Origin: a virus
Length of the DNA stretch: 64,000 nt
Virus record (IMG/VR): IMGVR_UViG_3300023179_000041
Span: 42,279 to 106,278 of that record
Reading direction: 5' to 3' (one strand)
This document shows positions 1 through 64,000 of the stretch, piece by piece. The translations under genes and the position numbers were made by a program. The notes beneath the pieces were generated by a model. It was not told where the DNA came from. It made no database searches and saw only the letters and a list, made by a program, of their open reading frames with translations. Each line of letters begins with the position of its first letter. Positions within the stretch are counted from its first letter, which is position 1.

Positions 1-2
1 GC

Positions 3-323
3 GTTCTTATTGGTAATGCATCCAACGTGCCCACCGCCACCGCGCTGAGCGGAGATATCACAGTTAGTTCGTCTGGCGTAACAGCAATTGCGTCCGGTGT
101 AATTGTCGACGCGGATATTAATTCTTCTGCGGCAATCAGCCAGTCAAAGATTGCGACATCTACTACACAGGTTTGGGGAACTGGGTCGATTGAACTTGGT
201 CACGCGACGGACACGACAATTACAAGAGTTTCGGCTGGAAAGATTGCAGTCGAAGGCGTTACCGTAGCCACTACAACGGATACGAGAGATGTTCTAGTAA
301 GGTTCTACATGGAGGTTATCTGA
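3..323 (+). CDS. tail fibre-like structural protein, 3' part
   Basis: The frame is already open at the left edge (reads VLIGNASNVPTATAL...), so the 5' end lies outside the window. The repeated style G-N-A-S-N-V-P-T-A-x-A-L-S-G-D-I-T followed by V-D-A-D-I-N-S-S-A-A-I-S is common in phage tail-fibre and stalk proteins just before a C-terminal receptor-binding or trimerisation domain. About 107 residues are visible. It sits directly upstream of three further virion-type genes with 1-2 bp gaps, consistent with one late operon. A GTG at position 27 could be mistaken for a start, but the frame continues upstream of it. Which fibre domain this is cannot be told from the fragment. Confidence 0.75.
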   Translation, partial: VLIGNASNVPTATALSGDITVSSSGVTAIASGVIVDADINSSAAISQSKIATSTTQVWGTGSIELGHATDTTITRVSAGKIAVEGVTVATTTDTRDVLVRFYMEVI

Positions 324-324
324 T

Positions 325-687
325 ATGCCATTGACACAAAAGAGACTGGTCGGACCAACTCAGTTGACTACGACGACAAGCACTGTTCTCTATACGGTTC
401 CCCAAAGCACGACCACTATCGTCAAGCAAATAGTGCTGTGCAATACCACGGCGAGCGCTGTGACGGTAACTATGGTCCTCAAGCCGCTGAACGTTGCCCA
501 AGCATCATCGCAGAACTTTTTTAATACCTTGTCAATTGCAGCAAACGAAACGTTGACGTTCCAAACCAACATGGTTTTGACCAATAATGGAAGCACGGCG
601 AACGCTACCAATAGCGACCAAATCATTGGTTCAGCGAGCGCAAATACGGCAATCAATGCATTTATTTATGGCGTAGAAGAGAGTTAG
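325..687 (+). CDS. small virion structural protein (fibre or spike accessory)
   Basis: 120 aa, low in charge, rich in Thr, Ser, Asn and Val, with an alternating pattern that suggests an all-beta fold. It starts with ATG one base after the preceding stop and ends two bases before the next gene, so it is translationally coupled. The region TTTIVKQIVLCNTTASAVTV resembles small beta-sandwich proteins encoded beside actinophage tail fibres. No catalytic motif, signal peptide or membrane segment is seen. The structural role is inferred from context and composition. Confidence 0.65.
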   Translation: MPLTQKRLVGPTQLTTTTSTVLYTVPQSTTTIVKQIVLCNTTASAVTVTMVLKPLNVAQASSQNFFNTLSIAANETLTFQTNMVLTNNGSTANATNSDQIIGSASANTAINAFIYGVEES

Positions 688-689
688 TC

Positions 690-1421
690 GTGGCTGGGTT
701 TGTTCGGATGAACAACTCCACCATTTCAACGGCGGAGTCAACTTCAAGCGTGTCTGGTTCGTTATTGAACCTCGCAACGTACTTGAATTTGCCTGACCCC
801 GTATACGGAACTGGCGCCGACGGCGACGTCACCATAAGCGCGGACACGACCCTGACATCCGACAAGAACTACAAAAACCTCACGTTGGGCGCATTTACGC
901 TCAATCCTGGTGGATACAGAATATTCGTTCAAAATGTCCTCACCTTGGCGAACGGCTCAAGAATTGGGTACACGACAGGATTCACCACCGCTGGAACGCT
1001 CGCCCAGGGTGGAGCAACAAATACTGCCGTTACCCACAGTCTTGGCGGCTCAAGTGGTGCACAAACGGCGACGGCGCCAACAGCGGCACTTGGCGGGTCT
1101 GAGTACTACAGACAGCCCTTACAGGCGATTCGTGGTTGGGCGGTAACGGCTTCCTCTACGACTCCGACATTCCTTCGCGGCGGCGCCGGCGGTTCAAGCG
1201 GCGCTGGCGGCGGGGTCGTTCTTATTTCTGCTCGCTACATCACGGTATCTTCTGGCTCTGCCACATTCAGCGCTCCAGGAACTTCTGGTTCTGGCGGTGG
1301 CGGCGGCGGAGTTATCTTAATTGTCTCATCTGCGTCGGTACTCAATAATGGAGTAACTACTGATGTAACTGGAGGCACTGGGGCGTCGGCGGGCAACGTC
1401 TACTACATGCAGGTCGCATAA
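690..1421 (+). CDS. Gly-rich fibre/adhesin-like protein
   Basis: 243 aa from a GTG start two bases after the preceding stop; an ATG six codons in (708) is the alternative. The N-terminal half carries P-V-Y-G-T-G-A-D-G-D-V-T-I-S-A-D-T-T-L-T and a Y-K-N-L-T-L segment that are repeated closely in the next gene (around residues 22-50 there), so the two are paralogues in this part. The C-terminal half has poly-Gly/Ser runs (GGAGGSSGAGGG and GSGGGGGG), typical of polyglycine-helix receptor-binding tips of phage adhesins. Likely a tail-tip or fibre adhesin; the receptor is unknown. Confidence 0.65.
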   Translation: MAGFVRMNNSTISTAESTSSVSGSLLNLATYLNLPDPVYGTGADGDVTISADTTLTSDKNYKNLTLGAFTLNPGGYRIFVQNVLTLANGSRIGYTTGFTTAGTLAQGGATNTAVTHSLGGSSGAQTATAPTAALGGSEYYRQPLQAIRGWAVTASSTTPTFLRGGAGGSSGAGGGVVLISARYITVSSGSATFSAPGTSGSGGGGGGVILIVSSASVLNNGVTTDVTGGTGASAGNVYYMQVA

Positions 1422-1423
1422 TC

Positions 1424-2458
1424 ATGCCAAACATACAAAGATTCGGGCAGGATAGAGCGCCAGTTCAAAAAACTGGCACGGACAAAATCTTTGGTACTGG
1501 AGTCGACGGCACCGTAACCATCTCGACAAACACGTCTCTTTCTAGGGATATGTATTACGCAAACTTGACGGTCAATTCGAGCGTCACCTTGTTTACCAAC
1601 GGATTCAAAATATTCGTCAGTGAAACGCTAACGAACAACGGAACCATTGGAATGCCCAAGGGCACTGCTCAAACTACTGCCGTACTGGCTGGAACAGTCC
1701 TAACAAGAGTTAATTCAACCGCATCGTGGACGGCAAACCAGTCAATAGATTCGGCAAACAGTTCTGGAAACTTGGCATTTAGTAACACAAAGGGATTTGA
1801 AAATATTCTTGAGGGCGCATATACCACTGGCTCTGCCGTCAACAGATTCTTTGCTGGAGCACAAGGTGCAGCAGGTACCGCAAATCCAGGGAATGCTGGG
1901 AGCGGAGGAAACTCAACTGCGGGGAATCCTGGAACTGCTGGCTCTGCTGGTCTTGGTGGCGGAACTGTGGCAGTGATTGCCAAGACGATTTCTGGTTCTG
2001 GAACTTTTATCAGCGAAGGAACAGACGGTACTTCTGGGTCAAACGGTAACCCTGGAACAACTCAACCTGGAACATCGTTCCACAACCCTGGTGGTCATGC
2101 CCATGCCCCAGCACATGCTCCTGGCCACAATCCTGGTTCGCACAATCCAGAACAATCATTTCACCACCCCGCTGGATGTTGCGCGTGGAACGGCGCACAC
2201 CACCATGACCATCATAGTCACCATCACGTAAACCAAAATGCTTGGCACCACCCAGGAAACCAATTCCATTATCAATATCACTATTCGCACTCACATCCAG
2301 GGAATCCAGGGCATAATCCTACATACCCAGGTGGCACTGGTGGCAGTGGAAATTCTGGAAACCCAGGAAAAGGTGGGAGTCTTTATGTGTTGACACGTGG
2401 TATTTCTACACATATAGCCTCTGGGAACATGACATACGTAGAAGACCTAGACGATTAA
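1424..2458 (+). CDS. Gly- and His-rich fibre/adhesin-like protein
   Basis: 344 aa. The N-terminal part (about residues 1-75) is a paralogue of the preceding gene product (TGVDGTVTI, YYANLTV). A Gly/Asn/Ala-rich collagen-like middle is followed at about residues 215-305 by a dense histidine segment with repeated H-N-P-G, H-A-H-A-P and H-H-D-H-H-S-H-H-H, then more G-x-G. Known phage short tail fibres coordinate metal through His clusters on the trimer axis, and this much larger segment could act similarly. The last about 40 residues return to beta-type sequence. The gene starts 2 bp after its neighbour. Metal binding is inferred from composition only. Confidence 0.65.
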   Translation: MPNIQRFGQDRAPVQKTGTDKIFGTGVDGTVTISTNTSLSRDMYYANLTVNSSVTLFTNGFKIFVSETLTNNGTIGMPKGTAQTTAVLAGTVLTRVNSTASWTANQSIDSANSSGNLAFSNTKGFENILEGAYTTGSAVNRFFAGAQGAAGTANPGNAGSGGNSTAGNPGTAGSAGLGGGTVAVIAKTISGSGTFISEGTDGTSGSNGNPGTTQPGTSFHNPGGHAHAPAHAPGHNPGSHNPEQSFHHPAGCCAWNGAHHHDHHSHHHVNQNAWHHPGNQFHYQYHYSHSHPGNPGHNPTYPGGTGGSGNSGNPGKGGSLYVLTRGISTHIASGNMTYVEDLDD

Positions 2459-2473
2459 AGAGCGATGTAGTGT

Positions 2474-2773
2474 ATGATTGAAGACAGACACATAAGAGAA
2501 CAACTCGGATTTACAGAGGTGATTCAAATGATTGATTTTTCTACTCTTCCAGCAGAAGAGGTTTCTTCGGTAGTTGCCAGAGTCAAAAACGACATTACTG
2601 CCGCTATTTATGAAGGAGTGTTAAGACTTGGTCTTGACCCTGCTTCGTTTGACGAGTCAACTTTTGCTAGTTCATTTGACGAAACGGATGTTGATTACGG
2701 TTTAAAGTCGGTTATTGTCAATTCAATCAATCGCCTCAACTGGGTAAATAACTGGGCTGCTGAAAACCTTTAG
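2474..2773 (+). CDS. hypothetical protein, end of fibre operon
   Basis: 99 aa, acidic, predicted mostly helical (SSVVARVKNDITAAIYEGVLRLGL). ATG 2474 is used; an internal ATG at 2528 (MIDFSTLPAEE) is a credible alternative because the first 18 residues are less conserved in character. No recognisable family. A GGCGC-CTT-GCGCC hairpin (2781-2793) follows the stop and may end the fibre transcript. Confidence 0.6.
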   Translation: MIEDRHIREQLGFTEVIQMIDFSTLPAEEVSSVVARVKNDITAAIYEGVLRLGLDPASFDESTFASSFDETDVDYGLKSVIVNSINRLNWVNNWAAENL

Positions 2774-2780
2774 CCGCTAG

Positions 2781-2793
2781 GGCGCCTTGCGCC
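2781..2793 (+). terminator. short GC hairpin after fibre operon
   Basis: GGCGC-CTT-GCGCC, a perfect 5-bp stem with a 3-nt loop directly after the gene ending at 2773. There is no U-tract. It lies between the structural genes and the oxygenase/halogenase cluster, so it may be a partial terminator. Confidence 0.35.
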
Positions 2794-2809
2794 TTGATAG
2801 TATCCGTAT

Positions 2810-3424
2810 ATGAACTTCATAGAACATTTTTCGTGTCTTCGTGAATACACGTCGGTCTATTCGCCTGGTGATTTTGTAGAACTTGTTGAGCAAGAATGCA
2901 AACAAGATTGGGGATATTTGTCTTGGTATCAAACCCCAATTGGCGGAAACAAGAACAACTTGACAAATGTGGTTGACATTCACCGAACTTCACTCGGTTG
3001 CGAGATGTCCCCAATATCAATGCCGGTGGAGAATGTTTCCCAAGAAAGATTAATACCGCTTGCTAAAAAATGGATGCACATAAGGGAAAGAATCGATAAG
3101 TGCATTTGGCATTACCGCAATACGTATTCCCTCAACCTGAGCGCTGACGAGGGTTTCAGGTTGTTGAAATACGGACGTGGAGCAGAATATAAGGGCCACG
3201 TAGACCACGCCCCAACGAACGCAAGAGTATTAAGTCTCGTGAGTTTTGTTAATGATGGATTTACTGGAGGCGAACTTGTTTTCCCTCTTCTGGACGTTAA
3301 AGTGACGCCGACCGCTGGCTCTGTGCTTTTGTTCCCGTCTAATTTCCCTTACTACCACTATGCCGCCCCAGTTGGCAAAAGTGACGAATCAATAAAGTAT
3401 TCATTAGTTACATGGTTGCAGTGA
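2810..3424 (+). CDS. Fe(II)/2-oxoglutarate oxygenase (prolyl-4-hydroxylase-like)
   Basis: 204 aa. The C-terminal half shows the double-stranded beta-helix signature: H130-V-D132 iron ligands, F-x-G-G-E-L-V-F-P at about 151-159, distal H183 in Y-Y-H-Y-A-A-P-V, and K196 in the position that usually binds the 2-oxoglutarate carboxylate. Family members hydroxylate protein side chains (Pro, Lys, Asp) or small molecules. It opens a seven-gene cluster with a halogenase and two more oxygenase-like proteins; the next gene starts 7 bp downstream. A TAGTAT hexamer ends 6 bp before the ATG, so the mRNA may be leaderless. The substrate is unknown. Confidence 0.85.
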   Translation: MNFIEHFSCLREYTSVYSPGDFVELVEQECKQDWGYLSWYQTPIGGNKNNLTNVVDIHRTSLGCEMSPISMPVENVSQERLIPLAKKWMHIRERIDKCIWHYRNTYSLNLSADEGFRLLKYGRGAEYKGHVDHAPTNARVLSLVSFVNDGFTGGELVFPLLDVKVTPTAGSVLLFPSNFPYYHYAAPVGKSDESIKYSLVTWLQ

Positions 3425-3430
3425 ACAACG

Positions 3431-4885
3431 ATGAAGATAGTAATTGTTGGCTCTGGAACATCGGGATTAGTATCGGCAATAATCCTTAGGGGGCTATTCC
3501 CCTTGTGGGATATCACTGTTGTCTCATCAAAAGACATTGGCATTATTGGGGTCGGCGAAGGCTCAACAGAGCATTGGAGACTTTATTTCCAAGACAAATA
3601 TAACATCCCTGTTTCGGAGATGGTCACAGCCTGTCGCGCAACGCACAAATACGGAATCAAATTTGAAAACTGGACAAAACATACGCCAAATTATTTCCAC
3701 AGCGTAAGTGCTGGAGAGTGGGGTCGCGCGTATTTCCCTGCAAATTATGCGTTCTGTTTGGAGAACAACAAACTATTGACCAATTCTATGGTGACTCATC
3801 TTCACGACAATACGATTGTGTTGAACGAAGGCAACCCACATCATGCCGTAAATCAATTTCATTTTGACACTTTCAAACTTAATGAGTATTTGACAAGCGT
3901 CTGCAAGTTGCGAAATGTATCTTTTATCGATGGAAAGGTATCGCGAGTCACAAGAAACTCAGATAATGGTTTCATAGAGTCGATTGACGTGGATTCTTTC
4001 GGCTTGATAAATGGTGATTTTTTTATTGATGCAAGTGGGTTTCGCAGAGTTTTAATAAGTGAACTCGTTGATTCTGATAAAGACTTTGTTTCATATAGAA
4101 AATACGTTCCTTGCGATTCTGCCGCCGTATTCCCAACGCCACGTGACGAGAGTGGCGAAATTCGCCCATACACAAGGGCAAGAGCGATGCCGAATGGTTG
4201 GATGTGGGAAATCCCGACCCAAGACAGACGAGGCAATGGATATGTATTCGCCTCAGATTTTTGTTCAGAAGAGCAAGCAGTTAGAGAGATTTCGGAAGCC
4301 CACGGAAAAGATATAGAACCAGCAAAAATCATAAAGTTTAAGTCTGGATACCATAAAACCGCTTTCGCATTTAATTGTGTTGCTGTGGGCTTGTCCTCGT
4401 CGTTTGTTGAACCGCTGGAAGCAACTGCGATATCAACATCAATTCAACAAGCGCGAATGCTTGCCTCAGTTCTGCCGACGTTTTCTATTGGCTCAACTGC
4501 AACTGTGTCTCAATATAATAAACAGTACGAATCACTGTTGGAAAACATAATCACCATGGTGGCAATGCACTACATTTCCGACAGAGATGATACCGAAATG
4601 TGGAGAGCACAACAAGGTCTTGAGAAGCCGCCCATGCTTGAACACTTGATATCCCTGTGGAAAGAAAGACTTCCAGAAGCATATGATGTCCCAATATTTG
4701 GGTATGAATTATTTCAGAACGCACACTTTTGGCATGTCGCTCAAGGACAAGGTCTATTGAACCCAGATTTGGCAACTATCCAACTTGACGCATTTGCCGT
4801 ACGTAGAGAAGCAGCAAAAAACATTGCAAATCTAAAAAACGCCGCACTTGGGTCAAAAACCGTTAAGCATCATGCGATTTTTTAA
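3431..4885 (+). CDS. flavin-dependent halogenase (tryptophan-halogenase family)
   Basis: 484 aa, full length for the family. It shows the FAD-binding G-S-G-T-S-G near residue 7, G-V-G-E-G-S-T at 40-46, the halogenase signature W257-M-W259-E-I-P262 (WxWxIP), and L-S-S-S-F-V-E-P-L-E at 321-330. The catalytic Lys (K77, in K-F-E-N-W) and the Glu near the Cl/Lys site (E330, in P-L-E-A-T) both appear present when aligned by eye with PrnA-type enzymes. Such enzymes make HOX from FADH2, O2 and halide and pass it down a tunnel to a lysine haloamine. A cyanophage member of the family is known to halogenate small aromatics in vitro. No flavin reductase is encoded nearby, so host FADH2 would be needed. 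Confidence 0.88.
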   Translation: MKIVIVGSGTSGLVSAIILRGLFPLWDITVVSSKDIGIIGVGEGSTEHWRLYFQDKYNIPVSEMVTACRATHKYGIKFENWTKHTPNYFHSVSAGEWGRAYFPANYAFCLENNKLLTNSMVTHLHDNTIVLNEGNPHHAVNQFHFDTFKLNEYLTSVCKLRNVSFIDGKVSRVTRNSDNGFIESIDVDSFGLINGDFFIDASGFRRVLISELVDSDKDFVSYRKYVPCDSAAVFPTPRDESGEIRPYTRARAMPNGWMWEIPTQDRRGNGYVFASDFCSEEQAVREISEAHGKDIEPAKIIKFKSGYHKTAFAFNCVAVGLSSSFVEPLEATAISTSIQQARMLASVLPTFSIGSTATVSQYNKQYESLLENIITMVAMHYISDRDDTEMWRAQQGLEKPPMLEHLISLWKERLPEAYDVPIFGYELFQNAHFWHVAQGQGLLNPDLATIQLDAFAVRREAAKNIANLKNAALGSKTVKHHAIF

Positions 4886-5735
4886 TCGCAACAAAAAGAG
4901 CAGGGTAGTTCAAGGTTCTGCATGGGAAGATGTACCAATCCCCAAACCCAATGAACTTTTTGTTGTTCCAGCAACGAATGTATTGCTACACCCAAAATTG
5001 TCCGTTTATGAGAATAGGTCAAAAACACCAGACTGGTACAAAAAGGCAATAAGCGGTGAGTCAAGTATCAAACGATGCTATGGGCTGGCTGATTATCTTC
5101 GAACTGGCTACACAATCCCATTGTGGGCAAAATTGGACATACGACCGCCGTTGAATAAATTACAACCCAAATGGGAAGCAAAATACGATTTTTCACACGG
5201 CAACGTTTCCCATGATTTGCAGTTTGTTGATGAACTGGTCGACGATGAATTTTTTTCTATGAATTCATTGTTTCATAATCAGTTTGGTCAAGACCAAGTT
5301 GGTGAGTGTCCAGTGTCTCGCATAAAAACACGACCAAATTCTGCATATCTCAAATTGACAAATCCGTGGTTATTCAAAACCGCACCAGGGTATTCAACGC
5401 TATTTATAGCACCGCAGTGGAGTCCTGACCCAAGATATCAGGTCATGTCTGGAGTTGTAAATACCGATTATTACCATCATGCAAATGTTGTTTTAAACAT
5501 TATTGCAAACGAAGAGTTTTCTATTGAAGAGGGAACTCCGATGCTTCACGCAATCCCATTCAAGCGAGAGGACGGAATAAAAAGCAGTTCATTAATTAGG
5601 GGAGATGAAAGACTACACAAAACCCTAGATGGGCTTGGATTTTTGAATGTTAGGCGTCCGACTGACTGGAAGGGAATGTACAAGCGCGAACAATCTCAAA
5701 TAGATAAGATGATTAAGGAACAAAACAGTGGATAG
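4872..5735 (+). CDS. conserved phage protein of unknown function in halogenase cluster (A)
   Basis: 287 aa from ATG 4872, which overlaps the halogenase stop by 14 bp; an upstream in-frame start at 4848 would overlap more. Features: a basic N-terminus, S-K-T-P-D-W-Y-K-K near residue 55, a motif T-N-P-W-L-F-K-T-A-P-G-Y-S near 166-178, and E-E-F-S-I-E-E-G-T-P-M-L-H-A-I-P-F-K-R near 215-233. The last two motifs have a loose counterpart in the protein at 6889-7620 (SPFFHKTEAF and AANEPLFYLEFL), suggesting two distant homologues in one cluster. It resembles an uncharacterised family often found in marine and freshwater phages beside oxygenases. No catalytic residues can be named. Confidence 0.65.
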   Translation: MRFFNRNKKSRVVQGSAWEDVPIPKPNELFVVPATNVLLHPKLSVYENRSKTPDWYKKAISGESSIKRCYGLADYLRTGYTIPLWAKLDIRPPLNKLQPKWEAKYDFSHGNVSHDLQFVDELVDDEFFSMNSLFHNQFGQDQVGECPVSRIKTRPNSAYLKLTNPWLFKTAPGYSTLFIAPQWSPDPRYQVMSGVVNTDYYHHANVVLNIIANEEFSIEEGTPMLHAIPFKREDGIKSSSLIRGDERLHKTLDGLGFLNVRRPTDWKGMYKREQSQIDKMIKEQNSG

Positions 5736-6195
5736 ATACGTTTTTTGCCCCAATGAATCCATGATGGATGAGGCTGTTTTGCTCGCCAAAGAGTGGTCAT
5801 TGCCAATATTAAACGGTGATTCGGAGCGGTCAAAAAATGTTCATTTTGATAGAAATATTGTTTCCGTTGTTCTGATACCGATATTTAACGGGTTCGAGAA
5901 TTGTCCAGAAGTTCTGGAGCCAAACATGGCATACATATTTAGATACAGAAATGATTTCATAGATTGCGGAGAGTTGGCAGCGGTTCTGTCAACAAAAAAT
6001 CTAGGACTAAATAAAAGTTCTTTTTTACCGATACGAATGGTGTCGCCGCATGAAATAGAAATACTCGTTACAATCTCAAGTCTTGGAGAGTACTCAGTTA
6101 TGATTGCTAAAGATAAAGAGGTTTTTGCTACTCACGATTTTGCGGTTTTGCCAGATGGAAGTTCCTCTATTGAGGACTTAAGCGCGTATGATTAA
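5728..6195 (+). CDS. hypothetical protein in halogenase cluster
   Basis: 155 aa from a GTG that overlaps the preceding stop by 8 bp; it overlaps the next gene by 8 bp, so translation is coupled on both sides. Hydrophobic strands alternate with short polar stretches (NIVSVVLIPIF, EIEILVTISSL), suggesting a small alpha/beta or beta protein. No cysteine clusters, no HxD and no transmembrane helix. Function unknown; position argues for a role with the halogenase and oxygenases. Confidence 0.6.
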   Translation: MDRYVFCPNESMMDEAVLLAKEWSLPILNGDSERSKNVHFDRNIVSVVLIPIFNGFENCPEVLEPNMAYIFRYRNDFIDCGELAAVLSTKNLGLNKSSFLPIRMVSPHEIEILVTISSLGEYSVMIAKDKEVFATHDFAVLPDGSSSIEDLSAYD

Positions 6196-6892
6196 TTTCC
6201 CCAGTGGCAGGTCTACCTGCATAGCATATATAGATAACGCAATATCTGTTGACGATTGCAACTTTCTGATAGCAGAATGCACTAAAAATTATGACAAACT
6301 ATTTTCCCCTGGCCCGACCATAGGTGGCGTAAACACAAGAATCAAAAACTCGATGGATTTTGGTTTGTCCGAAGAATCTGACAAGATTTATCAAACTGGC
6401 AACAATAATTTTTTGAAAGCAACGCAATTTGTCCTAGATGGTCTTGGAACCGCAATGGCTCTATATTTGGAAGAGTTCAAAGAATTGCAGCACTCAACAG
6501 CATTAACGAGTACTGGTTTTAGACTTCAGCACTATCCAAGAAAACAGGGTTATTACAGGCGGCATCATGATGGCGCGCCATGGGACCCGGACCCGATAAA
6601 CAGCAGAGTGCTTGGGGTGGTCATATACTTAAACACCATTAAGCATGGTGGTGGGACAGAATTCCCAGAACAAAATTGCGAGATAGAGGCAAAGGCTGGA
6701 AGAATCGCTCTTTTCCCAGCAAATTGGACACATCCACACGCGGGGAAAGTTCCAATATCATGCGACAAGTGGATTATCAGCACATTTATTGTCTGCGATA
6801 GAATACATTCAGAACAATCAGTCGTTGTTCAGCCAGAGCAAATTAAATCGTATGATGACATTGAAAAACTTTTAGCGAATGAGGAAAAGTGA
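6188..6892 (+). CDS. Fe(II)/2-oxoglutarate oxygenase (P4Hc/PKHD-like)
   Basis: 234 aa. R-R-H126-H-D128-G supplies the HxD iron pair, G-G-G-T-E-F-P-E at about 154-161 is the usual strand after it, and T-H-P-H184-A-G-K gives the distal histidine, with K194 as a possible 2-oxoglutarate ligand. The double His in T-H-P-H is typical of PKHD-type hydroxylases. Together with 2810-3424 and 7622-8233 this makes three oxygenase-like genes within 5.5 kb. The stop overlaps the next start by 4 bp. The substrate may be a protein side chain or the same small molecule handled by the halogenase. Confidence 0.85.
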   Translation: MINFPSGRSTCIAYIDNAISVDDCNFLIAECTKNYDKLFSPGPTIGGVNTRIKNSMDFGLSEESDKIYQTGNNNFLKATQFVLDGLGTAMALYLEEFKELQHSTALTSTGFRLQHYPRKQGYYRRHHDGAPWDPDPINSRVLGVVIYLNTIKHGGGTEFPEQNCEIEAKAGRIALFPANWTHPHAGKVPISCDKWIISTFIVCDRIHSEQSVVVQPEQIKSYDDIEKLLANEEK

Positions 6893-7620
6893 AACAAACT
6901 CCACTTACCATTTATTGGGCACCATACTGGCCGCTGTCTTTAAAATATGACCTAAATCATATATTTCCTTCACCAAAATCTCTGTATGACGAGTGGTTTG
7001 AAAAATATACGCCGCAGCGACGACCAGATGTTTACTTCAACTGCCCTGCGTCTACAAGAAAAATGAAACGAACATTTTCGTTTGTCAACATTGTAGACAC
7101 ACACACCAGATTTAATTCAGATGGGTCAATCGAATATTCACGACCAGAGAAATATCAACTACTGAATGAACTAATTCACCAACCGACTATAGAAAATCAC
7201 CGACTGATAAATGTTCAGTATTCGTTGCTTGTTTTTTGTGAGGAGTCTGTAGTTGCCTCAATGGAGTCCCCGTTTTTTCATAAAACAGAAGCATTCAAAT
7301 ATGGAGCCATAGTGCCTGGGGAGTTTGATGTTGGTCAATGGTACCGCCCATTAAATGCGGAGTTTCAATTATGGGAAAACGTAGACGAACTATATCTTGC
7401 TGCTAATGAGCCGCTCTTCTATCTTGAATTTTTGACCGATAGACCAGTAGTTATGCAAAGGTATCAAGTCACGAAAAGACTAAGCACAATTGCAAGTTCC
7501 CTAATTCATGTAAATCCTCTTGGGAAATTTGCGGGTCTTTCTGAAAAATATCGCATCTTTCAACAATCGCGACTTAGAAGTCAGGTATTGAAAGAAATCA
7601 AGAACAATTTGGTTGATTGA
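6889..7620 (+). CDS. conserved phage protein of unknown function in halogenase cluster (B)
   Basis: 243 aa from a GTG overlapping the previous stop. Recognisable pieces are Y-W-A-P-Y-W-P near the N-terminus, V-Y-F-N-C-P-A (about 48-54), F-V-N-I-V-D-T, E-S-P-F-F-H near 124, G-E-F-D-V-G-Q-W-Y-R-P-L-N-A-E-F near 141-156, and A-A-N-E-P-L-F-Y-L-E-F-L. The order S-P-F-F ... G-x-F ... RPLNxEF ... G/N-E-P-L is shared loosely with protein A at 4872-5735. I recognise it only as a phage-typical unknown family. No membrane segment. Confidence 0.65.
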   Translation: MKQTPLTIYWAPYWPLSLKYDLNHIFPSPKSLYDEWFEKYTPQRRPDVYFNCPASTRKMKRTFSFVNIVDTHTRFNSDGSIEYSRPEKYQLLNELIHQPTIENHRLINVQYSLLVFCEESVVASMESPFFHKTEAFKYGAIVPGEFDVGQWYRPLNAEFQLWENVDELYLAANEPLFYLEFLTDRPVVMQRYQVTKRLSTIASSLIHVNPLGKFAGLSEKYRIFQQSRLRSQVLKEIKNNLVD

Positions 7621-7621
7621 A

Positions 7622-8233
7622 ATGACTATTAAAATAGTTGATTTTTTGTCTGCCGACGAAAGAGCGCGCGTCATTGAGTATGCAATGTGCAGACCGTGGT
7701 CAAAAGACAGTTGGGGACGTTTCACTTGTGACTTTCCTGTTTGGGACGTTCAAAACCTTGACTGGCTGTACGAGAAATCCGCCAATGCGGCATCTGCTGC
7801 GTTTGGCGCAGACGGCATTATTCCGACCTACTACAAATTTTGCAAGTATTCACCGCGTTACGGTATTCCAAGAGTCCCACCACACATAGATGAAAATGCA
7901 TGCACATATACAGTTGACATACAACTTGATTCAAATATTGACTGGTCTATATATATTGATTTTGATGAATATCTCCTTAAGGATGGAGATGCGGTTTTAT
8001 ACATGGGCGAAGACCAACTTCATTGGCGCCCAAAATTTCCAACAGATGATGAGTCGGATTCAATCTCAATGCTTTTCATGCATTATGCGCACCAGAATCA
8101 TTGGTTTTTTGAATATGGACAAGATTTTATGAGAAATCCAGAACTTCACAATATTTGGGTTCAAAGAATGCAAACTTTGCTTGCCTCGAACAAACACAAA
8201 ACGATGACAGAAATTGACGACGGAATATTATGA
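7622..8233 (+). CDS. 2OG-Fe(II) oxygenase-like protein
   Basis: 203 aa. The start is taken at ATG 7622, one base after the previous stop, rather than a TTG at 7613. P-P-H88-I-D90-E-N-A fits the HxD motif, Y-M-G-E-D-Q-L-H134-W-R-P supplies the distal histidine and a possible arginine for 2-oxoglutarate, and the spacing of about 46 residues fits the family. Compared with the two other oxygenases the G-G-E/T-F-P strand is not clear, so assignment is less certain. A leaderless promoter for the next gene overlaps its 3' end. Confidence 0.7.
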   Translation: MTIKIVDFLSADERARVIEYAMCRPWSKDSWGRFTCDFPVWDVQNLDWLYEKSANAASAAFGADGIIPTYYKFCKYSPRYGIPRVPPHIDENACTYTVDIQLDSNIDWSIYIDFDEYLLKDGDAVLYMGEDQLHWRPKFPTDDESDSISMLFMHYAHQNHWFFEYGQDFMRNPELHNIWVQRMQTLLASNKHKTMTEIDDGIL

Positions 8234-8245
8234 ATGTGCTATCAT
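8214..8245 (+). promoter_or_regulatory. promoter, TTGACG / TGC-TATCAT
   Basis: TTGACG, a 20-bp spacer, then TATCAT with an upstream TG dinucleotide (extended -10). The ATG at 8252 lies 6 nt after the -10, which predicts a leaderless mRNA. The long spacer makes the -35 doubtful. Confidence 0.4.
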
Positions 8246-8251
8246 GTTTTC

Positions 8252-8692
8252 ATGAACAAATTTCAACAATTCTTCAGACCAACCACGCAAGATGAATTGG
8301 CAGAACTAGCCAAAAAACTAACCCCTCCAGACGACATAAGAGACCTAGTTCCGATTCCAGGTAGACCAGAAGACTGGCTATTTTACGGAGTACAAAAGAA
8401 AGCACAGTCATTTTTCTCGACGATGGCGGCTCAAACCAAAAGGTTTGGGTCTCGTGAATACTGGACAAAGGTCAACGCAATTGAGGCGATATCCTTCACC
8501 ACGAAGATATCTATCATTTTCCCTGGTCTTTTATTTGGCAAACAATGGTGGTGGCTGTATCTCTTCGCCCTGGTGTCAAGTGCGGCGCTTGTGGCAACAT
8601 CAACCATAAAGACTTTACCGACGATAATTTGGTTCAATATTATTTGGATTGTTCTAGCCTCACTATCAATCGCAAAGCACTTTATTCAATGA
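8252..8692 (+). CDS. small integral membrane protein
   Basis: 146 aa from ATG 8252, chosen because a TATCAT -10 box ends 6 bp upstream. The first about 85 residues are polar and basic and should be cytoplasmic. The rest has three hydrophobic stretches (SIIFPGLLFG, WWWLYLFALVSSAALVATS, IIWFNIIWIVLASLSIA), i.e. two or three transmembrane helices. No family recognised. It sits between the oxygenase cluster and the glycosyltransferases, so it could serve cell-envelope modification, but nothing in the sequence proves this. Confidence 0.65.
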   Translation: MNKFQQFFRPTTQDELAELAKKLTPPDDIRDLVPIPGRPEDWLFYGVQKKAQSFFSTMAAQTKRFGSREYWTKVNAIEAISFTTKISIIFPGLLFGKQWWWLYLFALVSSAALVATSTIKTLPTIIWFNIIWIVLASLSIAKHFIQ

Positions 8693-8809
8693 CGCAAGCG
8701 GCGGGATACTGATAGAAATTCAAGACAACTTGGTTGATTAACTACTTGTTTTCGTTGGCGTAATCAAAAGTCTTAAAAATTTGATGCCCTATACGTTACA
8801 ATTTAGTCA

Positions 8810-9886
8810 ATGAAAATTGGGTACATTTCTCAAGATTGGTCAAAGCATAATGGCAATTCTGTTCCAAACGGATGCACTTGGTACAGGTGCATAGTACCCG
8901 GCAAGGAAATGAAAAAATTTGGGGTGCTGACCGAAGTCGGTCTACTCGCAATGACAAGGAGCAATCAAATTGGCGTACAGCGTGTTGACGGAATGAAAGT
9001 CTCCGGGTTCGACATAATTGTTTTCAAATTGGCAATGCACGTGAGCACACTCGCAGCAGTTGATAGGGCAAAGGGAAACGGTCAAAAAATAGTCGTAGAT
9101 ATAGATGATTGGTTTGATGACCTACCTGATACAAATAGAGCAAAAATTATCACCGACCCAGAGCGAAACCCCTTCAACAACAGAAATATTTATTTTCAAA
9201 TAATTGAACTTGCGGATGCGCTTATTTGCTCAACCGATTTTCTTTATCGCTGGTATAAAAACAAATATCCAAATAAATTGGTATTTTTAGTTCGCAACGC
9301 CATTGATTTGGATAGGTGGGCCAAGTACAAGCCACCAAAAGGAAAACCAGTCATCGGATGGATGGGCGCAACGCCCTGGCGTGCACTTGACTTAGAGCAG
9401 TTGCGTCCGTTTTTTGGGAATTTTATAAAACAACACAAACTAACTTTTCATCATGCCGGCCACATAGAGAATGCCGAGCACGCCGCAGACCTTCTTGGCA
9501 TAGATAGGTCTTTTACTTCAACAGAACCGATGCAGCCAATTACAAATCTCCCTTCACTAATGAAAAAATTCAACATTGGGATTGTTCCGCTAAACAATAT
9601 TGATTTCAATAAGGCCAAGTCATATCTGAAGGGGCTTGAGTATGCGGTTGCCGGAATCCCGTTTGTTGCCTCTGACATGTTTGAGTACAGACTCTTATCT
9701 GATGCTGGGATTGGTCGAATTGCAGATTCCCCAGAGCAATGGCAAGCACACATGGAGGCGCTATTGGATTTCAAGACGCGCAATGAAGATGCTAGAATTA
9801 ATTACGAAATAGCAATATCTGAATTCTCAATAGGTTCGCGTGTCAATGAATGGTTGTCAGTATTCAAAAAAATCTTGGAGCAATAG
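8810..9886 (+). CDS. glycosyltransferase, GT-B fold (GT4-like), copy 1
   Basis: 358 aa, usual length for GT-B enzymes. Conserved points: N-G-C-T-W-Y-R-C near residue 20, K-I-V-V-D-I-D-D near 97-104, V-I-G-W-M-G-A-T-P-W-R near 183-193 (start of the C-terminal Rossmann domain), and K-S-Y-L-K-G-L-E-Y-A-V-A-G-I-P-F-V-A-S near 265-283, the nucleotide-sugar binding E-x7-type motif. It transfers a sugar from a nucleotide donor, probably to a surface polymer, a phage protein or DNA. A TACAAT box ends 7 bp before the ATG, so the transcript may be leaderless. It is a tandem paralogue of the next gene. Confidence 0.85.
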   Translation: MKIGYISQDWSKHNGNSVPNGCTWYRCIVPGKEMKKFGVLTEVGLLAMTRSNQIGVQRVDGMKVSGFDIIVFKLAMHVSTLAAVDRAKGNGQKIVVDIDDWFDDLPDTNRAKIITDPERNPFNNRNIYFQIIELADALICSTDFLYRWYKNKYPNKLVFLVRNAIDLDRWAKYKPPKGKPVIGWMGATPWRALDLEQLRPFFGNFIKQHKLTFHHAGHIENAEHAADLLGIDRSFTSTEPMQPITNLPSLMKKFNIGIVPLNNIDFNKAKSYLKGLEYAVAGIPFVASDMFEYRLLSDAGIGRIADSPEQWQAHMEALLDFKTRNEDARINYEIAISEFSIGSRVNEWLSVFKKILEQ

Positions 9887-9889
9887 TTC

Positions 9890-10984
9890 ATGGCAAAAAT
9901 TGAATTCAGCGTTGGTTTTGTTTCTACCGACTGGTCTCAGGTTGATGGTCAAATAGTGCCAAATGGCTGCACGTGGTACAGATGTATTTTGCCTTCACAT
10001 GAGTTGCTGAAGTCTGGAATAAAATCGGCGGTTGGGCTCATTCAAATTCACGAAAATAGAGGTTTTGGCGTTGGCGGCATCGGGGTGCAAAAAGTAGGTA
10101 CACATAAAATCATTGTGATGAAAGTAATAATGCATAAGTTGGTTCGCGACCATATTAAAAAAGCACAAAAGTACGGCCAAAAAATAGTTGTAGATATCGA
10201 CGATTTGTTTGATGAGATTCATGAAAGCAATATGGCTCACGGCTCGACAGACCCAACAAAAAACAAAGACAACAATCGAGTCATTTATAGTGAAATTATT
10301 GAGGCCTCTGACGCGCTTATTTGCTCGACCCCATTCATAGCGGAACATTACAAAGCAATGTTCCCAAGAAAACCTATATTTGTAATCAGGAATTCAATTG
10401 ATGCCGGTAGATGGATACCATTTAACTCCGTTGAGAGGCAGCCAATTATCGGCTGGCTAGGCGCAACTCCATGGCGCTCATTAGACCTTGAGCAATTATC
10501 TGGTTTTTTCAACGAGTATCTTGAGTCTAGAAATGCAAAATTTCATCATTCGGGATACTTAAAGTGGGCCCCGCTCGCCCATAACAAATTGGGGATTAAG
10601 GATGCAAAGCGCGTAACGGTGTCTCCAATGGTGCCACTTATGGAGTTGCCACAAACATACGCAAACTTTGATATTGGAATTGTGCCGTTAAACGACATAC
10701 CTTTCAATCGAGCAAAATCCTTCATTAAGGGCCTTGAATACGCGGCGGCTGGGATTCCATTTGTTGCTTCTGCACTGCCCGAATATGAATATCTTTCTGC
10801 TTGCGGCATAGGAACGATTGCGTCAAATAAAAGAGAATGGTTTGATGCCCTTGATTCATTGCTGGACGCAGGCAAAAGAGAGAAAGAAAGTTATAGGTGT
10901 AGGAAGATAGTTGAGGCCGATTTTTCTATTCAGGCGCACCGTAAAGAGTGGATTTCCGTGTTTAGGGAGATTGACAAGTTGTAG
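9890..10984 (+). CDS. glycosyltransferase, GT-B fold (GT4-like), copy 2
   Basis: 364 aa, 3 bp downstream of copy 1 and clearly its paralogue along the full length: N-G-C-T-W-Y-R-C, K-I-V-V-D-I-D-D-L-F-D-E, I-I-G-W-L-G-A-T-P-W-R-S-L-D-L-E-Q-L, and K-S-F-I-K-G-L-E-Y-A-A-A-G-I-P-F-V-A-S line up residue for residue. Tandem duplication with divergence suggests two linkages on the same acceptor or two donors. The acceptor is unknown. Nearby candidate acceptors in this window are the Thr-rich protein at 11034-13172 and the tail fibres. Confidence 0.85.
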   Translation: MAKIEFSVGFVSTDWSQVDGQIVPNGCTWYRCILPSHELLKSGIKSAVGLIQIHENRGFGVGGIGVQKVGTHKIIVMKVIMHKLVRDHIKKAQKYGQKIVVDIDDLFDEIHESNMAHGSTDPTKNKDNNRVIYSEIIEASDALICSTPFIAEHYKAMFPRKPIFVIRNSIDAGRWIPFNSVERQPIIGWLGATPWRSLDLEQLSGFFNEYLESRNAKFHHSGYLKWAPLAHNKLGIKDAKRVTVSPMVPLMELPQTYANFDIGIVPLNDIPFNRAKSFIKGLEYAAAGIPFVASALPEYEYLSACGIGTIASNKREWFDALDSLLDAGKREKESYRCRKIVEADFSIQAHRKEWISVFREIDKL

Positions 10985-11033
10985 GACTGCGATATTTTCT
11001 CTATCTGACCAAGAGAAATAGTATGCGGTCAAA

Positions 11034-13172
11034 ATGTCTACTCGCACCCGCATTCGTCGAATCCAGGCCATTGTTTGGCTGATTGCATTTACTGCGTCTC
11101 TTTTTACCTTTGTTAGTTTCCAGTCGCAGCGTGTCGTATTTGCCGACGATGAGCCAACAACAACGACGACGGTTTCCCCTACCACTACAGAGCCCACAAC
11201 AACAACAGTTGAATCTACGACAACAACTGTTGCCATAACTACGACTATTCCGGCGACTACAACTACGGTCGAATCAACTACGACCACTACGGTTTCGCCA
11301 ACTACCACTATAGAACAAGTAACTACGACTACTACGACTGTTCCGCCGACTACAACAACGACAACAGTCCCTCCAACAACAACTACTACCGTTCCCCAGC
11401 AAGTTACGTATACGGCTACGCAATCAACGCGGGACTTTTACTTAGAAATTACAGAAGCGAGAACATTGACAATCAGGACATATGCGCAGTCGTTCGGCAT
11501 TGACTCAATGTTGTGGCTCTACAACTCAAGTAACACAATTCTTGCCGCAAACGACGACTGGTTCGGGCTGGATTCACATATTTCTATTCAACTTCAACCT
11601 GGCACATATCGACTTAGGGCTGGCGTTTGCTGCGGCAACCCGGATGCATGGTACGGAACTTCATACACAATCCAAGCGAATTCTGCATTGGCGCCTACGG
11701 CCGTTACGACTACTACGACTGTTCCGCCGACTACAACTACGACTACAACTACGACTACAACGACAACTACAACGACAACTACAAGTACTACGAGTACTAC
11801 GAGTACAACTACTACGACTGTTCCAACAACTACGACTACGACTACGACTACGACTACGACAAGTACTACGAGTACGACTACTACGACTGTTTATGTAACT
11901 CCGCAGACTACGACGACGACCGCTCCTGTCGTGGAGACAACGCTTCCCCCGACAACAACTGTTCCTGAGCCAGAAGAGACTGCGCCTGAGACGACTGTTC
12001 CTGATGAGACTGAGACGACTGTTCCTGATGAAGCCGAAGAGCCTTCAACAACGACAACCACGATTTTAGAGCCTCAAGAAGAAGACGAAACAACAACAAC
12101 AACAACGACTACTCCTGTTGAGACTGACCCTGGTTTTGAGGCTGAGCCAGATGATGAACAGACCACTCCTCCTGACGAAGAAACAAAGACGCAAGAAGAG
12201 ACACAGTCGACAGAACCAGAAAACCCAGAAAGCCAAACAGAATCAGAATCTCCACAGGACGAAACTGTAACAGAAATAGTTGAAGGGCTTACTGAAGTTC
12301 TAGACGAAGATGCCTCGGCAGAAGATGTGACTGCTGCCGTTGAGGACGTCCTTGAATCAATCACGGATAAGGAAGAGGTAGCCGCCTTAGTCGAGGCAAT
12401 TCTTGATGCAATCACGGAAGATAAGCCTGTCGAGCAGTTGACCGAAGAAGATAAAGAAAAGATTGTAGCGGTGGTAGAAGCAGTCATAAGCGCCGGTATT
12501 GATTCTTCAGTCGCCTCAGAACTGGCTTCTAGCGCTGCGGTTCTTGAGTCTGTTTCTGTTGACCAAGCCAAAACCATTTTTGCTTCAGTAGACGAAAGCG
12601 CCCTGACTGAAGAGGTTGCCGAACAAATAGTTGACGCGGTGCAGGAAGCCCCCTCAGAGATTCGTGAAGTCTTTGAAGACGTCGTCAGCCTGTTCTCCGG
12701 CGCATTCGACTCCTATAAGATGCTCGGTTCAAATATCGATGTTGGGCAACGCCGAACAGTTGTTGCGGCAACTCTTCTAACTTCTGCCGGAGCGGCTTCG
12801 GCCATGCTCGGGACGTCTAGGCCCACCCCTAGCGGGTCTGCCCCGTCTAGTCCGAGCACACGGCAAGACACTGCGACTAGACGGGATGATGAGGAAGAAT
12901 CTGAGCCTGCCGGCGAGATTGCTGGCGACGGTCTGGATTGGATTAGGAGTATAAGTATTTACAAATACGTAAATGGAGTAAAGGTTATGGACTGGAAAGC
13001 ATTCATCAAAAAGTTTGTCTACGGGTTGCTCAATATGGGCTTCACCATCGCTGGCTCCCTTGTTGTGTATTTAACTCTGTCTGGAGCCATTCAGAAGATT
13101 GCTGGCATCTCAACAGTTCTGGCAATCGCTGCCGCTCTATATTTGCACATGAAGGAGCCTGGAGAAGGCTGA
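11034..13172 (+). CDS. secreted Thr-rich, membrane-anchored surface-type protein
   Basis: 712 aa. Residues 1-37 are a basic start plus hydrophobic core (signal peptide or anchor). Then come Thr-rich linkers with V-P-P/V-S-P punctuation (about 41-121 and 224-350) flanking a domain at about 125-216 (Y-x-L-E-I-x-E-A-R-T-L-T-I ... L-Q-P-G-T-Y-R-L-R-A-G) that looks like a PPC-type beta domain. A long acidic segment follows, then helical repeats around 410-560, and a C-terminal hydrophobic region at about 665-705. VPPTTTT linkers are typical of actinobacterial surface proteins and are candidate O-glycosylation sites. It lies just after two glycosyltransferases. Virion versus host-surface location is not known. 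Confidence 0.7.
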   Translation: MSTRTRIRRIQAIVWLIAFTASLFTFVSFQSQRVVFADDEPTTTTTVSPTTTEPTTTTVESTTTTVAITTTIPATTTTVESTTTTTVSPTTTIEQVTTTTTTVPPTTTTTTVPPTTTTTVPQQVTYTATQSTRDFYLEITEARTLTIRTYAQSFGIDSMLWLYNSSNTILAANDDWFGLDSHISIQLQPGTYRLRAGVCCGNPDAWYGTSYTIQANSALAPTAVTTTTTVPPTTTTTTTTTTTTTTTTTTSTTSTTSTTTTTVPTTTTTTTTTTTTSTTSTTTTTVYVTPQTTTTTAPVVETTLPPTTTVPEPEETAPETTVPDETETTVPDEAEEPSTTTTTILEPQEEDETTTTTTTTPVETDPGFEAEPDDEQTTPPDEETKTQEETQSTEPENPESQTESESPQDETVTEIVEGLTEVLDEDASAEDVTAAVEDVLESITDKEEVAALVEAILDAITEDKPVEQLTEEDKEKIVAVVEAVISAGIDSSVASELASSAAVLESVSVDQAKTIFASVDESALTEEVAEQIVDAVQEAPSEIREVFEDVVSLFSGAFDSYKMLGSNIDVGQRRTVVAATLLTSAGAASAMLGTSRPTPSGSAPSSPSTRQDTATRRDDEEESEPAGEIAGDGLDWIRSISIYKYVNGVKVMDWKAFIKKFVYGLLNMGFTIAGSLVVYLTLSGAIQKIAGISTVLAIAAALYLHMKEPGEG
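11700..11890 (+). repeat. ACT/ACG trinucleotide tract in Thr-rich coding region
   Basis: Within the second Thr linker the DNA is a long microsatellite of ACT, ACA and ACG codons in 6-base and 15-base sub-repeats. Such tracts expand and contract by slippage in multiples of three, which would change linker length without breaking the frame. Confidence 0.8.
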
Positions 13173-13221
13173 TTCGCGCTAGACTAATCGCACCAAATAA
13201 CCACAACCCAAAGAGGTGCAA

Positions 13222-13686
13222 ATGCAAGCAGAACAAGACGTCCTAGACATGGCCAAGCGCGAGTGCAAAGGCTTGGCAACAGACGAAGAAATTGCATGGC
13301 TTCACGATGACGAGAACAGATTGGCTTGGTGCCACGCGCTAATCACTGCCCTGTCCGACAGCGAATCTCAAGTTGTATTTCACAAAAGCCGAATTGATAT
13401 GATGGCTAAGGATGTCGAACTTGGGATTAAAGATGCAAACGATTACTACGAGGAAAAGCAAAAATTTGACGAGTGGGTTCGCAAGTCTCAGCGATACCGC
13501 AACGGCATCAGCAAAAGGCTTTCTGAAGTCAAGACCATCCTTGCAGATACGGATGGGTTGGACCTTGTCGAGGAAAACGCCAAACTTGTCAAGGCAATCC
13601 TTGAGCACAAGCGTGCTTCTTTTGATGGCGAATATACAGCCGAGCCGCACGACATAAAACTATGGTCGGTGATTCCAAGCCGGTAA
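13222..13686 (+). CDS. hypothetical protein upstream of SNF2 helicase
   Basis: 154 aa. ATG 13222 is chosen because GAGG lies 5-9 bases upstream; a GTG two codons earlier (13216) falls on that SD. Acidic and highly helical (LGIKDANDYYEEKQKFDEWVRKSQRYRNGISKRL), likely a coiled coil. It overlaps the SNF2 gene by 25 bp, so the two are probably co-translated and may act together. No known family. Confidence 0.65.
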   Translation: MQAEQDVLDMAKRECKGLATDEEIAWLHDDENRLAWCHALITALSDSESQVVFHKSRIDMMAKDVELGIKDANDYYEEKQKFDEWVRKSQRYRNGISKRLSEVKTILADTDGLDLVEENAKLVKAILEHKRASFDGEYTAEPHDIKLWSVIPSR

Positions 13687-15854
13687 TTGCTTACGACGTA
13701 GAGCCGTTAGCAAGAGCGTTTAGAAAAATCGCAGCCCTTTGCGATGGCGCAACTGAACAAGATGGAGTTGGCTTTAGTAAGGCTGATTCGCGGTTTGGCG
13801 CTCTTGTTGCACTTCTCCCAAGCAACAAGTGGTCTCCGGCAGTCACATACGTTGCATGGACCATTCTTGCAAACTATGGCTCGCAATTAAAACGTAACGG
13901 AATTGATTACGACTCGATTATTCCACCACCACGACCTGATACATACGCTGGCGCAGACACGGTTTCTCTGATATCTCAATTGCGGCAGAAGGGCGTAAAT
14001 AGGGTTTCGACAAACGGAGAATTGTTTGCAATCGAATGCGAGTATGACGAGCAACTAATTGGAGAATTACAGAAAATAAAAGGTATTGCCTGGAATCCCG
14101 AGGCAAGTATGTGGTTGGCCCCGCTTTCGAGTAGCGAGCAAGTAGCATCTCTTATAAGCCAATACAAATTCAATACAACAAAGGAACTTGACGAAATGGC
14201 TATCGTTCCAACAATCCCAACACAATCGGTTGACCGCTCGATAACCGTATCAAAAGGTGGGCGATTAATTTTCCAATTTCCATACGACCAAGACATAGTT
14301 GCAGAAATCAAGCAATTAAATGGGCGACTTTGGGACGTTAAAAAAAAGGTGTGGACCGCACCACCATCACTTACCGCTGTGGAGATTGCAGACAAATACG
14401 GCTTTGCGATTTCTCAGTCTCTTCGCGACTCATTGCTGAAAGCAGCAAAGCGCGAGACGGAACTTCTTGAAGCCTCAACCTCCACTGATGCGGAAGTTGA
14501 AATCCCGACTCTCTCTGGCACGCTGATGCCGTATCAAAGGGCTGGCGTTGCGTATGCATCTTCTGTCGGCAGATGCCTTATCGCAGACCAGATGGGTCTT
14601 GGCAAGACGGTTGAGGCGATAGCAACGCTTGAGGCAAAAGATGCGTTTCCTGCGGTCGTCGTTTGCCCCGCATCCCTTAAGGAGAACTGGCGCCGCGAGT
14701 TTGCAAAATGGCTTCCCCACAGAACGGTAAATGTCGTATCTGGAAAGACTGATATTGTTGCCTGCGATGTGAACGTAGTGAACTATGACATTCTGTATAA
14801 GTTTGTCGAGCCAATCCAGCACTTGGGACCGAATGGGCTAATCCTTGATGAATCACATTATGTAAAAAATGCTACGTCTAAACGAACTAAGGCGGCAAAA
14901 GAAATAGCGTCATCGATTGGCAACTCTGGTGCGGTTCTGCTGTTGTCTGGAACCCCAGTTATGAACCGTCCATCCGAACTGGTTTCTCAGTTGGAAATAA
15001 TGGGGATGCTGAGCAGATTCGGCGGCAAATGGGCATTCTTGAAACGCTATGCGGCAGCGCACCATAACGGTTTCGGTTGGGATACTGGCGGCGCAAGCAA
15101 TCTCATTGAACTCAATACAAAACTCAGGCAGAACTGTTATATCCGCAGAACAAAAGATGAGGTGCTTCAGGAACTCCCGGACAAAGTTAGAAACGTGGTG
15201 CATCTTGACGCTTCTGGTCCGGGTTTTAGGGAGTATAGGAATGCAGAAAATGACCTAGTTTCTTTTCTTATGGCAAACGGATACAAAGCAAAAGATTCAT
15301 CAGAACATCTGGCAAGAACACAAGTTCTGAAGCGTTTGGCTGCATTGGCAAAAATGGATGCTGTCGAGGAGTGGATTGACTCATTTCTTGAATCGTGCGA
15401 CCGCAAACTTGTCGTGTTTGCACACAACGTAGACATTGTGGACCACTTGTCTGATAAGTACGGCGGCTTGCGAGTTTCTGGACGAGACAGCCTTGAAGAA
15501 CGTCAGCACGCAGTTGACGCATTTCAAAATAACCCAAAAGCGCGTGTGATTATATTGAACCTGCAGGCTGGTGGAGTTGGTATTACATTGACCGCCGGTT
15601 CTGATGTTGTTTTTGTGCAGATGGGCTGGACTCCGGGCGAACACGACCAAGCGGAAGACCGTTGCCACCGAATCGGCCAGAAAAACAACGTTCAAGCATG
15701 GTACTTGCTTGCAGCAGACACGATTGATGAAGATATCTACGACCTTGTTGACACAAAGAGAAAAGTTGTTGATGCCGTTACCGAAGGCGACGAAGTGGAA
15801 CAACAATCAGTTGTAAAAGATTTAATGAAGCGGCTTCTAGCAAAAGCAGAATAA
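13662..15854 (+). CDS. SNF2-family (SMARCAL1-like) DNA helicase/translocase
   Basis: 730 aa. Residues about 95-270 hold two similar segments (GVNRVSTNGELFAIEC / SKGGRLIFQFPYDQ, each ending in W-N-P/W-D-V-K ... W-x-A-P) that look like tandem HARP-like modules, as in annealing helicases. The motor has Walker A D-Q-M-G-L-G-K-T at about 308-315, D-E-S-H at about 395, L-L-L-S-G-T-P-V near 426, and the SNF2 C-terminal H-R-I-G-Q-K near 669. Phage enzymes of this type are thought to remodel or anneal DNA during replication and recombination. It overlaps the preceding small gene. Not a restriction subunit: no nuclease domain is visible. Confidence 0.88.
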   Translation: MVGDSKPVIAYDVEPLARAFRKIAALCDGATEQDGVGFSKADSRFGALVALLPSNKWSPAVTYVAWTILANYGSQLKRNGIDYDSIIPPPRPDTYAGADTVSLISQLRQKGVNRVSTNGELFAIECEYDEQLIGELQKIKGIAWNPEASMWLAPLSSSEQVASLISQYKFNTTKELDEMAIVPTIPTQSVDRSITVSKGGRLIFQFPYDQDIVAEIKQLNGRLWDVKKKVWTAPPSLTAVEIADKYGFAISQSLRDSLLKAAKRETELLEASTSTDAEVEIPTLSGTLMPYQRAGVAYASSVGRCLIADQMGLGKTVEAIATLEAKDAFPAVVVCPASLKENWRREFAKWLPHRTVNVVSGKTDIVACDVNVVNYDILYKFVEPIQHLGPNGLILDESHYVKNATSKRTKAAKEIASSIGNSGAVLLLSGTPVMNRPSELVSQLEIMGMLSRFGGKWAFLKRYAAAHHNGFGWDTGGASNLIELNTKLRQNCYIRRTKDEVLQELPDKVRNVVHLDASGPGFREYRNAENDLVSFLMANGYKAKDSSEHLARTQVLKRLAALAKMDAVEEWIDSFLESCDRKLVVFAHNVDIVDHLSDKYGGLRVSGRDSLEERQHAVDAFQNNPKARVIILNLQAGGVGITLTAGSDVVFVQMGWTPGEHDQAEDRCHRIGQKNNVQAWYLLAADTIDEDIYDLVDTKRKVVDAVTEGDEVEQQSVVKDLMKRLLAKAE

Positions 15855-15877
15855 TAAAGACCTTAGTCAGACTATAC

Positions 15878-15926
15878 GACTCCTTGGTTGAGACTGTTGG
15901 TGGCAAAAGCCATCAACAAAGGAGTC
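15878..15926 (+). promoter_or_regulatory. alternative RNA hairpins covering the SD of the first holin-like gene
   Basis: Arm 15878-15891 (GACTCCTTGGTTGA) can pair with 15913-15926 (TCAACAAAGGAGTC) over 13 of 14 positions, burying the SD AAAGGAG. A competing inner hairpin, GTTGGTGGC-AAAA-GCCATCAAC (15896-15917), would leave the SD partly free. This is a plausible translational switch timing lysis. It rests on base complementarity only. Confidence 0.45.
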
Positions 15927-15929
15927 ATC

Positions 15930-16139
15930 ATGGACAAAAAGACCCAGACACTCGACCAAGTTGTTAAGGGCGGCGCTCTTGGCGTCGTTGTTTATCTTTG
16001 CGATAAGTACAGCGTCGACGCGACATTGACTGCTCTTTTGATGCCGCTTGCTGCTGCCGTTTTTGCTTGGGCAAGCACCAAGGTCGGTGACCCATCGGTT
16101 GCTTCATTCCTTGCAAAGAAGGAGCAGGCCAAGAAATAG
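15930..16139 (+). CDS. small membrane protein, holin-like (1)
   Basis: 69 aa from ATG 15930 with SD AAAGGAG at 15918-15924; upstream in-frame codons from 15888 are not used. Residues about 14-45 are hydrophobic (GALGVVVYLCD ... ALLMPLAAAVFAWAS), giving one or two membrane helices, and the tail is charged (KKEQAKK). Size, topology and position upstream of an endolysin fit a holin or its partner. A second small membrane protein follows, so this may be a holin/antiholin pair. Confidence 0.65.
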   Translation: MDKKTQTLDQVVKGGALGVVVYLCDKYSVDATLTALLMPLAAAVFAWASTKVGDPSVASFLAKKEQAKK

Positions 16140-16156
16140 GTATCGCTACCTCGGAC

Positions 16157-16195
16157 GTGTGCGCCCAGTGCGTAAACACTCCGCTGGGCGCACAC
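16157..16195 (+). terminator. strong hairpin between the two holin-like genes
   Basis: GTGTGCGCCCAG at 16157-16168 and CTGGGCGCACAC at 16184-16195 form a perfect 12-bp stem with a 15-nt loop. No U-tract follows and the next ATG is 15 bp away, so it may attenuate transcription or set relative expression of the two membrane proteins. Confidence 0.5.
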
Positions 16196-16210
16196 TCTGG
16201 CTGAAAGAAT

Positions 16211-16459
16211 ATGGACCTCATCAAAAACGTACTTTTGCGAATCATCGCGACATTCGTCGTGACTGGCCTTGGAGTTATTGGCGCAGGCACCATTGCTGGC
16301 GTGTCGATAGAAAAGGCAATATTTATGGCCGGAATCGGCGGCGTGGCAAATGTGCTTGAAGGTCTTGCTCGCGCATTTTTGACTGATGGCAAGTTGTCTG
16401 AAGACGAGGTCAATGCTGTCTTTTCAAAAATCGAACAAGAAAATCCAGCAGAGCAATAG
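16211..16459 (+). CDS. holin-like membrane protein (2)
   Basis: 82 aa. Hydrophobic segments at about 7-27 (LLRIIATFVVTGLGVIGAGTI) and 34-50, with a charged C-terminus (SKIEQENPAEQ). This pattern matches actinophage holins. It ends 9 bp before the endolysin, typical of a lysis cassette. Which of the two membrane proteins forms the lethal lesion cannot be decided. Confidence 0.7.
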   Translation: MDLIKNVLLRIIATFVVTGLGVIGAGTIAGVSIEKAIFMAGIGGVANVLEGLARAFLTDGKLSEDEVNAVFSKIEQENPAEQ

Positions 16460-16468
16460 GAGATACAG

Positions 16469-17323
16469 ATGTCAGAACTGTACATTGATAAATTGACCCC
16501 GCCAAAAGATGTTGCTGGTCATAAACCTGGAAAACTCCCGGATGGTCTGCTTTCAAAAGTTGACGGTGGACGTTTGCACTGGCTTGCTGCGAACGCCTGG
16601 AAAGCGCTCAAGGCCGCTGCCGCTGCAGAAGGAATTGAACTGAAGCCAACATCTGCTGGCGACTTGTATCGTTCTTATGATGCACAACTCAAAGTCTTTC
16701 TTGAGCGTTACACAAAAGAGCCGAATGGGAACAGCACTCGCACATTTGAAGGTGTGAAGTGGTACAAGAAGTCTGAAAAACTGGCCAGCCTTGCCGCGCC
16801 AGGTACCTCTCAGCACAACAGCGGATTGGCAGTAGACGTTCATACCGCAAGCGGCGAACGTCTTAAGTGGATGATTGCAAACTGCCGCAAGTTTGGGTGG
16901 AGTTGGGAAGTTGTTCCAGAAGAGCCATGGCACATCCGTTATACGCAAGGCGATAATGTCCCAGAAGCAGTGAAGGCATGGATGGACGCAAATCCAGCAG
17001 AGGTCTGCAAGGCCGGCGAGGTCACTGCTCCGGCAGAACAGCCCAAACCAGCACCTGCTGCTGCAGCACCTGCTGGAGATGTAGATGCTGCCGTGAAGCG
17101 CGGAAAGACAAATGCTGCCACGAATCCAGTTCTGCAACTTGGCGCAAAAGGTGGTACGGTTCGCACCCTCCAGCAACTGCTCAATAAAGCAGGAGTCAAG
17201 TGCGCGACCGATGGAGACTTCGGTCCGAAGACAGAAGCCGCAGTAAAAGAATTCCAGAAGAAAGTTGGTCTGGAAGAAACCGGCATCGTCAATCACAAGA
17301 CGTGGGCAAAAGTAAATCCGTAG
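16469..17323 (+). CDS. endolysin: M15 peptidase plus peptidoglycan-binding domain
   Basis: 284 aa. The N-terminal domain has the M15/VanY zinc-site signature S-Q-H116-N-S-G-L-A-V-D123-V-H and E152-P-W-H155-I-R-Y, predicting a D-Ala or L-Ala-D-Glu type carboxy/endopeptidase. An Ala/Pro linker (about 190-212) leads to a PG_binding_1 domain (about 221-284: L-Q-L-G-A-K-G-G-T-V-R-T-L-Q-Q-L-L, D-G-D-F-G-P-K-T-E-A-A-V-K-E-F-Q). No signal peptide, so release through the holin is expected. SD GGAGA lies 6 bases before the ATG. Confidence 0.9.
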   Translation: MSELYIDKLTPPKDVAGHKPGKLPDGLLSKVDGGRLHWLAANAWKALKAAAAAEGIELKPTSAGDLYRSYDAQLKVFLERYTKEPNGNSTRTFEGVKWYKKSEKLASLAAPGTSQHNSGLAVDVHTASGERLKWMIANCRKFGWSWEVVPEEPWHIRYTQGDNVPEAVKAWMDANPAEVCKAGEVTAPAEQPKPAPAAAAPAGDVDAAVKRGKTNAATNPVLQLGAKGGTVRTLQQLLNKAGVKCATDGDFGPKTEAAVKEFQKKVGLEETGIVNHKTWAKVNP

Positions 17324-17365
17324 AGAATACTTCGTCTATACATACAAACCTGTGAGACTTTACCC

Positions 17366-17381
17366 GTTCGCGAAAGCGAAC
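17366..17381 (+). promoter_or_regulatory. GAAA-tetraloop hairpin in tail-tube leader
   Basis: GTTCGC-GAAA-GCGAAC, a 6-bp stem capped by a GNRA loop, in the leader of the abundant tail protein gene 27 bp before its ATG. Likely a 5' stabilising or processing hairpin. Confidence 0.45.
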
Positions 17382-17408
17382 AACTAGCAGAACAAAGGAG
17401 TCATAACA

Positions 17409-17966
17409 ATGGCTGCATCAACATCCACAATCTCATTTGACGTTCACGACTGCAAGGTCTACCCCGTCACAGCAGATGCCACTGGTGGCATCACCTACGG
17501 CGCAGCCGTTGACGTTCCTGGTATCCAGGAAGTCTCGGTCGAGCCGAACTTCATCTCGGTTGAGTTGAAGGGTGACGGAAAGGTCCTTGCCAAGAAGGGC
17601 AAGGTCGACCGTCTCAACTTCTCCGCAACATACAGCGAACTGAGCCTCGATGTTCTCGCAGCCATCTTCGGTGGTTCGACAACAACAGCAGGCAGTGGCT
17701 CGGCTGAGTCTGCATCGTACGAGTTCGATGGCGACAGCCTTCCGTACTTCAAGATTGAAGTCTTGGTCAATGACCTTGAGTCTGAACTTGCCGAGATGGT
17801 CTTCACGCTGAACAAGTGCCAGATTACTGGTGGCACGATTATGTCTGGCTCGACAGACAACTTCTCGACACCATCGTTTGACGCCGAGGCAATCCTCCCG
17901 ATTGCAACTGGTGTCGGCTTTGGCAAGGTCACGCTCCGCGAGGCCGCTTCGGGTCTTACCGCCTAA
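17409..17966 (+). CDS. major tail tube protein (candidate)
   Basis: 185 aa, acidic, no Cys except in H-D-C and N-K-C, and a beta-rich pattern starting I-S-F-D-V-H-D-C-K-V-Y-P-V. Codon usage is strikingly uniform (GTC, CTC, AAG), a sign of high expression. It has a strong SD (AAAGGAG), a structured leader and a strong terminator behind it, and it is followed by the tail assembly chaperones and tape measure, the standard position of the tail tube gene in siphoviruses. The assignment is from position, size and composition. Confidence 0.7.
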   Translation: MAASTSTISFDVHDCKVYPVTADATGGITYGAAVDVPGIQEVSVEPNFISVELKGDGKVLAKKGKVDRLNFSATYSELSLDVLAAIFGGSTTTAGSGSAESASYEFDGDSLPYFKIEVLVNDLESELAEMVFTLNKCQITGGTIMSGSTDNFSTPSFDAEAILPIATGVGFGKVTLREAASGLTA

Positions 17967-17991
17967 TAACTGAATAGTTCTGCTGGCGCCT

Positions 17992-18031
17992 ACGCCAGTC
18001 TTGGGGATGTGTGTGACCCCAAGGCTGGCGT
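17992..18031 (+). terminator. strong hairpin after tail tube gene
   Basis: ACGCCAG-t-CTTGGGG, 10-nt loop, CCCCAAG-g-CTGGCGT: two 7-bp helices separated by one mismatch, followed by TTG. It separates the highly expressed tail tube gene from the chaperones. Confidence 0.7.
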
Positions 18032-18060
18032 TTGCGCGTTTGTGACCGTGTATGTATGCT
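18032..18060 (+). promoter_or_regulatory. promoter for tail assembly chaperone
   Basis: TTGCGC, 17-bp spacer, TATGCT; the ATG at 18067 begins 6 nt after the -10, predicting a leaderless mRNA. Same architecture as the promoters of the 43-64 kb region. Confidence 0.6.
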
Positions 18061-18066
18061 GTGTGC

Positions 18067-18597
18067 ATGGACTATACACCGCTAGTACTCAAGAACAAAG
18101 GCGTTCCCTGCCTCTTTGCAAAGACAACCAAAACTGGACCAGCAGAAGAGGATTGGACAAGACAAACAACAGAAGAAGGTGAGCCAATCACAGAAACAAT
18201 TCATGTCAGATTTACAAATAACTCAATTTCTGACATTGAAGAATTTTTTGGCAACCTTGAAAAATGGCAAGAAAGCCTTGAGCAGAAGCCATACAACACA
18301 CTTAGGCAGACACTTGCTTTTGCCTTGAAGCGCTCAATTTATGATATTGGCGAAGCGATGCTCGACGGTGAAATAGTTGGCTACTCAAATGTGATAGGAA
18401 CGGCTTGGTCAATCGCCAATGGCGTGGACCCTATCGTGGCGAGTCGAATGCTCAGCCAGACAATCGCACTCGCCGAAGAAAACAAAAAGCGTCTAGCCGA
18501 AAGTCTGGCTCAAGCACTACCGGATTTGCAGACTGGAAACAGTGGCTCGGACTCTGGGCCCAAACGGGCCAACCGCTCAAAGAATTCTGGGAACTAA
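18067..18597 (+). CDS. tail assembly chaperone (gpG-type)
   Basis: 176 aa, acidic and helical, between tail tube and tape measure. ATG 18067 is chosen because it lies 6 nt after a TATGCT box; an upstream in-frame ATG at 18052 lies inside that promoter. A second ORF in the -1 frame overlaps its 3' end, the hallmark of the G/GT chaperone pair. These proteins wrap the tape measure during tail assembly and are absent from virions. The C-terminus (GSDSGPKRANRSKNSGN) is low-complexity, as expected for the non-shifted product. Confidence 0.8.
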   Translation: MDYTPLVLKNKGVPCLFAKTTKTGPAEEDWTRQTTEEGEPITETIHVRFTNNSISDIEEFFGNLEKWQESLEQKPYNTLRQTLAFALKRSIYDIGEAMLDGEIVGYSNVIGTAWSIANGVDPIVASRMLSQTIALAEENKKRLAESLAQALPDLQTGNSGSDSGPKRANRSKNSGN

Positions 18598-18710
18598 GTC
18601 CAGCGCAACTAGCCGTTGTTTTTGAATCGCGCGGCTGGATGAAACAGCGCGCTGGCCAAGAGCAACTTATGTCTTTTGCTGCCCAGATGGGGCTGAAGAT
18701 AGAAAAGTAA
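18480..18710 (+). CDS. tail assembly chaperone -1 frameshift extension (gpGT-type)
   Basis: Reading in the -1 frame gives ASSRKSGSSTTGFADWKQW ... FESRGWMKQRAG ... MGLKIEK to the stop at 18710, with no good SD or start of its own. A slip on C-AAA-AAG at 18483-18489 (Lys-Lys codons, followed by GCG) would fuse it to the upstream protein. The heptamer is not a perfect X-XXY-YYZ, so the exact slip site is uncertain. Gene order and overlap strongly favour a frameshift product. Confidence 0.7.
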   Translation, partial: KQKASSRKSGSSTTGFADWKQWLGLWAQTGQPLKEFWELSPAQLAVVFESRGWMKQRAGQEQLMSFAAQMGLKIEK

Positions 18711-18758
18711 GGCTTTTCGCAAATTTGACATTTCTGCGGGTTGTGGAAAAATATTTAT

Positions 18759-21700
18759 ATGCCTGCAGCATCGAGTGGTGGTGTAACGCCCCTTAGCGTA
18801 CAAATAAAAATCACCACAACTGGTGTAAGCGCCGCAGCAAGAGGGATGGGTGCTGTTGGCAAGGCTGGCGGTTCAATGAGCAGGTCGCTTGCCGCAAGTT
18901 CAATATCTACAAGAACTCTTGGCGATGCAATGCGAATGACAGCAACCCTTATGAAATACACGGTTGTTGGCGCATTTATGAATGCTGGGAAACAAGCAAT
19001 CCAAATGCAGAGACAGTTTGAGGTGGCGTTTTCTCGGATTAAGGGCTTGGTCGTTGTTGGCGGAGACAGCGTCGACAAAATGCGAGAAAAGGTTCTCTCT
19101 CTTGCTGGAGAAACCACAAGAGCGCCATTGGAACTTGCTGATGCCCTTTATTACATCACCTCTGCCGGCATCAAAGACGCAAGTACGGCGATGGAAGTTC
19201 TTGAGTCTTCAGCGAAAGCGGCAGCAGCAGGTCTTGGAACAACCAATACCGTTGCCGACGCAATCACCTCTACATTGAATGCGTACGGACAGGAAAATTA
19301 CTCTGCGGCCAAAGCCACCGACATCCTTGTTGCCACCGTGCGTGAAGGTAAAGCAGAAGCCGATACATTTGCTCCTGCACTTGGTAAGGTTCTGCCAGTT
19401 GCTGCGGCATACGGTGCATCGTTTGAAGACGTATCTGCCGCAATCGCTGCCCTATCAAGAGGCGGTTTGTCTGCAGGAACGGCAGCCATCTATGTTCGTC
19501 AAACCCTGTCTCAGTTGCTTAAGCCATCAAAGCAAGCGCAAGAAGTTCTTGCAGGTGTTGGGACCAACGCAGACGAAATTCGCAAGAACATCCAAGAAAA
19601 AGGTTTGTTCCCAGCCCTTATGGAGTTGAGAGACCAACTTGGCGGTATTGAAAATGCTGCAGACTTTACAAAAGTCTTTGGAAACGTTCGCGCCCTAACC
19701 GCAGTTTTATCATTGGTCGGTCCTGCTGCCGAAGACAATGCAAAAATCTTTGAGCGCATGCAATCTGCCACTGGAGACTTGGACTACGCATTTGCTGCTT
19801 ACGCAGACACAACAGATGCACAGTTCAACAAAGCAATGGCAGAACAGCAGGCAGCCTTAATTAAACTCGGCGAAGCCCTTAAGCCAGTCATAACAACGTT
19901 GCTAAAACTCGGAACTGCAATATCAAAAACCCTCGGCGCATTTGTTGGGACTGGATTTGGTAAGGGATTTGCGCGCGTCGCTGCCGGTGCCGTTCTAGCG
20001 ATTGCTGCTCTTTCAACGGTAATGAAAACAATGTCTGCCCTTATTCGATTGGGTTCAAACTTAAACATCACATTGTTTGGAACTCAATTTAGATATAACG
20101 CAACAACTGGCGCCATTACAAAATATACAACTGGCACAATTACAGCGGCAACAGCAACTGGAACAATGACCAGGTCGGTTGGCGCATGGACTGTGGCAAA
20201 TGGATTCTTGGCAGGTTCAATCAGGCTCGTTGCTCTTTCCATGAATTTCTTGACCAAATCAATGACCTATATTATTCCTGTTTTGACTATTGGTTTGATG
20301 TTATTCGAAGGTTTCAAGTTTATTGCCGGAATGTTCAATAGGGGCAAAGATGGTGCTGATTCACTTGGTCAAAGTGTTGGAAAACTTAACACATTGCTCG
20401 ATGAAACCGTTAAATACGGAAGGTCAAACCTTGTATTTGACGTAACAATTAACACAGATAACGCCAATTCAATGGAGGCAATTAAGCGATTGCGTGACGA
20501 AATTGAAGAACAATCGCCGAACCTATTGCCGGACTTCAAGAACCTTGTCACAAAACAGGGCGCAGAAGCAGGAGCCCTTTATATCCAGTCAATGCTTGAC
20601 ACCGCATTTGCAGGAAATACAAAAGAGTTCAAAGACACGTTTGTGCAAATGATGCTCTCGGTCCGGCCAGATGTGGCCGCTGCTTTTAAAGAACTTGGCA
20701 GCAGCGTTGACTACGACGAAGCATTTGGTGACCCGGTTACTAACGCCGAAACATTCCAGGCCCTTGCATCTGCCGTGGCAAGTGGAGGGGATGTTATATC
20801 CAGAGCATCGATTAAGGCAGGCGATGGGCTTGAATCGTTCATTAAAAAAGTTACAGATACTGAAATGGACCAACATGCCGAAAGAAGCAAGGAGGCATTG
20901 GGCGCATATGGTCAGGCATTTACTGACACAATTCAAAACACCGGACAACTTAATCCACTTGTTGCAAATATTAAAAAGTGGCAAGCATATTTTGAATCTG
21001 CTGGCACCAATTCTACCGAACAAGCCGAAATCATTTCTCAAATTGTTGGACCGGCACTTACAGGTCTAACTGGAGATTTAGACCTTGTTGCAGATTCGAC
21101 TGGAAACTTTAGGAATGTGTTCCTAAAGACTGCCAATGAGACTGCTGCCATAAAGTTTATCGAAAATACATTTGGCGTTGAAGGAGCACGCGCTCTAGAA
21201 ATTCTTGAGGTTTTGCGCGACAGAATGAGAGCAATCCCAGAAGGTGCAGAAGGTGCAGCACAATCTGCACAAGTTCTTGTTGATGCCCTTGGTGAAATGA
21301 AAGTTAAAGCAGAAGATGTTGTTTATAGCGTTTATGACCTTGATACTGCGGTAACTGCTCTTGGCGACCGTTTTTCTGAAGGTCTGCATCCAGAAGTGCA
21401 GGGCCTCGTTGATGATTTTGATGCCGCTCAAGCGGCGCTCAAGAATTTCCAAAGAGGCCAAGAAGCCCTTATGGGCGTCACAAGGGGAATGACAGAAGCA
21501 CAAATTGACTTCCGTGACTCAATGCGAGGTTTTAGGGAAGACGCAGCGGCTGCCGGTGGAGACCTTTTCTCCGGAAGCGCCAATGCCGATAAAGCCCAAG
21601 AGGGCCTCCTTGACGCAATGGACAGCGTCCTCGAAGTGGTGAATCAGTTTGCCCTTAAGGGAGATGAGGCTGGAGCCACACGTGCGCTGGGTGAGGGAAT

Positions 21701-23660
21701 CGCTCGAATTGTCGGAGACGGGATGGCGGCAGGCTTAAATGAAGAGGATATTAATAAGTTCTTGGAAATGCACAGTTTCGGTCCCGAAATGATAAATACG
21801 CTTTTGGGCGCAAAAGATGCACAAAGCGCAAACGCCCAAAAAATTGGCAATGACCTTATGTCTGGATTTGCTACTGGTATCGAAAATGGCCGACCGTATG
21901 TTTCGCAAGCGATTGACGCTGTCGGAGATGATGTTATCGCTCGTCTTAAGCGCCGCCTTGGCATCAAGAGCCCGTCAACGGTTATGGCAAAAGAGGTTGG
22001 TAAACCGTCTGCGGAAGGTGTTGCTGTTGGGTTCAAGGCAGAAATGGCTGGTAGCGCTGGTCGAGTAATTGAAAAGTCAATGGAAAACGCCATTATGAAT
22101 GCATACAAAAAAGGTGGCTATAGGGGTGCTGGCTCTTTCTTCAAAAAGTTTCTTGAGCAAAAAGAGGATGTTGAAACTCCGGCCACTGATTATGTAAAAG
22201 CCGTAATGGGGCGAATGAAAGACATCATTGGCTCTCTTTCTGGTTATATCAAGTCTCAGTTGAATTTCCGTAAGGCTCAAGCGGACTTAGCAAAACTAAT
22301 CAATATGCAAAAGGGGCTTGATGACCGCAGAAAACGTGCTGCTCGCGAGCAGCAATATGCCCAAACAAGATTCGGCATGGGTGGCGGTGCGGAAGTAACC
22401 GGATATGAACAGGCCCAACTTGACGAATTGCAACTTGAATTTGAGCGCGTATCGCGCGATTATGCAATGGGACGTGCAACATACGTTCAACTTGTGGATG
22501 CAGAAATTGCATTGTTCGAAGCACGTGCTGCTGCATCCGAGATAAATGACACAGTCATTGATTCACAAAATAAGTTCATCGATGCATCTGTTGATGTAGA
22601 AAATAAACAACTGAATCTTGCTGATGCAACAGTAAACGTTCTTTCGGCTTATCAGGGTGTTCAGGAAGCGGCAGCGGAACTTTATAAAAATCATAAAGAA
22701 CTTGAGACTGTTTATAACAATTTGGCAACAGCAACAGGAATCGCCAGTGGGAAGTTGCAAATTGGCACAACCGACCTGACTACTTTGGGTGGAGAGGTTG
22801 GCAAATATGGTGGATACGTGTCCACCGTTGGAGGATATGTTTCGACTCTTGGAAACAATGTCACGGTAACTGGGCAAGCCTTTAACACAACTCTTTACGG
22901 CGAAAATGGAGTATTTGCAAACATCATAAAGGCTGGCGGAAACGTAAAAACTCTTACGGCTGGCATTGGAGCAGATTTTACAAATCTTGCAAGAGGCCTT
23001 CTTGACACAGATAGCCAAATGTACAAAGACCTGAAATCATTGGGGCCAGCAATTTTTAAAGCCATTCAAAGTTCAGCAAACGAATCATTCGCTAAGTCGC
23101 CACTTGTTCTGAAAATCCCAGTAAGTGCAATTATTGACACTGGCGGCGGCGGCGGCTACAAAGAGCCCGATGACAAGTCGGGCGCTGGACTTGGAACAAA
23201 GCCAATGACATATTCACAATGGCTGGCTAGTTCAAAGACATCAATTGAAAATGCCGCTTGGGCAAGTTTTGGCAGCCAATACGGAGGAGGAGGTCAAGCA
23301 GTTAGGAGCCAATTGATTGATTCCGGTGCATTTGATAGGCGATATCAGAGTCTTTTGACTAGCGAATGGGATAAGTATCTTCAAGGATTTAAGGCTGTTG
23401 GCGGACCAGTTACAGGAAATATGCCATATGTCGTTGGTGAGCGCGGACCAGAAATGTTTGTTCCAAAAGTTTCCGGAACAATCGTTACCAACTCAGCACT
23501 TGACCGATATGCGCGAAATACACAACGTCAGACAGCGACATCACAGGCATCATCTGGTCATCCTATTATTGTCACGGTCAATAACCCAGTCCCGGCAGCA
23601 GCAGAGGATTCAATTACTCGCCGCATGAAGGTTCTGGCAAATAGCGGATTGTTTGGGTGA
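18759..23660 (+). CDS. tape measure protein
   Basis: 1633 aa from ATG 18759 (a GTG at 18741 is the alternative). About residues 60-270 match the phage tape-measure core (LAGETTRAPLELADALYYITSAG, GLSAGTAAIYVRQTLSQLL). Hydrophobic segments lie at about 400-420 and 490-530. The C-terminus has the widespread motif G-G-P-V-T-G-N-M-P-Y-V-V-G-E-R-G-P-E-M-F-V-P before the last 70 residues. At the usual relation of about 1.5 A per residue the tail would be roughly 240 nm; this is an estimate from length alone. It follows the chaperone pair and precedes the distal tail protein. Confidence 0.92.
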   Translation: MPAASSGGVTPLSVQIKITTTGVSAAARGMGAVGKAGGSMSRSLAASSISTRTLGDAMRMTATLMKYTVVGAFMNAGKQAIQMQRQFEVAFSRIKGLVVVGGDSVDKMREKVLSLAGETTRAPLELADALYYITSAGIKDASTAMEVLESSAKAAAAGLGTTNTVADAITSTLNAYGQENYSAAKATDILVATVREGKAEADTFAPALGKVLPVAAAYGASFEDVSAAIAALSRGGLSAGTAAIYVRQTLSQLLKPSKQAQEVLAGVGTNADEIRKNIQEKGLFPALMELRDQLGGIENAADFTKVFGNVRALTAVLSLVGPAAEDNAKIFERMQSATGDLDYAFAAYADTTDAQFNKAMAEQQAALIKLGEALKPVITTLLKLGTAISKTLGAFVGTGFGKGFARVAAGAVLAIAALSTVMKTMSALIRLGSNLNITLFGTQFRYNATTGAITKYTTGTITAATATGTMTRSVGAWTVANGFLAGSIRLVALSMNFLTKSMTYIIPVLTIGLMLFEGFKFIAGMFNRGKDGADSLGQSVGKLNTLLDETVKYGRSNLVFDVTINTDNANSMEAIKRLRDEIEEQSPNLLPDFKNLVTKQGAEAGALYIQSMLDTAFAGNTKEFKDTFVQMMLSVRPDVAAAFKELGSSVDYDEAFGDPVTNAETFQALASAVASGGDVISRASIKAGDGLESFIKKVTDTEMDQHAERSKEALGAYGQAFTDTIQNTGQLNPLVANIKKWQAYFESAGTNSTEQAEIISQIVGPALTGLTGDLDLVADSTGNFRNVFLKTANETAAIKFIENTFGVEGARALEILEVLRDRMRAIPEGAEGAAQSAQVLVDALGEMKVKAEDVVYSVYDLDTAVTALGDRFSEGLHPEVQGLVDDFDAAQAALKNFQRGQEALMGVTRGMTEAQIDFRDSMRGFREDAAAAGGDLFSGSANADKAQEGLLDAMDSVLEVVNQFALKGDEAGATRALGEGIARIVGDGMAAGLNEEDINKFLEMHSFGPEMINTLLGAKDAQSANAQKIGNDLMSGFATGIENGRPYVSQAIDAVGDDVIARLKRRLGIKSPSTVMAKEVGKPSAEGVAVGFKAEMAGSAGRVIEKSMENAIMNAYKKGGYRGAGSFFKKFLEQKEDVETPATDYVKAVMGRMKDIIGSLSGYIKSQLNFRKAQADLAKLINMQKGLDDRRKRAAREQQYAQTRFGMGGGAEVTGYEQAQLDELQLEFERVSRDYAMGRATYVQLVDAEIALFEARAAASEINDTVIDSQNKFIDASVDVENKQLNLADATVNVLSAYQGVQEAAAELYKNHKELETVYNNLATATGIASGKLQIGTTDLTTLGGEVGKYGGYVSTVGGYVSTLGNNVTVTGQAFNTTLYGENGVFANIIKAGGNVKTLTAGIGADFTNLARGLLDTDSQMYKDLKSLGPAIFKAIQSSANESFAKSPLVLKIPVSAIIDTGGGGGYKEPDDKSGAGLGTKPMTYSQWLASSKTSIENAAWASFGSQYGGGGQAVRSQLIDSGAFDRRYQSLLTSEWDKYLQGFKAVGGPVTGNMPYVVGERGPEMFVPKVSGTIVTNSALDRYARNTQRQTATSQASSGHPIIVTVNNPVPAAAEDSITRRMKVLANSGLFG

Positions 23661-23665
23661 CATAG

Positions 23666-24538
23666 ATGGCCACAGCGCTTCCAACTGTTCTTGAGTGGTA
23701 TGACGTCAATGGCGTAGAACTAGCCACACACGGCTACATGCTCTCCAGCGTTGAACGAGGCATTCCGGCCAAAAAAGGCGACAACGTTGGGTCAGCAATC
23801 ATTCATGGCACTCAGTGGCGCGAGAAGCGCCTTGAGGCACGTACAGAAACATGGACGATTTGGATTACGGACAATGACCCGGTATCTGGCTCTGTTGCCG
23901 CTACGGAAGCGGGACGCCGTTCTCAGTTTAACGAAAACTACGACACAGTATTTAATCTACTCAACGAAATGCCAGAACTTCTTACTATCACTCATGTTCG
24001 CATTAATCCAGACAACCCCTCAAATTATTCATCGCGAGTTGCATATGGCGAGATTGTTAACGCAGTTACGGTATCTGACCATCGTGACTTGAATGTCACG
24101 GAGTTTTCAGTCGACGTGCAGTTCCCGGACCCACGCTGGTTTGCACCAACGTCCTCGTCTGCTTCTGCGGCTTTTGCTGGTTCAAATGTCGCTGTTCCAA
24201 TGCCCGCATCTGCTATCGGTACGGCTCCTGTTACATACATGACTATCACGTTCACATCGACATCAAATCTGACTAATCCGCGATTGACAAATGAAACCTA
24301 TGCGAACAGCCTCAGTTCTATTGGCTATACAGGGACGATTCCTACGGGACAATCAGTAATAATTGATACCGATGCTTTAACGCTTGAGAAAAGTAGCGTT
24401 AATGAAATCAGCAAACTGTATAGGGCTGGCTCCAGGCAGTCTTGGTTCGAATTGTTTCCGATAGCAAACGATTTGACCTTTTCCGCACAGTCTGGAACTG
24501 GTACAGTAACTATTTCTTATAGGAAGGCTTATTACTAA
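23666..24538 (+). CDS. distal tail protein (Dit-like)
   Basis: 290 aa, 5 bp after the tape measure. Acidic N-terminal half with V-E-R-G-I-P-A-K-K-G-D-N-V and E-A-R-T-E-T-W-T-I-W-I-T, then V-D-V-Q-F-P-D-P-R-W-F at about 149-159, which is characteristic of siphovirus distal tail proteins of actinophages; the C-terminal half is beta-sandwich-like. It links the tail tube to the hub. Its stop overlaps the next start (ATG at 24538). Confidence 0.8.
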   Translation: MATALPTVLEWYDVNGVELATHGYMLSSVERGIPAKKGDNVGSAIIHGTQWREKRLEARTETWTIWITDNDPVSGSVAATEAGRRSQFNENYDTVFNLLNEMPELLTITHVRINPDNPSNYSSRVAYGEIVNAVTVSDHRDLNVTEFSVDVQFPDPRWFAPTSSSASAAFAGSNVAVPMPASAIGTAPVTYMTITFTSTSNLTNPRLTNETYANSLSSIGYTGTIPTGQSVIIDTDALTLEKSSVNEISKLYRAGSRQSWFELFPIANDLTFSAQSGTGTVTISYRKAYY

Positions 24539-27500
24539 TGGCAAAGACAACCTGGGATGTTTGGGTTGTTCTGGCCAATAATCCAAACCAAACCATCGCC
24601 TACGTTCCGCGCTGGAAAACAATTCAGTTCTCTGACCAACTAAACGATGTTGGCTCGGCGACTCTTGAACATGATTTCTCTGACCCATTTTTTGCTGCCT
24701 TCCAAGCGGACCGTGGCGATTCGCTTCTTGACGGACCATACGCACTTCAGGTGCGTCGAGATGGAACTCCAGTATTTACGTTTTTTATTGAAGATGTTCA
24801 AGTCGACCGCGCAGGAGTAAGCCAGGCCCTGACCATGGGCGGAAGAGGAATTGCCTCTGCAATGGAGTGGGCAATTGTATTGCCAGAAGATTTTTCAAAT
24901 CAAATCCGTGTAACTGCCGGGACAACACAAAGGCCTCGATTCTTTGACCGCCTATTTCCTGGTTATGCATACAACGTTCGCGTAGCGACGACTGGCAATC
25001 TTTCTGCAACCTATTCGAATGGCCCACAAACTGACGTTCCTGGTGCTGGCGCTCGACTAACCGCAACATCGAATGGGTCAATTAATAATGCCGGTATTGA
25101 CGGTTTGACAGATTTGGTTGTTGGAGACACCGTCCTGGTAAAGAATCAAACGAATGCAGCACACAATGGTGTTTACTGGATTGCAACGATTGGTGGGGCT
25201 TCTGAGCCGTGGATTTTGCAGCGAACAGCACGAGCAGATGGCTCACCAATAGGTGACCTTGCTGTCGACAATACGGCTTTTGTAACTGATGGAACGACCA
25301 ACGGATACACGTCGTGGCGAATTTCAGACAATGGTTCTTTGTCCAATTCAAATCAGGTTGGAACAAACAATATTGTTTGGTCTTCTGTCAGTCTTGGCTC
25401 ATTTACTGGCATTTCAGCCTTTTACATTCTCTTTAAAGAGGCAGATACTGGCTACGAATACTCTACAAAGAAAGCAGATTTTGGAACGGTCAAAACGCTT
25501 TACGGACGTGGTGGAACTGGCTATGCGGTGGACTGGCCACTATCACTTGATGCAACGCTCAATGCCTCGATGGGCAAGACTGATTCAAAAGGACATGTCG
25601 TTCAAGACGGTGGCAATTTCAACATTGCGGTAGGCCGTACAATTCTTGACGTATTAAATGAAGTAGCCAGCAATACAGGTGTTGATTGGCACGTTGCGCC
25701 CACTGGCGCAATAAGTATTGCGGTTCGCCCGTTTTCAACGGCGACGGTTGTCTTTGATGACCCATTTGGGAACGACCTTACAAGTGGTTCTGCTGCGCTG
25801 TTGTTCAGCCTTCCAATGCTTGAGCAAGTAGAGACACGCACGTCTGTTGCAGAACTTCGAACTGTTGTATATGGTTCTGACGGATTCAATCTCGACAGGC
25901 AAATATCTGACCGTACTGGTATTTATGGTTTCCGCGAAACATTTATTGAAAACACAAGTGACGATGCTCCCGCGGTGGCAAACATAACTGCAGCGGCAGT
26001 CCGACAGGTTCGTGATGGAAAACTTCAAATCACGACATCATTTGCCGAAAGAGATGGGATGATTGCGTGGGAAGATTTTGGAATTGGCGACAAGGTTTTG
26101 GTTGAAATCGATACAGGAGTTTTTAGCGAACGGATTATTAGCGCCATCGGTGCGTCGGTGGATGAAAATGGTAATGAAACAGTCGAGGTTACGTTTGGCG
26201 ATGTGTTTCAGGACTTGGCCAGCAATCTTAAATACGCAGCGAATTACGGACGCTTATCTGCCGCTGAGATACCGACATTCACACTGCGAGGCACGTCGTC
26301 TCAGCCAACAAAAGCCACCGGAACATCAATCGGGGCAGAAGTTCAGGGTTTAAGCAACCGTGTTGTTGCCTCATGGGTCCCTGCAGACAATACAAGTGCC
26401 GCGCAATATGAGGCAATTGTTTATAGGGAAGAACAAAACTCTGTTGGGATTGCAATAACTTATCCAATAGTAAATATTTACCGTGATGGGAATATCGCAT
26501 ACTGTCAAGTTGATTCTGCTCACGGTTTTGATGTTGGTGACCGCATAAACATATACGACACGACAAATGACTATTTTGACCGCACAAGCGTGTTTCTAAC
26601 TAGCGCGAGCGGTGCTTACTTTACATTTAACGATGCCGGCCCAGACATTGATAGCGGGACATATACAAGCGGAGATGTTGTTCGAGTTGTCGAGCGCCAC
26701 TCCACATTTGTGCCAGCAAATCAAACATCTGCGACTTTTGAAAACCTTGCCGCGCCAGGACGTGAATATCAATTTACCGTTTTACCTTATACGTCAAATG
26801 GCCAAGCCGGTCTTCCAGCCGACCCAATCTCGTTTACTGCTTCCGCTAGCGCGCAAATACTTTTAGGCGGTGCAATTCGTTCAAATAACTATGTTCAGAA
26901 TACAAGCGGATGGACAATTGAGCACGATGGTTTTGCTGAATTAAACAATTTGATTGTTCGCAACGGTACATGGGTTCAAGGAACTCTGACTGCGCCAACG
27001 CTGCAAACCGCAACATCAAACCCAAAACTGGTAATTACATCAGCCGGATTGTATGCATATAACAGTGCTGGAGATATAGTTACGTCGATTGCTTCGACAA
27101 CTGGAGCATTTTCTACTGTTTCTGGTGCGTTTTCTGGCACTATTAACGTTGGCGGTAATGATGCAACATCTTTTCACGTTGACACAAACGGGAATATGTG
27201 GATTGGTGCAACAACGTTTGCTTCTGCGCCGTTTAGGGTTTCCAGTGCAGGAGAACTGACGGCCACAAGCGGAACTTTTAGCGGCGCATTTGCTGGCACG
27301 TTGGATATTGGAGGTAGCGACACAACCTCATTTCACGTTGACACTGCTGGGAACATGTGGCTTGGTGCTGCTACTTATGCCGCGGCTCCGTTCAAAGTAA
27401 GTAATGCTGGCGCACTGTCTGCAACTGGTGCAACCGTTACAGGCACCATAAATGCTTCGAGTGGAACGATTGGAAATCTTTCTATCAGCGATGGTGCAAT

Positions 27501-28347
27501 CACATATGCCGACTCAAGTAGCCGATTTCTGCGATTGGGTCCGCAGTCATGGCCGGATAATAACAGCGCTGCATCTCTTGTTATTTCTACAACAGTTGGA
27601 GGGGGTTCTTACACCAGAATTTTATCAACAGGTATCAATACACCATCAATAACTTCTGATGTCTTCTATGGGAGTTTTGCGCGAATTGACGATTATCGAA
27701 ACAGTGCTGGAGGAAATGCAAACTTTTTTGGAACTTTATACGGAAATATAACTGGGAATGCTGCCACCGCAGATAGTGCAAATAATGCAAATAATGCAAA
27801 TTACGCAAGCAATGCTGGTGCTGTTAGCGGATACGCAGTAAGTACTGGATTTGGAAGTACCAACAGCCTCCCAGTGCGCGAAGGTGATGCATCGATTGGT
27901 GCTCAATACTTTAGATTTGATGGCGGAGCATCAATCAATCCAGGACAAGGCCAAGAAATTCGCGTTCGTAATGATGGTTATATTTTGCGTTATAATTCCA
28001 GACGTGACCTTAAGGAGCAAATTCAAAACATAGAACCAGATTTTGCTATAAATTTGATTCAATCACTTCAGCCGGTATCTTTTAGGTGGAAAACAAATGA
28101 TTATGACGACCCTGTTTTTGCAGAACATACAAGCACGTATAAAGAATTTGGTTTTATCGCAGAAGATGTTGCTGCGGTAACTCCGCATTTGGCTAGTTTC
28201 CGAACTAATGAAGGCGGAACTGGCATTGCCCCATCATCGTGGCAGTCAAACGGGCTTATATCAATATCCGTTTCTGCCATTAAGGGGCTTATTGTCGAAA
28301 TTAATGCGTTGAAAGACCGTATTTCGGCGCTAGAATCTCAGCCATGA
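24538..28347 (+). CDS. tail hub / receptor-binding protein with S74 chaperone domain
   Basis: 1269 aa. Residues 1-145 and about 290-560 resemble the Gp37-type hub (Y-V-P-R-W-K-T-I-Q-F-S-D-Q-L-N-D-V-G-S-A; L-D-V-L-N-E-V-A-S-N-T-G-V-D-W). Between them, about 148-285 is an inserted fibre-type domain (V-A-T-T-G-N-L-S-A-T-Y-S-N-G ... V-L-V-K-N-Q-T-N-A-A-H-N-G-V-Y). Two about 50-residue stalk repeats (TSFHVDTNGNMWIG / TSFHVDTAGNMWLG) follow. The last about 120 residues are a Peptidase_S74 intramolecular chaperone (S-R-R-D-L-K-E-Q-I ... F-G-F-I-A-E-D-V ... ending in a coiled coil), which trimerises the stalk and usually cleaves itself off at the Ser. Confidence 0.85.
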   Translation: MAKTTWDVWVVLANNPNQTIAYVPRWKTIQFSDQLNDVGSATLEHDFSDPFFAAFQADRGDSLLDGPYALQVRRDGTPVFTFFIEDVQVDRAGVSQALTMGGRGIASAMEWAIVLPEDFSNQIRVTAGTTQRPRFFDRLFPGYAYNVRVATTGNLSATYSNGPQTDVPGAGARLTATSNGSINNAGIDGLTDLVVGDTVLVKNQTNAAHNGVYWIATIGGASEPWILQRTARADGSPIGDLAVDNTAFVTDGTTNGYTSWRISDNGSLSNSNQVGTNNIVWSSVSLGSFTGISAFYILFKEADTGYEYSTKKADFGTVKTLYGRGGTGYAVDWPLSLDATLNASMGKTDSKGHVVQDGGNFNIAVGRTILDVLNEVASNTGVDWHVAPTGAISIAVRPFSTATVVFDDPFGNDLTSGSAALLFSLPMLEQVETRTSVAELRTVVYGSDGFNLDRQISDRTGIYGFRETFIENTSDDAPAVANITAAAVRQVRDGKLQITTSFAERDGMIAWEDFGIGDKVLVEIDTGVFSERIISAIGASVDENGNETVEVTFGDVFQDLASNLKYAANYGRLSAAEIPTFTLRGTSSQPTKATGTSIGAEVQGLSNRVVASWVPADNTSAAQYEAIVYREEQNSVGIAITYPIVNIYRDGNIAYCQVDSAHGFDVGDRINIYDTTNDYFDRTSVFLTSASGAYFTFNDAGPDIDSGTYTSGDVVRVVERHSTFVPANQTSATFENLAAPGREYQFTVLPYTSNGQAGLPADPISFTASASAQILLGGAIRSNNYVQNTSGWTIEHDGFAELNNLIVRNGTWVQGTLTAPTLQTATSNPKLVITSAGLYAYNSAGDIVTSIASTTGAFSTVSGAFSGTINVGGNDATSFHVDTNGNMWIGATTFASAPFRVSSAGELTATSGTFSGAFAGTLDIGGSDTTSFHVDTAGNMWLGAATYAAAPFKVSNAGALSATGATVTGTINASSGTIGNLSISDGAITYADSSSRFLRLGPQSWPDNNSAASLVISTTVGGGSYTRILSTGINTPSITSDVFYGSFARIDDYRNSAGGNANFFGTLYGNITGNAATADSANNANNANYASNAGAVSGYAVSTGFGSTNSLPVREGDASIGAQYFRFDGGASINPGQGQEIRVRNDGYILRYNSRRDLKEQIQNIEPDFAINLIQSLQPVSFRWKTNDYDDPVFAEHTSTYKEFGFIAEDVAAVTPHLASFRTNEGGTGIAPSSWQSNGLISISVSAIKGLIVEINALKDRISALESQP

Positions 28348-28502
28348 CCAACAGTAGACCACAGCCAGACATAAACGTAGTTATCGCCGAATTGTCCATC
28401 CAGGTGGCCAATTTAACCCGTGAAAACGCCATTCTTAAGGCCACAATTCAGGCTATGCAGGGCACAAAAACAACAGATGGCGGCGAGTTGGAAACCGAAT
28501 AA
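28344..28502 (+). CDS. short coiled-coil protein after the tail hub
   Basis: 52 aa, ATGA overlap with the hub stop. The centre (VVIAELSIQVANLTRENAILKA) is a leucine-zipper-like heptad helix; the ends are polar. Probably an accessory or assembly factor of the hub. Its 3' end contains a TTGGAA -35 for the next gene. Confidence 0.6.
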   Translation: MTNSRPQPDINVVIAELSIQVANLTRENAILKATIQAMQGTKTTDGGELETE

Positions 28503-28517
28503 CACCCCGGCTATACT
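28488..28517 (+). promoter_or_regulatory. promoter before replication region
   Basis: TTGGAA, 18-bp spacer, TATACT, then a 38-nt leader and SD GGAGGG before the gene at 28556. It marks the switch from tail to replication genes. Confidence 0.5.
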
Positions 28518-28555
28518 GTTAGTACAACATAACCACAAACAAGTTAGGAGGGCGT

Positions 28556-29404
28556 ATGCCCGTAAACTTTGACGATTACATCTCCACCTCACTGAGGTGG
28601 GCAATGTTTAAGGCAGATTGGCCTGATGCCACTGTCGAATTCTCAGAAGGGACTGCTGGCGATGCTGGTATTCCTTCGTCTTTCCACAAGAAAGATGAGA
28701 AGGTGTGCATTGCGACAATCACCCGATTCGTTGGCGATAAGCGCCCAATGATTGGCTACAAGACGCTTTCTGATGCTCGCTCGCGCGATACCGATTCGTG
28801 GAACGTCCTTTGCTCAAAGGCAATGGGCCGTGCGCTGAAGAAGGCTGGCTATCCAGACAACATGAACGACCTCAAGGTCTGGATGCGTTTTCGAGAGGCA
28901 ACTGGCAGTGCAACTCCTGCCCAACCAAAGCAGGTTTCGCAGATGGAGACAAAGTCGGTTGTCGCTGGAGTTTCATTGACTCAGCCACAACTCCCGATTG
29001 AGTCCAAAGAGCAGCCGGTCAAGAAGCCACTTATGGACTGGCCAAATGAGACGGAGCGCGAAGAGGCGCACCGCCTATTCAAGCAGTCTTGCTCTGACCT
29101 CTCGCCTGACGACCTTGAGACTTTGCGTGACGCTCACGACAAACTCAATAACCGTGCTTGGCCAATGCCCAAAGCGGAATTGAACACTCTTATCATCACG
29201 CTTGAAGGCATCCGTTCAAACAAAAAAGAGAGCGGAACAATCGGCATTGACGCAGTGAAGTCAATGTACGATTTCTCTTCTCCGAGCATTCAGGCAATCG
29301 TTCGTGAAAAACTTGGCAACCCAGAATCTTGGCCAGCCGAGTTGAGCGAGGCTGAGTACGACCAGATGGTTCAGGTGTTTGAGGCTGCTTCGGAAGCCGA
29401 ATGA
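28556..29404 (+). CDS. hypothetical protein, possible single-strand annealing type
   Basis: 282 aa with SD AGGAGGG. The N-terminal 110 residues contain W-N-V-L-C-S-K-A-M-G-R-A-L-K-K-A-G-Y, reminiscent of the A-x-G-R-A-L-A-x-x-G-Y segment of Erf/Rad52-like annealing proteins, after basic strands (KVCIATITRFVGDKRPMIGYKTL). The remainder is a Pro/Gln linker and a helical C-terminal domain. It leads a run of overlapping genes including a HIRAN protein and a replication-type helix-turn-helix protein. The annealing idea is weak; treat as unknown. Confidence 0.55.
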   Translation: MPVNFDDYISTSLRWAMFKADWPDATVEFSEGTAGDAGIPSSFHKKDEKVCIATITRFVGDKRPMIGYKTLSDARSRDTDSWNVLCSKAMGRALKKAGYPDNMNDLKVWMRFREATGSATPAQPKQVSQMETKSVVAGVSLTQPQLPIESKEQPVKKPLMDWPNETEREEAHRLFKQSCSDLSPDDLETLRDAHDKLNNRAWPMPKAELNTLIITLEGIRSNKKESGTIGIDAVKSMYDFSSPSIQAIVREKLGNPESWPAELSEAEYDQMVQVFEAASEAE

Positions 29405-29763
29405 CGTCGTATATCGACGGAACAATGCCAGAACAATTCGTCACAAAAGTTGTTGGTGTCTCTTTCGTGGAGGCATATCCAGAGAACATTTATGCGCTTG
29501 CCAAAGATACGGCAATCATGAATGCCCCCCTGTCTCTAGTCAGAGACCCCAACAACGAGCATGATAAATATGCGATTCGCGTTGAGGCATTCAATGGCGC
29601 ACTTGGTCATCTGCCAAGGCTGATATCGCTGATTCTGGCCCCGAAACTAGATGCTGGAGAAGTGTGGAATGCTTCCGTCCATTCCATCGTTGTCTCTAGC
29701 GAAAATGTAAATCAACCAGGTATAAAAATTCACGTTTGGAGAACCAGCAATGAGAATGGATGA
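29401..29763 (+). CDS. HIRAN-domain protein
   Basis: 120 aa, ATGA overlap upstream. V-V-G-V-S-F-V-E-A-Y-P-E-N-I at about 17-30, L-V-R-D-P-N-N-E-H-D-K-Y-A-I-R-V-E at about 46-62, and L-G-H-L-P-R at about 68-73 are the HIRAN signature. HIRAN domains recognise 3' ends or stalled-fork DNA, usually as part of SNF2 proteins; here the domain stands alone while a SNF2 helicase is encoded at 13662-15854. It may guide that helicase or a replication protein. The C-terminus overlaps the next gene by 14 bp. Confidence 0.8.
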   Translation: MTSYIDGTMPEQFVTKVVGVSFVEAYPENIYALAKDTAIMNAPLSLVRDPNNEHDKYAIRVEAFNGALGHLPRLISLILAPKLDAGEVWNASVHSIVVSSENVNQPGIKIHVWRTSNENG

Positions 29764-30292
29764 ACTTATTGCCGATGTCGGCGAAACACTCAAGAAGGGA
29801 ATTGAATCTGTTGCCGGACGACTTGAACGCCAAGAAGAAAAAATTGATGAACAAGAACTATTTTACGCATTGGTTGAATTTGGCGAACTGAAATACCTAG
29901 TTAGGACATTGGAGACTCGCCTAAACATCATTCTCACCGAAAACATGAGACTGAGCGGAGAAAAATATTTAGAATTTAACGGCATGCTTGCAGAGCGCAA
30001 AGTAAGTTCGAGTCGCAAAAACTGGGAACACAACACCCTCATTGAGGCAGTCGTAAACAAGGCTATTTCCGGCGCTTCCGAAAGCGTCGTGGACCCCAAT
30101 ACGGGCGAGGTAGTGGACCTTGCTTCTATTTCAAAGCCCCTTATTGATGCCGTTGTCGAGAATTTGACTCGCGCAGCAGCCATTCGTGACTGGCGCGTTA
30201 CAGCGCTTCGTGCAATGATTCCTGGCCTAAATCCAGATGACTTTTGCGAAGTAGAAAAAGCAGAGCGCGTATCAATCAGGAGGAAGCAATGA
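29750..30292 (+). CDS. hypothetical helical protein
   Basis: 180 aa; the start could be ATG 29750 or 29756. About residues 8-60 are a probable coiled coil (GIESVAGRLERQEEKIDEQELFY), followed by a second helical domain ending in a basic tail (KAERVSIRRKQ). No known family. Overlaps on both sides suggest co-translation with the HIRAN protein and a tiny membrane protein. Confidence 0.6.
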   Translation: MRMDELIADVGETLKKGIESVAGRLERQEEKIDEQELFYALVEFGELKYLVRTLETRLNIILTENMRLSGEKYLEFNGMLAERKVSSSRKNWEHNTLIEAVVNKAISGASESVVDPNTGEVVDLASISKPLIDAVVENLTRAAAIRDWRVTALRAMIPGLNPDDFCEVEKAERVSIRRKQ

Positions 30293-30387
30293 GGCCACTC
30301 GGATTGACCGTCGCCGTAGTGGTGACAACTCTTGTGATGATTGTTTTGCTGATTAATCTTGACGGCGTAATTGGAAGTAACCTGTGA
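30289..30387 (+). CDS. 32-residue membrane microprotein
   Basis: MRPLGLTVAVVVTTL ... INLDGVIGSNL. SD AGGAGGA (30278-30284) is ideal and the ATG overlaps the preceding stop (ATGA), so the reading is well supported despite its length. Residues about 5-23 form a single membrane helix with N-in topology. Its own stop overlaps the next GTG. Too short for family assignment. Confidence 0.6.
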   Translation: MRPLGLTVAVVVTTLVMIVLLINLDGVIGSNL

Positions 30388-30563
30388 TTCCAACAAGAGA
30401 TGCTCCAGAAATCGTGGACGTAGCGGTAAAGCAGCATTTGCGCAAACTGACAAAGCCAACCTCAATCCATGGTATTTCTTCTGCACTCCGATACAGTCGT
30501 GAGGTCATTTCGCAGTCATTGGTCAGAATAGCAACAGAATTAGTGAGGAAAGATGTCAATTAA
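30384..30563 (+). CDS. small basic protein
   Basis: 59 aa from a GTG (GTGA overlap with the previous stop): MIPTRDAPEIVDVAVKQHLR ... ending RKDVN. Basic and helical; could be a small DNA-binding protein (ISSALRYSREVISQSLVRIA resembles a helix-turn-helix pair). It overlaps the next gene start by 11 bp. Confidence 0.55.
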   Translation: MIPTRDAPEIVDVAVKQHLRKLTKPTSIHGISSALRYSREVISQSLVRIATELVRKDVN

Positions 30564-31218
30564 AATCATGGACTGGGTATTCGAGAACTCCAAGGCTCAA
30601 GGCATCGAGCGATTGATTCTGCTCGTCATTGCTGACCATTGCAACAGCGAAGGCGAGCATGCATTCCCAAGAATCAGCGTGATTGCTAAGCGCGCCAATG
30701 TTTCCGAGAGAACCGTAAAACGCAAACTACAAGATTTGGTTGAACTTGGAGAACTAAAAGTTGTTAAGCGGCACGGAACGTCGAACCTATATAAAATTGT
30801 CACCAGAAAAAATAAAACTTCTTCAAACGAAATAGTTCCCATCGAGCCAAAGGTGCAAAAAAGCAAAAAGCGAGAACGCAATCCGATTTGGGACACGCTC
30901 CTTGAAGTATGTGGAGTCAACCCGAACAAAGTCAATTCAAACGAGGCATCTCGATATGGTCGAATGGTCAGGATTCTAAATGAATCTGATGCGACCCCAG
31001 AAGATATTCGCGTTCGTGCAGAAATATATAAACAAAAATTTTCCTACGCCACAATGACCCCAACGGCATTAGTGAATCGCTGGTCTGAATGTGACCCAGC
31101 AAGTCAACCGATGAACGGCTTGAACGGCGTTGTGCCGAAAGGCTGGAACGCTATTAAGGCAGCACGCGAACAGCGGCTATCTCAAGCCGTAACAGTGAAA
31201 GGTGAATTGAATGTCTGA
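30553..31218 (+). CDS. replication-type helix-turn-helix protein (HTH_36/DnaD-like)
   Basis: 221 aa with SD GAGGAAAG. Residues 1-80 are a winged helix: I-E-R-L-I-L-L-V-I-A-D-H-C-N-S-E-G-E-H-A-F-P-R-I-S-V-I-A-K-R-A-N-V-S-E-R-T-V-K-R, in two parts, typical of the replication initiator N-domains of phages and plasmids. A basic linker (about 90-113) leads to a helical C-terminal domain resembling DnaD-type helicase loaders (PTALVNRWSECDP). With the genes at 31211 and 31501 it may form the initiation module. Confidence 0.75.
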   Translation: MSIKIMDWVFENSKAQGIERLILLVIADHCNSEGEHAFPRISVIAKRANVSERTVKRKLQDLVELGELKVVKRHGTSNLYKIVTRKNKTSSNEIVPIEPKVQKSKKRERNPIWDTLLEVCGVNPNKVNSNEASRYGRMVRILNESDATPEDIRVRAEIYKQKFSYATMTPTALVNRWSECDPASQPMNGLNGVVPKGWNAIKAAREQRLSQAVTVKGELNV

Positions 31219-31501
31219 AACTTTTTACGACCCAGAAAAAAATTACCTTGGTGTTGGGCGCAATGCGATTCCTGGTGATACATCATTCGATGACTGGATG
31301 TCATTTGGCATCGCGCGCGGTTGGTGTGGACCACCAGTCTGCTACACCCATGATGGATTTCCAATGTCAGAAGAAGAAGGTCAAGAATTTGAATCTGGCG
31401 ACCCGTGCGTACACATGATTCGACTTTACAATGATGACGAACACAAAAAAGCAATTGAGGATTCCCATTCGCCAAGCCAATGGAGAAACAGTTACACATA
31501 A
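31211..31501 (+). CDS. hypothetical acidic protein
   Basis: 96 aa, overlaps its neighbours by 8 and 1 bp. Contains G-I-A-R-G-W-C-G-P-P-V-C-Y-T-H-D-G-F-P, a motif seen in several actinophage proteins of unknown role that accompany replication genes. Two Cys and one His are visible but no clear zinc motif. Confidence 0.6.
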   Translation: MSETFYDPEKNYLGVGRNAIPGDTSFDDWMSFGIARGWCGPPVCYTHDGFPMSEEEGQEFESGDPCVHMIRLYNDDEHKKAIEDSHSPSQWRNSYT

Positions 31502-31848
31502 TGACCCCTGACCAAGCAGACGCAATAATCGCCGAACTAAATGTTTGTTTCCCCTCCAAGAACCTTGTGGTTGAAGAAGTTCGTAGGTGGGAGCAAAACC
31601 TAGAGCGATTCCATTTTGAGGATGCCAGAGCGGCGGTAAAGCGGATTGAGGATACAAGCCGCTTTTTCCCGTCTTGGGCTGAGTTTCGCGAGACCATCTG
31701 GCCACTTCATGAGCACAGGCTCTGGGTCGAAAAGGAACGTCGCGACGCCGAACGCAAGCAACTTGAGAAGCCACAAACAGAAGAAGAAAAGCAACGCATC
31801 TCCGCGATTATCTCTGAAATTATGTCTGGGCTGCGCACTCCCAAGTAA
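31501..31848 (+). CDS. small helical protein, possible helicase-loader type
   Basis: 115 aa; the ATG shares its A with the preceding TAA. M-T-P-D-Q-A-D-A-I-I-A-E-L-N and W-E-Q-N-L-E-R-F-H-F-E-D-A-R-A-A-V followed by F-F-P-S-W-A-E-F resemble the N-domain of replisome organisers / phage helicase loaders (G39P-like), which hold a four-helix bundle. The C-terminal 40 residues are a charged helix. The match is by feel of the pattern only. Confidence 0.55.
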   Translation: MTPDQADAIIAELNVCFPSKNLVVEEVRRWEQNLERFHFEDARAAVKRIEDTSRFFPSWAEFRETIWPLHEHRLWVEKERRDAERKQLEKPQTEEEKQRISAIISEIMSGLRTPK

Positions 31849-31858
31849 ATACTTGTTC

Positions 31859-31864
31859 TATACT
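31859..31864 (+). promoter_or_regulatory. -10 box TATACT for ParB-like gene
   Basis: TATACT ends 7 nt before the ATG at 31872, suggesting a leaderless transcript. No good -35 is seen 17 bp upstream. Confidence 0.35.
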
Positions 31865-31871
31865 TGTCCGC

Positions 31872-33191
31872 ATGTCGGACAACATTCAAGTAAATACAGA
31901 GATAGTTGAAATCACCAGTCTTAAGCCATACCCAAAGAACCCGCGTCGCGGTGATGTTGAGGCAATCGCACAATCACTCAAAGTGAATGGACAGTACAAA
32001 CCAATCGTCGTGAATAAGCGCGACAACACCATTCTTGCCGGTAACCACACATGGAGAGCGGCACGAAGCCTGGGCTGGACACACATTGCAGTTTCGTTTG
32101 TCGATGTAGACGATTACGGTGCGCAAAAAATTGTTCTGGCTGACAATCGCACGTCCGATATGTCTTCCTATGACGATTCAAAACTCCTTGACCTTCTGCA
32201 ATCGTTGTCGACGCTTGATGGAACAGGATTCCAGCAGGTTGACATCGACCAACTTGAAGCACTAATTAGCGGAGACGGAGAATTTGAAGCGCCTAACCGA
32301 GATAGAACCGGCGCGGTTGGCAAGGAAATTCGTGTATGTGTTGGAAGTTACAGAATTCTTGTTGATGACGATGTTTACTCTGATTGGGCAAATGATATTG
32401 CTACAAAAGTTGGAGATGATGACAAGGTTCTAGTCGAACTCAAGAAGCGTTTACGTCTTTCAGATGTAACTCATTTACCACCAGAAAAAACAAAGCCAAA
32501 GCGACAAAAACGAAATATCGACAGGCAGCAAATGCACTCTGTGATGCTTTCTACGGAAAATGTCGACATCAATAGCGTCTTCCCATACCCGCTCAATGCA
32601 CGACAGGGCGATATCGGCCTGATTGCTGAATCTTTAAGCAAGAACGGTCAGTTCCGGCCAATTGTTGTCAACAAACGGGACAATTCAATCTTGGTTGGTA
32701 ATCACACGTGGAAGGCAGCCAAGATGTTGGGGTGGAAACAAATTGCGGCAACCTTTGTTGATTGCGATGAGGAGGAGGCAGCAAAGATTGTTCTTGTGGA
32801 CAACAAGACTGCAGACCTTGGGTCTTATGACCATGTTGAACTAGCAGAAATTCTTCAAACACTTCCAGTGTTTGACGGAACCGGATATACAGGAGATGAC
32901 TTAGACGACCTGATGCATGAGGTCGCCGGTTGGGGTATCAAAGAAAAACCAGTCAAAGAAAAGAACGATAAGCCCAGAAACGTTACGGCGATTATCGGAA
33001 AGTGGGAGTTCAAGATGGCGCCTAACTTTTATGAAGATTGGGAAGAGGCAATGTTTGTTGAGTTCGGATACTCATATGAAGAGGTTTGCGCTGGAATTGT
33101 TGGTCTTTTGGACATTCAAAACGATGCATGGGTTTCTACCCGTCAGCGACGTTCAAAGAAGGTCAGCCCGCGTAGGGCAAACGGAGAATAA
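31872..33191 (+). CDS. tandem ParB/Srx-domain protein
   Basis: 439 aa with two copies of the ParB/sulfiredoxin-like domain. Copy 1 (about 8-135): P-Y-P-K-N-P-R-R-G-D, V-N-G-Q-Y-K-P-I-V-V-N-K-R-D-N-T-I-L-A-G-N-H-T-W. Copy 2 (about 230-350): P-Y-P-L-N-A-R-Q-G-D, K-N-G-Q-F-R-P-I-V-V-N-K-R-D-N-S-I-L-V-G-N-H-T-W. Both keep the G-N-H nucleotide-site motif, while copy 2 has lost the P-R of N-P-R. ParB/Srx folds bind or hydrolyse nucleoside triphosphates; phage versions often accompany DNA methyltransferases. The stop overlaps the next ATG (TAATG). Confidence 0.85.
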   Translation: MSDNIQVNTEIVEITSLKPYPKNPRRGDVEAIAQSLKVNGQYKPIVVNKRDNTILAGNHTWRAARSLGWTHIAVSFVDVDDYGAQKIVLADNRTSDMSSYDDSKLLDLLQSLSTLDGTGFQQVDIDQLEALISGDGEFEAPNRDRTGAVGKEIRVCVGSYRILVDDDVYSDWANDIATKVGDDDKVLVELKKRLRLSDVTHLPPEKTKPKRQKRNIDRQQMHSVMLSTENVDINSVFPYPLNARQGDIGLIAESLSKNGQFRPIVVNKRDNSILVGNHTWKAAKMLGWKQIAATFVDCDEEEAAKIVLVDNKTADLGSYDHVELAEILQTLPVFDGTGYTGDDLDDLMHEVAGWGIKEKPVKEKNDKPRNVTAIIGKWEFKMAPNFYEDWEEAMFVEFGYSYEEVCAGIVGLLDIQNDAWVSTRQRRSKKVSPRRANGE

Positions 33192-34738
33192 TGAAGCCCG
33201 TTCTTGCATCAGTAACAGACTTAAGGCCATCTGCATACAATCCGCGCAAAGCGGATGCAGAGAGGCTTGAGTTGGTTGAATTATCGCTGCGCAAGTTCGG
33301 TTGGCTATTACCTATCTACGCAGACAAGGATGGCGAGATTCTCAGTGGTCACCAGCGCCACATGGTCGCCACAAATATGGGAGCCACGATGGTCCCCGTC
33401 GTGCGTGTTCCTTCGTTCAAGATTGAGCGACGCATGGGCATCAACGTCCTTTATAACCGTGCTACGAACGACATGTACAAAACTCGTTCAACCACAGAAC
33501 TCAAAGATGACCTAATGGCAAAACTTGGAGACCTTGAGAAAATCAAGATGCTCCCAGACATCCCTGTTGATTCTCTAGAATGGTATCCAGTACTTAAGAC
33601 CAAGCCGGTTTCCACTCTTAGGCTCATACAACTGAACGGAAAATGGCCGGAACAGCACGCAGTTGCTATGGCAGCGCAGTTAAAAACTAACGGGCTTCCC
33701 CAGATGCCGGTCATCTGCACCACTGACTACAAGGTTCTCAATGGCCTTGCCAGGCTGACATACGCAGTGTCAGTAAATGAAGACTTTGTTCAGACCGTAC
33801 AGGTAGCGCCAGACATTGCCGAAGAGGTAACAGCAATGCTGAACCTTCTGACGATGGATTACAACATTCAAGAACGATATGAAGACCTGCTTCGATACAA
33901 CTCGTTTCGTCGAAAAAACCAACGGGTTCAGATTCTCACACCAACATTCTTGGAAGATTTTCTCCGCCACTTCATTAACTCTGGCAATCGTAACGGCGCC
34001 TTTGAACTCGATAACCCGCGCCATGTAGAACTATGGAAAGAGTATTACGGCACTCACGTCATTGACTTTGGTGCTGGTCTATGCGACAAGACTCAGATTC
34101 TCCGAAACATGGGAGTGGATGCAGTTGAATTTGAGCCTTTCTTCCTTGCCAAAGACAACGAAACAATCGATACGGACGCCGCTCGCGAACTTACGTCAAA
34201 ATTCCTTGCCCGCGTTGCGGACGGTACGGAGTGGGACAGTATCTTTATCGCTTCGGTATTCAACAGCATCCCATTCCTGCAAGACCGCAAACACGTGATT
34301 GCCATTGTCGCTTCCTTGTCGTCCCCACATACAAAACTCCACACAGCCGCTATATGCACGGAATCAGACCGTTGGTTCAATCACACTCGCGGAGATTTAA
34401 AGAAGGGACACGACACGTCAAGCAACGGATTTGCCCTTGATTACGAGCCACGCATCATCATCTCCGATATCGCTCTAAAGCCAAAGGTCCAGAAGTACCA
34501 TACCGAAACCGAGTTCAGCGAACTCATTAGGCACGGCTACCGGCATGTAGATACGTTCTTGACCGCCAAAAACGGGCTTGTTCAAGCCGTTGGTTCCAAT
34601 GCCCGACAAATTGGGGTCGACGAACTACGTGTTGCAATTGAGTTTGAGTTCAATGTCCCACATCCAGAAGGCCGTCGTCTTGGAATGGTGGAGGAAGCAA
34701 AAGCGGCGTTTTCCAAGAGGCTTGGGATTCAATTATGA
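33191..34738 (+). CDS. ParB/Srx domain fused to methyltransferase-like domain
   Basis: 515 aa. Residues about 1-110 are a ParB/Srx domain (A-Y-N-P-R-K-A-D, L-S-L-R-K-F-G-W-L-L-P-I-Y-A, I-L-S-G-H-Q-R-H-M-V-A). About 110-270 is a helical middle with a second degenerate version (LRLIQLNGKWPEQHAVAMA). From about 290 a Rossmann-type segment V-I-D-F-G-A-G-L-C-D-K-T-Q-I-L resembles class I methyltransferase motif I, with E-F-E-P-F-F as motif II. No D/N-P-P-Y/W/F catalytic motif is obvious, so the modified atom is unclear. It sits between a tandem ParB and a carboxy-SAM synthase homologue, with ATGA coupling to the latter. Confidence 0.75.
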   Translation: MKPVLASVTDLRPSAYNPRKADAERLELVELSLRKFGWLLPIYADKDGEILSGHQRHMVATNMGATMVPVVRVPSFKIERRMGINVLYNRATNDMYKTRSTTELKDDLMAKLGDLEKIKMLPDIPVDSLEWYPVLKTKPVSTLRLIQLNGKWPEQHAVAMAAQLKTNGLPQMPVICTTDYKVLNGLARLTYAVSVNEDFVQTVQVAPDIAEEVTAMLNLLTMDYNIQERYEDLLRYNSFRRKNQRVQILTPTFLEDFLRHFINSGNRNGAFELDNPRHVELWKEYYGTHVIDFGAGLCDKTQILRNMGVDAVEFEPFFLAKDNETIDTDAARELTSKFLARVADGTEWDSIFIASVFNSIPFLQDRKHVIAIVASLSSPHTKLHTAAICTESDRWFNHTRGDLKKGHDTSSNGFALDYEPRIIISDIALKPKVQKYHTETEFSELIRHGYRHVDTFLTAKNGLVQAVGSNARQIGVDELRVAIEFEFNVPHPEGRRLGMVEEAKAAFSKRLGIQL

Positions 34739-35454
34739 GGGACAAAGACAACTACAAACCAAGTGGCAAATGGACATTTGATGAGGGTGTCACGAAGGTA
34801 TTTGAAGACATGATTTCCAGGTCAATTCCTGGATATCAAACAATGCGCGATTCTGTCGTCCGAGTGGCTACGCCAATTTTGTGCGCCGCAAACGTATCAA
34901 ACTTTTTGGATGTTGGCTGCAGCCGTGGTGAAACTATCTATCAAATCCTTAACGCTCTTCCTACTGACATCCCCGCGACTGCTGTTGGTGTCGACTCCAG
35001 CCAGCCCATGATTGATGCTGCTGCTGAACTTTTTGGGAACTTTGACAATGTTCGATTTGTTTGTGCGGATGTCAGCGATATCGAGATAAGGCCCTTCGAA
35101 TATTCGCTTATTACGTCGGTACTCACCGCGCAATTCATTCCTCTTGATGTCCGCCAAAATTTCTATCAACAGGTGCATAATGGTTTGTCCTTAAATGGGG
35201 CGTTTATTATCGTCGAAAAGATACTTGGCGAGACTCCACTTTGTCAGGATTTGCTGGTTGACATTTATCACACTTTTAAAGCCGACAACGGTTATACGCA
35301 CGAACAGATAGAAGAGAAGCGGAAGTCACTTCAGGGAGTTTTGGTTCCGCTTCGTGGTTCGGAAAATGAAAAAATGCTCAAAGATGCCGGCTTTATAAAT
35401 GTTCAGCGTTTCTGGCAATGCCTGAACTTTGCTGGTTGGGTGGCATTCAAATGA
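34735..35454 (+). CDS. cmoA: carboxy-SAM synthase homologue (CmoA-like)
   Basis: 239 aa, the same size as E. coli CmoA, and collinear with it by eye: W-T-F-D-E-G-V-T-K-V-F-E-D-M-I-S-R-S-I-P-G-Y (13-34), L-D-V-G-C-S-R-G (58-65), V-G-V-D-S-S-Q-P-M-I (84-93), T-F-K-A-D-N-G-Y (180-187), and the C-terminal W-Q-C-L-N-F-A-G-W-V-A-F-K. Arg196 falls on E. coli Arg199, which holds the carboxylate of the product. CmoA converts SAM and prephenate to carboxy-SAM, which CmoB uses on wobble uridine. No CmoB is visible here, so the phage may feed carboxy-SAM to its own ParB-methyltransferase or to a host enzyme. Confidence 0.85.
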   Translation: MRDKDNYKPSGKWTFDEGVTKVFEDMISRSIPGYQTMRDSVVRVATPILCAANVSNFLDVGCSRGETIYQILNALPTDIPATAVGVDSSQPMIDAAAELFGNFDNVRFVCADVSDIEIRPFEYSLITSVLTAQFIPLDVRQNFYQQVHNGLSLNGAFIIVEKILGETPLCQDLLVDIYHTFKADNGYTHEQIEEKRKSLQGVLVPLRGSENEKMLKDAGFINVQRFWQCLNFAGWVAFK

Positions 35455-35831
35455 AAAAGCAGGACAAGAAAGTCCATGTTCTTGAAGTTTGGGGCGAAAT
35501 GTGGACCTCCAATAAAGAACGAACACTCCATCATTTCACGCGCGCCAAGAAGGTCAAGGAGTGGCGTGAAGCAGCATGTGTGTCTGCCATTGCCCGCAAG
35601 ATTCCCAAGATGAAAGCAATCGAGGTCCGCTTCATCCCCCATCGGGTGAACAAACGGGGCCTAGCAGATACTGGTGGGCACTTCCCGGTAGCAAAGGCCA
35701 TGATTGACGGTTTGGTTGACGCCGGCATCCTTACTGGCGATGGACCGGATACTGTGCGTAGACTTATATTCGAAGCACCGATTATTTCTGGCGAAAGCAA
35801 AGCAGTAATCGAAATCACCGAGTTGGAGTAG
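35451..35831 (+). CDS. RusA-like Holliday junction resolvase (candidate)
   Basis: 126 aa, ATGA overlap with the preceding gene. V-R-F-I-P-H-R-V-N-K-R-G-L-A-D-T-G-G-H-F-P-V-A-K-A (in two blocks), I-D-G-L-V-D-A-G-I-L-T-G-D-G-P-D-T-V and the final V-I-E-I-T-E-L follow the RusA pattern, in which spaced acidic residues bind Mg at a junction. The classic D-x-D-N is replaced by A-D-T-G-G, as in many actinophage members. Expected to resolve recombination or replication intermediates. Confidence 0.65.
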   Translation: MKKQDKKVHVLEVWGEMWTSNKERTLHHFTRAKKVKEWREAACVSAIARKIPKMKAIEVRFIPHRVNKRGLADTGGHFPVAKAMIDGLVDAGILTGDGPDTVRRLIFEAPIISGESKAVIEITELE

Positions 35832-35834
35832 GAC

Positions 35835-36119
35835 ATGATTGAAGGAAAACTAAAAGAGGTTACAAAGATTTCTGACCCAGTCGAACGCGCGCGTATTCTT
35901 CATTTTGAATTACTCCCAGCAGTTGCAGAAATTCGCCGCAGCATCATTGAGCAGCGCGCTCTTGCAATCAAAGAGTCGTGTGAGTTTGGTGGACCTGACG
36001 CAGAAGGACTTTCCTATTCGGCAATGGCTGGCGAACTGACAGTTTCCAAGCCGCTAATCCAGCAAATGGTGGCGTTGGCTCGCAAAATTGTTGCTGGTGG
36101 TCGGGCTCCCCTCGAATGA
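35835..36119 (+). CDS. small helix-turn-helix-like protein
   Basis: 94 aa. Helical throughout; the C-terminal half (YSAMAGELTVSKPLIQQMVALARKIV) reads as a helix-turn-helix with S-K-P at the turn. Could regulate or bind DNA as a partner of the recombination proteins. It overlaps the next start by 4 bp. Confidence 0.6.
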   Translation: MIEGKLKEVTKISDPVERARILHFELLPAVAEIRRSIIEQRALAIKESCEFGGPDAEGLSYSAMAGELTVSKPLIQQMVALARKIVAGGRAPLE

Positions 36120-36322
36120 CATTGTTTTGGCTGATTGTTGCTGTCTTTGGGTGGCTCGGCGCTATTTTATTGTGCGTCTTACTTGGTTTTATTTTAGTTG
36201 TTCTTGGTGGCCTTCAATCTGAATATCAAGAACTAGAAAAAAAATACACTTTGCTCTTGGAACAAAAAAAGTCTGGCAGTAGCATGTGGGCCTTGCGAAA
36301 GGAAGTCCCATTCGGTGATTGA
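36116..36322 (+). CDS. membrane-anchored coiled-coil protein
   Basis: 68 aa. Residues about 3-33 are one long or two short membrane helices (LFWLIVAVFGWLGAILLC, LLGFILVVLGGL), then a short coiled coil (QSEYQELEKKYTLLLEQKK). Resembles phage spanin or Rz-type small membrane proteins in layout, but it is far from the lysis genes. Overlaps the next GTG. Confidence 0.55.
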   Translation: MTLFWLIVAVFGWLGAILLCVLLGFILVVLGGLQSEYQELEKKYTLLLEQKKSGSSMWALRKEVPFGD

Positions 36323-36593
36323 ACCCAATCCATATCGGCGTCAAAACCGATTTTACAAAGCAGTAAAAATTGTTGACCGAATAGAACAACTCGGTCTTGC
36401 ATTATTCAATGTAAAAAATATGTCAATAAAGTATCGAGCGAAGATTTCCAACGAAGCAGGATTCCCGGCCCCGTCTGAAGAAACTTGGGATAACGTCATC
36501 GATTTGTATTCAAAGAGGGTGGTATCCCCTTTAGTTCTGAAGGCGGCAGCGCGAAATACTGGCAGCGCATGTACGCCTCTGCGGTCGTACTAA
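36315..36593 (+). CDS. hypothetical protein (possible frameshift partner)
   Basis: 92 aa from a GTG overlapping the previous stop. The N-terminal 75 residues look like a normal helical protein (VKIVDRIEQLGLALFNVKN, SEETWDNVIDLYSK); the last about 20 (AAARNTGSACTPLRSY) are of a different character. In the -1 frame the sequence continues naturally as FKEGGIPFSSEGGSAKYW into the ORF that ends at 36820. Either the gene ends here or a -1 shift, real or a sequencing error, joins the two. Confidence 0.5.
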   Translation: MIEPNPYRRQNRFYKAVKIVDRIEQLGLALFNVKNMSIKYRAKISNEAGFPAPSEETWDNVIDLYSKRVVSPLVLKAAARNTGSACTPLRSY

Positions 36594-36820
36594 CGCAAAC
36601 ACTCCAGCGTCACGCACTCGACCCCAGCGAGTGCCAGATGTTGAGAAGTCAAGAAATCCATCATCTCTGCACGTCAAGCGGAATCTTCACCGAAGAAGAA
36701 GATGTCGTATTCAAAATTTCTGTTTTGATGTTGGAAGAACGACATGGCTGGTCGTATGGTGGTGGCGAACAACTCCACAAAAAGAAAGAAGAAGAACAAT
36801 GGTCACACAAAACCGATTGA
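36569..36820 (+). CDS. hypothetical protein overlapping the previous ORF
   Basis: 83 aa from ATG 36569, no clear SD. Y-A-S-A-V-V-L-T-Q-T-L-Q-R-H-A-L-D-P-S-E and E-E-E-D-V-V-F-K-I-S-V-L-M-L-E-E look like genuine protein, ending in a charged tail that overlaps the WhiB start. Its frame is open upstream to about 36489, so it may be the C-terminal half of the 36315 gene read after a -1 shift. Confidence 0.45.
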   Translation: MYASAVVLTQTLQRHALDPSECQMLRSQEIHHLCTSSGIFTEEEDVVFKISVLMLEERHGWSYGGGEQLHKKKEEEQWSHKTD

Positions 36821-37353
36821 GAGAAAATGGCGCCTTTAGCCCGGACCCAAAAGTTCGTGTCCATGTCCCACAGGACGTGTTTCTTCAGAACAACAAATAT
36901 TTGTTGGATGAAAAGATTGATACGCCGCGTGGCGGCGCTTGTCAAGGCCAAGACACTTCGATTTTCTTCCCACTACATGCAGACGGTCGCTACACAAAAA
37001 AGCAGTTGACAGATAGACAAACCGCTATATCGCTTTGCCGGTCCTGCGATATCAGACAAAAGTGTTTGATGTATTCACTGGAGTACGAGCCACAAGGAAT
37101 TTGGGGTGGATTCCCGGAACAAGCCAGAGCCCTACTCGGGAAGTTCTGGGGTATTGAAAACAAGAGAACTTGGAAGGTCAGAGCCTCCTTCTTGAGGTAT
37201 AGAAAGATTGTCGACTATATTGTCAATTCGGAAGACATTGCGTTTCTCAAGAAAGTAGCCCATGACCACAATCTTGCACAACCACCTTTTGATGAACGGT
37301 CAGGCCTATCAGCCGCCGCGCGACGTCGAATCAGTCAAGGAGTGGCTAACTAA
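36799..37353 (+). CDS. WhiB-family transcription factor
   Basis: 184 aa from ATG 36799. The four iron-sulfur cysteines are C48 (G-A-C-Q-G) and C80, C83, C89 (C-R-S-C-D-I-R-Q-K-C), followed by G-I-W-G-G at 100-104, the WhiB beta-turn. WhiB proteins bind a [4Fe-4S] cluster and region 4 of the primary sigma factor to redirect transcription. The family is confined to Actinobacteria and their phages, which sets the host phylum. Unusually long N-terminal (about 45) and C-terminal (about 70, basic) extensions; the latter could bind DNA. A phage WhiB could act on the repeated promoters of the 43-64 kb region. Confidence 0.88.
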   Translation: MVTQNRLRENGAFSPDPKVRVHVPQDVFLQNNKYLLDEKIDTPRGGACQGQDTSIFFPLHADGRYTKKQLTDRQTAISLCRSCDIRQKCLMYSLEYEPQGIWGGFPEQARALLGKFWGIENKRTWKVRASFLRYRKIVDYIVNSEDIAFLKKVAHDHNLAQPPFDERSGLSAAARRRISQGVAN

Positions 37354-37651
37354 GTTAGTTGCCGACATCGGCATGAAGATTGTTACTGGTCCTCATGCTT
37401 ACTATGTCGAGAGTGAAGGAAATCGCGGAATCACTGCGTGTGTATGTATTGAGACTTCGCACATCGCCTTCCACGTCTGGGATGAGGCAGTTCCCGCGCG
37501 CGTGCAGTTTGACCTTTACACATGCTCAACCCTCCCCACACAAGCAGTTCTAGAAGCGTGCGAAAAGTATTTCGACTTGGTGGATTATCAGTATGTTGTC
37601 CTTAACCGCGAAGATGGTTTTGTCATTGAGAAAACAGGTCAGCGCATTTAG
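37262..37651 (+). CDS. S-adenosylmethionine decarboxylase-like protein
   Basis: 129 aa, close to the size of bacterial AdoMetDC proenzymes. Around residues 56-89, G-I-T-A-C-V-C-I-E-T-S-H-I-A-F-H-V-W-D-E and F-D-L-Y-T-C-S align with the family: S66 is the residue that becomes the pyruvoyl group, H71 and C88 the conserved catalytic His and Cys. The residue before the cleavage Ser is Thr rather than Glu, so self-processing should be tested. The N-terminal H-N-H-L-L-M-N also fits. AdoMetDC makes decarboxylated SAM for spermidine. The start overlaps WhiB by 92 bp; ATG 37292 is a shorter option. Confidence 0.7.
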   Translation: MTTILHNHLLMNGQAYQPPRDVESVKEWLTKLVADIGMKIVTGPHAYYVESEGNRGITACVCIETSHIAFHVWDEAVPARVQFDLYTCSTLPTQAVLEACEKYFDLVDYQYVVLNREDGFVIEKTGQRI

Positions 37652-37653
37652 TC

Positions 37654-37869
37654 ATGGGCGCAAAGAATAAGAAGGTCGCCCGTGGCTCGCAACAGCGAAT
37701 CCGCCACAACTATCTGACCGGCAAGGATGAAACCATTCCTGGAACCAAAGCAGGTAGGAAGAGACAGCGACTTTCTTTGGGTGACCCACTACGCACACAT
37801 GACCTTCACGGCCCGGTCGGCAAGAAGAAGAAGCCCAAAAAGTCGGAGCGACAAAACCAAGAAGATTAA
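37654..37869 (+). CDS. small very basic protein
   Basis: 71 aa, rich in Lys, Arg and Gly with a K-K-K-K-P-K-K-S tail; two bases after the previous stop. Probably a nucleic-acid-binding protein. No family recognised. It ends the long rightward operon; a minus-strand gene converges on it. Confidence 0.55.
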   Translation: MGAKNKKVARGSQQRIRHNYLTGKDETIPGTKAGRKRQRLSLGDPLRTHDLHGPVGKKKKPKKSERQNQED

Positions 37870-37887
37870 GTTGGGAATTGATACCAA

Positions 37888-38460
37888 CTAGCGGTACGGC
37901 TCTCCATGTGCCCACGTAGTCAAGGAATACCTAACCCCCGACTCTACGGGTAGGACCTGATGAAGGGTCCACGAAGGCCACACGGTGGCGTACCCCTGAA
38001 CAGCGGAGATTGATTCCTCTTCCGGCCCCGCATATAAAACAACCCTCCCGCCTTTGTAGTTGTAGTGGGAGGACAGTTGGACGGTCATGGACAACTTCCG
38101 CTCCCGCGCCGCCCCGTATGACCAATCGGTATGACGCCCGTATCCATCCCCGACCTGATACTCCAGAACTCGGATGGACGGGATATCGGTATAGGACAGT
38201 TGCCACGGATTACCCCTGGCGAACCCCTCGTAGACGCGCTGAGAGAGGCTAGAAGCGTCGTTAAAGGTTAAACCATGTGGGTCTATCAAATATTCTTTAC
38301 AACGCCTTAAATCGCTTCCTGACGCTTGTGGGGAGTGGTGGACGAGGCCAGGTTGGGAATATCCCGATGAGATGGCGTAGTCAACGACCATTTGGGCTTC
38401 CTGCGGCGTGAACATCTGAAATTCATAATGAGTCCCCTTATTCAGCCCCTTGTTTTTCAT
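37888..38460 (-). CDS. Fe(II)/2-oxoglutarate oxygenase, minus strand
   Basis: 190 aa. G-R-H110-T-D112-W gives the iron pair, K-G-G-R-V-V-L-Y at about 136-143 the following strand, W-T-L-H167-Q-V the distal His, and R177-Y-S-L-T-T-W the 2-oxoglutarate arginine. This is the fourth oxygenase of the window and the only one on the minus strand, isolated between two rightward genes. It is related in layout to the 2810-3424 protein (both end Y-S-L-V/T-T-W). GC content is higher than in its 2.8-8.2 kb relatives, so it may have arrived separately. Confidence 0.82.
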   Translation of the reverse strand: MKNKGLNKGTHYEFQMFTPQEAQMVVDYAISSGYSQPGLVHHSPQASGSDLRRCKEYLIDPHGLTFNDASSLSQRVYEGFARGNPWQLSYTDIPSIRVLEYQVGDGYGRHTDWSYGAARERKLSMTVQLSSHYNYKGGRVVLYAGPEEESISAVQGYATVWPSWTLHQVLPVESGVRYSLTTWAHGEPYR

Positions 38461-38526
38461 ACATTCTCCCTATACTCGCGGTACTATCACAACGATACAC
38501 AACCGATAACACTAAGGTCTTGGACT
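38461..38526. promoter_or_regulatory. divergent promoter region
   Basis: 66 bp between the minus-strand oxygenase and the rightward HExxH gene. CTATACT on the plus strand (38469-38475) and several TAT/ATA steps could serve as -10 boxes for either direction; AAGG precedes the ATG at 38527. No clear -35. Confidence 0.35.
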
Positions 38527-39081
38527 ATGCCCCTTCAAAAAACCCACTACCCAGATTGGCTGAAGGATTACGTAAAAAAACTGCAGAGCGAGATGAAACT
38601 TGCTCATTGGCAGATTGAGTTTGAAAAGCACTACTGCGGAGAAGCAGCCTTCGCTGAAATCTCCGTCCTGCCAGCACAACACTCCGCAACGCTATCTCTG
38701 TGTCGAGGTTGGCGCAAGTGGTCACCAAGTTTGATGCGAAGCACCATCACTCACGAACTCATGCACTGCCATCTAAACGCAATAAACGAAATTGCGGAAG
38801 AACACTTGGAAGAGTTGTCCCCCAAGACGTATGAAGCACGCAAGAAGGGAATTGATTATGTCAATGAGAGGGTAACGGATGCCCTGGCAGAGATGATTTC
38901 CCCACACTTGACTTTGCCAAAAGTGCCAGTGGTCCGCAAGTCGCACACACTATCGCATACACTATCATACTCTCGCACACGAAGTAGTGCAAAATCGGGT
39001 AAGTCAAACGGGAAGAAAGTACAGAAGTCCGGTAAAAAGAATGTAAGGAAGAGGCCCGCTAAGCCGAAGAAACGAAATTAA
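38527..39081 (+). CDS. HExxH zinc-protease-like protein with Lys-rich tail
   Basis: 184 aa from ATG 38527. I-T-H76-E77-L-M-H80-C-H-L-N-A-I-N-E is a zincin motif within a small alpha/beta domain, as in SprT/ImmA-type metallopeptidases. The last about 45 residues are almost purely basic (GKSNGKKVQKSGKKNVRKR), suggesting DNA association like SprT repair proteases, which act on DNA-protein crosslinks. Targets unknown; it could also process a phage protein. Confidence 0.7.
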   Translation: MPLQKTHYPDWLKDYVKKLQSEMKLAHWQIEFEKHYCGEAAFAEISVLPAQHSATLSLCRGWRKWSPSLMRSTITHELMHCHLNAINEIAEEHLEELSPKTYEARKKGIDYVNERVTDALAEMISPHLTLPKVPVVRKSHTLSHTLSYSRTRSSAKSGKSNGKKVQKSGKKNVRKRPAKPKKRN

Positions 39082-39140
39082 GTAAAACAAGTTGGCCGAA
39101 AACCTAAAAAATCGACACGTGTGTGCGCGATAATTTTTTC

Positions 39141-39190
39141 AAGAAACGGCACCGGATTAAACCCATCACGGCTGGAACACCATTTTTTGC
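39141..39190 (+). repeat. interspersed 70-bp element, copy 1 (partial)
   Basis: GAAACGGC ... ATTAAACCC, then CCATCACGGCTGG-AACA-CCATTTTTTG. It has the same core and orientation as the copies further right but lacks the CCAAGGG and GGGGCAG ends. Lies between a rightward and a leftward gene. Confidence 0.75.
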
Positions 39191-39192
39191 GA

Positions 39193-39519
39193 CTAATCTC
39201 GCGCTAAATCCCGTCTTCGCAGCGTCTCATTTGAAACTTGTGCGTCCTTTATGAATTTAGTTTTCTCGTAAGCCATCAATGCAGCAATTCCACGTTCAGT
39301 AATCACAACATTCTTCCCCACTCGCATACACCAGCCGTTTTCCAAGTATCGACGAATGATTAACAGGGCCTGTGAGCGTGTTGGGACGTTCTTGGACTTC
39401 GCATTCGCTCCTTCGTGTGGAGAGACGAAGTCAATGTAGACGTCAGCGTTGAATTCCTTGCCGATGCGCGTGTAAAAGCGCATGATGTTGAGCATGTTCC
39501 ATTTGTGATTTGTTGCCAT
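39193..39519 (-). CDS. hypothetical winged-helix-like protein
   Basis: 108 aa on the minus strand. T-R-S-Q-A-L-L-I-I-R-R-Y-L-E-N-G-W-C-M-R-V-G-K-N-V-V-I-T-E-R-G, in order, reads as a winged helix (recognition helix then beta wing). It overlaps the 3' end of the next minus-strand gene by 77 bp, so both are likely on one transcript. Function unknown; a regulator is possible. Confidence 0.55.
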   Translation of the reverse strand: MATNHKWNMLNIMRFYTRIGKEFNADVYIDFVSPHEGANAKSKNVPTRSQALLIIRRYLENGWCMRVGKNVVITERGIAALMAYEKTKFIKDAQVSNETLRRRDLARD

Positions 39520-40045
39520 AGTTGTTCTTCTTCAATCTAGCGACCATCACGTCCTTTTCCAACTGCGTGAGTGGTCTTTTGTATGGTGTGTGTCTCTTGG
39601 AGTACTTGCAATTATGTTTCTTCATCGCGGCCTTTAGTTGTTTTAATTTCTCCCGACCAAAAAACAGAAGTACCAAATGCTGATATACGCGGCAAAACTC
39701 TCTTCCGTGTTCCTGTACATCTGCCGGAGTGAATAGATGCGCGAGTTCGTGGAGGATGGTGTGTTTATTTCGGAACTTGCGCGGGAATGAAACCCACATC
39801 TTGTCCGGAAGTATGCGGGCCCATGCCTTACGAGAGCCATCACCCTTGGATATCTTGAGCGGGATACGTCCAGATACGATATCGCGGGCCACTGGGTATC
39901 TTTTTTGGACCCGCCAGTTCGATAAAACTTTCCAAATGTATGCCTCGGCATCCCCCATGGTCTTGAATTCCATTGTCGGCCAGCCAAAGCACTCCCACTC
40001 CGCTGCGTAGAGGCGGCTTCTCTGGTTGTCTCGCGGGCGCGGCAT
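39443..40045 (-). CDS. actinobacterial HExxH metallohydrolase-like protein
   Basis: 200 aa. R-D-N-Q-R-S-R-L-Y-A-A-E at about 5-16 and I-L-H99-E100-L-A-H103-L-F ... E-H113-G-R-E-F-C match a family of putative metallohydrolases known mainly from mycobacteria and related actinobacteria and often tied to phage or mobile regions (I recall it as TIGR04338). Two histidines of HExxH plus H113 would bind zinc. Function is unknown in that family too. Supports an actinobacterial host. Confidence 0.72.
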   Translation of the reverse strand: MPRPRDNQRSRLYAAEWECFGWPTMEFKTMGDAEAYIWKVLSNWRVQKRYPVARDIVSGRIPLKISKGDGSRKAWARILPDKMWVSFPRKFRNKHTILHELAHLFTPADVQEHGREFCRVYQHLVLLFFGREKLKQLKAAMKKHNCKYSKRHTPYKRPLTQLEKDVMVARLKKNNYGNKSQMEHAQHHALLHAHRQGIQR

Positions 40046-40058
40046 GAAAACAGTTTAG

Positions 40059-40121
40059 AGAAACGGCAAAAGCAGAATAAACCCATTCCGGCTGGAACAC
40101 CATTTTTTTGGGACAGAGGCA
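40059..40121 (+). repeat. interspersed 70-bp element, copy 2
   Basis: GAAACGGC...AGAATAAACC, CCATTCCGGCTGG-AACA-CCATTTTTTTGGGA, CAGAGGCAGAAAA. Followed by a GTGCGCACTTTCACAA motif shared with the flanks of copies 8, 9 and 11. Confidence 0.8.
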
Positions 40122-40203
40122 GAAAAGTTTGTGATTGTGCGCACTTTCACAAACGAGGGCTCAAAATGATTTTACCGAGAGCAAAAATATTTTTTGAAAG
40201 AGG

Positions 40204-40232
40204 TTGTCGCATGCTCTATCACGCTGTATCAT
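40204..40232 (+). promoter_or_regulatory. promoter TTGTCG-17-TATCAT
   Basis: First member of the repeated promoter style; drives the gene at 40271 with a short leader. Confidence 0.6.
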
Positions 40233-40270
40233 GGATAGTGTCCCTAGACAACTCAAGAAATGAGAACCCA

Positions 40271-40480
40271 ATGAAAGAGTACAGAATCACCACCATGGTC
40301 ACCGTGGATGTTTTGGCCGCAAGTGAGACCCTTGCCGTCAAGTACGCCCTGGATGAGATTGACGACCACATCAGAAACAGAGAAGACACCAAGTCTGTTA
40401 AGAACCCAGTCGTTACCGGCATTGCTCAGACCTTGGATGGCGAGTTCATGGTTTTTGAACAGAAGCGTGCTAGAGCCTGA
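40271..40480 (+). CDS. hypothetical small protein
   Basis: 69 aa from ATG 40271, chosen because the promoter at 40204-40232 excludes the upstream in-frame starts. Pattern M-K-E-Y-R-I-T-T-M-V-T-V-D-V-L-A-A-S-E ... A-L-D-E-I-D-D-H resembles the beta-alpha layout of the protein at 44202-44441 (N-K-Y-V-V-R-V-T-A-S-L-D-I ... M-E-N-S-L-D-R-F-D). Possibly the same small ferredoxin-like fold. Confidence 0.6.
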   Translation: MKEYRITTMVTVDVLAASETLAVKYALDEIDDHIRNREDTKSVKNPVVTGIAQTLDGEFMVFEQKRARA

Positions 40481-40486
40481 TATAAT
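40455..40486 (+). promoter_or_regulatory. promoter TTGAAC-20-TGA-TATAAT
   Basis: A perfect TATAAT with extended TG, inside the 3' end of the previous gene; the -35 spacing of 20 is long. Drives 40520. Confidence 0.55.
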
Positions 40487-40519
40487 ATGATAACAACACA
40501 ATACGAGGAGGTGAAACAA

Positions 40520-40720
40520 ATGAGCATTGACTTAGACGCCCGCGTGGAAGAAGCGGTAGACGTGGGTCTTGAAGCCTTCTGGGCTGCCATCGTGGAGAAG
40601 TTCCCCGAGTCGCAATCCGGAGACTTTGACCCGATGCTAGAAGGTGCAATGTATGCAGATATGTCCGCATACCTTCGCCACTGGCTTACACTCAATACCA
40701 ACCTAATTCCAAAGGAGTAA
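40520..40720 (+). CDS. hypothetical acidic protein
   Basis: 66 aa, strong SD GGAGGTG. Helical (ARVEEAVDVGLEAFWAAIVEKF). Common small phage protein type; no function. First of four closely spaced genes. Confidence 0.65.
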   Translation: MSIDLDARVEEAVDVGLEAFWAAIVEKFPESQSGDFDPMLEGAMYADMSAYLRHWLTLNTNLIPKE

Positions 40721-40724
40721 ACGA

Positions 40725-41015
40725 ATGTCCTTAATCAGGAACAAATGGTTTTGGTGGTTTGTCGTTCTGGTGTTGTCCTTCGGTGTGCTGCCGGTGACGA
40801 ATGCGTCGCCGATGTTGGTCGCCATGGCAATGCTGTGGGCAATCTTTTTCCCAACCATGCAATTCACTGGAGGAGTATTTAAGTTCCTCAAGTTTCATCA
40901 ATTCCCAACCCCATTTCAACTACTGAAAGGATTCAAGCGCATATGGCCCGCCGTAAGAAAAGGTCCCGTCGTCACGCGAGTGCACCGACCACGCCCATCG
41001 TCACGTACACCGTGA
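40725..41015 (+). CDS. two-helix membrane protein
   Basis: 96 aa. Hydrophobic segments at about 8-28 and 30-48 with a basic C-terminal half (RPRPSSRTP). SD AAAGGAG overlaps the previous stop. The last 70 bp overlap the next gene. Confidence 0.6.
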   Translation: MSLIRNKWFWWFVVLVLSFGVLPVTNASPMLVAMAMLWAIFFPTMQFTGGVFKFLKFHQFPTPFQLLKGFKRIWPAVRKGPVVTRVHRPRPSSRTP

Positions 41016-41197
41016 CAGTGGCGCACGAGCCGAATGCTGAGTGTGATGCGTGCTGCATGCCGCGGCCAACGCTCATCGAGCAGGAAAGCGGCGCATGGAT
41101 TTGCGAGATGTGCGCCGGGCTCTCAAGAGGCGGCGGTGCGTTTTGGAGCATGGCATTCTTCAATGGAATCTACGATGCAGCAGGAGACGGCTGGTGA
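40943..41197 (+). CDS. zinc-ribbon-like protein
   Basis: 84 aa. Basic start (MARRKKRSRRH) and C-D-A-C-C ... W-I-C-E-M-C, two CxxC pairs separated by about 20 residues, a likely zinc ribbon that could bind nucleic acid. Overlaps the preceding gene by 73 bp in another frame; both readings look protein-like. Confidence 0.6.
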   Translation: MARRKKRSRRHASAPTTPIVTYTVTVAHEPNAECDACCMPRPTLIEQESGAWICEMCAGLSRGGGAFWSMAFFNGIYDAAGDGW

Positions 41198-41694
41198 AAA
41201 TAACCGACGACATCATCGAAAACAAGAACGCAGAACTGTGGAAGGATGCAGCGCTTAAGTACGGGACGAAATTCAAAGTTCCGAATAGCGAGCAGCAGCG
41301 CATCGGCGAACTTATCCGCGGGCTGTGCGTGATGCAGGTTTGGCAAAAAACGCCATCGGCCGGCAACATAGTGCGGTTTATGCGCGATTACTCGATTGCC
41401 CAGCCGGTAATCGAGTATCTCGTCACAGAGTACCTGGGGAAAGAACGGTTGAAAGAAGCGGTCCAAGAAAAGAAACCTGAGAAGCGCGCCGACAAGTGGA
41501 AAGCCCTTGAGGAGTGGTGCAAAAACAACACTTACAAGGAAGTAACCACCGAAGAGATTGTCGGCCTTTCGGGATTTTCTTATCCAACAGTTCTAAACTA
41601 TCTTAAAACTTCCCCATACTTCCGCAAAATACAGCGGGGCTCGTGGGAAGTGAGGGACCCCAAAGCGGATAGAGAACGAGAGAAGAATGGCTAA
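41194..41694 (+). CDS. hypothetical DNA-binding-type protein
   Basis: 166 aa from GTG 41194 (GTGA overlap, SD AGGAGA). The C-terminal third (YKEVTTEEIVGLSGFSYPTV, then LNYLKTSPYFRKIQRGSWEV) is a winged helix-turn-helix; the N-terminal part is helical. Likely a small regulator. Overlaps the next gene by 8 bp. Confidence 0.65.
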   Translation: MKITDDIIENKNAELWKDAALKYGTKFKVPNSEQQRIGELIRGLCVMQVWQKTPSAGNIVRFMRDYSIAQPVIEYLVTEYLGKERLKEAVQEKKPEKRADKWKALEEWCKNNTYKEVTTEEIVGLSGFSYPTVLNYLKTSPYFRKIQRGSWEVRDPKADREREKNG

Positions 41695-42148
41695 GAAGTC
41701 AACTGAGCGCATCGTACTGATGGACTTGAACGTGGCTTTGTCGTCCAACTTCAGCGAGATGCGTAATCATGCCTTTGAAGACTTCGTAAACAATCACGAG
41801 GACTATCGGAAGTGGATGACGGAACTACTTGACCCGGAATTTACGATTCTGATTACGGCGCGCAACATCAAGTGGGCCATTCCCACGTTGAAGCGCATAT
41901 ATGACCGTACCGGATGGCAGCCAGACCTCGCCCTCTTTAACGACACAGACATCGATGGCCAAGATGCTCCGGCAATCAAGGAGTATCAGATGGTCAATCG
42001 AGTATTCAAGAAATTCGGGAATGACACAGGTAAATACCACGCCATTGACTCAAACGCGAATACGCGGGCGATGTACAAGCGGCTTGGGCTGAGCAGCGTG
42101 CATGACTGTGCGCGCGGCAAGGACATGTGGTTCAGGCTCCCCTTTTAA
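41687..42148 (+). CDS. HAD-like phosphatase domain protein
   Basis: 153 aa. I-V-L-M-D-L-N-V-A at about 9-17 corresponds to HAD motif I (DxD with N as third residue), F-T-I-L-I-T-A-R-N at about 52-60 to motif II, and the later F-N-D-T-D and A-I-D-S-N-A to motif IV. Size and I-T-A-R fit the phosphatase half of phage polynucleotide kinases and 5'-nucleotidase-like proteins. The missing second Asp may reduce activity. Confidence 0.6.
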   Translation: MAKKSTERIVLMDLNVALSSNFSEMRNHAFEDFVNNHEDYRKWMTELLDPEFTILITARNIKWAIPTLKRIYDRTGWQPDLALFNDTDIDGQDAPAIKEYQMVNRVFKKFGNDTGKYHAIDSNANTRAMYKRLGLSSVHDCARGKDMWFRLPF

Positions 42149-42171
42149 CAAAACAAAGAAAGACATAAAAC

Positions 42172-42414
42172 ATGACAAGGAAGACGGAGTTCCGGCAGCC
42201 GCCGGGACCACGAAACGGCAGCCCATTTCAGGTTGCGCGTTTCGTAGACAAACTCAAAGAGACTCCTGGCGAGTGGGCGGTGTACTGCACCGGCAACATC
42301 GCGCGCACGGGTCACTCCAAAGCACAGCAATACAAGAAGCGATATCCGGGTACGGAATGGATTGTGCGACGCGAAGAAGGCGGCTACACCGTCTTTGGAA
42401 GATGGGTGGGGTAG
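42172..42414 (+). CDS. hypothetical protein
   Basis: 80 aa. P-G-E-W-A-V-Y-C-T-G-N-I-A-R-T-G-H-S-K-A-Q-Q-Y-K-K-R-Y-P-G (in two stretches) then E-W-I-V-R-R-E-E-G-G-Y-T-V-F-G-R-W, a pattern seen in small actinophage proteins that look like DNA-binding domains. No assigned function. Confidence 0.6.
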   Translation: MTRKTEFRQPPGPRNGSPFQVARFVDKLKETPGEWAVYCTGNIARTGHSKAQQYKKRYPGTEWIVRREEGGYTVFGRWVG

Positions 42415-42424
42415 ATTGCCGCAC

Positions 42425-42688
42425 ATGAAACCAATCACCGTGAGTGCTGCGGCAAATACCCGTAGTGATGGATTGCGCATCGTTGCAGTTTTGCGCGAAC
42501 TCGATGAAACAGGAGAACTCCTGTTACATGAAGCAAAGAAGGGAATGGGGTGGACGGTCACGGGCTATGTGTGCTTGTCCCTCGACAATCTTCGCAAACT
42601 ACGAAATCGTTTCAACGACATGGGTGTACTTGCCTCGGTGAAGGATGCTGACCGGCCACATGGCCCAAGGGAACGGCCTGCGCAGTAA
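42425..42688 (+). CDS. hypothetical winged-helix-like protein
   Basis: 87 aa from ATG 42425, which lies 10 bp after the preceding stop. L-R-I-V-A-V-L-R-E-L-D-E-T-G-E-L-L-L-H-E-A and the following V-T-G-Y-V-C-L-S-L-D-N-L-R-K-L-R read like a winged helix. The CDS runs into copy 3 of the interspersed element: the element start CCAAGGGAACGG encodes the last codons. Confidence 0.55.
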   Translation: MKPITVSAAANTRSDGLRIVAVLRELDETGELLLHEAKKGMGWTVTGYVCLSLDNLRKLRNRFNDMGVLASVKDADRPHGPRERPAQ

Positions 42689-42736
42689 AATAAAACCATT
42701 TCTACTGGAACACCATTTTTTGGGCTAGGGGCAAAA
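42664..42736 (+). repeat. interspersed 70-bp element, copy 3
   Basis: CCCAAGGGAACGGCCTGCGC, AGTAAAATAAAACC, CCATTTCTACTGG-AACA-CCATTTTTTGGG, CTAGGGGCAAAA. The first 25 bp overlap the coding end of the preceding gene. Confidence 0.85.
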
Positions 42737-42759
42737 TGAGACACTATTGCCGAAGTGTC

Positions 42760-42915
42760 TCACGGTAAACAGTTGAGACTGAACCAATCCTTTATTTTCT
42801 GCCAACGCGACCTATTTTCCCAATCGCGCATAGCCAGTTTCAGGCGCACATACAGGAGTTTTATTTCATCGTCGGTCATATTTTCCAGTTTGGTGTTGAA
42901 TGTTTGTTTGTCCAT
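42760..42915 (-). CDS. small basic protein, minus strand
   Basis: 51 aa; the start (complement of 42913-42915) has SD AGAAAGG, the same SD used in the right-hand region. M-D-K-Q-T-F-N-T-K-L-E-N-M-T-D-D-E-I-K-L-L-Y-V-R-L then W-E-N-R-S-R-W-Q-K-I-K. Helical and basic. Function unknown. It is one of the last minus-strand coding genes before the all-rightward block. Confidence 0.6.
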   Translation of the reverse strand: MDKQTFNTKLENMTDDEIKLLYVRLKLAMRDWENRSRWQKIKDWFSLNCLP

Positions 42916-42950
42916 ACCCTTTCTACGCACGAACTTTTTGGGGTGTGACG

Positions 42951-42979
42951 TTGGCAAATAAGATTCTTTGTGCTACAAT
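42951..42979 (+). promoter_or_regulatory. promoter TTGGCA-17-TGC-TACAAT
   Basis: -10 ends 6 nt before the ATG at 42986: leaderless arrangement. Confidence 0.8.
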
Positions 42980-42985
42980 GGGTGT

Positions 42986-43234
42986 ATGAATCAAACTTAT
43001 GTGCTCCAAAAAACCAATGATAAGGGATACCGGCGATTCGCAGCAAAGGTCTTAGGCGACCGAGGCGGAACCACCAACACCCTTCGCAATGCCTTGACTT
43101 GGGATAGTTTTGCCAATGCTGAGACTTTCCGTATTATCCATAACCTGACTCAGTTTGATGTTGTCCTTTCAGACAATACGGACGACGAGCAGACAGAAGT
43201 GCGCGCGTATTGGGCTGCCAAGAATGGAAAATAA
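42986..43234 (+). CDS. hypothetical protein, leaderless
   Basis: 82 aa from ATG 42986 (in-frame upstream codons at 42968 lie inside the promoter). Y-V-L-Q-K-T-N-D-K-G-Y-R-R-F-A-A-K then T-F-R-I-I-H-N-L-T-Q-F-D-V-V-L, beta-rich, unknown. Overlaps the next start by 11 bp. Confidence 0.6.
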   Translation: MNQTYVLQKTNDKGYRRFAAKVLGDRGGTTNTLRNALTWDSFANAETFRIIHNLTQFDVVLSDNTDDEQTEVRAYWAAKNGK

Positions 43235-43541
43235 ACCAGACTGGACGGATATGCTCCTTGCGCCACCCGAAAGTATCCCCGACTACATAATCGAAGACCA
43301 CGAAGACTGGTGGATTTGTAAGTGTAAGAACCAGCCAGACTCAGATGGGTTTAGTCCTTGTAGTCCTATCGGCGCGCGTTGCGAGCCAGATGACGACAGT
43401 TGGGACGGAACCCACTACCTATGTGAACGGTGTTTTCGTATCATCGACCAACATACACTTCAGATAATGGGTATCCCCTCAGACGAAGTAATCCAACAGA
43501 ACGAGTCGTATCGTTGGCACGATGTGTCCTTATTTGACTGA
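43224..43541 (+). CDS. cysteine-rich hypothetical protein
   Basis: 105 aa from ATG 43224 within the previous gene's end. W-W-I-C-K-C-K-N, C-S-P-I-G-A-R-C and Y-L-C-E-R-C-F provide six Cys that could bind one or two zinc ions. Very acidic. Unknown role. Confidence 0.6.
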   Translation: MENKPDWTDMLLAPPESIPDYIIEDHEDWWICKCKNQPDSDGFSPCSPIGARCEPDDDSWDGTHYLCERCFRIIDQHTLQIMGIPSDEVIQQNESYRWHDVSLFD

Positions 43542-43546
43542 TAAGG

Positions 43547-43575
43547 TTGCTAAGTGTGCTACAATATGATACAAT
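43547..43575 (+). promoter_or_regulatory. promoter TTGCTA-17-TGA-TACAAT
   Basis: A second TGC-TACAAT lies inside the spacer (43558-43566), a partial internal duplication. Drives 43619 after a 37-nt leader containing AGTGTAAGCAATAA, also seen before 46363 and 48457. Confidence 0.85.
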
Positions 43576-43618
43576 CTAAGTGTAAGCAATAATCAACTCA
43601 ACAAGAAAAGAGAAACTA

Positions 43619-43936
43619 ATGGCTACTACAACTATGGAAGATTACTGGCTTGATGTCGCAGAGGCGTGTCATGCGGCGCACCTCATCGCGTGGGATACGT
43701 GCCACAAGATTTATCTCGCTATGGACAAAACTCAGGCTGACTGGTTTGAGGAAAACTATCTCACTGAGCGCGGCACTCCAGAAGAAATGCTGGAAACTCT
43801 CAAGCGTTGGTACGAGCGTTCGTGCTGGCTTAGGTTCATTTCGGCGGTAGAAACCAACGAGGCTGACCCCAACGAAGGCTTCACCGACCTCATTCCTCAA
43901 GGCGCGGAAGAAGAAGAAGAGGAGGAGTATGCGTGA
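43619..43936 (+). CDS. hypothetical acidic protein
   Basis: 105 aa, helical (MEDYWLDVAEACHAAHLIAW), ending in a run of Glu. No family. Followed by a TGATG-coupled gene. Confidence 0.65.
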   Translation: MATTTMEDYWLDVAEACHAAHLIAWDTCHKIYLAMDKTQADWFEENYLTERGTPEEMLETLKRWYERSCWLRFISAVETNEADPNEGFTDLIPQGAEEEEEEEYA

Positions 43937-44142
43937 TGGAGAAAATTAACGTCATCCGCACCTTCACCTACGATGTCGCGGCAGTCAAAGAGTCAATTCG
44001 GGAACTTAACCACGACCCTGAGTTAGAAGTGTCTGACGACGAAGTGATGGACTTGGTCTATGGGTGGGCATATGAAGATATGCGCTCAGTCCCGTCCCGT
44101 CACGAACTCATCTTCCAAGATGAGGATGGCAACGATATCTAG
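43936..44142 (+). CDS. hypothetical acidic protein
   Basis: 68 aa. ATG 43936 overlaps the preceding TGA (TGATG); GTG 43933 is possible. I-N-V-I-R-T-F-T-Y-D-V-A-A-V-K-E-S-I then L-E-V-S-D-D-E-V-M-D-L-V, an alpha/beta pattern. Unknown. Confidence 0.6.
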   Translation: MEKINVIRTFTYDVAAVKESIRELNHDPELEVSDDEVMDLVYGWAYEDMRSVPSRHELIFQDEDGNDI

Positions 44143-44143
44143 G

Positions 44144-44172
44144 TTGTAAAACCACCTACAATGTGCTACAAT
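44144..44172 (+). promoter_or_regulatory. promoter TTGTAA-17-TGC-TACAAT
   Basis: A partial TACAAT sits in the spacer. Drives 44202 with SD AGAAAGG. Confidence 0.85.
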
Positions 44173-44201
44173 GTAATCAACCCAATAGAAAGGCAAACAC
44201 A

Positions 44202-44441
44202 ATGAACAAATATGTAGTTCGCGTCACCGCGTCCCTTGATATCTCCTATGTAATTGAGGGAGAGGATATGGACGACGCGATGGAAAACTCTCTTGACCGC
44301 TTTGACCCCAAGAATATTGTCGGAATAGACCACATTCATTGGGACAAGCCGTGGGACATTGAGGAGTACGCCGTAGGCGCGCCCCACCGTGTCCTTACAG
44401 AGAAAGAACTGAAGCCCTATCAGGAAGCAGGAATCATCTGA
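44202..44441 (+). CDS. hypothetical small alpha/beta protein
   Basis: 79 aa from ATG 44202 with SD AGAAAGG. N-K-Y-V-V-R-V-T-A-S-L-D-I-S-Y-V-I-E-G-E-D-M-D-D-A-M-E-N-S (in two stretches) matches small phage proteins with a beta-beta-alpha layout. TGATG-coupled to the next gene. Confidence 0.65.
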   Translation: MNKYVVRVTASLDISYVIEGEDMDDAMENSLDRFDPKNIVGIDHIHWDKPWDIEEYAVGAPHRVLTEKELKPYQEAGII

Positions 44442-44797
44442 TGGGCGCAGACTTCTTTCTATGTGTCCTCGAAATAAAACACACAAAGAGTGTCGCTCTG
44501 GCAAAGGCGAAAGACCTGAACCTGACCAAAGACGACTTTCATACCTTTGAGGACGCAGGCATTTGGTTTGACTGGACTGGCGATGACGCAGAACTGGTTA
44601 AAGAGATGCGTGCGAGGCTCCTAGAGGCTGTGGAGGCCGTTTATAGCGCAACCCAGCGTCGCGACTGTTCATACTTCTATGTGGACGGCGACAGGGTGTT
44701 CTACGCCACCGGTGGGACTTCGTGGGGCGGCGAACCAAGCGATGTCTGGGACGACTTCCTCCTTGTCCAGCAATACTCCAAAGAAATCTTGGAGTAG
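44441..44797 (+). CDS. conserved phage protein of unknown function
   Basis: 118 aa. M-G-A-D-F-F-L-C-V-L at the start and V-F-Y-A-T-G-G-T-S-W-G-G-E-P-S-D-V-W near the end are a pattern I recognise from many actinophage small proteins without assigned function. Acidic, no membrane segment. Confidence 0.7.
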   Translation: MGADFFLCVLEIKHTKSVALAKAKDLNLTKDDFHTFEDAGIWFDWTGDDAELVKEMRARLLEAVEAVYSATQRRDCSYFYVDGDRVFYATGGTSWGGEPSDVWDDFLLVQQYSKEILE

Positions 44798-44800
44798 AGG

Positions 44801-44829
44801 TTGGCAAGTGTGCTACAATGTGCTACAAT
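44801..44829 (+). promoter_or_regulatory. promoter TTGGCA-17-TGC-TACAAT
   Basis: A duplicated TGTGCTACAAT sits in the spacer. Drives 44867. Confidence 0.85.
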
Positions 44830-44866
44830 GTAAGTAATAACCAAACTCAATGAAAGGGAATACACA

Positions 44867-45346
44867 ATGGGATTAGACCAATACCTCTACGCAAAGAAAT
44901 ACTCTTGCCCGAACGACATAACTGGCAACGAGCGTTGGAAGCAGATGAACGCTGACTTCTCAAAGTTTAAGAAGTTGCTTGGCGACGACGCTAAATACAT
45001 TCATAAAGAGTTGCCAAGTATTTCTGTCGAGATGAAAATCGGCTATTGGCGCAAGGCAAATGCCATTCACCAATGGTTCGTGGACAACTGCCAGAAGGGT
45101 GAGGACGACTGCCGTGAAGCCTATGTGTCTCGTGAACAACTTGAGGAACTCTTGGGAGTAGTCAATAAAGTCCTTGCTGACCACAGCAAGGCTGATGAAC
45201 TACTGCCAACACAGTCAGGTTTCTTCTTCGGCTCAACCGAGTACGACGAGTATTACTTTGGCGACCTTGAACTGACCAAGAAGATACTGAAGAACGCCCT
45301 CTCTATGCCGAAAGAGTGGGACTTCGGATACTCAAGTTCTTGGTAA
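44867..45346 (+). CDS. conserved phage protein (GLDQYLY family)
   Basis: 159 aa, SD GAAAGGG. M-G-L-D-Q-Y-L-Y-A-K-K and I-G-Y-W-R-K-A-N-A-I-H-Q-W-F-V are hallmarks of a small protein found in many phages; its role is not known to me. Ends in S-S-S-W. Followed by a structured, gene-free interval. Confidence 0.75.
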   Translation: MGLDQYLYAKKYSCPNDITGNERWKQMNADFSKFKKLLGDDAKYIHKELPSISVEMKIGYWRKANAIHQWFVDNCQKGEDDCREAYVSREQLEELLGVVNKVLADHSKADELLPTQSGFFFGSTEYDEYYFGDLELTKKILKNALSMPKEWDFGYSSSW

Positions 45347-45354
45347 TAACTAAA

Positions 45355-45463
45355 CACATAAGGGCAGATGACTTGGCTGGGGCGGGACGCCGCTACTTCC
45401 AGTAATGGATGTCGTTGCCGATGCTGAAAAGATGGCTGAAATAAACCATCGTTCCCTTGTGTG
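45355..45463 (+). ncRNA. candidate structured RNA
   Basis: Arms CACATAAGGG (45355-45364) and CCCTTGTGTG (45454-45463) pair over 10 bp (one G-U), closing a 109-nt domain. Inside, GGCA..TGAC pairs with GTC-GTTGCC, CTGG with CCAG enclosing a GGCG-GGA-CGCC hairpin, and GATGG-(9 nt)-CCATC forms a third arm. This is a three-way junction layout. No ORF, no promoter directly upstream; it would be cut from the 44867 transcript. Not a tRNA (no T-loop). Confidence 0.5.
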
Positions 45464-45466
45464 AAG

Positions 45467-45495
45467 TTGTAAAACGACAAGAAAGGTGATACAAT
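45467..45495 (+). promoter_or_regulatory. promoter TTGTAA-17-TGA-TACAAT
   Basis: -10 ends 6 nt before ATG 45502: leaderless. Confidence 0.85.
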
Positions 45496-45501
45496 ATCAT
45501 T

Positions 45502-45726
45502 ATGGACAAGACAACCAAATACGAAAACATAATCAACAGTATTATCAACGCCATTACCCATCACGGCGACCTCGCCACTGATGGAGAGTGCCTAGATGAG
45601 GTTTGGGGAGTTCTTGAGCAGGCTGGCTACGGCGAGCAACTCAGGAAAGTCCAAGCCGAACAAGAAGCCGACCACTTGGCGTTCATAGAAGCAAACCGCG
45701 TTCGGAGTGGTGGCGATGACGACTGA
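45502..45726 (+). CDS. hypothetical helical protein, leaderless
   Basis: 74 aa. Y-E-N-I-I-N-S-I-I-N-A-I-T-H-H-G and E-V-W-G-V-L-E-Q-A-G-Y. Acidic tail. Overlaps the next gene by 11 bp. Confidence 0.65.
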   Translation: MDKTTKYENIINSIINAITHHGDLATDGECLDEVWGVLEQAGYGEQLRKVQAEQEADHLAFIEANRVRSGGDDD

Positions 45727-45982
45727 CCTTTGTGTTTACTGTCATCGCTCAACGGCGTTCGGTAGCGGCAACGGCCTGTTCGTGAACCGTATTCCAGTCG
45801 ATGACGGCTGGGGTTGCGCGGAATGCTCAGGCTTTGAGTGCGACGAGTGCGGAGAACAGATTTATCTGGACTCAGAAGTTCGCGTCGAGGGCTACGACGA
45901 AGGCAAATATCTGTACGGCAACTATCACCAAGAGTGCTACAACAGAACAAAACACGGCGACGCAAGTTATGGTGTCGTATGA
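45716..45982 (+). CDS. multi-CxxC zinc-binding protein
   Basis: 88 aa from ATG 45716. C-V-Y-C-H, C-A-E-C, C-D-E-C-G and H-Q-E-C-Y give a LIM-like series of four zinc half-sites (treble-clef or double ribbon). Probably binds protein or nucleic acid. Overlaps the next tiny gene by 4 bp. Confidence 0.65.
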   Translation: MTTDLCVYCHRSTAFGSGNGLFVNRIPVDDGWGCAECSGFECDECGEQIYLDSEVRVEGYDEGKYLYGNYHQECYNRTKHGDASYGVV

Positions 45983-46071
45983 AAGACATACTCGTGGTCA
46001 TTGCCCTGTTCGCTGTTCTTGCGGCTGTATTGGCCATTTACATCAAAACAAACGAAAGAGATACACAATGA
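45979..46071 (+). CDS. 30-residue membrane microprotein
   Basis: MKDILVVIALFAVLAAVLAI plus a polar tail. Single membrane helix; ATG overlaps the preceding stop and its own stop overlaps the next ATG (ATGA), so it is embedded in a coupled operon. Comparable to the 32-aa microprotein at 30289. Confidence 0.55.
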   Translation: MKDILVVIALFAVLAAVLAIYIKTNERDTQ

Positions 46072-46298
46072 GCATTGTCTATTGTGATGCTTGTAGCGGG
46101 ACGTGGTTTCTTGACGCCCCGGTACGCATCGATACGCAAGGCTGGGATGACGCCGACTGGAATGCGTGGGACAATGTGATGTCCGACGCCGAACGCGGCG
46201 ACTACGCAGATAAATACGCGCACGCACAAATGTACGGCACTGTCGACAAAATGCCTTCTCCTCAAGAATATTCTCGTGGACAGGTTGGAGATGGCTGA
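46068..46298 (+). CDS. hypothetical acidic protein
   Basis: 76 aa from ATG 46068. C-D-A-C-S-G-T-W-F-L-D plus an aromatic acidic body (WDDADWNAWDNVMSDAERGD). One CxxC pair only. The promoter for the next unit begins inside its 3' end. Confidence 0.6.
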   Translation: MSIVYCDACSGTWFLDAPVRIDTQGWDDADWNAWDNVMSDAERGDYADKYAHAQMYGTVDKMPSPQEYSRGQVGDG

Positions 46299-46313
46299 TT
46301 ATTGTGCTACAAT
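46285..46313 (+). promoter_or_regulatory. promoter TTGGAG-17-TGC-TACAAT
   Basis: Overlaps the end of the preceding gene. Drives 46363; leader has AGTGTAAGCAATAACC. Confidence 0.8.
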
Positions 46314-46362
46314 GTAAGTGTAAGCAATAACCAATAACCAACTCAATGAAAGGGAATACAAA

Positions 46363-47037
46363 ATGCCAAACTGGTGCTACAACGAATTAGAAGTCCACGG
46401 CGAAACAAGCGAACTCCAAAGGTTCGTTGACGCCACCAAGACCACCTACAAGGATGAGGAGACTGGCGAGACCAAAAAAGAAGTTGGTCTCAACCACCTC
46501 TTTCCTTGCCCCAAAGAACTGTCCGACACCGTGTCTGGCTTTCTGGGTGACGGAGAAGAACAGAAGAAACTGGAAGAACAGCAAAAGCGCAACATCGAGA
46601 AGTACGGTCACCAAGACTGGTATTCGTGGTGTAATGCCAATTGGGGAACCAAGTGGGGTGCTTGCGACTTTGACTGGACTTCATTCTTTGACGACAAGAT
46701 GGAAGAAAAAGCACAATACATTGGCGCCTACTTCCAGAGTGCGTGGTCGCCTGCTGAAGGTCTCATCAAAGAGATTTCCAAGCAGTTCCCAACTCTGGTG
46801 TTCTCGCTTGTTTACACAGAAGAAAGCCACGCCTTCGCAGGGTGCTCAGTCTTCCGTGACGGCAAACTTCTGGCAGAAGAAGGTGAAGAGCCACAGATGC
46901 CAGAAGGCTTAGAAGAACTTGCCGAGAAAGAAGATATGGACGACTACTACGAGGCAATGAGCGACTGGCAAAACGAATACTCGGACAAGTATCGAGAGAT
47001 GCGTGACTCCCTAGTTGCCAATGCCCTTGGCATTTAG
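46363..47037 (+). CDS. Api92-like / DUF1281-type protein
   Basis: 224 aa, SD GAAAGGG. M-P-N-W-C-Y-N-E-L-E-V-H-G-E-T-S-E-L at the start and W-Y-S-W-C-N-A-N-W-G-T-K-W-G-A near 107-121 define a ferredoxin-like phage/plasmid family (YubB, Api92). Function unknown although the family is widespread on plasmids and phages. It precedes the repeat block at 47054-47292. Confidence 0.8.
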   Translation: MPNWCYNELEVHGETSELQRFVDATKTTYKDEETGETKKEVGLNHLFPCPKELSDTVSGFLGDGEEQKKLEEQQKRNIEKYGHQDWYSWCNANWGTKWGACDFDWTSFFDDKMEEKAQYIGAYFQSAWSPAEGLIKEISKQFPTLVFSLVYTEESHAFAGCSVFRDGKLLAEEGEEPQMPEGLEELAEKEDMDDYYEAMSDWQNEYSDKYREMRDSLVANALGI

Positions 47038-47053
47038 GGGTCAATATGTGGGG

Positions 47054-47187
47054 GGTGACAGGTTGTCACCTCCACTACATATAGTATGTGACATCCGACA
47101 CAAGTAGTGACAGGTTGTCACCCTGGGGTGTCAGGCTGTCACCCCCTAGGTGACAGGTTGTCACCCCCTAGGTGTCAGGCTGTCACC
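47054..47187. repeat. array of GGTGACA-GGT-TGTCACC palindromes
   Basis: Palindromes at 47054-47070, 47106-47122, 47127-47143, 47149-47165 and 47171-47187, plus a weak one near 47087-47102. Two variants alternate (GGTGACAGGTTGTCACC and GGTGTCAGGCTGTCACC). The last four start 21-22 bp apart, two helical turns, so bound proteins would face one side. Confidence 0.9.
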
Positions 47188-47193
47188 CGCAAA

Positions 47194-47248
47194 TATGGTA
47201 CAAATCTCGGGAAACCCTTACCCAGTAAGGGTTTGAGCCTGTACCATA
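47194..47248. repeat. nested inverted repeat (cruciform-like)
   Basis: Outer arms TATGGTACA (47194-47202) and TGTACCATA (47240-47248); inner hairpin AAACCCTTAC-CCA-GTAAGGGTTT (47212-47234), 10 bp perfect. Could be a terminator for 46363 or part of an origin/partition site. Confidence 0.8.
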
Positions 47249-47255
47249 GATATCT

Positions 47256-47292
47256 AACCGTCACTTAACCGTCACTATAACCGTCACTTAAC
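47256..47292. repeat. three direct repeats AACCGTCACT
   Basis: Copies start at 47256, 47267 and 47279 (11-12 bp spacing, one helical turn), with a fourth partial AACC. They share the GTCAC core with the palindromes upstream. Confidence 0.85.
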
Positions 47293-47323
47293 CACAAAGC
47301 GCGAGTGACCTCGCGCACAGAGG

Positions 47324-47352
47324 TTGTGGTGATGTCAAACAGTATGTATAAT
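47324..47352 (+). promoter_or_regulatory. promoter TTGTGG-17-TATAAT
   Basis: Lies 31 bp after the direct repeats; drives the ribbon-helix-helix gene, which would allow autoregulation. Confidence 0.8.
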
Positions 47353-47391
47353 GAAGATGTAATACCAACACACATAGAAAGCAGAAAAGCA

Positions 47392-47556
47392 ATGAGCAAG
47401 ACCAAGACGGCGTCAAAGCCTAAGTACCCACTCATCGCCTTCCGTCTCTCGGAGGATATGGCGCGTCAAATCGCGACCGCATCCAAAGAGGACAAGGTAA
47501 GCAAGTCGGCAGTCATCAAGTCCGCTATTGAGGCTTACCTCAAGAAGCGCGGATAA
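47392..47556 (+). CDS. ribbon-helix-helix DNA-binding protein
   Basis: 54 aa from ATG 47392 (start codons further upstream lie in the promoter). P-L-I-A-F-R-L-S-E-D-M-A-R-Q-I is the beta strand plus helix A, and S-K-S-A-V-I-K-S-A-I-E-A-Y-L-K-K-R helix B of a CopG/Arc-type dimer. Such proteins bind short direct or inverted repeats in arrays and control plasmid copy number or partition. The GTCAC repeats just upstream are the obvious target. Confidence 0.8.
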   Translation: MSKTKTASKPKYPLIAFRLSEDMARQIATASKEDKVSKSAVIKSAIEAYLKKRG

Positions 47557-47563
47557 CGTAGCG

Positions 47564-47595
47564 TCCCTTGCGGCTGGGCAATCAGCCCCAAGGGA
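47564..47595 (+). terminator. hairpin terminator after RHH gene
   Basis: TCCCTTG-c-GGCTG-(6 nt)-CAGCC-c-CAAGGGA. The 3' arm is the CCAAGGGAACGG start of interspersed element copy 4, so element and terminator share sequence. Confidence 0.7.
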
Positions 47596-47660
47596 ACGGC
47601 CGCACTGTAAATTAAATCCAATTTATCTGGAACACCATTTTTTGGGCCAGAGGCAAAAAC
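47588..47660 (+). repeat. interspersed 70-bp element, copy 4
   Basis: CCAAGGGAACGGCCGCACTG, AAATTAAATCC, CCAATTTATCTGG-AACA-CCATTTTTTGGG, CCAGAGGCAAAAAC. Confidence 0.9.
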
Positions 47661-47666
47661 CAAAGT

Positions 47667-47734
47667 AGCCGGGTCAGGCAAGAACCACATCCGCGAACAT
47701 ATTCTTTCGGGAAGGTTGCAAACCTGACTCGGCT
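47667..47734. promoter_or_regulatory. 12-bp inverted repeat flanking XRE promoter -35
   Basis: AGCCGGGTCAGG (47667-47678) and CCTGACTCGGCT (47723-47734) match at 11 of 12 positions; the right arm lies in the promoter spacer. Candidate autoregulatory operator with looping, or a long hairpin. Confidence 0.5.
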
Positions 47735-47744
47735 ATGGTACAAT
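47716..47744 (+). promoter_or_regulatory. promoter TTGCAA-17-TACAAT
   Basis: Drives the XRE-type gene at 47781. Confidence 0.85.
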
Positions 47745-47780
47745 GTAGTTGTGGCACAACACCCACAGAAAGAAAAAATA

Positions 47781-48014
47781 ATGAACAACGCAATGAACAA
47801 AAAGGCACTGCTTGAAGTTGCAAGCCGAGTAAAGAGCCTGCGTGAGACCAACGGTCTCTCACAGGGTCAGTTGGCTGAGAGCGCAGGCATTGACCGCAAA
47901 ACCATCAACAGAATCGAGAACGGTCACTTCTCGCCGTCACTAGATACATTTTTCCGTATCTGCTACGCGCTTGATACCCGACCAGAAAAACTCGTGACGG
48001 GAATCAAGGTATGA
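47781..48014 (+). CDS. XRE-family helix-turn-helix regulator
   Basis: 77 aa from ATG 47781. R-V-K-S-L-R-E-T-N-G-L-S-Q-G-Q-L-A-E-S-A-G-I and R-K-T-I-N-R-I-E-N-G are the classic Cro/cI-type HTH; single domain, no effector region. It may repress its own or many of the repeated promoters. ATGA-coupled to the next gene. Confidence 0.85.
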   Translation: MNNAMNKKALLEVASRVKSLRETNGLSQGQLAESAGIDRKTINRIENGHFSPSLDTFFRICYALDTRPEKLVTGIKV

Positions 48015-48235
48015 GCAATACCAAAGTCAAAGGCAAGGCTCACTACGCTCAGTCACTTGTTGGCAAAACAATCGTCAGCGTTCGCTATCTTTCAGAAGCA
48101 GAGATGGAAAACCTAGGTTGGTTCCCAACGGGCGACCCGACGTGCGTAATCTCGTTTAACGACGACACATACGCGCTCGTGCAATCCGACCCAGAAGGCA
48201 ATGGCACAGGCTTCCTAGACATTGGTCGCTACTAA
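48011..48235 (+). CDS. hypothetical protein
   Basis: 74 aa. V-G-K-T-I-V-S-V-R-Y-L-S-E-A-E-M-E-N-L-G-W and I-S-F-N-D-D-T-Y-A-L-V, beta-rich. Resembles small phage proteins next to XRE regulators. Overlaps the next ATG (TAATG). Confidence 0.65.
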   Translation: MSNTKVKGKAHYAQSLVGKTIVSVRYLSEAEMENLGWFPTGDPTCVISFNDDTYALVQSDPEGNGTGFLDIGRY

Positions 48236-48408
48236 TGTCTGAACCCGTGACGGGCGATAAATACGAAGCAGCAAGAAAACTCGTGGATGAGGCTCTGTCG
48301 GAAATCTCCGGCAGAGACCTTGTCTCATCCGCAGAGATGACTGACCTACTCCTAGACATTCGTCTACATTTAGCAGCAGAAGAAGTTGCAACACAACCAA
48401 CTTCGTGA
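48235..48408 (+). CDS. hypothetical helical protein
   Basis: 57 aa: MSEPVTGDKYEAARKLVDEA, then LSEISGRDLVSSAEMTDLLL, ending TQPTS. Helical, acidic. The last codons and stop contain the -35 and part of the -10 of the next promoter. Confidence 0.6.
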   Translation: MSEPVTGDKYEAARKLVDEALSEISGRDLVSSAEMTDLLLDIRLHLAAEEVATQPTS

Positions 48409-48414
48409 TACAAT
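48386..48414 (+). promoter_or_regulatory. promoter TTGCAA-17-TGA-TACAAT
   Basis: Embedded in the end of the preceding gene; the TGA of the extended -10 is its stop codon. Drives 48457. Confidence 0.85.
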
Positions 48415-48456
48415 CTAAGTGTAAGCAATAACCAACTCAACAGAAAGAAAAACAAA

Positions 48457-48927
48457 ATGGGATACTTTGTACAGACAACCAATAACGACATAACCATCAA
48501 GAAAGAAAACTTTGTCAAGTGCTACGAGGCGATGTGCGCCCTCAACCAGCATGATGACTTGAAGCGTGGCGGCTCATACGGCGGCGATGGTGTGGACGCT
48601 CGTAGTCCACGACCAGAAGGTTTGGACTATCACCCCGCCAAATGGTTTTCGTGGATGCCAGCGGATTACCCTCACCAATACAAGACCTTTGAGGAAATCA
48701 TCAAGGCTCTTGGCTTTGACGCTGACTACAACCAAGATGGTGACCTCAGCGCTATCTACTACGACAACAAGATGGGTTCAGAAGACCTGTTCTTCCAGGC
48801 AATCGCCAAGTATGTCGAGAAAGATAGTTTCATTGATTGGCGTGGCGAAGACGGTGCCGAGTGGCGTTGGTTATTCAACGGCGACAGCATTGTGACGCAA
48901 AGCCTCATCAGAAAGGTTTGGGCATGA
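48457..48927 (+). CDS. conserved phage protein of unknown function
   Basis: 156 aa. M-G-Y-F-V-Q-T-T-N and Y-H-P-A-K-W-F-S-W-M-P near 58-67, A-L-G-F-D-A-D and W-R-W-L-F-N near the end are typical of a widespread phage family with no known function. Distant similarity in style to the protein at 52853 (M-G-Y-T-H-Y-W). Confidence 0.7.
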   Translation: MGYFVQTTNNDITIKKENFVKCYEAMCALNQHDDLKRGGSYGGDGVDARSPRPEGLDYHPAKWFSWMPADYPHQYKTFEEIIKALGFDADYNQDGDLSAIYYDNKMGSEDLFFQAIAKYVEKDSFIDWRGEDGAEWRWLFNGDSIVTQSLIRKVWA

Positions 48928-49331
48928 ACGGATATACCGAAACAAACGGATATACCGAAAAACGCGGAACCAAGTACGAAGACGTCGCCTATCTGTCTGA
49001 CGCAAACGACAGTGGCGTCACATTTACAGAAGGCAAAAGCCTCATCACTTTGTGGAACCACCACCAAACGTGGCACTTCGTAGAGGTAAAGCCCTATCTT
49101 TCTCAAAATCTGTTCCGTGTTTACATAGCCCGCAACGCATACGATGAGCAGTCATACGCGCGGCTAGAAAAGTTCATGGGTTCTGGCTGGGTCAAACTCC
49201 ACGAAATAGGAATCAACGGGACTCCTGCTGCACAGGTTTCATACATTCAGAAGTTGGGTCGTGTTGATATAGAACTATTCCGCCGCACCGCAGATATTTT
49301 GTGGGACATAAAGGCGTTCATGAATGAGTAA
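48924..49331 (+). CDS. hypothetical protein
   Basis: 135 aa from ATG 48924 (ATGA overlap). The first 12 residues repeat N-G-Y-T-E, from a 16-bp direct DNA repeat AACGGATATACCGAAA. The rest is beta-rich (GVTFTEGKSLITLWNHHQTW) with a helical C-terminus. Unknown. Confidence 0.65.
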   Translation: MNGYTETNGYTEKRGTKYEDVAYLSDANDSGVTFTEGKSLITLWNHHQTWHFVEVKPYLSQNLFRVYIARNAYDEQSYARLEKFMGSGWVKLHEIGINGTPAAQVSYIQKLGRVDIELFRRTADILWDIKAFMNE

Positions 49332-49464
49332 AGAAACGCGATATTGCGAAGCGGGATGCGGTTATAAGTTGCCAGAAGAATACGGCGACGACGAGACCAT
49401 CTGTGGAGCCTGTTTGGACAATCCTGAATCTTGGGAAGAGTCAGACTTGACATCCGTAAAATAA
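49324..49464 (+). CDS. small zinc-ribbon-like protein
   Basis: 46 aa: C-E-A-G-C-G near residue 8 and C-G-A-C near 27, enough for one zinc site; acidic tail. ATG overlaps the previous stop region. Confidence 0.55.
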   Translation: MSKETRYCEAGCGYKLPEEYGDDETICGACLDNPESWEESDLTSVK

Positions 49465-49475
49465 CTGTCATACTT

Positions 49476-49517
49476 GACGACGCGGCTGAGGCTTTCCTTC
49501 CTTGTGCCTCAGTCGTC
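49476..49517 (+). terminator. hairpin terminator
   Basis: GACGAC...CTGAGGC (to 49492) pairs with GCCTCAG-TCGTC (49506-49517); 7-bp inner and about 5-bp outer stems. Confidence 0.6.
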
Positions 49518-49573
49518 GGGTGCGCGGCCCGTCCAGGTTCTTAATCCCTTTCTGTCCTGGGCGGGCCCCCTGA

Positions 49574-49649
49574 CCCCAAGGGAACGGCCTGCCGGTATAA
49601 ATAAATCCATTATTCGAGGAACACCATTTTTTGGGGCAGGGACAAAAAC
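49574..49649 (+). repeat. interspersed 70-bp element, copy 5
   Basis: CCCAAGGGAACGGCCTGCCG, TATAAATAAATCC, CCATTATTCGAGG-AACA-CCATTTTTTGGGG, CAGGGACAAAAAC. Confidence 0.9.
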
Positions 49650-49695
49650 TCGGCAGCAAGATTCACAAACACACAACGGGGGCCCGGGCCGAAAG

Positions 49696-49716
49696 TTATC
49701 CACAGGCTGTGGAAAA
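49696..49716. promoter_or_regulatory. inverted DnaA-box pair
   Basis: TTATCCACA (exact DnaA-box consensus) at 49696-49704, then GGC, then TGTGGAAAA (one mismatch to the inverted box) at 49708-49716, followed by AT-rich ATAATTCTTGAAAT. Candidate replication origin element. Confidence 0.6.
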
Positions 49717-49733
49717 ATAATTCTTGAAATAGG

Positions 49734-49762
49734 TTGGCATTTGGGTATTCTCCCCCTATATT
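49734..49762 (+). promoter_or_regulatory. promoter TTGGCA-17-TATATT
   Basis: Distal of two tandem promoters for 49883. A GTG at 49775 could start an N-terminally extended product. Confidence 0.65.
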
Positions 49763-49803
49763 GGTATTACCAACGTGAACGAAATAAATATTCGCGATGG
49801 TGG

Positions 49804-49832
49804 TTGCGAAAGCAACGGCAATGTGATACACT
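49804..49832 (+). promoter_or_regulatory. promoter TTGCGA-17-TGA-TACACT
   Basis: Proximal promoter for 49883, standard family member. Confidence 0.85.
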
Positions 49833-49882
49833 TAGTAATAGCAATACCAACCCAAATAACCAAACACAGAAAGGCAATAGCA

Positions 49883-50926
49883 ATGTCCAAAGAAACTATG
49901 GAGTGGCTCAACTCCAACATTCTCGTCGGGTTCACCGCCGAGCGTGGGAACGCGTGGCACTACCGCGCCGACCTACAAGGTTCAGAGCCAAACCACTACG
50001 AAGGCGCGATTCCGACCGACGATATTCTTCGTCGGCTCTTCGCGTGGTCGGCAGTATCGGCTCCCGTTTTTGTTCGTGTCCCCGCGACACTTGAAGACGC
50101 GACCTCAACCGATGACGAAGGCAATCCAATCAAGTTCATTCGCGTAGAGCGTCAAGCAATCTTGCGCTCAGATACCAACGAACTGATGGAAATCTTCGGC
50201 AACGACTATCGCTCGCACCAATACGGCGAGTGGCTCGTTCAGAACCTTGCGAACATCGTTGATGGAAATATCAACTTTGGCTCGGCAGGGCTCTTGAAGA
50301 ACGGCGCAGTTGCGTTCGTCTCGTTGGAAATGCCAGAGTCAGTAGAAGTGTTGGAAGGATTCTCAGTCCGACCGCACCTACTCGCGACTACTTCGCACAA
50401 CGGAATGTTGGCAACGACCTACAAGAGCGTTTCTACATTCGTCGTGTGCGATAACACTCACGCGATGGCGATGAGCGAAAACACGAGTCAGTTCAAGACC
50501 CGACACAGCAAGTATTCGGGAATGAAGATTCAGTCTGCTCGTGACGCTCTTGGTATCGTTCACAAGATGACGGAAGATATCGTCGCGGAAGTGACGAAAC
50601 TGTCCGAAGTCAAAGTGACCGACGCAGAATGGCAAAAAGTGCTTGAAGCACTCGCGCCTATTCCGTCGCTTGCGAAAGACGAAAGCAACAAGGCAGCAGT
50701 GACGCGCGCAGAGAATAAGCGCGCCGAACTTGTCGGTCTTTACAACTACGATGTTCGCGTGGCACCGTGGAAGGGTTCAGCACTTGGAGTTCTTCAAGCG
50801 TTCAACACTTACAACCACCACATCGTCGGCAACGACAAGAACCGCGCCGAGCGCAATCAAATGAACGCGCTAATGGGCAAGACCGAGCAGAGTGACCGAA
50901 AGGTTCTCCAACTTCTCGGAGTCTGA
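49883..50926 (+). CDS. DUF932 (phage/plasmid-like) protein
   Basis: 347 aa from ATG 49883 with SD AGAAAGG. F-V-V-C-D-N-T-H-A-M-A-M near the middle and K-Y-S-G-M-K-I-Q-S-A-R-D-A-L-G are the DUF932 pattern (TIGR03299-type). The family is common on phages and plasmids and is of unknown function. Largest gene of the right-hand region, driven by two promoters and followed by 680 bp without a conventional gene. Confidence 0.82.
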   Translation: MSKETMEWLNSNILVGFTAERGNAWHYRADLQGSEPNHYEGAIPTDDILRRLFAWSAVSAPVFVRVPATLEDATSTDDEGNPIKFIRVERQAILRSDTNELMEIFGNDYRSHQYGEWLVQNLANIVDGNINFGSAGLLKNGAVAFVSLEMPESVEVLEGFSVRPHLLATTSHNGMLATTYKSVSTFVVCDNTHAMAMSENTSQFKTRHSKYSGMKIQSARDALGIVHKMTEDIVAEVTKLSEVKVTDAEWQKVLEALAPIPSLAKDESNKAAVTRAENKRAELVGLYNYDVRVAPWKGSALGVLQAFNTYNHHIVGNDKNRAERNQMNALMGKTEQSDRKVLQLLGV

Positions 50927-50936
50927 CCGCGTACAG

Positions 50937-50960
50937 GTGGGGTGCGAAAGCACCCCACCG
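50937..50960 (+). terminator. hairpin terminator, GAAA loop
   Basis: GGTGGGGTGC-GAAA-GCACCCCACC: 10-bp perfect stem with a GNRA loop, 11 bp after the DUF932 stop. Confidence 0.75.
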
Positions 50961-51030
50961 AACACGCGTTCGGGCCGCGAGCGCGCGGCGAGGCCGGGAA
51001 CAGGGACCGACGAACCGGACATGCCAGGGT

Positions 51031-51100
51031 CCAAGGGAACGGCGCAGCATAAGAATAAAACCATTGGTAATGGAACACCATTTCTTGGGTCGGGAGCAGG
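51031..51100 (+). repeat. interspersed 70-bp element, copy 6
   Basis: CCAAGGGAACGGCGCAGC, AAGAATAAAACC, CCATTGGTAATGG-AACA-CCATTTCTTGGG, TCGGGAGCAGGA. Here the variable part is itself a perfect palindrome. Confidence 0.88.
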
Positions 51101-51134
51101 AGCAGGTTTACAGCGCACCGGCGCATAGCAAAAC

Positions 51135-51152
51135 TGTTAGGCAAGCCTTACA
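51135..51152. promoter_or_regulatory. palindrome TGTTAGGC-AA-GCCTTACA
   Basis: One mismatch from perfect; same motif as 57500-57517 and 62227-62244. Candidate operator. Confidence 0.5.
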
Positions 51153-51182
51153 AAAGAAACTTTGCACAATCTCAGTTTCGGG

Positions 51183-51212
51183 TTGCGCACCACACCCCAA
51201 GTGTGGTACAGT
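51183..51212 (+). promoter_or_regulatory. promoter TTGCGC-18-TACAGT
   Basis: -10 ends 6 nt before an ATG (51219), the leaderless spacing. Confidence 0.65.
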
Positions 51213-51218
51213 ATAGGT

Positions 51219-51278
51219 ATGGGGTTAGCACCCCAGAAAATAATTCAGAATAAGGTTGCGAAAGCGACTAGAATGTGA
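51219..51278 (+). CDS. possible 19-residue leaderless peptide
   Basis: MGLAPQKIIQNKVAKATRM. Supported only by exact leaderless spacing from a promoter. The ORF runs through the next promoter and its stop is the TGA of that -10, so it may be fortuitous. Confidence 0.25.
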   Translation: MGLAPQKIIQNKVAKATRM

Positions 51279-51284
51279 TACAGT
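51256..51284 (+). promoter_or_regulatory. promoter TTGCGA-17-TGA-TACAGT
   Basis: No ORF follows for 270 bp; likely drives the RNA gene at 51290. Confidence 0.8.
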
Positions 51285-51288
51285 ATAA

Positions 51289-51530
51289 GTAGTGGGAAAC
51301 CACTACGGAATCACTAACAACATACGGATAGCATTACCAGTCACGCGTTGTATCACCAGCGATGTGCGAGAGAAGTGCCGCGGCACCCACTCAGTTCCTC
51401 TCCTGCGATGAGCCGCCTCTGCTAGTCCCTGCTATCGGCGGCAACCAGACTTGCTATCTGGTGGGTCGCAACGAAATGGGCAACGACGGTTGCTGTTGGT
51501 GGTTTCGTAGTGGTTTCTGACTGCGATAGG
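51289..51530 (+). ncRNA. candidate promoter-driven structured RNA
   Basis: Begins with GTAGTGG-GAAA-CCACTAC (51289-51306), then several hairpins: GTGCCGCGGCAC, GCCGCC...GGCGGC with an 18-nt loop, CCAGA...TCTGG and GCAAC-GACG-GTTGC. No ORF. The next promoter (51531) starts at its 3' end. The 3' boundary is not defined. Confidence 0.55.
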
Positions 51531-51559
51531 TTGCGAAAGTGCCTAGCGTGTGATACAAT
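51531..51559 (+). promoter_or_regulatory. promoter TTGCGA-17-TGA-TACAAT
   Basis: Drives 51610. The leader starts with a 9-bp hairpin GTAGTGGGC-(6)-GCCCACTAC. Confidence 0.9.
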
Positions 51560-51609
51560 CTAAGTAGTGGGCAATCCCGCCCACTACAAACACAAGGAAA
51601 GGCAACACA

Positions 51610-52062
51610 ATGAGTACCATCAGCAATACGACGGAACTGAGCGTGGGAGAAATCGTCTCACTGCTCGGCGCAAACTGTCTCAACACCAACCCGACTATCG
51701 GCACTGCCCCCACAAAGGCTCGTGTCGCACCCGTAGCGTTCCACGACGGACACCCAATCTGGGTCAAAGACTTGGAACAGCGTGGCGGAGATGTGTACGA
51801 CCTGCTGGATACAATCACCCCCGACGAGTCTGCGAACTATTACGGGGTCATTACGGCTGGTTGGGCTTCGCCCGTTGGAGACAACGACCACCTGCCACCG
51901 TCTCAGCACCCTGAGCGTCGGCGTGTGGAGTTGCTGGTCGTCGTCAATCGTGACGGCTCAATAGCAAGCGCACTCTCAATGTCGGGCAACGACGAACTGA
52001 TTATTGACGAAGGCAAAGCGCACGGCGCACTTGCCGACGCAGTTCTCGGTATCTTCGCCTGA
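51610..52062 (+). CDS. hypothetical protein
   Basis: 150 aa, SD GGAAAGG. A-P-V-A-F-H-D-G-H-P-I-W-V-K-D-L-E-Q-R-G-G-D-V-Y and later V-E-L-L-V-V-V-N-R-D-G-S-I-A-S-A-L read like a small alpha/beta fold. No family. Ends before a strong GGGCTGGTGGG terminator. Confidence 0.65.
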   Translation: MSTISNTTELSVGEIVSLLGANCLNTNPTIGTAPTKARVAPVAFHDGHPIWVKDLEQRGGDVYDLLDTITPDESANYYGVITAGWASPVGDNDHLPPSQHPERRRVELLVVVNRDGSIASALSMSGNDELIIDEGKAHGALADAVLGIFA

Positions 52063-52069
52063 GTCAGTC

Positions 52070-52096
52070 GGGCTGGTGGGCAACCCCCACCAGCCC
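52070..52096 (+). terminator. GGGCTGGTGGG hairpin terminator
   Basis: 11-bp perfect stem with a 5-nt loop, no U-tract. First of a recurring family. Confidence 0.85.
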
Positions 52097-52134
52097 ACAA
52101 CTCGGCCGGCAGGGGCAGAATCTTCCAAACAAAG

Positions 52135-52163
52135 TTGCAAAGCAACAGAAAGTGTGATACACT
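52135..52163 (+). promoter_or_regulatory. promoter TTGCAA-17-TGA-TACACT
   Basis: Leaderless: ATG 52170 is 6 nt after the -10. Confidence 0.9.
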
Positions 52164-52169
52164 AGAACT

Positions 52170-52382
52170 ATGAGCACAAACACCGAAATCAAATATCCAG
52201 AGATAACAATCCCGCTTGAGGGCGAGGACGGAAATGCGTTTGCAATACTTGGGCGTGTTAGCCGTATCGCCAAGCAGGAGGGTGTCTCAAAAGAAGAGAT
52301 TAAAGCGTTTATGGATGAGGCGATGAGTAGCGATTATGACCACCTTCTCCGCACCGTGATGCGCTGGTTCTCGATTACCTGA
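52170..52382 (+). CDS. hypothetical protein, leaderless
   Basis: 70 aa. E-D-G-N-A-F-A-I-L-G-R-V-S-R-I-A-K-Q-E-G-V-S-K-E-E-I (in two parts) then Y-D-H-L-L-R-T-V-M-R-W-F. This resembles a small family in phages of many hosts. Alpha-helical. Confidence 0.68.
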   Translation: MSTNTEIKYPEITIPLEGEDGNAFAILGRVSRIAKQEGVSKEEIKAFMDEAMSSDYDHLLRTVMRWFSIT

Positions 52383-52389
52383 GTTCGCT

Positions 52390-52428
52390 TCTACGGGATT
52401 GCACACACACCTAGGTGGTCTCCGTAGA
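52390..52428 (+). terminator. hairpin TCTACGG/CCGTAGA
   Basis: 7-bp stem, 25-nt loop, directly after the 52170 gene. Confidence 0.45.
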
Positions 52429-52432
52429 ACGA

Positions 52433-52470
52433 GGGCAGGGGCAGAGTATTCACTTTCTCTGTCCCTGCCC
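52433..52470 (+). terminator. hairpin GGGCAGGG/CCCTGCCC
   Basis: 8-bp stem plus inner CAGAG/CTCTG. Separates 52170 from a promoter remnant near 52480-52510. Confidence 0.6.
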
Positions 52471-52513
52471 GACTCTCAGGTTGCAAATTCAGAAAAACCG
52501 CTACGCTTTAGTT

Positions 52514-52593
52514 CTTCCCGAGTTGAGTTCCCGGCGGGCCTTTTCCTCGGGAAGGCGCAGGGGCAGGGCACGGGCCTCCGTAGTCCCTGCCCC
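52514..52593 (+). other. two GC hairpins, likely remnant of a lost unit
   Basis: CTTCCCGAG/CTCGGGAAG (52514-52554) and GGGGCAGGG/CCCTGCCCC (52560-52593). A TTGCAA with TACGCT at 15-bp spacing (52481-52507) precedes them. No ORF between: either a small RNA or a decayed gene cassette. Confidence 0.45.
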
Positions 52594-52603
52594 TCGCAGC
52601 AGG

Positions 52604-52632
52604 TTGCAAATCAACAGAAACTGTGATACAAT
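52604..52632 (+). promoter_or_regulatory. promoter TTGCAA-17-TGA-TACAAT
   Basis: Leaderless: ATG 52639 is 6 nt after the -10. Confidence 0.9.
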
Positions 52633-52638
52633 ATAACT

Positions 52639-52806
52639 ATGAAACCAAACCACTACTACGCACCATTCAAAAACTTTGAAGGCTGGGAAGTCTGGCTTTA
52701 CAGCGGGACAACTCGCCTAGACCGCATCTCTGGCCCTCATCAAGACCGCATCGCTGCCGAAAGAGCAGCAGCGCGTTTGATGAACGAAGAGTTGCTAAGT
52801 CAGTAA
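52639..52806 (+). CDS. hypothetical protein, leaderless
   Basis: 55 aa: MKPNHYYAPFKNFEGWEVWL, then YSGTTRLDRISG, ending ELLSQ. Basic-aromatic. No family. The next promoter begins inside its 3' end. Confidence 0.65.
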   Translation: MKPNHYYAPFKNFEGWEVWLYSGTTRLDRISGPHQDRIAAERAAARLMNEELLSQ

Positions 52807-52820
52807 ATAAGTGATACAAT
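52792..52820 (+). promoter_or_regulatory. promoter TTGCTA-17-TGA-TACAAT
   Basis: Its -35 overlaps the last codons of the preceding gene. Drives 52853. Confidence 0.88.
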
Positions 52821-52852
52821 AGAGATAACACAACAAGAAAGGCACAAACACA

Positions 52853-53344
52853 ATGGGATACACGCACTACTGGGTACGAGACAAGCGCAATGTCGGCTCG
52901 GCTTGGATGTTCGGCAAACTTGCCCTAGACACCAAGAAGATTATTGAGCAGGCAAAGTCAGAAGGCATAGAAATATGCGGACCTCTTGGCAAAGGCGAGC
53001 CCGAGTTCACCGAGGCACACTTCTGCTTTAACGGAACCGAAGTCGGCGGACTTGACCACGAGACCTTTTGGTGGGAAGCACTGCCAACTCAGCCCGACTA
53101 CCAATACGAATACAAGAAAGGCACCGACCGTGAGAATGAGATTTTTGAGTTCTGTAAGACTGCTTACAAGCCGTATGACTTGGTGGTCGTGGCAGTTCTT
53201 CTCAGGGCTAAATACTGGTACGGAAATGTCGTAGATGTTTTTTCTGATGGTGGCTGGGATAGCGACTGGAAAGAAGGGCGAGCCTTCTACGAGCGCATCT
53301 TTGACGAAGTCGCACAGTGTCCACGAGACGAGGTGTCGGCGTGA
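52853..53344 (+). CDS. conserved phage protein of unknown function
   Basis: 163 aa, SD AGAAAGG. M-G-Y-T-H-Y-W-V-R-D opens a family found in many phages. F-C-F-N-G-T-E-V-G-G-L-D-H-E-T-F-W-W-E near 58-76 and F-C-K-T-A-Y-K-P-Y-D-L-V-V-V-A-V-L near 97-113 are its strongest blocks. Function unknown. GTGA overlap with the next gene. Confidence 0.75.
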   Translation: MGYTHYWVRDKRNVGSAWMFGKLALDTKKIIEQAKSEGIEICGPLGKGEPEFTEAHFCFNGTEVGGLDHETFWWEALPTQPDYQYEYKKGTDRENEIFEFCKTAYKPYDLVVVAVLLRAKYWYGNVVDVFSDGGWDSDWKEGRAFYERIFDEVAQCPRDEVSA

Positions 53345-53505
53345 CGCGCCTCTATCGAGATATGGTCCACTTCGGCACCGAGGACTCATTCGACGCCTTT
53401 AAGCGGAAAGTAAACGATTACTACGACTGGTGTCTACGACTTGGTCGAGACCCCCAAAACGACGAGAACTGGATTACGTACCACGAGATGATGGCCAACG
53501 CTTAG
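53341..53505 (+). CDS. hypothetical protein
   Basis: 54 aa from GTG 53341: MTRLYRDMVHFGTEDSFDAF then KRKVNDYYDWCLRLGRDPQN. Coupled to the previous gene. Helical. Confidence 0.6.
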   Translation: MTRLYRDMVHFGTEDSFDAFKRKVNDYYDWCLRLGRDPQNDENWITYHEMMANA

Positions 53506-53558
53506 TCCTTGGCTGGCCCGGCCTCATCCTTTCCGGGCCGGGCCGGCACCCAAGGGAA
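53506..53558 (+). terminator. GC-rich hairpin after 53341 unit
   Basis: CCTTGG and GGCCCGG (53516-53522) pair with CCGGGCC (53533-53539) and CCAAGG (53550-53555); the outer arm merges into interspersed element copy 7. Confidence 0.55.
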
Positions 53559-53619
53559 TGGCGCAGCCTTAAATAAATCCGAATATCGAGGAACACCATA
53601 TTTTGTGGCAGGGGCAGAA
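53549..53619 (+). repeat. interspersed 70-bp element, copy 7
   Basis: CCCAAGGGAATGGCGCAGCC, TTAAATAAATCC, CCGAATATCGAGG-AACA-CCATATTTTGTGG, CAGGGGCAGAA. Confidence 0.88.
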
Positions 53620-53726
53620 TTCATCAATTGCTTATTAGCAAGTCGTGCAGATAAGCCGCAGGGGCCAAGGTCACTCTCCGTGGTCGAGCGGCCACCCTGG
53701 GCGGTCAGAACTTTTTTCCGTAGAAG

Positions 53727-53755
53727 TTGCCAACTGTCTAACAAACTGCTATAAT
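53727..53755 (+). promoter_or_regulatory. class II promoter TTGCCA-17-TATAAT (GTCTAAC spacer)
   Basis: Spacer carries CTGTCTAACA. Leaderless: ATG 53762 is 6 nt after the -10. Confidence 0.88.
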
Positions 53756-53761
53756 CTAGGT

Positions 53762-54157
53762 ATGAGAACATACACACTCCCAAACATCAACCGTGAAGGT
53801 CGCGAATGTGACCCCACAGAACTTATCCAGCAAATCGGACTAATGAACCTCTACGCCATCTCTGGTGGTCTTTGGGGCTCTCTCCGTGACGCTGAGCAAA
53901 ACATAATCGGTGCGTGGCTGCCTGTCGGTCAAGGTCGTATGGTTGAGGTGTCGCTTGACTTTGACGACACCTACCGTGTCCGTTGCGTTCGCCGTGTTAT
54001 GCGTGGCAAGAACCGTAATCAGGGCATTATTGAGACCGAAGTAGTCGGTGTCTATTGCGACCAAGTGGGCGAGGCTGCCTATCAAGCGTCGTGCTGGCGC
54101 ACCAACAACTACCGAAAAGAAATCGCGTCACAGGTTGCCGACAGCGCAACGGTGTGA
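53762..54157 (+). CDS. hypothetical protein, leaderless
   Basis: 131 aa. I-N-R-E-G-R-E-C-D-P-T-E-L and G-R-M-V-E-V-S-L-D-F-D-D-T-Y-R-V-R-C-V-R-R-V are the clearest segments; mixed alpha/beta. No family. Its last codons encode the next promoter (TTGCCG ... GTGTGA with the TGA as stop). Confidence 0.65.
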   Translation: MRTYTLPNINREGRECDPTELIQQIGLMNLYAISGGLWGSLRDAEQNIIGAWLPVGQGRMVEVSLDFDDTYRVRCVRRVMRGKNRNQGIIETEVVGVYCDQVGEAAYQASCWRTNNYRKEIASQVADSATV

Positions 54158-54163
54158 TACAAT
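54135..54163 (+). promoter_or_regulatory. promoter TTGCCG-17-TGA-TACAAT
   Basis: Embedded in the preceding gene's end. Leader has GTGTGGGGATAACCTCAC, a weak 5' hairpin. Drives 54213. Confidence 0.88.
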
Positions 54164-54212
54164 AGAGGTGTGGGGATAACCTCACGCTAAACCAAACAGG
54201 AAAGGCAATCAA

Positions 54213-54623
54213 ATGAGTAAAACAGTAAATGTTCGGGTCGCCAAGAGCAAGTTGCTCAAAGCCCTGAAAGAAGCACTTGACCGCAAGGTTGAGGAAGCGA
54301 ACAACCACGCCAAGGCTGAGAAGGCTCAGAAGCAGGCAATCGCAGACATCAAGAAGTCTGTCGCCGCGCTTGTGAAGTCTGGAAAACTCACGCCCAAAGA
54401 GGTGTCGTTTCCATACAACTATCACCGCTACGGCAACGAGGAAATCAACGAAGTCACCGTGACTTTCAGTCACAAGATTTCACTCCCCAAAATTGAGGGT
54501 TTCAGCGAGCACCGTAATCAGGAAGCGCAAGAGGAACTTTCTAACGCAATCCGAGTGCTGGAACTGTCCGACGAGGAGTATGTCCGTACTTCCTCATACG
54601 GCGCAGTAGCCAAGTATCTCTAA
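54213..54623 (+). CDS. hypothetical coiled-coil protein
   Basis: 136 aa, SD GGAAAGG. Residues about 10-60 form a long charged coiled coil (LLKALKEALDRKVEEANNHA); the C-terminal half is a small alpha/beta unit (ITVTFSHKI-like). Possibly a virion-host interaction scaffold; unknown. Confidence 0.65.
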   Translation: MSKTVNVRVAKSKLLKALKEALDRKVEEANNHAKAEKAQKQAIADIKKSVAALVKSGKLTPKEVSFPYNYHRYGNEEINEVTVTFSHKISLPKIEGFSEHRNQEAQEELSNAIRVLELSDEEYVRTSSYGAVAKYL

Positions 54624-54634
54624 GTGGTCAGCGA

Positions 54635-54661
54635 GGCTGGTGGGGCAACCCCCCACCAGCC
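54635..54661 (+). terminator. GGCTGGTGGGG hairpin terminator
   Basis: 11-bp perfect stem, 5-nt loop. Confidence 0.85.
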
Positions 54662-54665
54662 CAGC

Positions 54666-54737
54666 CCCAAGGGAACGGCGCAAGGCAAAATAAATCCATT
54701 TATCGAGGAACACCATTTTTTGGGGCAGGAGCAGAAA
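54666..54737 (+). repeat. interspersed 70-bp element, copy 8
   Basis: CCCAAGGGAACGGCGCAAGG, AAAATAAATCC, CCATTTATCGAGG-AACA-CCATTTTTTGGGG, CAGGAGCAGAA. Closest to the consensus. Followed by GGGCTTGTGAAAGTG, shared with copies 9 and 11. Confidence 0.92.
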
Positions 54738-54815
54738 TCGCTTTCACCGGCCCCGGGCTTGTGAAAGTGTGAACAAGCACAAGCCGAATGTCACACAACT
54801 GTAATACTTCTCAGG

Positions 54816-54845
54816 TTGCCAAATGTCTAACACTATGCCTATAAT
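54816..54845 (+). promoter_or_regulatory. class II promoter TTGCCA-18-TATAAT (GTCTAAC spacer)
   Basis: Leaderless: ATG 54852 is 6 nt after the -10. Confidence 0.88.
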
Positions 54846-54851
54846 GTAGTT

Positions 54852-55211
54852 ATGAACACCACACAAGGAACCAGCCCTAATGCTGGAAGCGCAATAGATA
54901 AGTTAGATGAGTTCACGGAATACTGCTTCGAGTTCTATCTGCTTGACCCAGAAAGACCGTCGCTGTACCCGTTTGCTCTGGATTGGGAAATCTGTCGTGC
55001 GGTAGTCGCCCACATGACTGACCCGAACCCGCTATTCCCGTTTGACGGTGATAGCGCAGACCGTGAAGCAGTCCGTGACCGTATTCTCGCAGACCGCCGT
55101 CTAATCGGCTGTGGCGAGACTAACTTCGACAAGGCTGTGGCAATGGGTCAGCACGGTATCCCGTCACGCTGGCGAACCTACGAACAGACGCTAGAAAAAA
55201 TCCTCAAATAA
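54852..55211 (+). CDS. hypothetical protein, leaderless
   Basis: 119 aa. D-E-F-T-E-Y-C-F-E-F-Y-L-L and T-D-P-N-P-L-F-P-F-D-G-D-S-A-D-R-E-A-V. Mostly helical, acidic. No family. Confidence 0.65.
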   Translation: MNTTQGTSPNAGSAIDKLDEFTEYCFEFYLLDPERPSLYPFALDWEICRAVVAHMTDPNPLFPFDGDSADREAVRDRILADRRLIGCGETNFDKAVAMGQHGIPSRWRTYEQTLEKILK

Positions 55212-55213
55212 GG

Positions 55214-55242
55214 TTGCTGTTCTGCCCCACATCTGGTATTCT
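55214..55242 (+). promoter_or_regulatory. promoter TTGCTG-17-TATTCT
   Basis: Lies within the 14-bp inverted repeat of 55220-55259. Drives 55288. Confidence 0.7.
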
Positions 55243-55259
55243 GTAGATGTGGGGCAGAA
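55220..55259. promoter_or_regulatory. 14-bp inverted repeat across a promoter -10
   Basis: TTCTGCCCCACATC (55220-55233) and GATGTGGGGCAGAA (55246-55259), perfect, with the -10 TATTCT in the loop. Candidate operator that replaced the usual TGTGATACAAT. Confidence 0.6.
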
Positions 55260-55287
55260 GCACCACCAACACAAGAAAGGCAAGGAA

Positions 55288-55512
55288 ATGGAAACAGAAA
55301 TCCAGAAGCCACGACAAGCGGCAACGCTCTACTCGTGGAACACAGCCATTGACCAAATCAAAGTCAGGGTGAACGGCGGTCACTTAGAGGTTCGCATTGG
55401 TGACCTCTCTATCGTGATGAGCGCAGTCTCAGGCGAGCAGGTGCTCGACCTTGCGGCGGCGTTCAGTCAGGTGGAAGTCACCGACACCGTCACCAAGACC
55501 GTCAGGGTGTAA
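55288..55512 (+). CDS. hypothetical protein
   Basis: 74 aa from ATG 55288, SD AGAAAGG. I-K-V-R-V-N-G-G-H-L-E-V-R-I-G-D-L-S-I-V is a beta meander; ends V-T-K-T-V-R-V. Unknown. Confidence 0.65.
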   Translation: METEIQKPRQAATLYSWNTAIDQIKVRVNGGHLEVRIGDLSIVMSAVSGEQVLDLAAAFSQVEVTDTVTKTVRV

Positions 55513-55519
55513 GTGGTGG

Positions 55520-55545
55520 GCTGGTGGGGTGAAAGCCCCACCAGC
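55520..55545 (+). terminator. GCTGGTGGGG hairpin terminator
   Basis: 10-bp perfect stem, 6-nt loop TGAAAG. Confidence 0.82.
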
Positions 55546-55601
55546 AAACACCCAGCCGATAGGCCGGGAATAGGGGCCGACGAAAATAATCGGCCGCCGA
55601 G

Positions 55602-55630
55602 TTGCGAAAGCGTCTTGGGTGTGATACAAT
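55602..55630 (+). promoter_or_regulatory. promoter TTGCGA-17-TGA-TACAAT
   Basis: Drives 55674; SD AGAAAGG. Confidence 0.9.
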
Positions 55631-55673
55631 AAAAGTGTAAGGTAAACCAACAACAGAAAGGTAAGAAACAGAA

Positions 55674-55940
55674 ATGGCAAATGTTCCAGTCCCGTTTCAG
55701 GGAACCAAAGAAGAGGCTGAGGCTAACTACCTCACGCATTCGTGGTGGTCGTTTGACGGCACGCCCGTTTGCGGAGAATGTGACGCAAAGGCTTGGCACC
55801 AAGCGGCCAACTACCCTTGCGGCACCGAGCCTGAGCGTCTTAATGTCGCAGACCTATCAGAGTGGGCAGCCCTAATCAAGGGTGAAATCACGCTGGCAGA
55901 GTTGCGAGAGCGTGAAAAGTGTGATACAATAGAAGTATAA
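55674..55940 (+). CDS. small zinc-finger-like protein (CxxC-H-C)
   Basis: 88 aa. V-C-G-E-C-D-A-K-A-W-H-Q-A-A-N-Y-P-C-G-T near 32-51 offers Cys, Cys, His, Cys, and is repeated as R-C-A-K-C-D-A-R-Y-G-G-K-W-H-N-L-P-C-G-T in the protein at 63380, so the two are paralogues. The C-terminal codons C-D-T-I-E-V are the -10 region of the next promoter. Confidence 0.7.
   Translation: MANVPVPFQGTKEEAEANYLTHSWWSFDGTPVCGECDAKAWHQAANYPCGTEPERLNVADLSEWAALIKGEITLAELREREKCDTIEV
55902..55930 (+). promoter_or_regulatory. promoter TTGCGA-17-TGA-TACAAT inside 55674 gene
   Basis: No ORF follows; 20 bp after the -10 a terminator hairpin begins. Predicts an about 50-nt RNA. Confidence 0.85.
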
Positions 55941-55990
55941 GGTCGAGTGCGGCTGGTGGGGTTCCTTACCTCCTTTCCCCACCAGCCCAA
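55936..55990 (+). ncRNA. candidate about 50-nt RNA: leader plus terminator with anti-SD loop
   Basis: From the promoter at 55902 the only product is a short leader and the hairpin GGCTGGTGGGG-(15-nt loop)-CCCCACCAGCC (55951-55987). The loop contains ACCTCCTTT, identical to the 16S rRNA anti-Shine-Dalgarno core. Could titrate SD sequences or simply be a promoter whose gene was lost. Confidence 0.4.
55951..55987 (+). terminator. GGCTGGTGGGG hairpin terminator
   Basis: 11-bp perfect stem, loop TTCCTTACCTCCTTT. Confidence 0.85.
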
Positions 55991-56038
55991 GACCTCCCCA
56001 CGGCAGGGCCGACAGGGGCAGAATCGCAGAAAGGCAGG

Positions 56039-56067
56039 TTGCAAAACGCGAACAGATGTGATACACT
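56039..56067 (+). promoter_or_regulatory. promoter TTGCAA-17-TGA-TACACT
   Basis: 6 nt before ATG 56074. Confidence 0.9.
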
Positions 56068-56073
56068 GGAAGT

Positions 56074-56328
56074 ATGAGGAAAGGAAAAACAATGACCAAG
56101 AAAATCAGGCAATACCGATACGAGCCCGTCGGACTGGATGTCTTTGACGCTCGCCCGCATCAGCCAAAGCGTGGAACCCTCGTGGTGAAGTGCTCAGGCG
56201 GAATGGGTGCGCCAAAGAACGGAACGATGGGTCACTCGTTCGTGAAAGACGCAGTGACAGGTGAGTTCTACGGCCTCGTGCTGAATAACTCACTGAAGCC
56301 CGCTGGCCTCGTCCCTACCTCACGGTAG
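56074..56328 (+). CDS. hypothetical protein, dual start
   Basis: 84 aa from the leaderless ATG 56074, or 78 aa from ATG 56092, which has an SD (AGGAAAGG) lying inside the first codons. Y-R-Y-E-P-V-G-L-D-V-F-D-A-R-P-H-Q-P-K-R-G-T-L and G-M-G-A-P-K-N-G-T-M-G-H-S-F-V, beta-rich. Unknown function. Confidence 0.65.
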   Translation: MRKGKTMTKKIRQYRYEPVGLDVFDARPHQPKRGTLVVKCSGGMGAPKNGTMGHSFVKDAVTGEFYGLVLNNSLKPAGLVPTSR

Positions 56329-56365
56329 GGCGAGTGCCGCCCGGAGGCAAACTTTGCCGCCGAGG

Positions 56366-56394
56366 TTGTCAAACAGCAAAATAGGTGATACAAT
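56366..56394 (+). promoter_or_regulatory. promoter TTGTCA-17-TGA-TACAAT
   Basis: Leader begins GTAGTGGGGC..GCACCACC hairpin. Drives 56441. Confidence 0.88.
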
Positions 56395-56440
56395 TTAAGT
56401 AGTGGGGCAAAAGCACCACCTAACAGAAAGGAAGTAAACA

Positions 56441-56905
56441 ATGCCATTGACATGGGATATCGGAAACACAAAGGCTTACGCCAAAGACCCTGACGGAATC
56501 TGGGTGAAAGACGAGTACGGTCACACCACCGTACGCGCCGACATTCAGACGTTCATCTTCTGGGGTGGCGTGGTCGGATACGGTCGCATCACCGAAGCAA
56601 ACGCTGCCGACTACTACGGTCGGTCAAAGGCTGTTGAGGCTCTGATGCAAAACTCAATGATGCACGAGTGGAGAGAAGATGGCGAACGCCACAACCTCTA
56701 CATCACTCCAGAGATGGTAGATGAGATGGTCGGACTCAGCACCAACCACAGCACCTACAGCATCACCGAGTGGGCAAACCGTATTGCGAAGTACGGAAAC
56801 AACGTGGTCGAGATGCCAGCAAAAGTCATCAAAGCCATCGTGACCACTGAGTCGTGGAACTACGAGCAGTGGGTCAAAGCCCAGAAAGAGTTAGTCACAG
56901 CCTGA
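56441..56905 (+). CDS. hypothetical protein
   Basis: 154 aa, SD AGAAAGG. D-V-F-like start replaced by M-P-L-T-W-D-I-G-N-T-K-A-Y; H-T-T-V-R-A-D-I-Q-T-F-I-F-W near 29-42 and W-R-E-D-G-E-R-H-N-L-Y-I-T-P-E-M-V near 78-94. Looks like a small globular alpha/beta protein. Not recognised. Confidence 0.66.
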   Translation: MPLTWDIGNTKAYAKDPDGIWVKDEYGHTTVRADIQTFIFWGGVVGYGRITEANAADYYGRSKAVEALMQNSMMHEWREDGERHNLYITPEMVDEMVGLSTNHSTYSITEWANRIAKYGNNVVEMPAKVIKAIVTTESWNYEQWVKAQKELVTA

Positions 56906-56912
56906 CGGGTCT

Positions 56913-56939
56913 GGCTGGTGGGGAACCACCCCACCAGCC
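56913..56939 (+). terminator. GGCTGGTGGGG hairpin terminator
   Basis: 11-bp perfect stem, 5-nt loop. Unusually, a gene with SD but no promoter follows, implying read-through. Confidence 0.85.
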
Positions 56940-56962
56940 GATGCCCGGAGGCAGAGGAAAAA

Positions 56963-57163
56963 ATGAACTACATCATCAAACTCGAAACAGCCGTGGGCGA
57001 AATCTGCCTCGGCCCATACTCAAAACTCAGTGAGGCGCTCAGAGTGGCAAAAACCAGGGGGCAAATCATTGCGGTCATCAAACCCACAAAACTAAACGCA
57101 GTAGATATTCAGGCCATGACCGAAGCAGAGTTGCTAAAACTCCTAGAGTGTGATACACTGTAA
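56963..57163 (+). CDS. hypothetical protein
   Basis: 66 aa from ATG 56963 with SD GAGG at 56954. Y-I-I-K-L-E-T-A-V-G-E-I-C-L-G-P-Y-S-K-L-S-E-A-L-R-V-A (in two parts) is a beta-beta-alpha pattern. It has no promoter of its own, only the terminator upstream, and ends C-D-T-L from the next promoter's -10. Confidence 0.6.
   Translation: MNYIIKLETAVGEICLGPYSKLSEALRVAKTRGQIIAVIKPTKLNAVDIQAMTEAELLKLLECDTL
57131..57159 (+). promoter_or_regulatory. promoter TTGCTA-17-TGA-TACACT
   Basis: Embedded in the preceding gene. Drives 57188. Confidence 0.88.
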
Positions 57164-57187
57164 TTATCCAACAAGAAAGGAAACACA

Positions 57188-57340
57188 ATGAGCAAGACAA
57201 CGTGGTGGGAGCATCTCCCAGAAGACATCCAAGAAGGCAAAGCGCCGCTTACAGAAGACGACTTCTGGCAAGCAGTAGCCGATGCCAACGACCTTGATGT
57301 CTCCGAGATAGCAGATGGAGACGTCATCGAGTGGCTCTAG
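57188..57340 (+). CDS. small acidic protein
   Basis: 50 aa: MSKTTWWEHLPEDIQEGKAP then LTEDDFWQAVADANDLDVSE. Start resembles the next-but-one gene (MSEVNVTYLTWDEVPEEIQ), suggesting related short acidic proteins. SD AGAAAGG. Confidence 0.62.
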   Translation: MSKTTWWEHLPEDIQEGKAPLTEDDFWQAVADANDLDVSEIADGDVIEWL

Positions 57341-57345
57341 CCAAG

Positions 57346-57378
57346 TGGGGTGAGTGGCCGGCGTGGTCACTCACCCCA
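57346..57378 (+). terminator. TGGGGTGAGTG hairpin terminator
   Basis: 11-bp perfect stem, 11-nt loop. Confidence 0.8.
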
Positions 57379-57390
57379 AGGCTCGGGAGC

Positions 57391-57464
57391 CCAAGGGAAC
57401 CGCCCCGAAAACAAAAATTAAACCATTTCTGACGGAACACCATTTCTTTGCCGGGGGCAAAAAC
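57391..57464 (+). repeat. interspersed 70-bp element, copy 9
   Basis: CCCAAGGGAACCGCCCCG, AAAAATTAAACC, CCATTTCTGACGG-AACA-CCATTTCTTTGCC, GGGGGCAAAAAC. Followed by GCGGGCTTGTGAAAGTTCG. Confidence 0.88.
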
Positions 57465-57499
57465 AAGGTCGCGGGCTTGTGAAAGTTCGTACTATCACT

Positions 57500-57517
57500 T
57501 GTTAGGCACGCCTAACA
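57500..57517. promoter_or_regulatory. palindrome TGTTAGGC-AC-GCCTAACA
   Basis: Perfect 8-bp arms. About 60 bp upstream of the weak promoter for 57624. Candidate operator. Confidence 0.6.
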
Positions 57518-57521
57518 CCTA

Positions 57522-57541
57522 TTGTTACAGTTGTGTAACAA
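57522..57541. promoter_or_regulatory. inverted repeat TTGTTACA/TGTAACAA
   Basis: Perfect 8-bp arms around GTTG, 4 bp after the TGTTAGGC palindrome. A related TTGTGTTACA direct repeat lies at 62284-62304. Confidence 0.55.
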
Positions 57542-57578
57542 GTGTCGCACAATGCGAGGAAATCTACCCCACCAATGG

Positions 57579-57584
57579 TATGCT
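57579..57584 (+). promoter_or_regulatory. extended -10 TGG-TATGCT, no -35
   Basis: Upstream of 57624; lacks TTGCRA, suggesting activator dependence, perhaps through the palindromes above. Confidence 0.4.
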
Positions 57585-57623
57585 TAGAGTGTAAGGTAAA
57601 AACAACAACAAGGAGAAAACACA

Positions 57624-57794
57624 ATGAGTGAAGTGAACGTCACCTACCTAACATGGGACGAAGTACCAGAAGAAATCCAATGGGAATACTACGAGCGCAT
57701 AATGGCGAAGACGTGGCACCCATGCGACCGCATGAACGAAGACAAGGCATGGAAGTACGCCGAAGAACTATGGGAAAACGAAAACGGTAGGTAA
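57624..57794 (+). CDS. small acidic protein
   Basis: 56 aa: MSEVNVTYLTWDEVPEEIQW then EYYERIMAKTWHPCDRMNED. SD AAGGAG. Acidic, aromatic. Paralogous in style to 57188. Confidence 0.62.
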   Translation: MSEVNVTYLTWDEVPEEIQWEYYERIMAKTWHPCDRMNEDKAWKYAEELWENENGR

Positions 57795-57813
57795 CTCCGT
57801 TACACCCATAAGG

Positions 57814-57819
57814 CATAAT
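57814..57819 (+). promoter_or_regulatory. -10 CATAAT, no clear -35
   Basis: Same leader as the 57624 unit (GTGTAAGG ... CAACAAGGAGAAA). Drives 57860. Confidence 0.4.
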
Positions 57820-57859
57820 GAGAGTGTAAGGCAATAACAAAACAACAAGGAGAAACCCA

Positions 57860-58132
57860 ATGAGAATAGAAGTAACCCAACTCAACTCAACGGCAGTGAG
57901 AAAACTCACTTACGTTCTGGGTGCTATTGACCCAGCCGAGACAGACGAAAATAACGAACTCACCTATGGTGAACTAGTTATTGAGTACGCCAACGGTAGC
58001 GAGTATGTCTACTACGACGTAATGCTCGGCGTGTTCACTGACCTACTCAATGCGAAGAGCATTGGGCGAGCCGTGAACGAAGACATAAAGCCGACCCACC
58101 GCTACGACAAACTCGCAACGGTAAACGCCTAG
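57860..58132 (+). CDS. KTSC-domain-like protein (1)
   Basis: 90 aa, SD AAGGAG. Y-G-E-L-V-I-E-Y-A-N-G-S-E-Y-V-Y-Y-D-V, then V-F-T-D-L-L-N-A-K-S-I-G-R-A-V-N-E-D-I-K-P, is the KTSC pattern (strand, N-G-x-x-Y-x-Y, S-x-G-x-x-x-N-x-x-I). KTSC domains are small and of unknown role, often beside nucleic-acid enzymes. Paralogue at 59833. Ends T-V-N-A like two other proteins nearby. Confidence 0.72.
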   Translation: MRIEVTQLNSTAVRKLTYVLGAIDPAETDENNELTYGELVIEYANGSEYVYYDVMLGVFTDLLNAKSIGRAVNEDIKPTHRYDKLATVNA

Positions 58133-58140
58133 TAGCAAAC

Positions 58141-58176
58141 GGGTGTAACACAGTTAGCAATAACTGTGTTACACCC
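58141..58176. terminator. GGGTGTAACACAGTT inverted repeat
   Basis: 15-bp perfect arms, 6-nt loop. Second copy with a different loop at 62631-62666. Confidence 0.8.
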
Positions 58177-58240
58177 CCACGCTAAAATGGGAGTGTGGGA
58201 GAGAACTGCGTTAGCCCAGGGGCAAAACTTTCAGACGAGG

Positions 58241-58269
58241 TTGCGAAATCACTAGAAGTGTGATACACT
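58241..58269 (+). promoter_or_regulatory. promoter TTGCGA-17-TGA-TACACT
   Basis: Drives 58307; SD AAGGAG. Confidence 0.9.
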
Positions 58270-58306
58270 TAGAGTGTAAGGTAAACCAACAACAAGGAGA
58301 AACACA

Positions 58307-58528
58307 ATGGGAACATACAGCAACCTGCCCCCGGGCGTCAGCGTCAGCGACCTCCCGGGCTGGCACGACATTACGGCAGAGGTAGAGATTATCTGCCCAA
58401 ACTGCGGCCACCAGTATTGGGAAGAACACGAAATTGACGGGCGTTGCGGATACACAACAGATGTCGAGACCCAGTGCCCAAACTGCCTACGCAGGTGGGA
58501 GCACCCAGTAACCGTGTCGCTTGACTGA
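58307..58528 (+). CDS. zinc-ribbon protein
   Basis: 73 aa. I-I-C-P-N-C-G-H-Q-Y and T-Q-C-P-N-C-L-R-R-W form a classic two-knuckle zinc ribbon around residues 29-65, with an additional Cys in G-R-C-G-Y. Likely nucleic-acid binding. Confidence 0.72.
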   Translation: MGTYSNLPPGVSVSDLPGWHDITAEVEIICPNCGHQYWEEHEIDGRCGYTTDVETQCPNCLRRWEHPVTVSLD

Positions 58529-58539
58529 CCGAGCGCAGT

Positions 58540-58559
58540 GGTGGGGCGCAAGCCCCACC
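58540..58559 (+). terminator. GGTGGGGC-GCAA-GCCCCACC hairpin
   Basis: 8-bp stem, GCAA tetraloop. Also stands at the far end of the minus-strand RNA unit. Confidence 0.78.
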
Positions 58560-58673
58560 CGAACGCGCAGGGGCAGAATCGAACAGGTGTTCGCCCGTGC
58601 GCCAGAGGCCGCGGCGGGCGGCGAGGCACGCGCAGAGGGCGGAGAGCGTCTCCCACCTCTCCCGTCTATTATT
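58560..58673 (-). ncRNA. candidate minus-strand GC-rich RNA (family member 1)
   Basis: Transcribed leftward from the minus promoter at 58674-58702. 5' end GACGGGAGAGGTGGGAGACG folds as GGAGA-(loop)-TCTCC; then very GC-rich sequence up to the shared terminator. No ORF begins after the promoter. Same 5' style as the RNAs at 59600-59694 and 61165-61284. Confidence 0.5.
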
Positions 58674-58702
58674 ATTGTATCACACAGCGAGAGAAAAAAC
58701 AA
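58674..58702 (-). promoter_or_regulatory. minus-strand promoter TTGTTT-17-TGA-TACAAT
   Basis: Divergent from the plus promoter at 58745. Confidence 0.85.
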
Positions 58703-58744
58703 CCTGAGCCGGCAAAAAGTTTCTGAAGTTTCTGCCCGAATAGG

Positions 58745-58773
58745 TTGCGAAGTGTCTAACAATCTGGCATAAT
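58745..58773 (+). promoter_or_regulatory. class II promoter TTGCGA-17-CATAAT (GTCTAAC spacer)
   Basis: Drives 58820. Confidence 0.85.
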
Positions 58774-58780
58774 TGAGTTA

Positions 58781-58802
58781 GTAGGGAAACCGAAGTACCT
58801 AC
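58781..58802 (+). promoter_or_regulatory. 5' leader hairpin with GAAGTA loop, copy 1
   Basis: GTAGG-GAAACCGAAGTA-CCTAC at the predicted mRNA 5' end; related copies at 59795, 60201 and 62351. Confidence 0.65.
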
Positions 58803-58819
58803 GAGAGAGAGGTAATGAA

Positions 58820-59110
58820 GTGAGTTATTACAAACTGCCGAGAGGCGCAAAGCGCACGAGCGAGTGGGCTGAGGTATCCAGCGAGGCTTACCCTACGGGG
58901 TGGGCTTACGACGAGATTACCAAAGTCACCTACGAAGCCGAAGTGACCTACGACGATGGCATAAAGGCAAACGCCGTTATGGTGGAGTTGTACCACAAAG
59001 GCAAGCGTGTCTATCGGCAAGCGTTCTACGGCGAGACAGCCGACAGCGACGCTTGGCGAGAGAGTGGCGACGCCCTCAACAAGTTGGCAATGGCAACGCC
59101 AACCGCATAG
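58820..59110 (+). CDS. hypothetical protein
   Basis: 96 aa from GTG 58820; SD AGAGAGG at 58805-58812. S-Y-Y-K-L-P-R-G-A-K-R-T-S-E-W and V-T-Y-D-D-G-I-K-A-N-A-V-M-V-E-L-Y. Beta-rich. No family. Confidence 0.62.
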   Translation: MSYYKLPRGAKRTSEWAEVSSEAYPTGWAYDEITKVTYEAEVTYDDGIKANAVMVELYHKGKRVYRQAFYGETADSDAWRESGDALNKLAMATPTA

Positions 59111-59119
59111 GTCGTGAGA

Positions 59120-59154
59120 GCACGGCGGGGTTCAACCTCCTTCCCCCGCCGTGC
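59120..59154 (+). terminator. GCACGGCGGGG hairpin terminator with CCTCCTT loop
   Basis: 11-bp perfect stem; loop TTCAACCTCCTTC presents an anti-SD-like sequence, as in 55951-55987. Confidence 0.8.
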
Positions 59155-59212
59155 CAGACCTCTCCCGCCAAAGGCCGGGAATAGGGGCTGACGAAAAAAA
59201 GTTGGGAATGAG

Positions 59213-59241
59213 TTGCGAAGTTATCGAGAGTGTGATACACT
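59213..59241 (+). promoter_or_regulatory. promoter TTGCGA-17-TGA-TACACT
   Basis: Leader hairpin GTAGTGGGGC-AACC-GCACCACTA. Drives 59288. Confidence 0.9.
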
Positions 59242-59287
59242 AATAGTAGTGGGGCAACCGCACCACTAGACCAAGGAAGGAAACACA

Positions 59288-59479
59288 ATGAGTACCCACA
59301 TCTACCACAACCTCAAAGCGGAGGGTGTCGTCGTAGAAATGCGAAACGGCACACTTGTTATCGAAATGCGCGAGGGAGACAAGTGGACTTGGCTGAACAT
59401 TACGGGCGAAATCGTAGAAATCGCTCGCAAGTTGGGCAACCCAACCGTCAAGGCAAAGCCAGAAACGGTAAACGCCTAA
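59288..59479 (+). CDS. hypothetical protein
   Basis: 63 aa: H-I-Y-H-N-L-K-A-E-G-V-V-V-E-M-R-N-G-T-L-V-I-E-M-R, a beta hairpin, then a helix. Ends P-E-T-V-N-A, matching the tail T-V-N-A of 57860 and V-N-A of 59833. Confidence 0.62.
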   Translation: MSTHIYHNLKAEGVVVEMRNGTLVIEMREGDKWTWLNITGEIVEIARKLGNPTVKAKPETVNA

Positions 59480-59541
59480 GAGCGCAAGTGGGCTGAGGGG
59501 GACGAGAAGTGCCCCCTCGGCTCAATGCTCACGGCCGGGAG

Positions 59542-59613
59542 CCCAAGGGAACGCCTAGCGCAAATAAATCCAATTATCAGGAAACACCATATTTTGGGCG
59601 GCCGGGAGCAGGA
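59542..59613 (+). repeat. interspersed 70-bp element, copy 10
   Basis: CCCAAGGGAACGCCTAGCG, CAAATAAATCC, CCAATTATCAGGA-AACA-CCATATTTTGGGC, then GGGAGCAGGA. Confidence 0.85.
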
Positions 59614-59694
59614 GCAGTCTGAGGCGCGCGGGAAAAGACAAGAGGGGGGAGGGCTAGGGCTCTCCCGTGTCGCCTGCCTTGCCCTACTACTATC
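59600..59694 (-). ncRNA. candidate minus-strand RNA (family member 2)
   Basis: Leftward from the promoter at 59695-59723. 5' part TAGTAGGGCAAGGCAGGCGA folds GGGC...GAGCCC; ends near the element. No ORF. Confidence 0.48.
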
Positions 59695-59723
59695 AGTGTA
59701 TCACACTCCGACGGAAAAAGCAA
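59695..59723 (-). promoter_or_regulatory. minus-strand promoter TTGCTT-17-TGA-TACACT
   Basis: Divergent from the plus promoter at 59759. Confidence 0.85.
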
Positions 59724-59758
59724 CCTCAAAAAGAAAAATAAGTTTCTGCCCGAATAGG

Positions 59759-59788
59759 TTGACAAATGTCTAACAGCGTGCCTATAAT
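59759..59788 (+). promoter_or_regulatory. class II promoter TTGACA-18-TATAAT (GTCTAAC spacer)
   Basis: Consensus -35 and -10; probably the strongest of the set. Drives 59833. Confidence 0.9.
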
Positions 59789-59794
59789 GTAGTT

Positions 59795-59816
59795 GTAGGG
59801 AAAAAGAAGTACCTAC
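59795..59816 (+). promoter_or_regulatory. 5' leader hairpin with GAAGTA loop, copy 2
   Basis: GTAGG-GAAAAAGAAGTA-CCTAC. Confidence 0.65.
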
Positions 59817-59832
59817 AGAAAGAGGTAATGAA

Positions 59833-60093
59833 ATGAAAGTCCTTATCGGCGCCGAGACCCCAGAAAGCACGGCTATCGCAAAGTGGCACTATTCCACTGA
59901 AGACGAGGCTGGCACTATGGGCGCTCTCTTTATCACTTTCACGAATGGAAGCGTGTACGGCTACCCCAACTGCCCACTGACTATGGCACTCGCTATGGCA
60001 CAGCAGGCAAGCGTTGGTCGCTACTTCGCCCACACCGTGAAGCCCTACTTTGGCGAGAACTTCGTCAAGGTTGGCGAACAGGTGAACGCCTAA
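59833..60093 (+). CDS. KTSC-domain-like protein (2)
   Basis: 86 aa. M-G-A-L-F-I-T-F-T-N-G-S-V-Y-G-Y-P and A-S-V-G-R-Y-F-A-H-T-V-K-P-Y match the KTSC strand-turn-helix layout and align with 57860. Driven by a near-consensus promoter, so it should be well expressed. SD AGAGG. Confidence 0.7.
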   Translation: MKVLIGAETPESTAIAKWHYSTEDEAGTMGALFITFTNGSVYGYPNCPLTMALAMAQQASVGRYFAHTVKPYFGENFVKVGEQVNA

Positions 60094-60104
60094 GACCCTC
60101 GCTA

Positions 60105-60128
60105 GTGGTGGGGCGCAAGCCCCACCAC
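60105..60128 (+). terminator. GTGGTGGGGC-GCAA-GCCCCACCAC hairpin
   Basis: 10-bp perfect stem, GCAA tetraloop. Confidence 0.85.
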
Positions 60129-60165
60129 AACAGCGAAGCCGCTGGGGCAGAAATCGTAGATGGAG

Positions 60166-60194
60166 TTGCGAAACCGCGATAGATGTGATACAAT
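60166..60194 (+). promoter_or_regulatory. promoter TTGCGA-17-TGA-TACAAT
   Basis: Drives 60238. Confidence 0.9.
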
Positions 60195-60200
60195 AAGAGT

Positions 60201-60222
60201 GTAGGGAAAAAGAAGTACCTAC
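60201..60222 (+). promoter_or_regulatory. 5' leader hairpin with GAAGTA loop, copy 3
   Basis: GTAGG-GAAAAAGAAGTA-CCTAC, here behind a class I promoter. Confidence 0.65.
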
Positions 60223-60237
60223 AAGAGAGAGGTAAAA

Positions 60238-60483
60238 ATGAGACACAAAGGAACAGTGGCAAGCGCCGAAGTGGTGCTGAGCCCAACAATGGAATACGGA
60301 GTACGGACAGAGTGGGCAGTTGCCTTACACTTCCAAAGCCCGACGGGTGACGCCTCGGACTTTATGGTGCGAGAGTTGCCCTGCCTGAACCGTGAACAGG
60401 CAGTGATTATCGCAGACAAGTGGAATAGCGAAGTTTGCCCAGAGTTAGTGGGCAGGTTCGCAGTCTCCGACTTGGTGAACTGA
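60238..60483 (+). CDS. hypothetical protein
   Basis: 81 aa, SD GAGAGG. A-V-A-L-H-F-Q-S-P-T-G-D-A-S-D-F-M-V-R-E-L and N-R-E-Q-A-V-I-I-A-D-K-W-N-S-E-V, alpha/beta. No family. Confidence 0.64.
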   Translation: MRHKGTVASAEVVLSPTMEYGVRTEWAVALHFQSPTGDASDFMVRELPCLNREQAVIIADKWNSEVCPELVGRFAVSDLVN

Positions 60484-60494
60484 AAACGGCGTAA

Positions 60495-60522
60495 GGCTGG
60501 TGGGGCGCTCCCCCCACCAGCC
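60495..60522 (+). terminator. GGCTGGTGGGG hairpin terminator
   Basis: 11-bp perfect stem, 6-nt loop. Confidence 0.85.
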
Positions 60523-60562
60523 GAGCCGCTGGGGCAGAACTCTAAAAATCTTTGCGAAAGAG

Positions 60563-60591
60563 TTGCGAAACCTCGCAGAGTGTGATACACT
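60563..60591 (+). promoter_or_regulatory. promoter TTGCGA-17-TGA-TACACT
   Basis: 6 nt before ATG 60598. Confidence 0.9.
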
Positions 60592-60597
60592 ATTCTT

Positions 60598-60744
60598 ATG
60601 GAGGTAAAGATGAAAAAGCAAAAGAGCAAGCGCAAGGGCTGGAACTCAGCCGATAGGCAAGCGTTCGCCGACGGGCTTCGCACCCGTGCGGTGACTATCC
60701 ACCACAAGCGCAAGCCTGCGCCTGACCGCCGAGAGTGGGACTGA
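60598..60744 (+). CDS. small basic protein, dual start
   Basis: 48 aa from the leaderless ATG 60598: MEVKMKKQKSKRKGWNSADR ... PAPDRREWD. The second ATG (60610) has SD GGAGG formed by codons 2-3 of the longer form. Highly basic, probably nucleic-acid binding. Confidence 0.6.
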   Translation: MEVKMKKQKSKRKGWNSADRQAFADGLRTRAVTIHHKRKPAPDRREWD

Positions 60745-60818
60745 CCCACCCAGGGCGGCGGGCAACCTAGGGCGCGCGGGCGGCGGAGGCCGCGGCGGGC
60801 AAAACTTTGCGCCGCAGG

Positions 60819-60847
60819 TTGCGAAATAGAAGTAGTTGTGATACACT
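60819..60847 (+). promoter_or_regulatory. promoter TTGCGA-17-TGA-TACACT
   Basis: Drives 60895; SD AAAGGAG. Confidence 0.9.
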
Positions 60848-60894
60848 AGAAGTAGTGGGGCAACCGCCTCACACAACACAAAGGAGAAAGAACA

Positions 60895-61137
60895 ATGGAT
60901 ACAATGACCGAGGGTGAGATAGCGCAGCAGAAGGCGAATGAAGTCAAGTTCATTCTGCGCCGACTGATTGACCAAGTAGAGGCAGCCGAAGCGGAGGCAG
61001 CCGACACGCCCCACGACGAAGAAAAGAGCAGCCTCATTCAGGGTGCACTGAGGGTCGTACAGCGACGTTGCAGCAACCTCGCCTACGACATTGTGTACGC
61101 ATACGGAACGCTGCTCAACACGCAAGAAGCAAAGTAG
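60895..61137 (+). CDS. hypothetical helical protein
   Basis: 80 aa, acidic and wholly helical (ANEVKFILRRLIDQVEAAEA, LRVVQRRCSNLAYDIVYAYG). Possibly a small coiled-coil dimer. Unknown. Confidence 0.64.
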   Translation: MDTMTEGEIAQQKANEVKFILRRLIDQVEAAEAEAADTPHDEEKSSLIQGALRVVQRRCSNLAYDIVYAYGTLLNTQEAK

Positions 61138-61144
61138 TCCCGAG

Positions 61145-61164
61145 GGGGGAGGGCGACCTCCCCC
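61145..61164 (+). terminator. GGGGGAGG-GCGA-CCTCCCCC hairpin
   Basis: 8-bp stem, GCGA (GNRA) loop. Confidence 0.78.
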
Positions 61165-61284
61165 ACAAGGGGCGGCCAGGGGCCGCGCGGGGCGCGGCGG
61201 GCAACCCAGGGCGAAGAGGGGCGCGCGGGCTGCCACTTGCCGGAGAGGGGCGCGAGCCGTCTCCTACCCCACCCCTACAATAAT
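61165..61284 (-). ncRNA. candidate minus-strand GC-rich RNA (family member 3)
   Basis: Leftward from 61285-61313. 5' part GTAGGGGTGGGGTAGGAGAC folds GGGG...GCCCC; followed by a very GC-rich tail ending at the shared terminator 61145-61164. No ORF begins after the promoter. Confidence 0.5.
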
Positions 61285-61313
61285 AGTGTATCACAGACTG
61301 ACGCAAAAAGCAA
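61285..61313 (-). promoter_or_regulatory. minus-strand promoter TTGCTT-17-TGA-TACACT
   Basis: Divergent from the plus promoter at 61346. Confidence 0.85.
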
Positions 61314-61345
61314 CCTCAAACAAAAAATAAAAAATGCTCAGGAAG

Positions 61346-61374
61346 TTGCGAAACCTTGCGAAGTGTGATACAGT
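61346..61374 (+). promoter_or_regulatory. promoter TTGCGA-17-TGA-TACAGT
   Basis: Drives 61395 with a short leader (SD GGAGG). Confidence 0.9.
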
Positions 61375-61394
61375 ATTAGTAGGAGGAAAACACA

Positions 61395-61646
61395 ATGAAC
61401 ATCGGACAACTAGCAACGGCACACATTCGCAACGGCGGAACCGCTAAGGCTTCGTCGTGGCGTGCTTATCAGGGCGAGAAGGTACGAGAAATCTACCACT
61501 ACACCACCTTGATGGCGAAGGTCGAAGGCAAGACCCTCACCAAGGTAAGTGAAGGTTGGGGCTCAGTCACCGATAAGCAAGGCTGGCGAAAACTGAGCAA
61601 CGCTGCCCGAAATGCAGGGTTCACCGTGAACGAGTTGCAAAACTAA
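61395..61646 (+). CDS. hypothetical protein
   Basis: 83 aa. H-Y-T-T-L-M-A-K-V-E-G-K-T-L-T-K-V-S-E-G-W-G-S-V-T-D-K-Q-G-W (in two parts), then a helix-turn-helix-like end (RKLSNAARNAGFTVNELQN). Basic. A promoter overlaps its last codons. Confidence 0.65.
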   Translation: MNIGQLATAHIRNGGTAKASSWRAYQGEKVREIYHYTTLMAKVEGKTLTKVSEGWGSVTDKQGWRKLSNAARNAGFTVNELQN

Positions 61647-61663
61647 TAGAAGTGTGATACAAT
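61635..61663 (+). promoter_or_regulatory. promoter TTGCAA-17-TGA-TACAAT, RNA-only unit
   Basis: Overlaps the end of the 61395 gene; no ORF follows. Confidence 0.85.
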
Positions 61664-61669
61664 AGGACT

Positions 61670-61736
61670 AGAGTGGTTGGGGCGGGCTAAACCGGCTGCG
61701 GAACAGAGGCGTCGTGCTCTCGCCTCAACCACTCAC
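61670..61736 (+). ncRNA. candidate hairpin RNA, 14-bp closing stem
   Basis: GAGTGGTTGGGGCG (61671-61684) pairs with CGCCTCAACCACTC (61721-61734) over 14 positions (one G-U), closing a 36-nt loop with CCGG and GAGGCG sub-motifs. The predicted transcription start (about 61670) coincides with the base of the stem. Confidence 0.6.
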
Positions 61737-61742
61737 AGAAAG

Positions 61743-61771
61743 TTGCAAAACCAAGGGAAATCTGTTATACT
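61743..61771 (+). promoter_or_regulatory. promoter TTGCAA-17-TATACT, RNA-only unit
   Basis: Followed by ATGATG, but the ORF is only 20-21 codons. Confidence 0.75.
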
Positions 61772-61777
61772 AAAGAT

Positions 61778-61892
61778 GATGCAAAGCGAGCCCGAAGGTA
61801 TTCGTACCTTCACCAAAGGGTTAGCCGAGCACCCTCGCTGAACAACCGAAACCCCCAGCCGCAAGGGCGTAGGCAGCGTTGATTGAGAAGGC
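61778..61892 (+). ncRNA. candidate three-way-junction RNA with UUCG loop
   Basis: AGCGAG (61785-61790) pairs with CTCGCT further on, enclosing GAAGGTA-TTCG-TACCTTC (a 7-bp stem with the very stable UUCG loop) and GGGT...ACCC. A GCC-GCAA-GGGC hairpin follows. Alternatively a 20-codon leader peptide MQSEPEGIRTFTKGLAEHPR starts at 61779. Confidence 0.5.
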
Positions 61893-61926
61893 CACGCAGG
61901 GTAGTTGCAAAACACTACCCTGCGTG
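61893..61926. promoter_or_regulatory. 13-bp inverted repeat around a -35 box
   Basis: CACGCAGGGTAGT (61893-61905) and ACTACCCTGCGTG (61914-61926), perfect; the -35 TTGCAA is in the loop. Acts as terminator for the upstream RNA and/or operator for the next promoter. Confidence 0.75.
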
Positions 61927-61933
61927 TTATACT
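61905..61933 (+). promoter_or_regulatory. promoter TTGCAA-17-TATACT
   Basis: Overlapped by the inverted repeat 61893-61926. Drives 61950. Confidence 0.85.
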
Positions 61934-61949
61934 AAAAACAGGAGGAAAA

Positions 61950-62096
61950 ATGACACCGAGAGAACAAAACAGACTAAACCGAGAGAACCACGAGAGGGTA
62001 GAAATCTTCGACTGGGCGCTCGACATTGACCTAAACGAGGACTTCGCCAAATGGGCAGAGGAACTTCGGAGGGCTCTGGAGAGCGACGAGGACTGA
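61950..62096 (+). CDS. small acidic protein
   Basis: 48 aa: MTPREQNRLNRENHERVEIF then DWALDIDLNEDFAKWAEELR. SD GGAGG. Helical. Unknown. Confidence 0.62.
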   Translation: MTPREQNRLNRENHERVEIFDWALDIDLNEDFAKWAEELRRALESDED

Positions 62097-62119
62097 CCTG
62101 CGAGCAGGGGCAGACCAGC

Positions 62120-62193
62120 CCCGAAGGAACGCTTTGCGCAAAAATAAATCCGAACATTCTGGAACACCATATTTTGGGCAGCCGGAGGCAAAA
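62120..62193 (+). repeat. interspersed 70-bp element, copy 11
   Basis: CCCCGAAGGAACGCTTTGCG, AAAAATAAATCC, CCGAACATTCTGG-AACA-CCATATTTTGGGC, AGCCGGAGGCAAAA. Confidence 0.85.
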
Positions 62194-62211
62194 GTGAAAG
62201 TTCGCACTTTC
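62192..62211. promoter_or_regulatory. palindrome GTGAAAGT-TCGC-ACTTTCAC
   Basis: Perfect 8-bp arms immediately after element copy 11; half-sites recur after copies 2, 8 and 9. Confidence 0.55.
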
Positions 62212-62226
62212 ACAAGGTCGCGGGTT

Positions 62227-62244
62227 TGTTAGGTCAGCCTAACA
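62227..62244. promoter_or_regulatory. palindrome TGTTAGG-TCAG-CCTAACA
   Basis: Third occurrence of the TGTTAGGC-type operator. Confidence 0.55.
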
Positions 62245-62317
62245 CGCTCGTCACTCTCCGTGACTGCCGACCACCTAGGGTGTTGTGTTACAGTTGTGTT
62301 ACAAATGGTCGTAGAAG

Positions 62318-62346
62318 TTGCGAAGTGTCTAACAATAGTGTACCCT
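62318..62346 (+). promoter_or_regulatory. class II promoter TTGCGA-17-TACCCT (GTCTAAC spacer)
   Basis: Weak -10. Drives 62393. Confidence 0.75.
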
Positions 62347-62350
62347 TGTA

Positions 62351-62378
62351 TTAGTGGCGAAAACGAAGTACCCACTAA
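62351..62378 (+). promoter_or_regulatory. 5' leader hairpin with GAAGTA loop, copy 4
   Basis: TTAGTGG-CGAAAACGAAGTAC-CCACTAA. The stem is rebuilt with different bases from copies 1-3 (GTGG/CCAC in place of GTAGG/CCTAC), i.e. covariation. Confidence 0.65.
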
Positions 62379-62392
62379 GGAAGGTTACCGAA

Positions 62393-62620
62393 GTGCTCAC
62401 TATCCACCCAACACCAGCCAACGCTACGGCTTGGCTTCGTGATAACGCCCGTAAGGGTGCTATGAAGTACACCATCAACGGCTTGACCGTCTTCGTGACG
62501 GGTGCCAAAGTCACCTACGGCGACCCCGACAAAGGCACCGAGCAGTGGCCGTTGTTCGCCCCGACCCACGCATTGGGCAAGGCGTACACCGACACCAGCA
62601 CGAAGCCCCAAATCGACTAG
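62393..62620 (+). CDS. hypothetical protein
   Basis: 75 aa from GTG 62393 with SD AAGGAAGG; an upstream in-frame GTG (62354) lies in the leader hairpin. K-Y-T-I-N-G-L-T-V-F-V-T-G-A-K-V-T-Y-G-D-P is beta-rich. Unknown. Confidence 0.6.
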   Translation: MLTIHPTPANATAWLRDNARKGAMKYTINGLTVFVTGAKVTYGDPDKGTEQWPLFAPTHALGKAYTDTSTKPQID

Positions 62621-62630
62621 GTGTATCAAA

Positions 62631-62666
62631 GGGGTGTAACACAGTTTCGTAACTGTGTTACACCCC
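62631..62666. terminator. GGGGTGTAACACAGTT inverted repeat
   Basis: 16-bp perfect arms, TCGT loop; arms identical to 58141-58176 apart from one extra G-C pair. Confidence 0.82.
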
Positions 62667-62762
62667 TGAACACTTGTTCGCCCGAACACGCGTTCGCAGG
62701 GGCAGAAATCGCCTGCGGGCGCAGTCTGCGAGTAGTGTCTAACAGCCCACCAGACGCAATAG

Positions 62763-62826
62763 GAAGCCCCCAGAGCGTTCGTTTCCAAAAGCCTTGACTA
62801 AGGGCAAGGTTTGTAAAACGCTCGCC
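62763..62826 (+). ncRNA. structured repeat unit 1 (AGCCTTGACTAAGGGC family)
   Basis: GAGCGTT (62773-62779) pairs with AACGCTC (62817-62823); inner AAGCCTTG pairs with CAAGGTTT. Shares GCCCCCAGAGCGT and AAAAGCCTTGACTAAGGGC with unit 2. A damaged promoter precedes it. Confidence 0.45.
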
Positions 62827-62894
62827 ACAAGGGCAGCCTAAACGCTTGTATTACACTCAGGCAACCACGCTCAGAAGACCCACCACACGCACCC

Positions 62895-62961
62895 GAGAGC
62901 CCCCAGAGCGTCGCAAACAAAAAGCCTTGACTAAGGGCTTATTTCTCTCAGCGAGGCGCGC
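62895..62961 (+). ncRNA. structured repeat unit 2 (AGCCTTGACTAAGGGC family)
   Basis: GAGAG (62895-62899) pairs with CTCTC (62945-62949); inner AAGCC pairs with GGCTT. Same GCCCCCAGAGCGT and AAAAGCCTTGACTAAGGGC blocks as unit 1, about 130 bp apart. Confidence 0.45.
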
Positions 62962-62992
62962 CAGGGCGTTCTAAAAAAATCTTCGTCAGAAG

Positions 62993-63021
62993 TTGCGAAG
63001 CGTTGCCAAGTGTGATACACT
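62993..63021 (+). promoter_or_regulatory. promoter TTGCGA-17-TGA-TACACT
   Basis: Drives 63039; short leader with SD AGGAGG, duplicated at 63334-63380. Confidence 0.9.
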
Positions 63022-63038
63022 GATAGCAGGAGGAAAAA

Positions 63039-63260
63039 ATGGAAACCCAAACAGAAACCCCAGAACAGAAAGCCCACTTAGACAGCAAGGTCTATAGCGG
63101 GACAGACGCTTGGCTGCTCGGCTGCCTAGACAAGGTAGGGGAAATTACCTACCGTGAGGCACTCGCAGCATTCCACGCCCGCGAGCAGGCAAAGGCGAAA
63201 ATGGCAGCAGCCACTATCGCCCTCGCTCAGGAAATACTGAGCCCGAGCCCGCGAGCCTAA
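63039..63260 (+). CDS. hypothetical protein
   Basis: 73 aa. M-E-T-Q-T-E-T-P start (shared with 63380), then G-T-D-A-W-L-L-G-C-L-D-K-V-G-E-I-T-Y-R-E-A and a long helix (FHAREQAKAKMAAATIALAQ). Unknown. Confidence 0.64.
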   Translation: METQTETPEQKAHLDSKVYSGTDAWLLGCLDKVGEITYREALAAFHAREQAKAKMAAATIALAQEILSPSPRA

Positions 63261-63273
63261 GGGCAAGACCCAC

Positions 63274-63297
63274 GTGGGGGAGGGCAACCTCCCCCAC
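63274..63297 (+). terminator. GTGGGGGAGG-GCAA-CCTCCCCCAC hairpin
   Basis: 10-bp perfect stem, GCAA tetraloop. Confidence 0.85.
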
Positions 63298-63333
63298 CAA
63301 GGGATTCGCAGGGGCAGAACTTGCCCCGCTGAG

Positions 63334-63362
63334 TTGCAAGATTACCAATAGTGTGATACACT
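63334..63362 (+). promoter_or_regulatory. promoter TTGCAA-17-TGA-TACACT
   Basis: Preceded by GGGGCAGAACTTGCCCC, a small hairpin in the upstream box. Drives 63380. Confidence 0.9.
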
Positions 63363-63379
63363 GATAACAGGAGGAAAAA

Positions 63380-63532
63380 ATGGAAACCGAAACCCAAGGA
63401 CATATCTGGACACAGACCGACGAGGAGAGCGTTCGCTGCGCCAAGTGCGACGCTCGCTACGGCGGGAAGTGGCACAACCTGCCGTGCGGTACCGACGGCA
63501 CCGACATTCACCTACTTGACATCGTTGAGTAA
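63380..63532 (+). CDS. small zinc-finger-like protein (paralogue of 55674)
   Basis: 50 aa: C-A-K-C-D-A-R-Y-G-G-K-W-H-N-L-P-C-G-T near 20-38, giving Cys-Cys-His-Cys as in the 55674 protein. Upstream 50 bp (promoter, SD, METxT start) duplicate those of 63039. Confidence 0.66.
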   Translation: METETQGHIWTQTDEESVRCAKCDARYGGKWHNLPCGTDGTDIHLLDIVE

Positions 63533-63548
63533 GTGAGGTTCGCCCAAA

Positions 63549-63568
63549 GGGGGAGGGCAACCTCCCCC
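63549..63568 (+). terminator. GGGGGAGG-GCAA-CCTCCCCC hairpin
   Basis: 8-bp perfect stem, GCAA loop. Confidence 0.82.
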
Positions 63569-63604
63569 GAAGGGGCGGTCAGGGGCAGAACTTGCCCCGC
63601 GGAG

Positions 63605-63633
63605 TTGCAATCTGTCTAACACTATGCTATACT
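63605..63633 (+). promoter_or_regulatory. class II promoter TTGCAA-17-TATACT (GTCTAAC spacer)
   Basis: Preceded by GGGGCAGAACTTGCCCC. Drives 63655; SD AAGGAGG. Confidence 0.88.
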
Positions 63634-63654
63634 AGAACCAAGGAGGGAAAACCA

Positions 63655-63876
63655 ATGAACAACGAAATCGCACCCGAGGAAATGGAAACCGAGCAAAAGT
63701 GGGAAGAAACGCCCTATTGCTTCGTGTGCAGTCGCTGCACCTGCCACATAGGTGAGCACGAGGACGAGGTAGCCGCAGGGCTCGCCGAGTACCGCGAGGG
63801 CTTGTATGTGGACTGGCGCGAGGGCGTCACCCGCGAGCAGGTAGAGGCGTTCTACGCCGCCCAGCGCGCGGGGTGA
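63655..63876 (+). CDS. small Cys-rich acidic protein
   Basis: 73 aa from ATG 63655. Y-C-F-V-C-S-R-C-T-C-H near 21-31 gives four Cys and a His in 11 residues, then an acidic helical tail. Probably zinc-binding. Unknown function. Confidence 0.64.
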   Translation: MNNEIAPEEMETEQKWEETPYCFVCSRCTCHIGEHEDEVAAGLAEYREGLYVDWREGVTREQVEAFYAAQRAG

Positions 63877-63894
63877 GGGTCGCCCCGAGGGGGA

Positions 63895-63931
63895 GGGTGT
63901 GAGCCCGCGGAAGCGGGTTTCGGAAACACCC
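63895..63931 (+). terminator. nested hairpin GGGTGT/ACACCC with CCCGC/GCGGG
   Basis: Inner CCCGC-GGAA-GCGGG (GGAA loop) within outer GGGTGT/ACACCC arms. Confidence 0.65.
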
Positions 63932-63971
63932 AACCCCAAGGGTCGACAGGGGCAAAACTTGTTTCGAGGAG

Positions 63972-64000
63972 TTGCAAAACATCGAGAAGTGTGATACACT
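63972..64000 (+). promoter_or_regulatory. promoter TTGCAA-17-TGA-TACACT at window end
   Basis: The next transcription unit starts beyond the right edge, so the modular array continues. Confidence 0.88.

Follow-up and report, generated by a model that had tools for sequence, protein, structure and literature searches.

A phased palindrome array in an environmental phage as a candidate replication-origin core for a distant O-like initiator

The window, that is, the whole 64,000-nucleotide stretch analyzed, comprised bases 42279–106278 of a 106,278-base virus record that is possibly incomplete. Five palindromes of the form GTGWCA-N3-TGTCAC were found at 47054–47187, four of them 21–22 bp apart (Table 1). 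Copies of GTGWCAGGYTGTCAC started at 47055, 47107, 47128, 47150, and 47172, with spacings of 52, 21, 22, and 22 bp, and the left half-site was GTGTC in two of the sites. When up to two mismatches were allowed, the window contained 11 strand-matches of GTGWCAGGYTGTCAC against 0.38 expected, a number reached by none of 100 shuffles, and 10 of the 11 were both strands of the five array sites. The array was unique in the 106-kb record, in which one lone two-mismatch site occurred elsewhere.

Beyond the array lay a nested inverted repeat with a perfect 9-bp outer arm pair (47194–47202 and 47240–47248) and a perfect 10-bp inner arm pair (47212–47221 and 47225–47234); a 151-nt segment containing it gave a folding z of -5.3. 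Three direct repeats followed, with TAACCGTCACT starting at 47255, 47266, and 47278 and occurring nowhere else in the window at up to one mismatch; the count of three was weakly significant by itself, being reached in 7 of 100 shuffles. The motif GTCAC was common to the iterons and the 11-bp direct repeats. A second hairpin, a putative promoter, and the genes of a ribbon-helix-helix (RHH) protein and an XRE-type protein completed the locus. A preliminary description, made by a model from the letters alone, had pointed out the 21–22-bp palindrome array with an extra copy and a degenerate one, the 9-bp/10-bp inverted repeat, the three direct repeats spaced 11–12 bp, and the 54-aa RHH protein, and each of these proved to be present. 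Between 42000 and 64000, recurring intergenic units lay between the many small genes of the window; spurious ORFs in these units carried motifs such as GTPFLGAG and VYHT..FAT..FCPCR, and the units are probably promoter/terminator cassettes.

Table 1. Features of the array locus and the initiator gene (positions in the window)
Feature	Position	Strand	Remarks
O-like replication initiator gene	30553–31218	+	phrog_1032, E 2.5e-18; phrog_391 (O-like), E 1.4e-13; HTH_36, E 3.4e-11
Putative iteron 1, GGTGACA-GGT-TGTCACC	47054–47070		Conserved in all five relatives
AT-rich near-palindrome, ACATA-TAG-TATGT, between iterons 1 and 2	47077–47089		From sequence
Degenerate palindrome, GTGAC-ATCC-GACAC = GTGACATCCGACAC	47088–47101		14 bp instead of 15
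Putative iteron 2, AGTGACA-GGT-TGTCACC	47106–47122		
Putative iteron 3, GGTGTCA-GGC-TGTCACC	47127–47143		
Putative iteron 4, GGTGACA-GGT-TGTCACC	47149–47165		
Putative iteron 5, GGTGTCA-GGC-TGTCACC	47171–47187		
Nested inverted repeat, TATGGTACA...TGTACCATA around AAACCCTTAC-CCA-GTAAGGGTTT	47194–47248		
Direct repeats TAACCGTCACT, three copies 11–12 bp apart	47255–47288		
Second hairpin, GCGCGAG-TGAC-CTCGCGC	47299–47316		Absent from the preliminary description
Putative RHH-gene promoter, TTGTGG-17-TATAAT	47324–47352	+	Inferred from sequence
Gene of 54-aa RHH (CopG-type) protein	47392–47556	+	PF01402, E 1.9e-4; PHROGs CopG/Arc-like
Gene of XRE-type HTH protein	47784–48014	+	PF01381, E 1.6e-14; syntenic in relatives

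A search with the RHH protein yielded four related contigs (L002–L005), and a search with the direct-repeat sequence a fifth record (L072). The order Api92-like gene, array, direct repeats, hairpin, RHH gene, and XRE gene was found in all five, and each had a single palindrome array. The iteron half-sites were retained in the relatives while the surrounding DNA drifted; the right half was mostly GACAC in L072. At the degenerate palindrome, the relatives varied in the center and retained the half-sites, and all of them had ACATATWGTATGT or a close variant at the near-palindrome. The nested inverted repeat was intact in the closest relatives, L002 and L003, and decayed in L004, L005, and L072, and folding of each relative indicated that the stem of the second hairpin was kept with an altered sequence. 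The TAACCGTCACT triplet was conserved, the RHH protein showed 68–93% identity across the relatives, and the TATAAT -10 element and spacing of its promoter were conserved in L002, L004, and L005. Searches of phage records with the nucleotide sequence of the array region and with the RHH protein gave no match.

We searched 2.9 million viral contigs using the palindrome GTGACAGRTTGTCACC alone and compared the matches with ORFs recognized by an O-like HMM, which was built from seed proteins chosen regardless of arrays. Among the 56 loci found, 15 had three or more sites no farther than 150 bases from the match. Four of these multi-site loci belonged to the window's own family, and in all of the others (11/11) the match lay inside an ORF recognized by the HMM. 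Outside the family, 20 of 52 matches were in O-like ORFs, which accounted for 3.9% of the bases; a wrong-frame hit is probable for one of the 20, L070. A control palindrome, scrambled but equal in composition, gave 23 matches, all of them single and none in an O-like ORF (0/23), and no arrays (Fisher p 1.8e-4 for the O-like ORF association of GTGACAGRTTGTCACC versus the control). The 20 O-like proteins formed 11 groups at 50% identity, and the array-bearing proteins tested matched Pfam HTH_36, in some cases under the curated cut-off, as well as PHROGs families for replication initiation or O-like proteins. The in-gene set and the window family had the same consensus (GTGACAGNTTGTCAC against GTGACAGATTGTCAC). 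In-gene arrays had a spacing of 21–24 bp in 29 of 35 intervals and coded for the segment that directly follows the winged helix. In most of the phages found with the palindrome array, the iterons lay within the initiator gene, in the part encoding the tether that links the DNA-binding to the C-terminal part. For about every second in-gene array, the 40 bp of lowest stability within 400 bp began no more than about 40 bp from the 3' end of the array.

Phased GTGAC/GTCAC palindromes were found in the O-like genes of Vibrio phages 1.216.O, 1.205.O, D67, and 1.110.O (L081, L082, L086, and L087). The array-bearing gene adjoined an annotated DnaB-like helicase gene in phage 1.110.O and the gene of a P-loop NTPase assigned to COG0305 in phage 1.216.O. 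The annotated features shown for the four stretches include no origin. In another contig (L016:1880-2440), the leader of an O-like gene had two perfect palindromes flanking an AT-rich stretch of approximately 85 bp, and two variant sites lay inside the gene; this layout is possibly an intermediate arrangement. A genome_contigs search with an alignment of the initiator family confirmed no relative. The spurious ORF at 47107–47268 of the window (MTGCHPGVSGCHPLGDRLSPP...), which resembles the VTGCH repeats of L023, was considered as a remnant of an initiator tether. It was not accepted as an independent line of evidence, since a VTGCH-like translation is dictated by the iteron sequence.

The array of the window lay approximately 15.8 kb from the phage's own O-like initiator gene. 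In the predicted model, this initiator consisted of a winged helix, an unstructured tether at about residues 88–106, and helices in the C-terminal part. Neither this gene nor the initiator genes of the relatives contained iterons. The initiator was 67–82% identical in four of the five related records, 15.8–18.2 kb from their only array, and the fifth record, which had no initiator, was a 59-kb fragment. Overall identity of the window initiator with the in-gene-array proteins was only about 14–29%. Foldseek gave a weak likeness of the winged helix to the plasmid RepA initiators 4pt7, 4pql, and 5kbj, with no E value at or below 0.001, and the predicted domain weakly resembled a model of a phage "replication protein O"; a sequence search of solved structures returned mostly MarR-type winged helices. 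In the alignment of array-bearing proteins, Arg53 was invariant and Arg57 nearly so, and the window initiator had both residues. Aeromonas phage AsXd-1 (L088, 1446–1560), in which position 57 is Ile, had a different type of in-gene iteron, GTGCA..TTCAC. No GTGAC array accompanied the O-like proteins that lack the Arg pair (L077, L079, L080, and L098–L100), and the pair was present without a clear GTGAC array in L083, L084, and L097. These comparisons were only suggestive of a link between R53/R57 in the recognition helix and the GTGAC type of iteron. The initiators of L098 and L099, with another recognition helix, had a KGAN-rich repetitive segment after the winged helix, which perhaps encodes a different iteron array. 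Just downstream of the window's initiator gene, at 31872–34738, were two adjacent ParB_N-domain genes, the second being a weak match; the first protein matched PHROGs families named ParB-like, nuclease, or methyltransferase. These proteins by themselves are no evidence of a partition system. A search of the record for DnaB_C gave no match, and use of the host helicase was therefore presumed.

From these sequence data, we consider it most likely, with a probability of about 0.78, that the array at 47054–47187 represents iterons for the phage's O-like initiator and would be the core of a replication origin. An origin was one of three functions offered in the preliminary description, besides a partition centromere and a master operator, and it was favored among them because the palindrome tracks O-like initiator genes across phages. 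The O-like initiator is also a better candidate than the RHH protein for binding the palindromes. In the proposed mechanism, the winged helix-turn-helix of the initiator would read GTGAC half-sites and bind as dimers, and the 21–22-bp, two-turn phasing would place several dimers on one face of the DNA. The bound dimers would wrap or bend the DNA, open DNA nearby, and recruit the replicative helicase, in a manner comparable to that of lambda O at ori-lambda. The array would have been displaced 15.8–18.2 kb downstream of the initiator gene, a direction of relocation that we infer, and kept there. Iterons that were retained but sited elsewhere are the parsimonious reading.

Two observations are the main weaknesses of the origin reading. 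No strongly AT-rich stretch directly abutted the window array, the least stable 40 bp nearby (47341–47380) lying approximately 150 bp off, across the promoter and leader of the RHH gene, and no GC-skew switch was found at the array. The absence of an AT-rich stretch directly beside the array and its distance from the initiator gene would also suit an array that the initiator binds as a control site, for titration or handcuffing, with the active origin elsewhere. This arrangement seems improbable, since the array is the only one of its kind in the record and in each relative.

The adjoining RHH gene raised further alternatives. In one of them the RHH protein would likewise bind the array, itself an origin, and compete with the initiator to limit replication. 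The RHH antitoxin PrpA offers a precedent at the iterons of plasmid pMBL6842 (PMC7848731), the RHH gene adjoined the array in all six records, and the iterons share GTCAC with the 11-bp repeats. Those repeats, however, are separate from the iterons. Direct repeats of 11 bp are a more typical RHH target than palindromes, and such competition therefore appears unlikely. The RHH protein more likely reads the 11–12-bp direct repeats rather than the palindromes, and the TAACCGTCACT repeats are predicted to be either its sites or an origin element. Bound there, it would control its own promoter or the firing of the origin; autoregulation may be supposed, as it fits the placement of the direct repeats, three copies spaced by one helical turn, ahead of the RHH promoter. 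The protein is probably a regulator, not a DNA-partition protein.

A cluster of operators, in which the RHH or XRE protein would bind the palindromes and control early genes or the lytic/lysogenic decision, was the master-operator option of the preliminary description. The position of the array spoke for this option: the RHH and XRE genes followed the array directly, both in the window and in the five relatives, and a conserved -10 element preceded the RHH gene. A palindrome of 17 bp is also of typical operator size. Recurrence of the phased palindromes in the O-like genes of unrelated phages, however, is not what an RHH/XRE operator predicts, and the sites were limited to one cluster in the record. 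No dispersal of the kind seen in L5-like stoperators was found, all five perfect sites being in that cluster with one further two-mismatch match. Searches of the record for a tyrosine integrase and a resolvase gave no match, which likewise told against the operator cluster, and we regard it as quite doubtful. The absence of these two enzymes would fit an extrachromosomal prophage with a partition centromere, where the RHH protein binds parS-like repeats in the manner of ParG, omega, or pSK41 ParR. As in RHH-type partition loci (ParA-ParG, omega, ParR), the RHH gene was beside an array of phased repeats, but no cognate ParA-type ATPase gene was found. A search for a ParA ATPase elsewhere in the genome, as the preliminary description had advised, gave no match to ParA/AAA_31 (PF13614) or CbiA (PF01656) in the whole record, whereas 14 of 14 control genomes were positive. 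Since the same array motif tracks O-like initiators and lies inside the initiator genes of unrelated phages, a centromere is very improbable.

Compared with known systems, the array most likely works like a lambda-type iteron origin, as a displaced variant of it. At ori-lambda, four inverted repeats inside the O gene are bound by O dimers, which open the A+T-rich 40 bp next to them (PMC5043065). The window similarly encoded an O-like initiator and had inverted repeats of approximately 17–19 bp about two turns apart, and, like lambda and its Stx-phage relatives (PMC5043065, PMC7466680), it had tandem inverted repeats at which dimers of the phage initiator are predicted to bind. As in lambda, related phages had the array within the initiator gene, and weak DNA often lay on its 3' side. 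Unlike ori-lambda, the window had a different iteron sequence, its family's array was outside the initiator gene at a distance of 15.8–18.2 kb, and beside the array were hairpins, direct repeats, and an RHH gene, with no strongly AT-rich stretch directly abutting it. Because iterons were looked for within the initiator gene and not found there, the array is not a strict member of the lambda type. In RepA_N plasmid and PLE satellite initiators, a DnaD-like winged-helix N-terminal domain reads repeated inverted half-sites (PMC7145576). The weak Foldseek matches liken the window initiator to these proteins with their semi-palindromic iterons, whereas its matches were HTH_36 and O-like PHROGs and did not include RepA_N. 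The PrpT/PrpA plasmid pMBL6842 likewise encodes an RHH protein on a replicon with iterons (PMC7848731), but no toxin gene was identified here, and RHH-iteron binding, known for PrpA, is hypothetical for the window. The parABS mycobacteriophages RedRock and Miko also combine repeat arrays with dedicated replication functions (PMC7157519); the window, whose host is not established, differed from them in giving no ParA match and in having 17-bp palindromes tied to an O-like initiator as its repeats.

More tentatively, the origin of this lineage, lambda-type in kind, may have parted from the initiator gene and come to lie beside an RHH gene. The result would be a replicon working in trans, in which the small RHH protein might gate transcription or the binding of the initiator at the origin, and a single iteron code, GTGAC-N5-GTCAC recognized by two arginines of the recognition helix, would be common to many unrelated phages. 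If the code were shared in this way, origins could be predicted from sequence alone. The array provides a concrete origin candidate for a group of environmental phages about which little is known. The palindrome also flags probable origins inside the initiator genes of many phages, among them cultured Vibrio phages in which these genes bear only the annotation "hypothetical protein" or "replication initiation O-like". Should the recognition-helix link hold, initiator and origin would be related by a small code that can be read. The phage family of the window also offers a natural experiment on the separation of an origin from its initiator gene.
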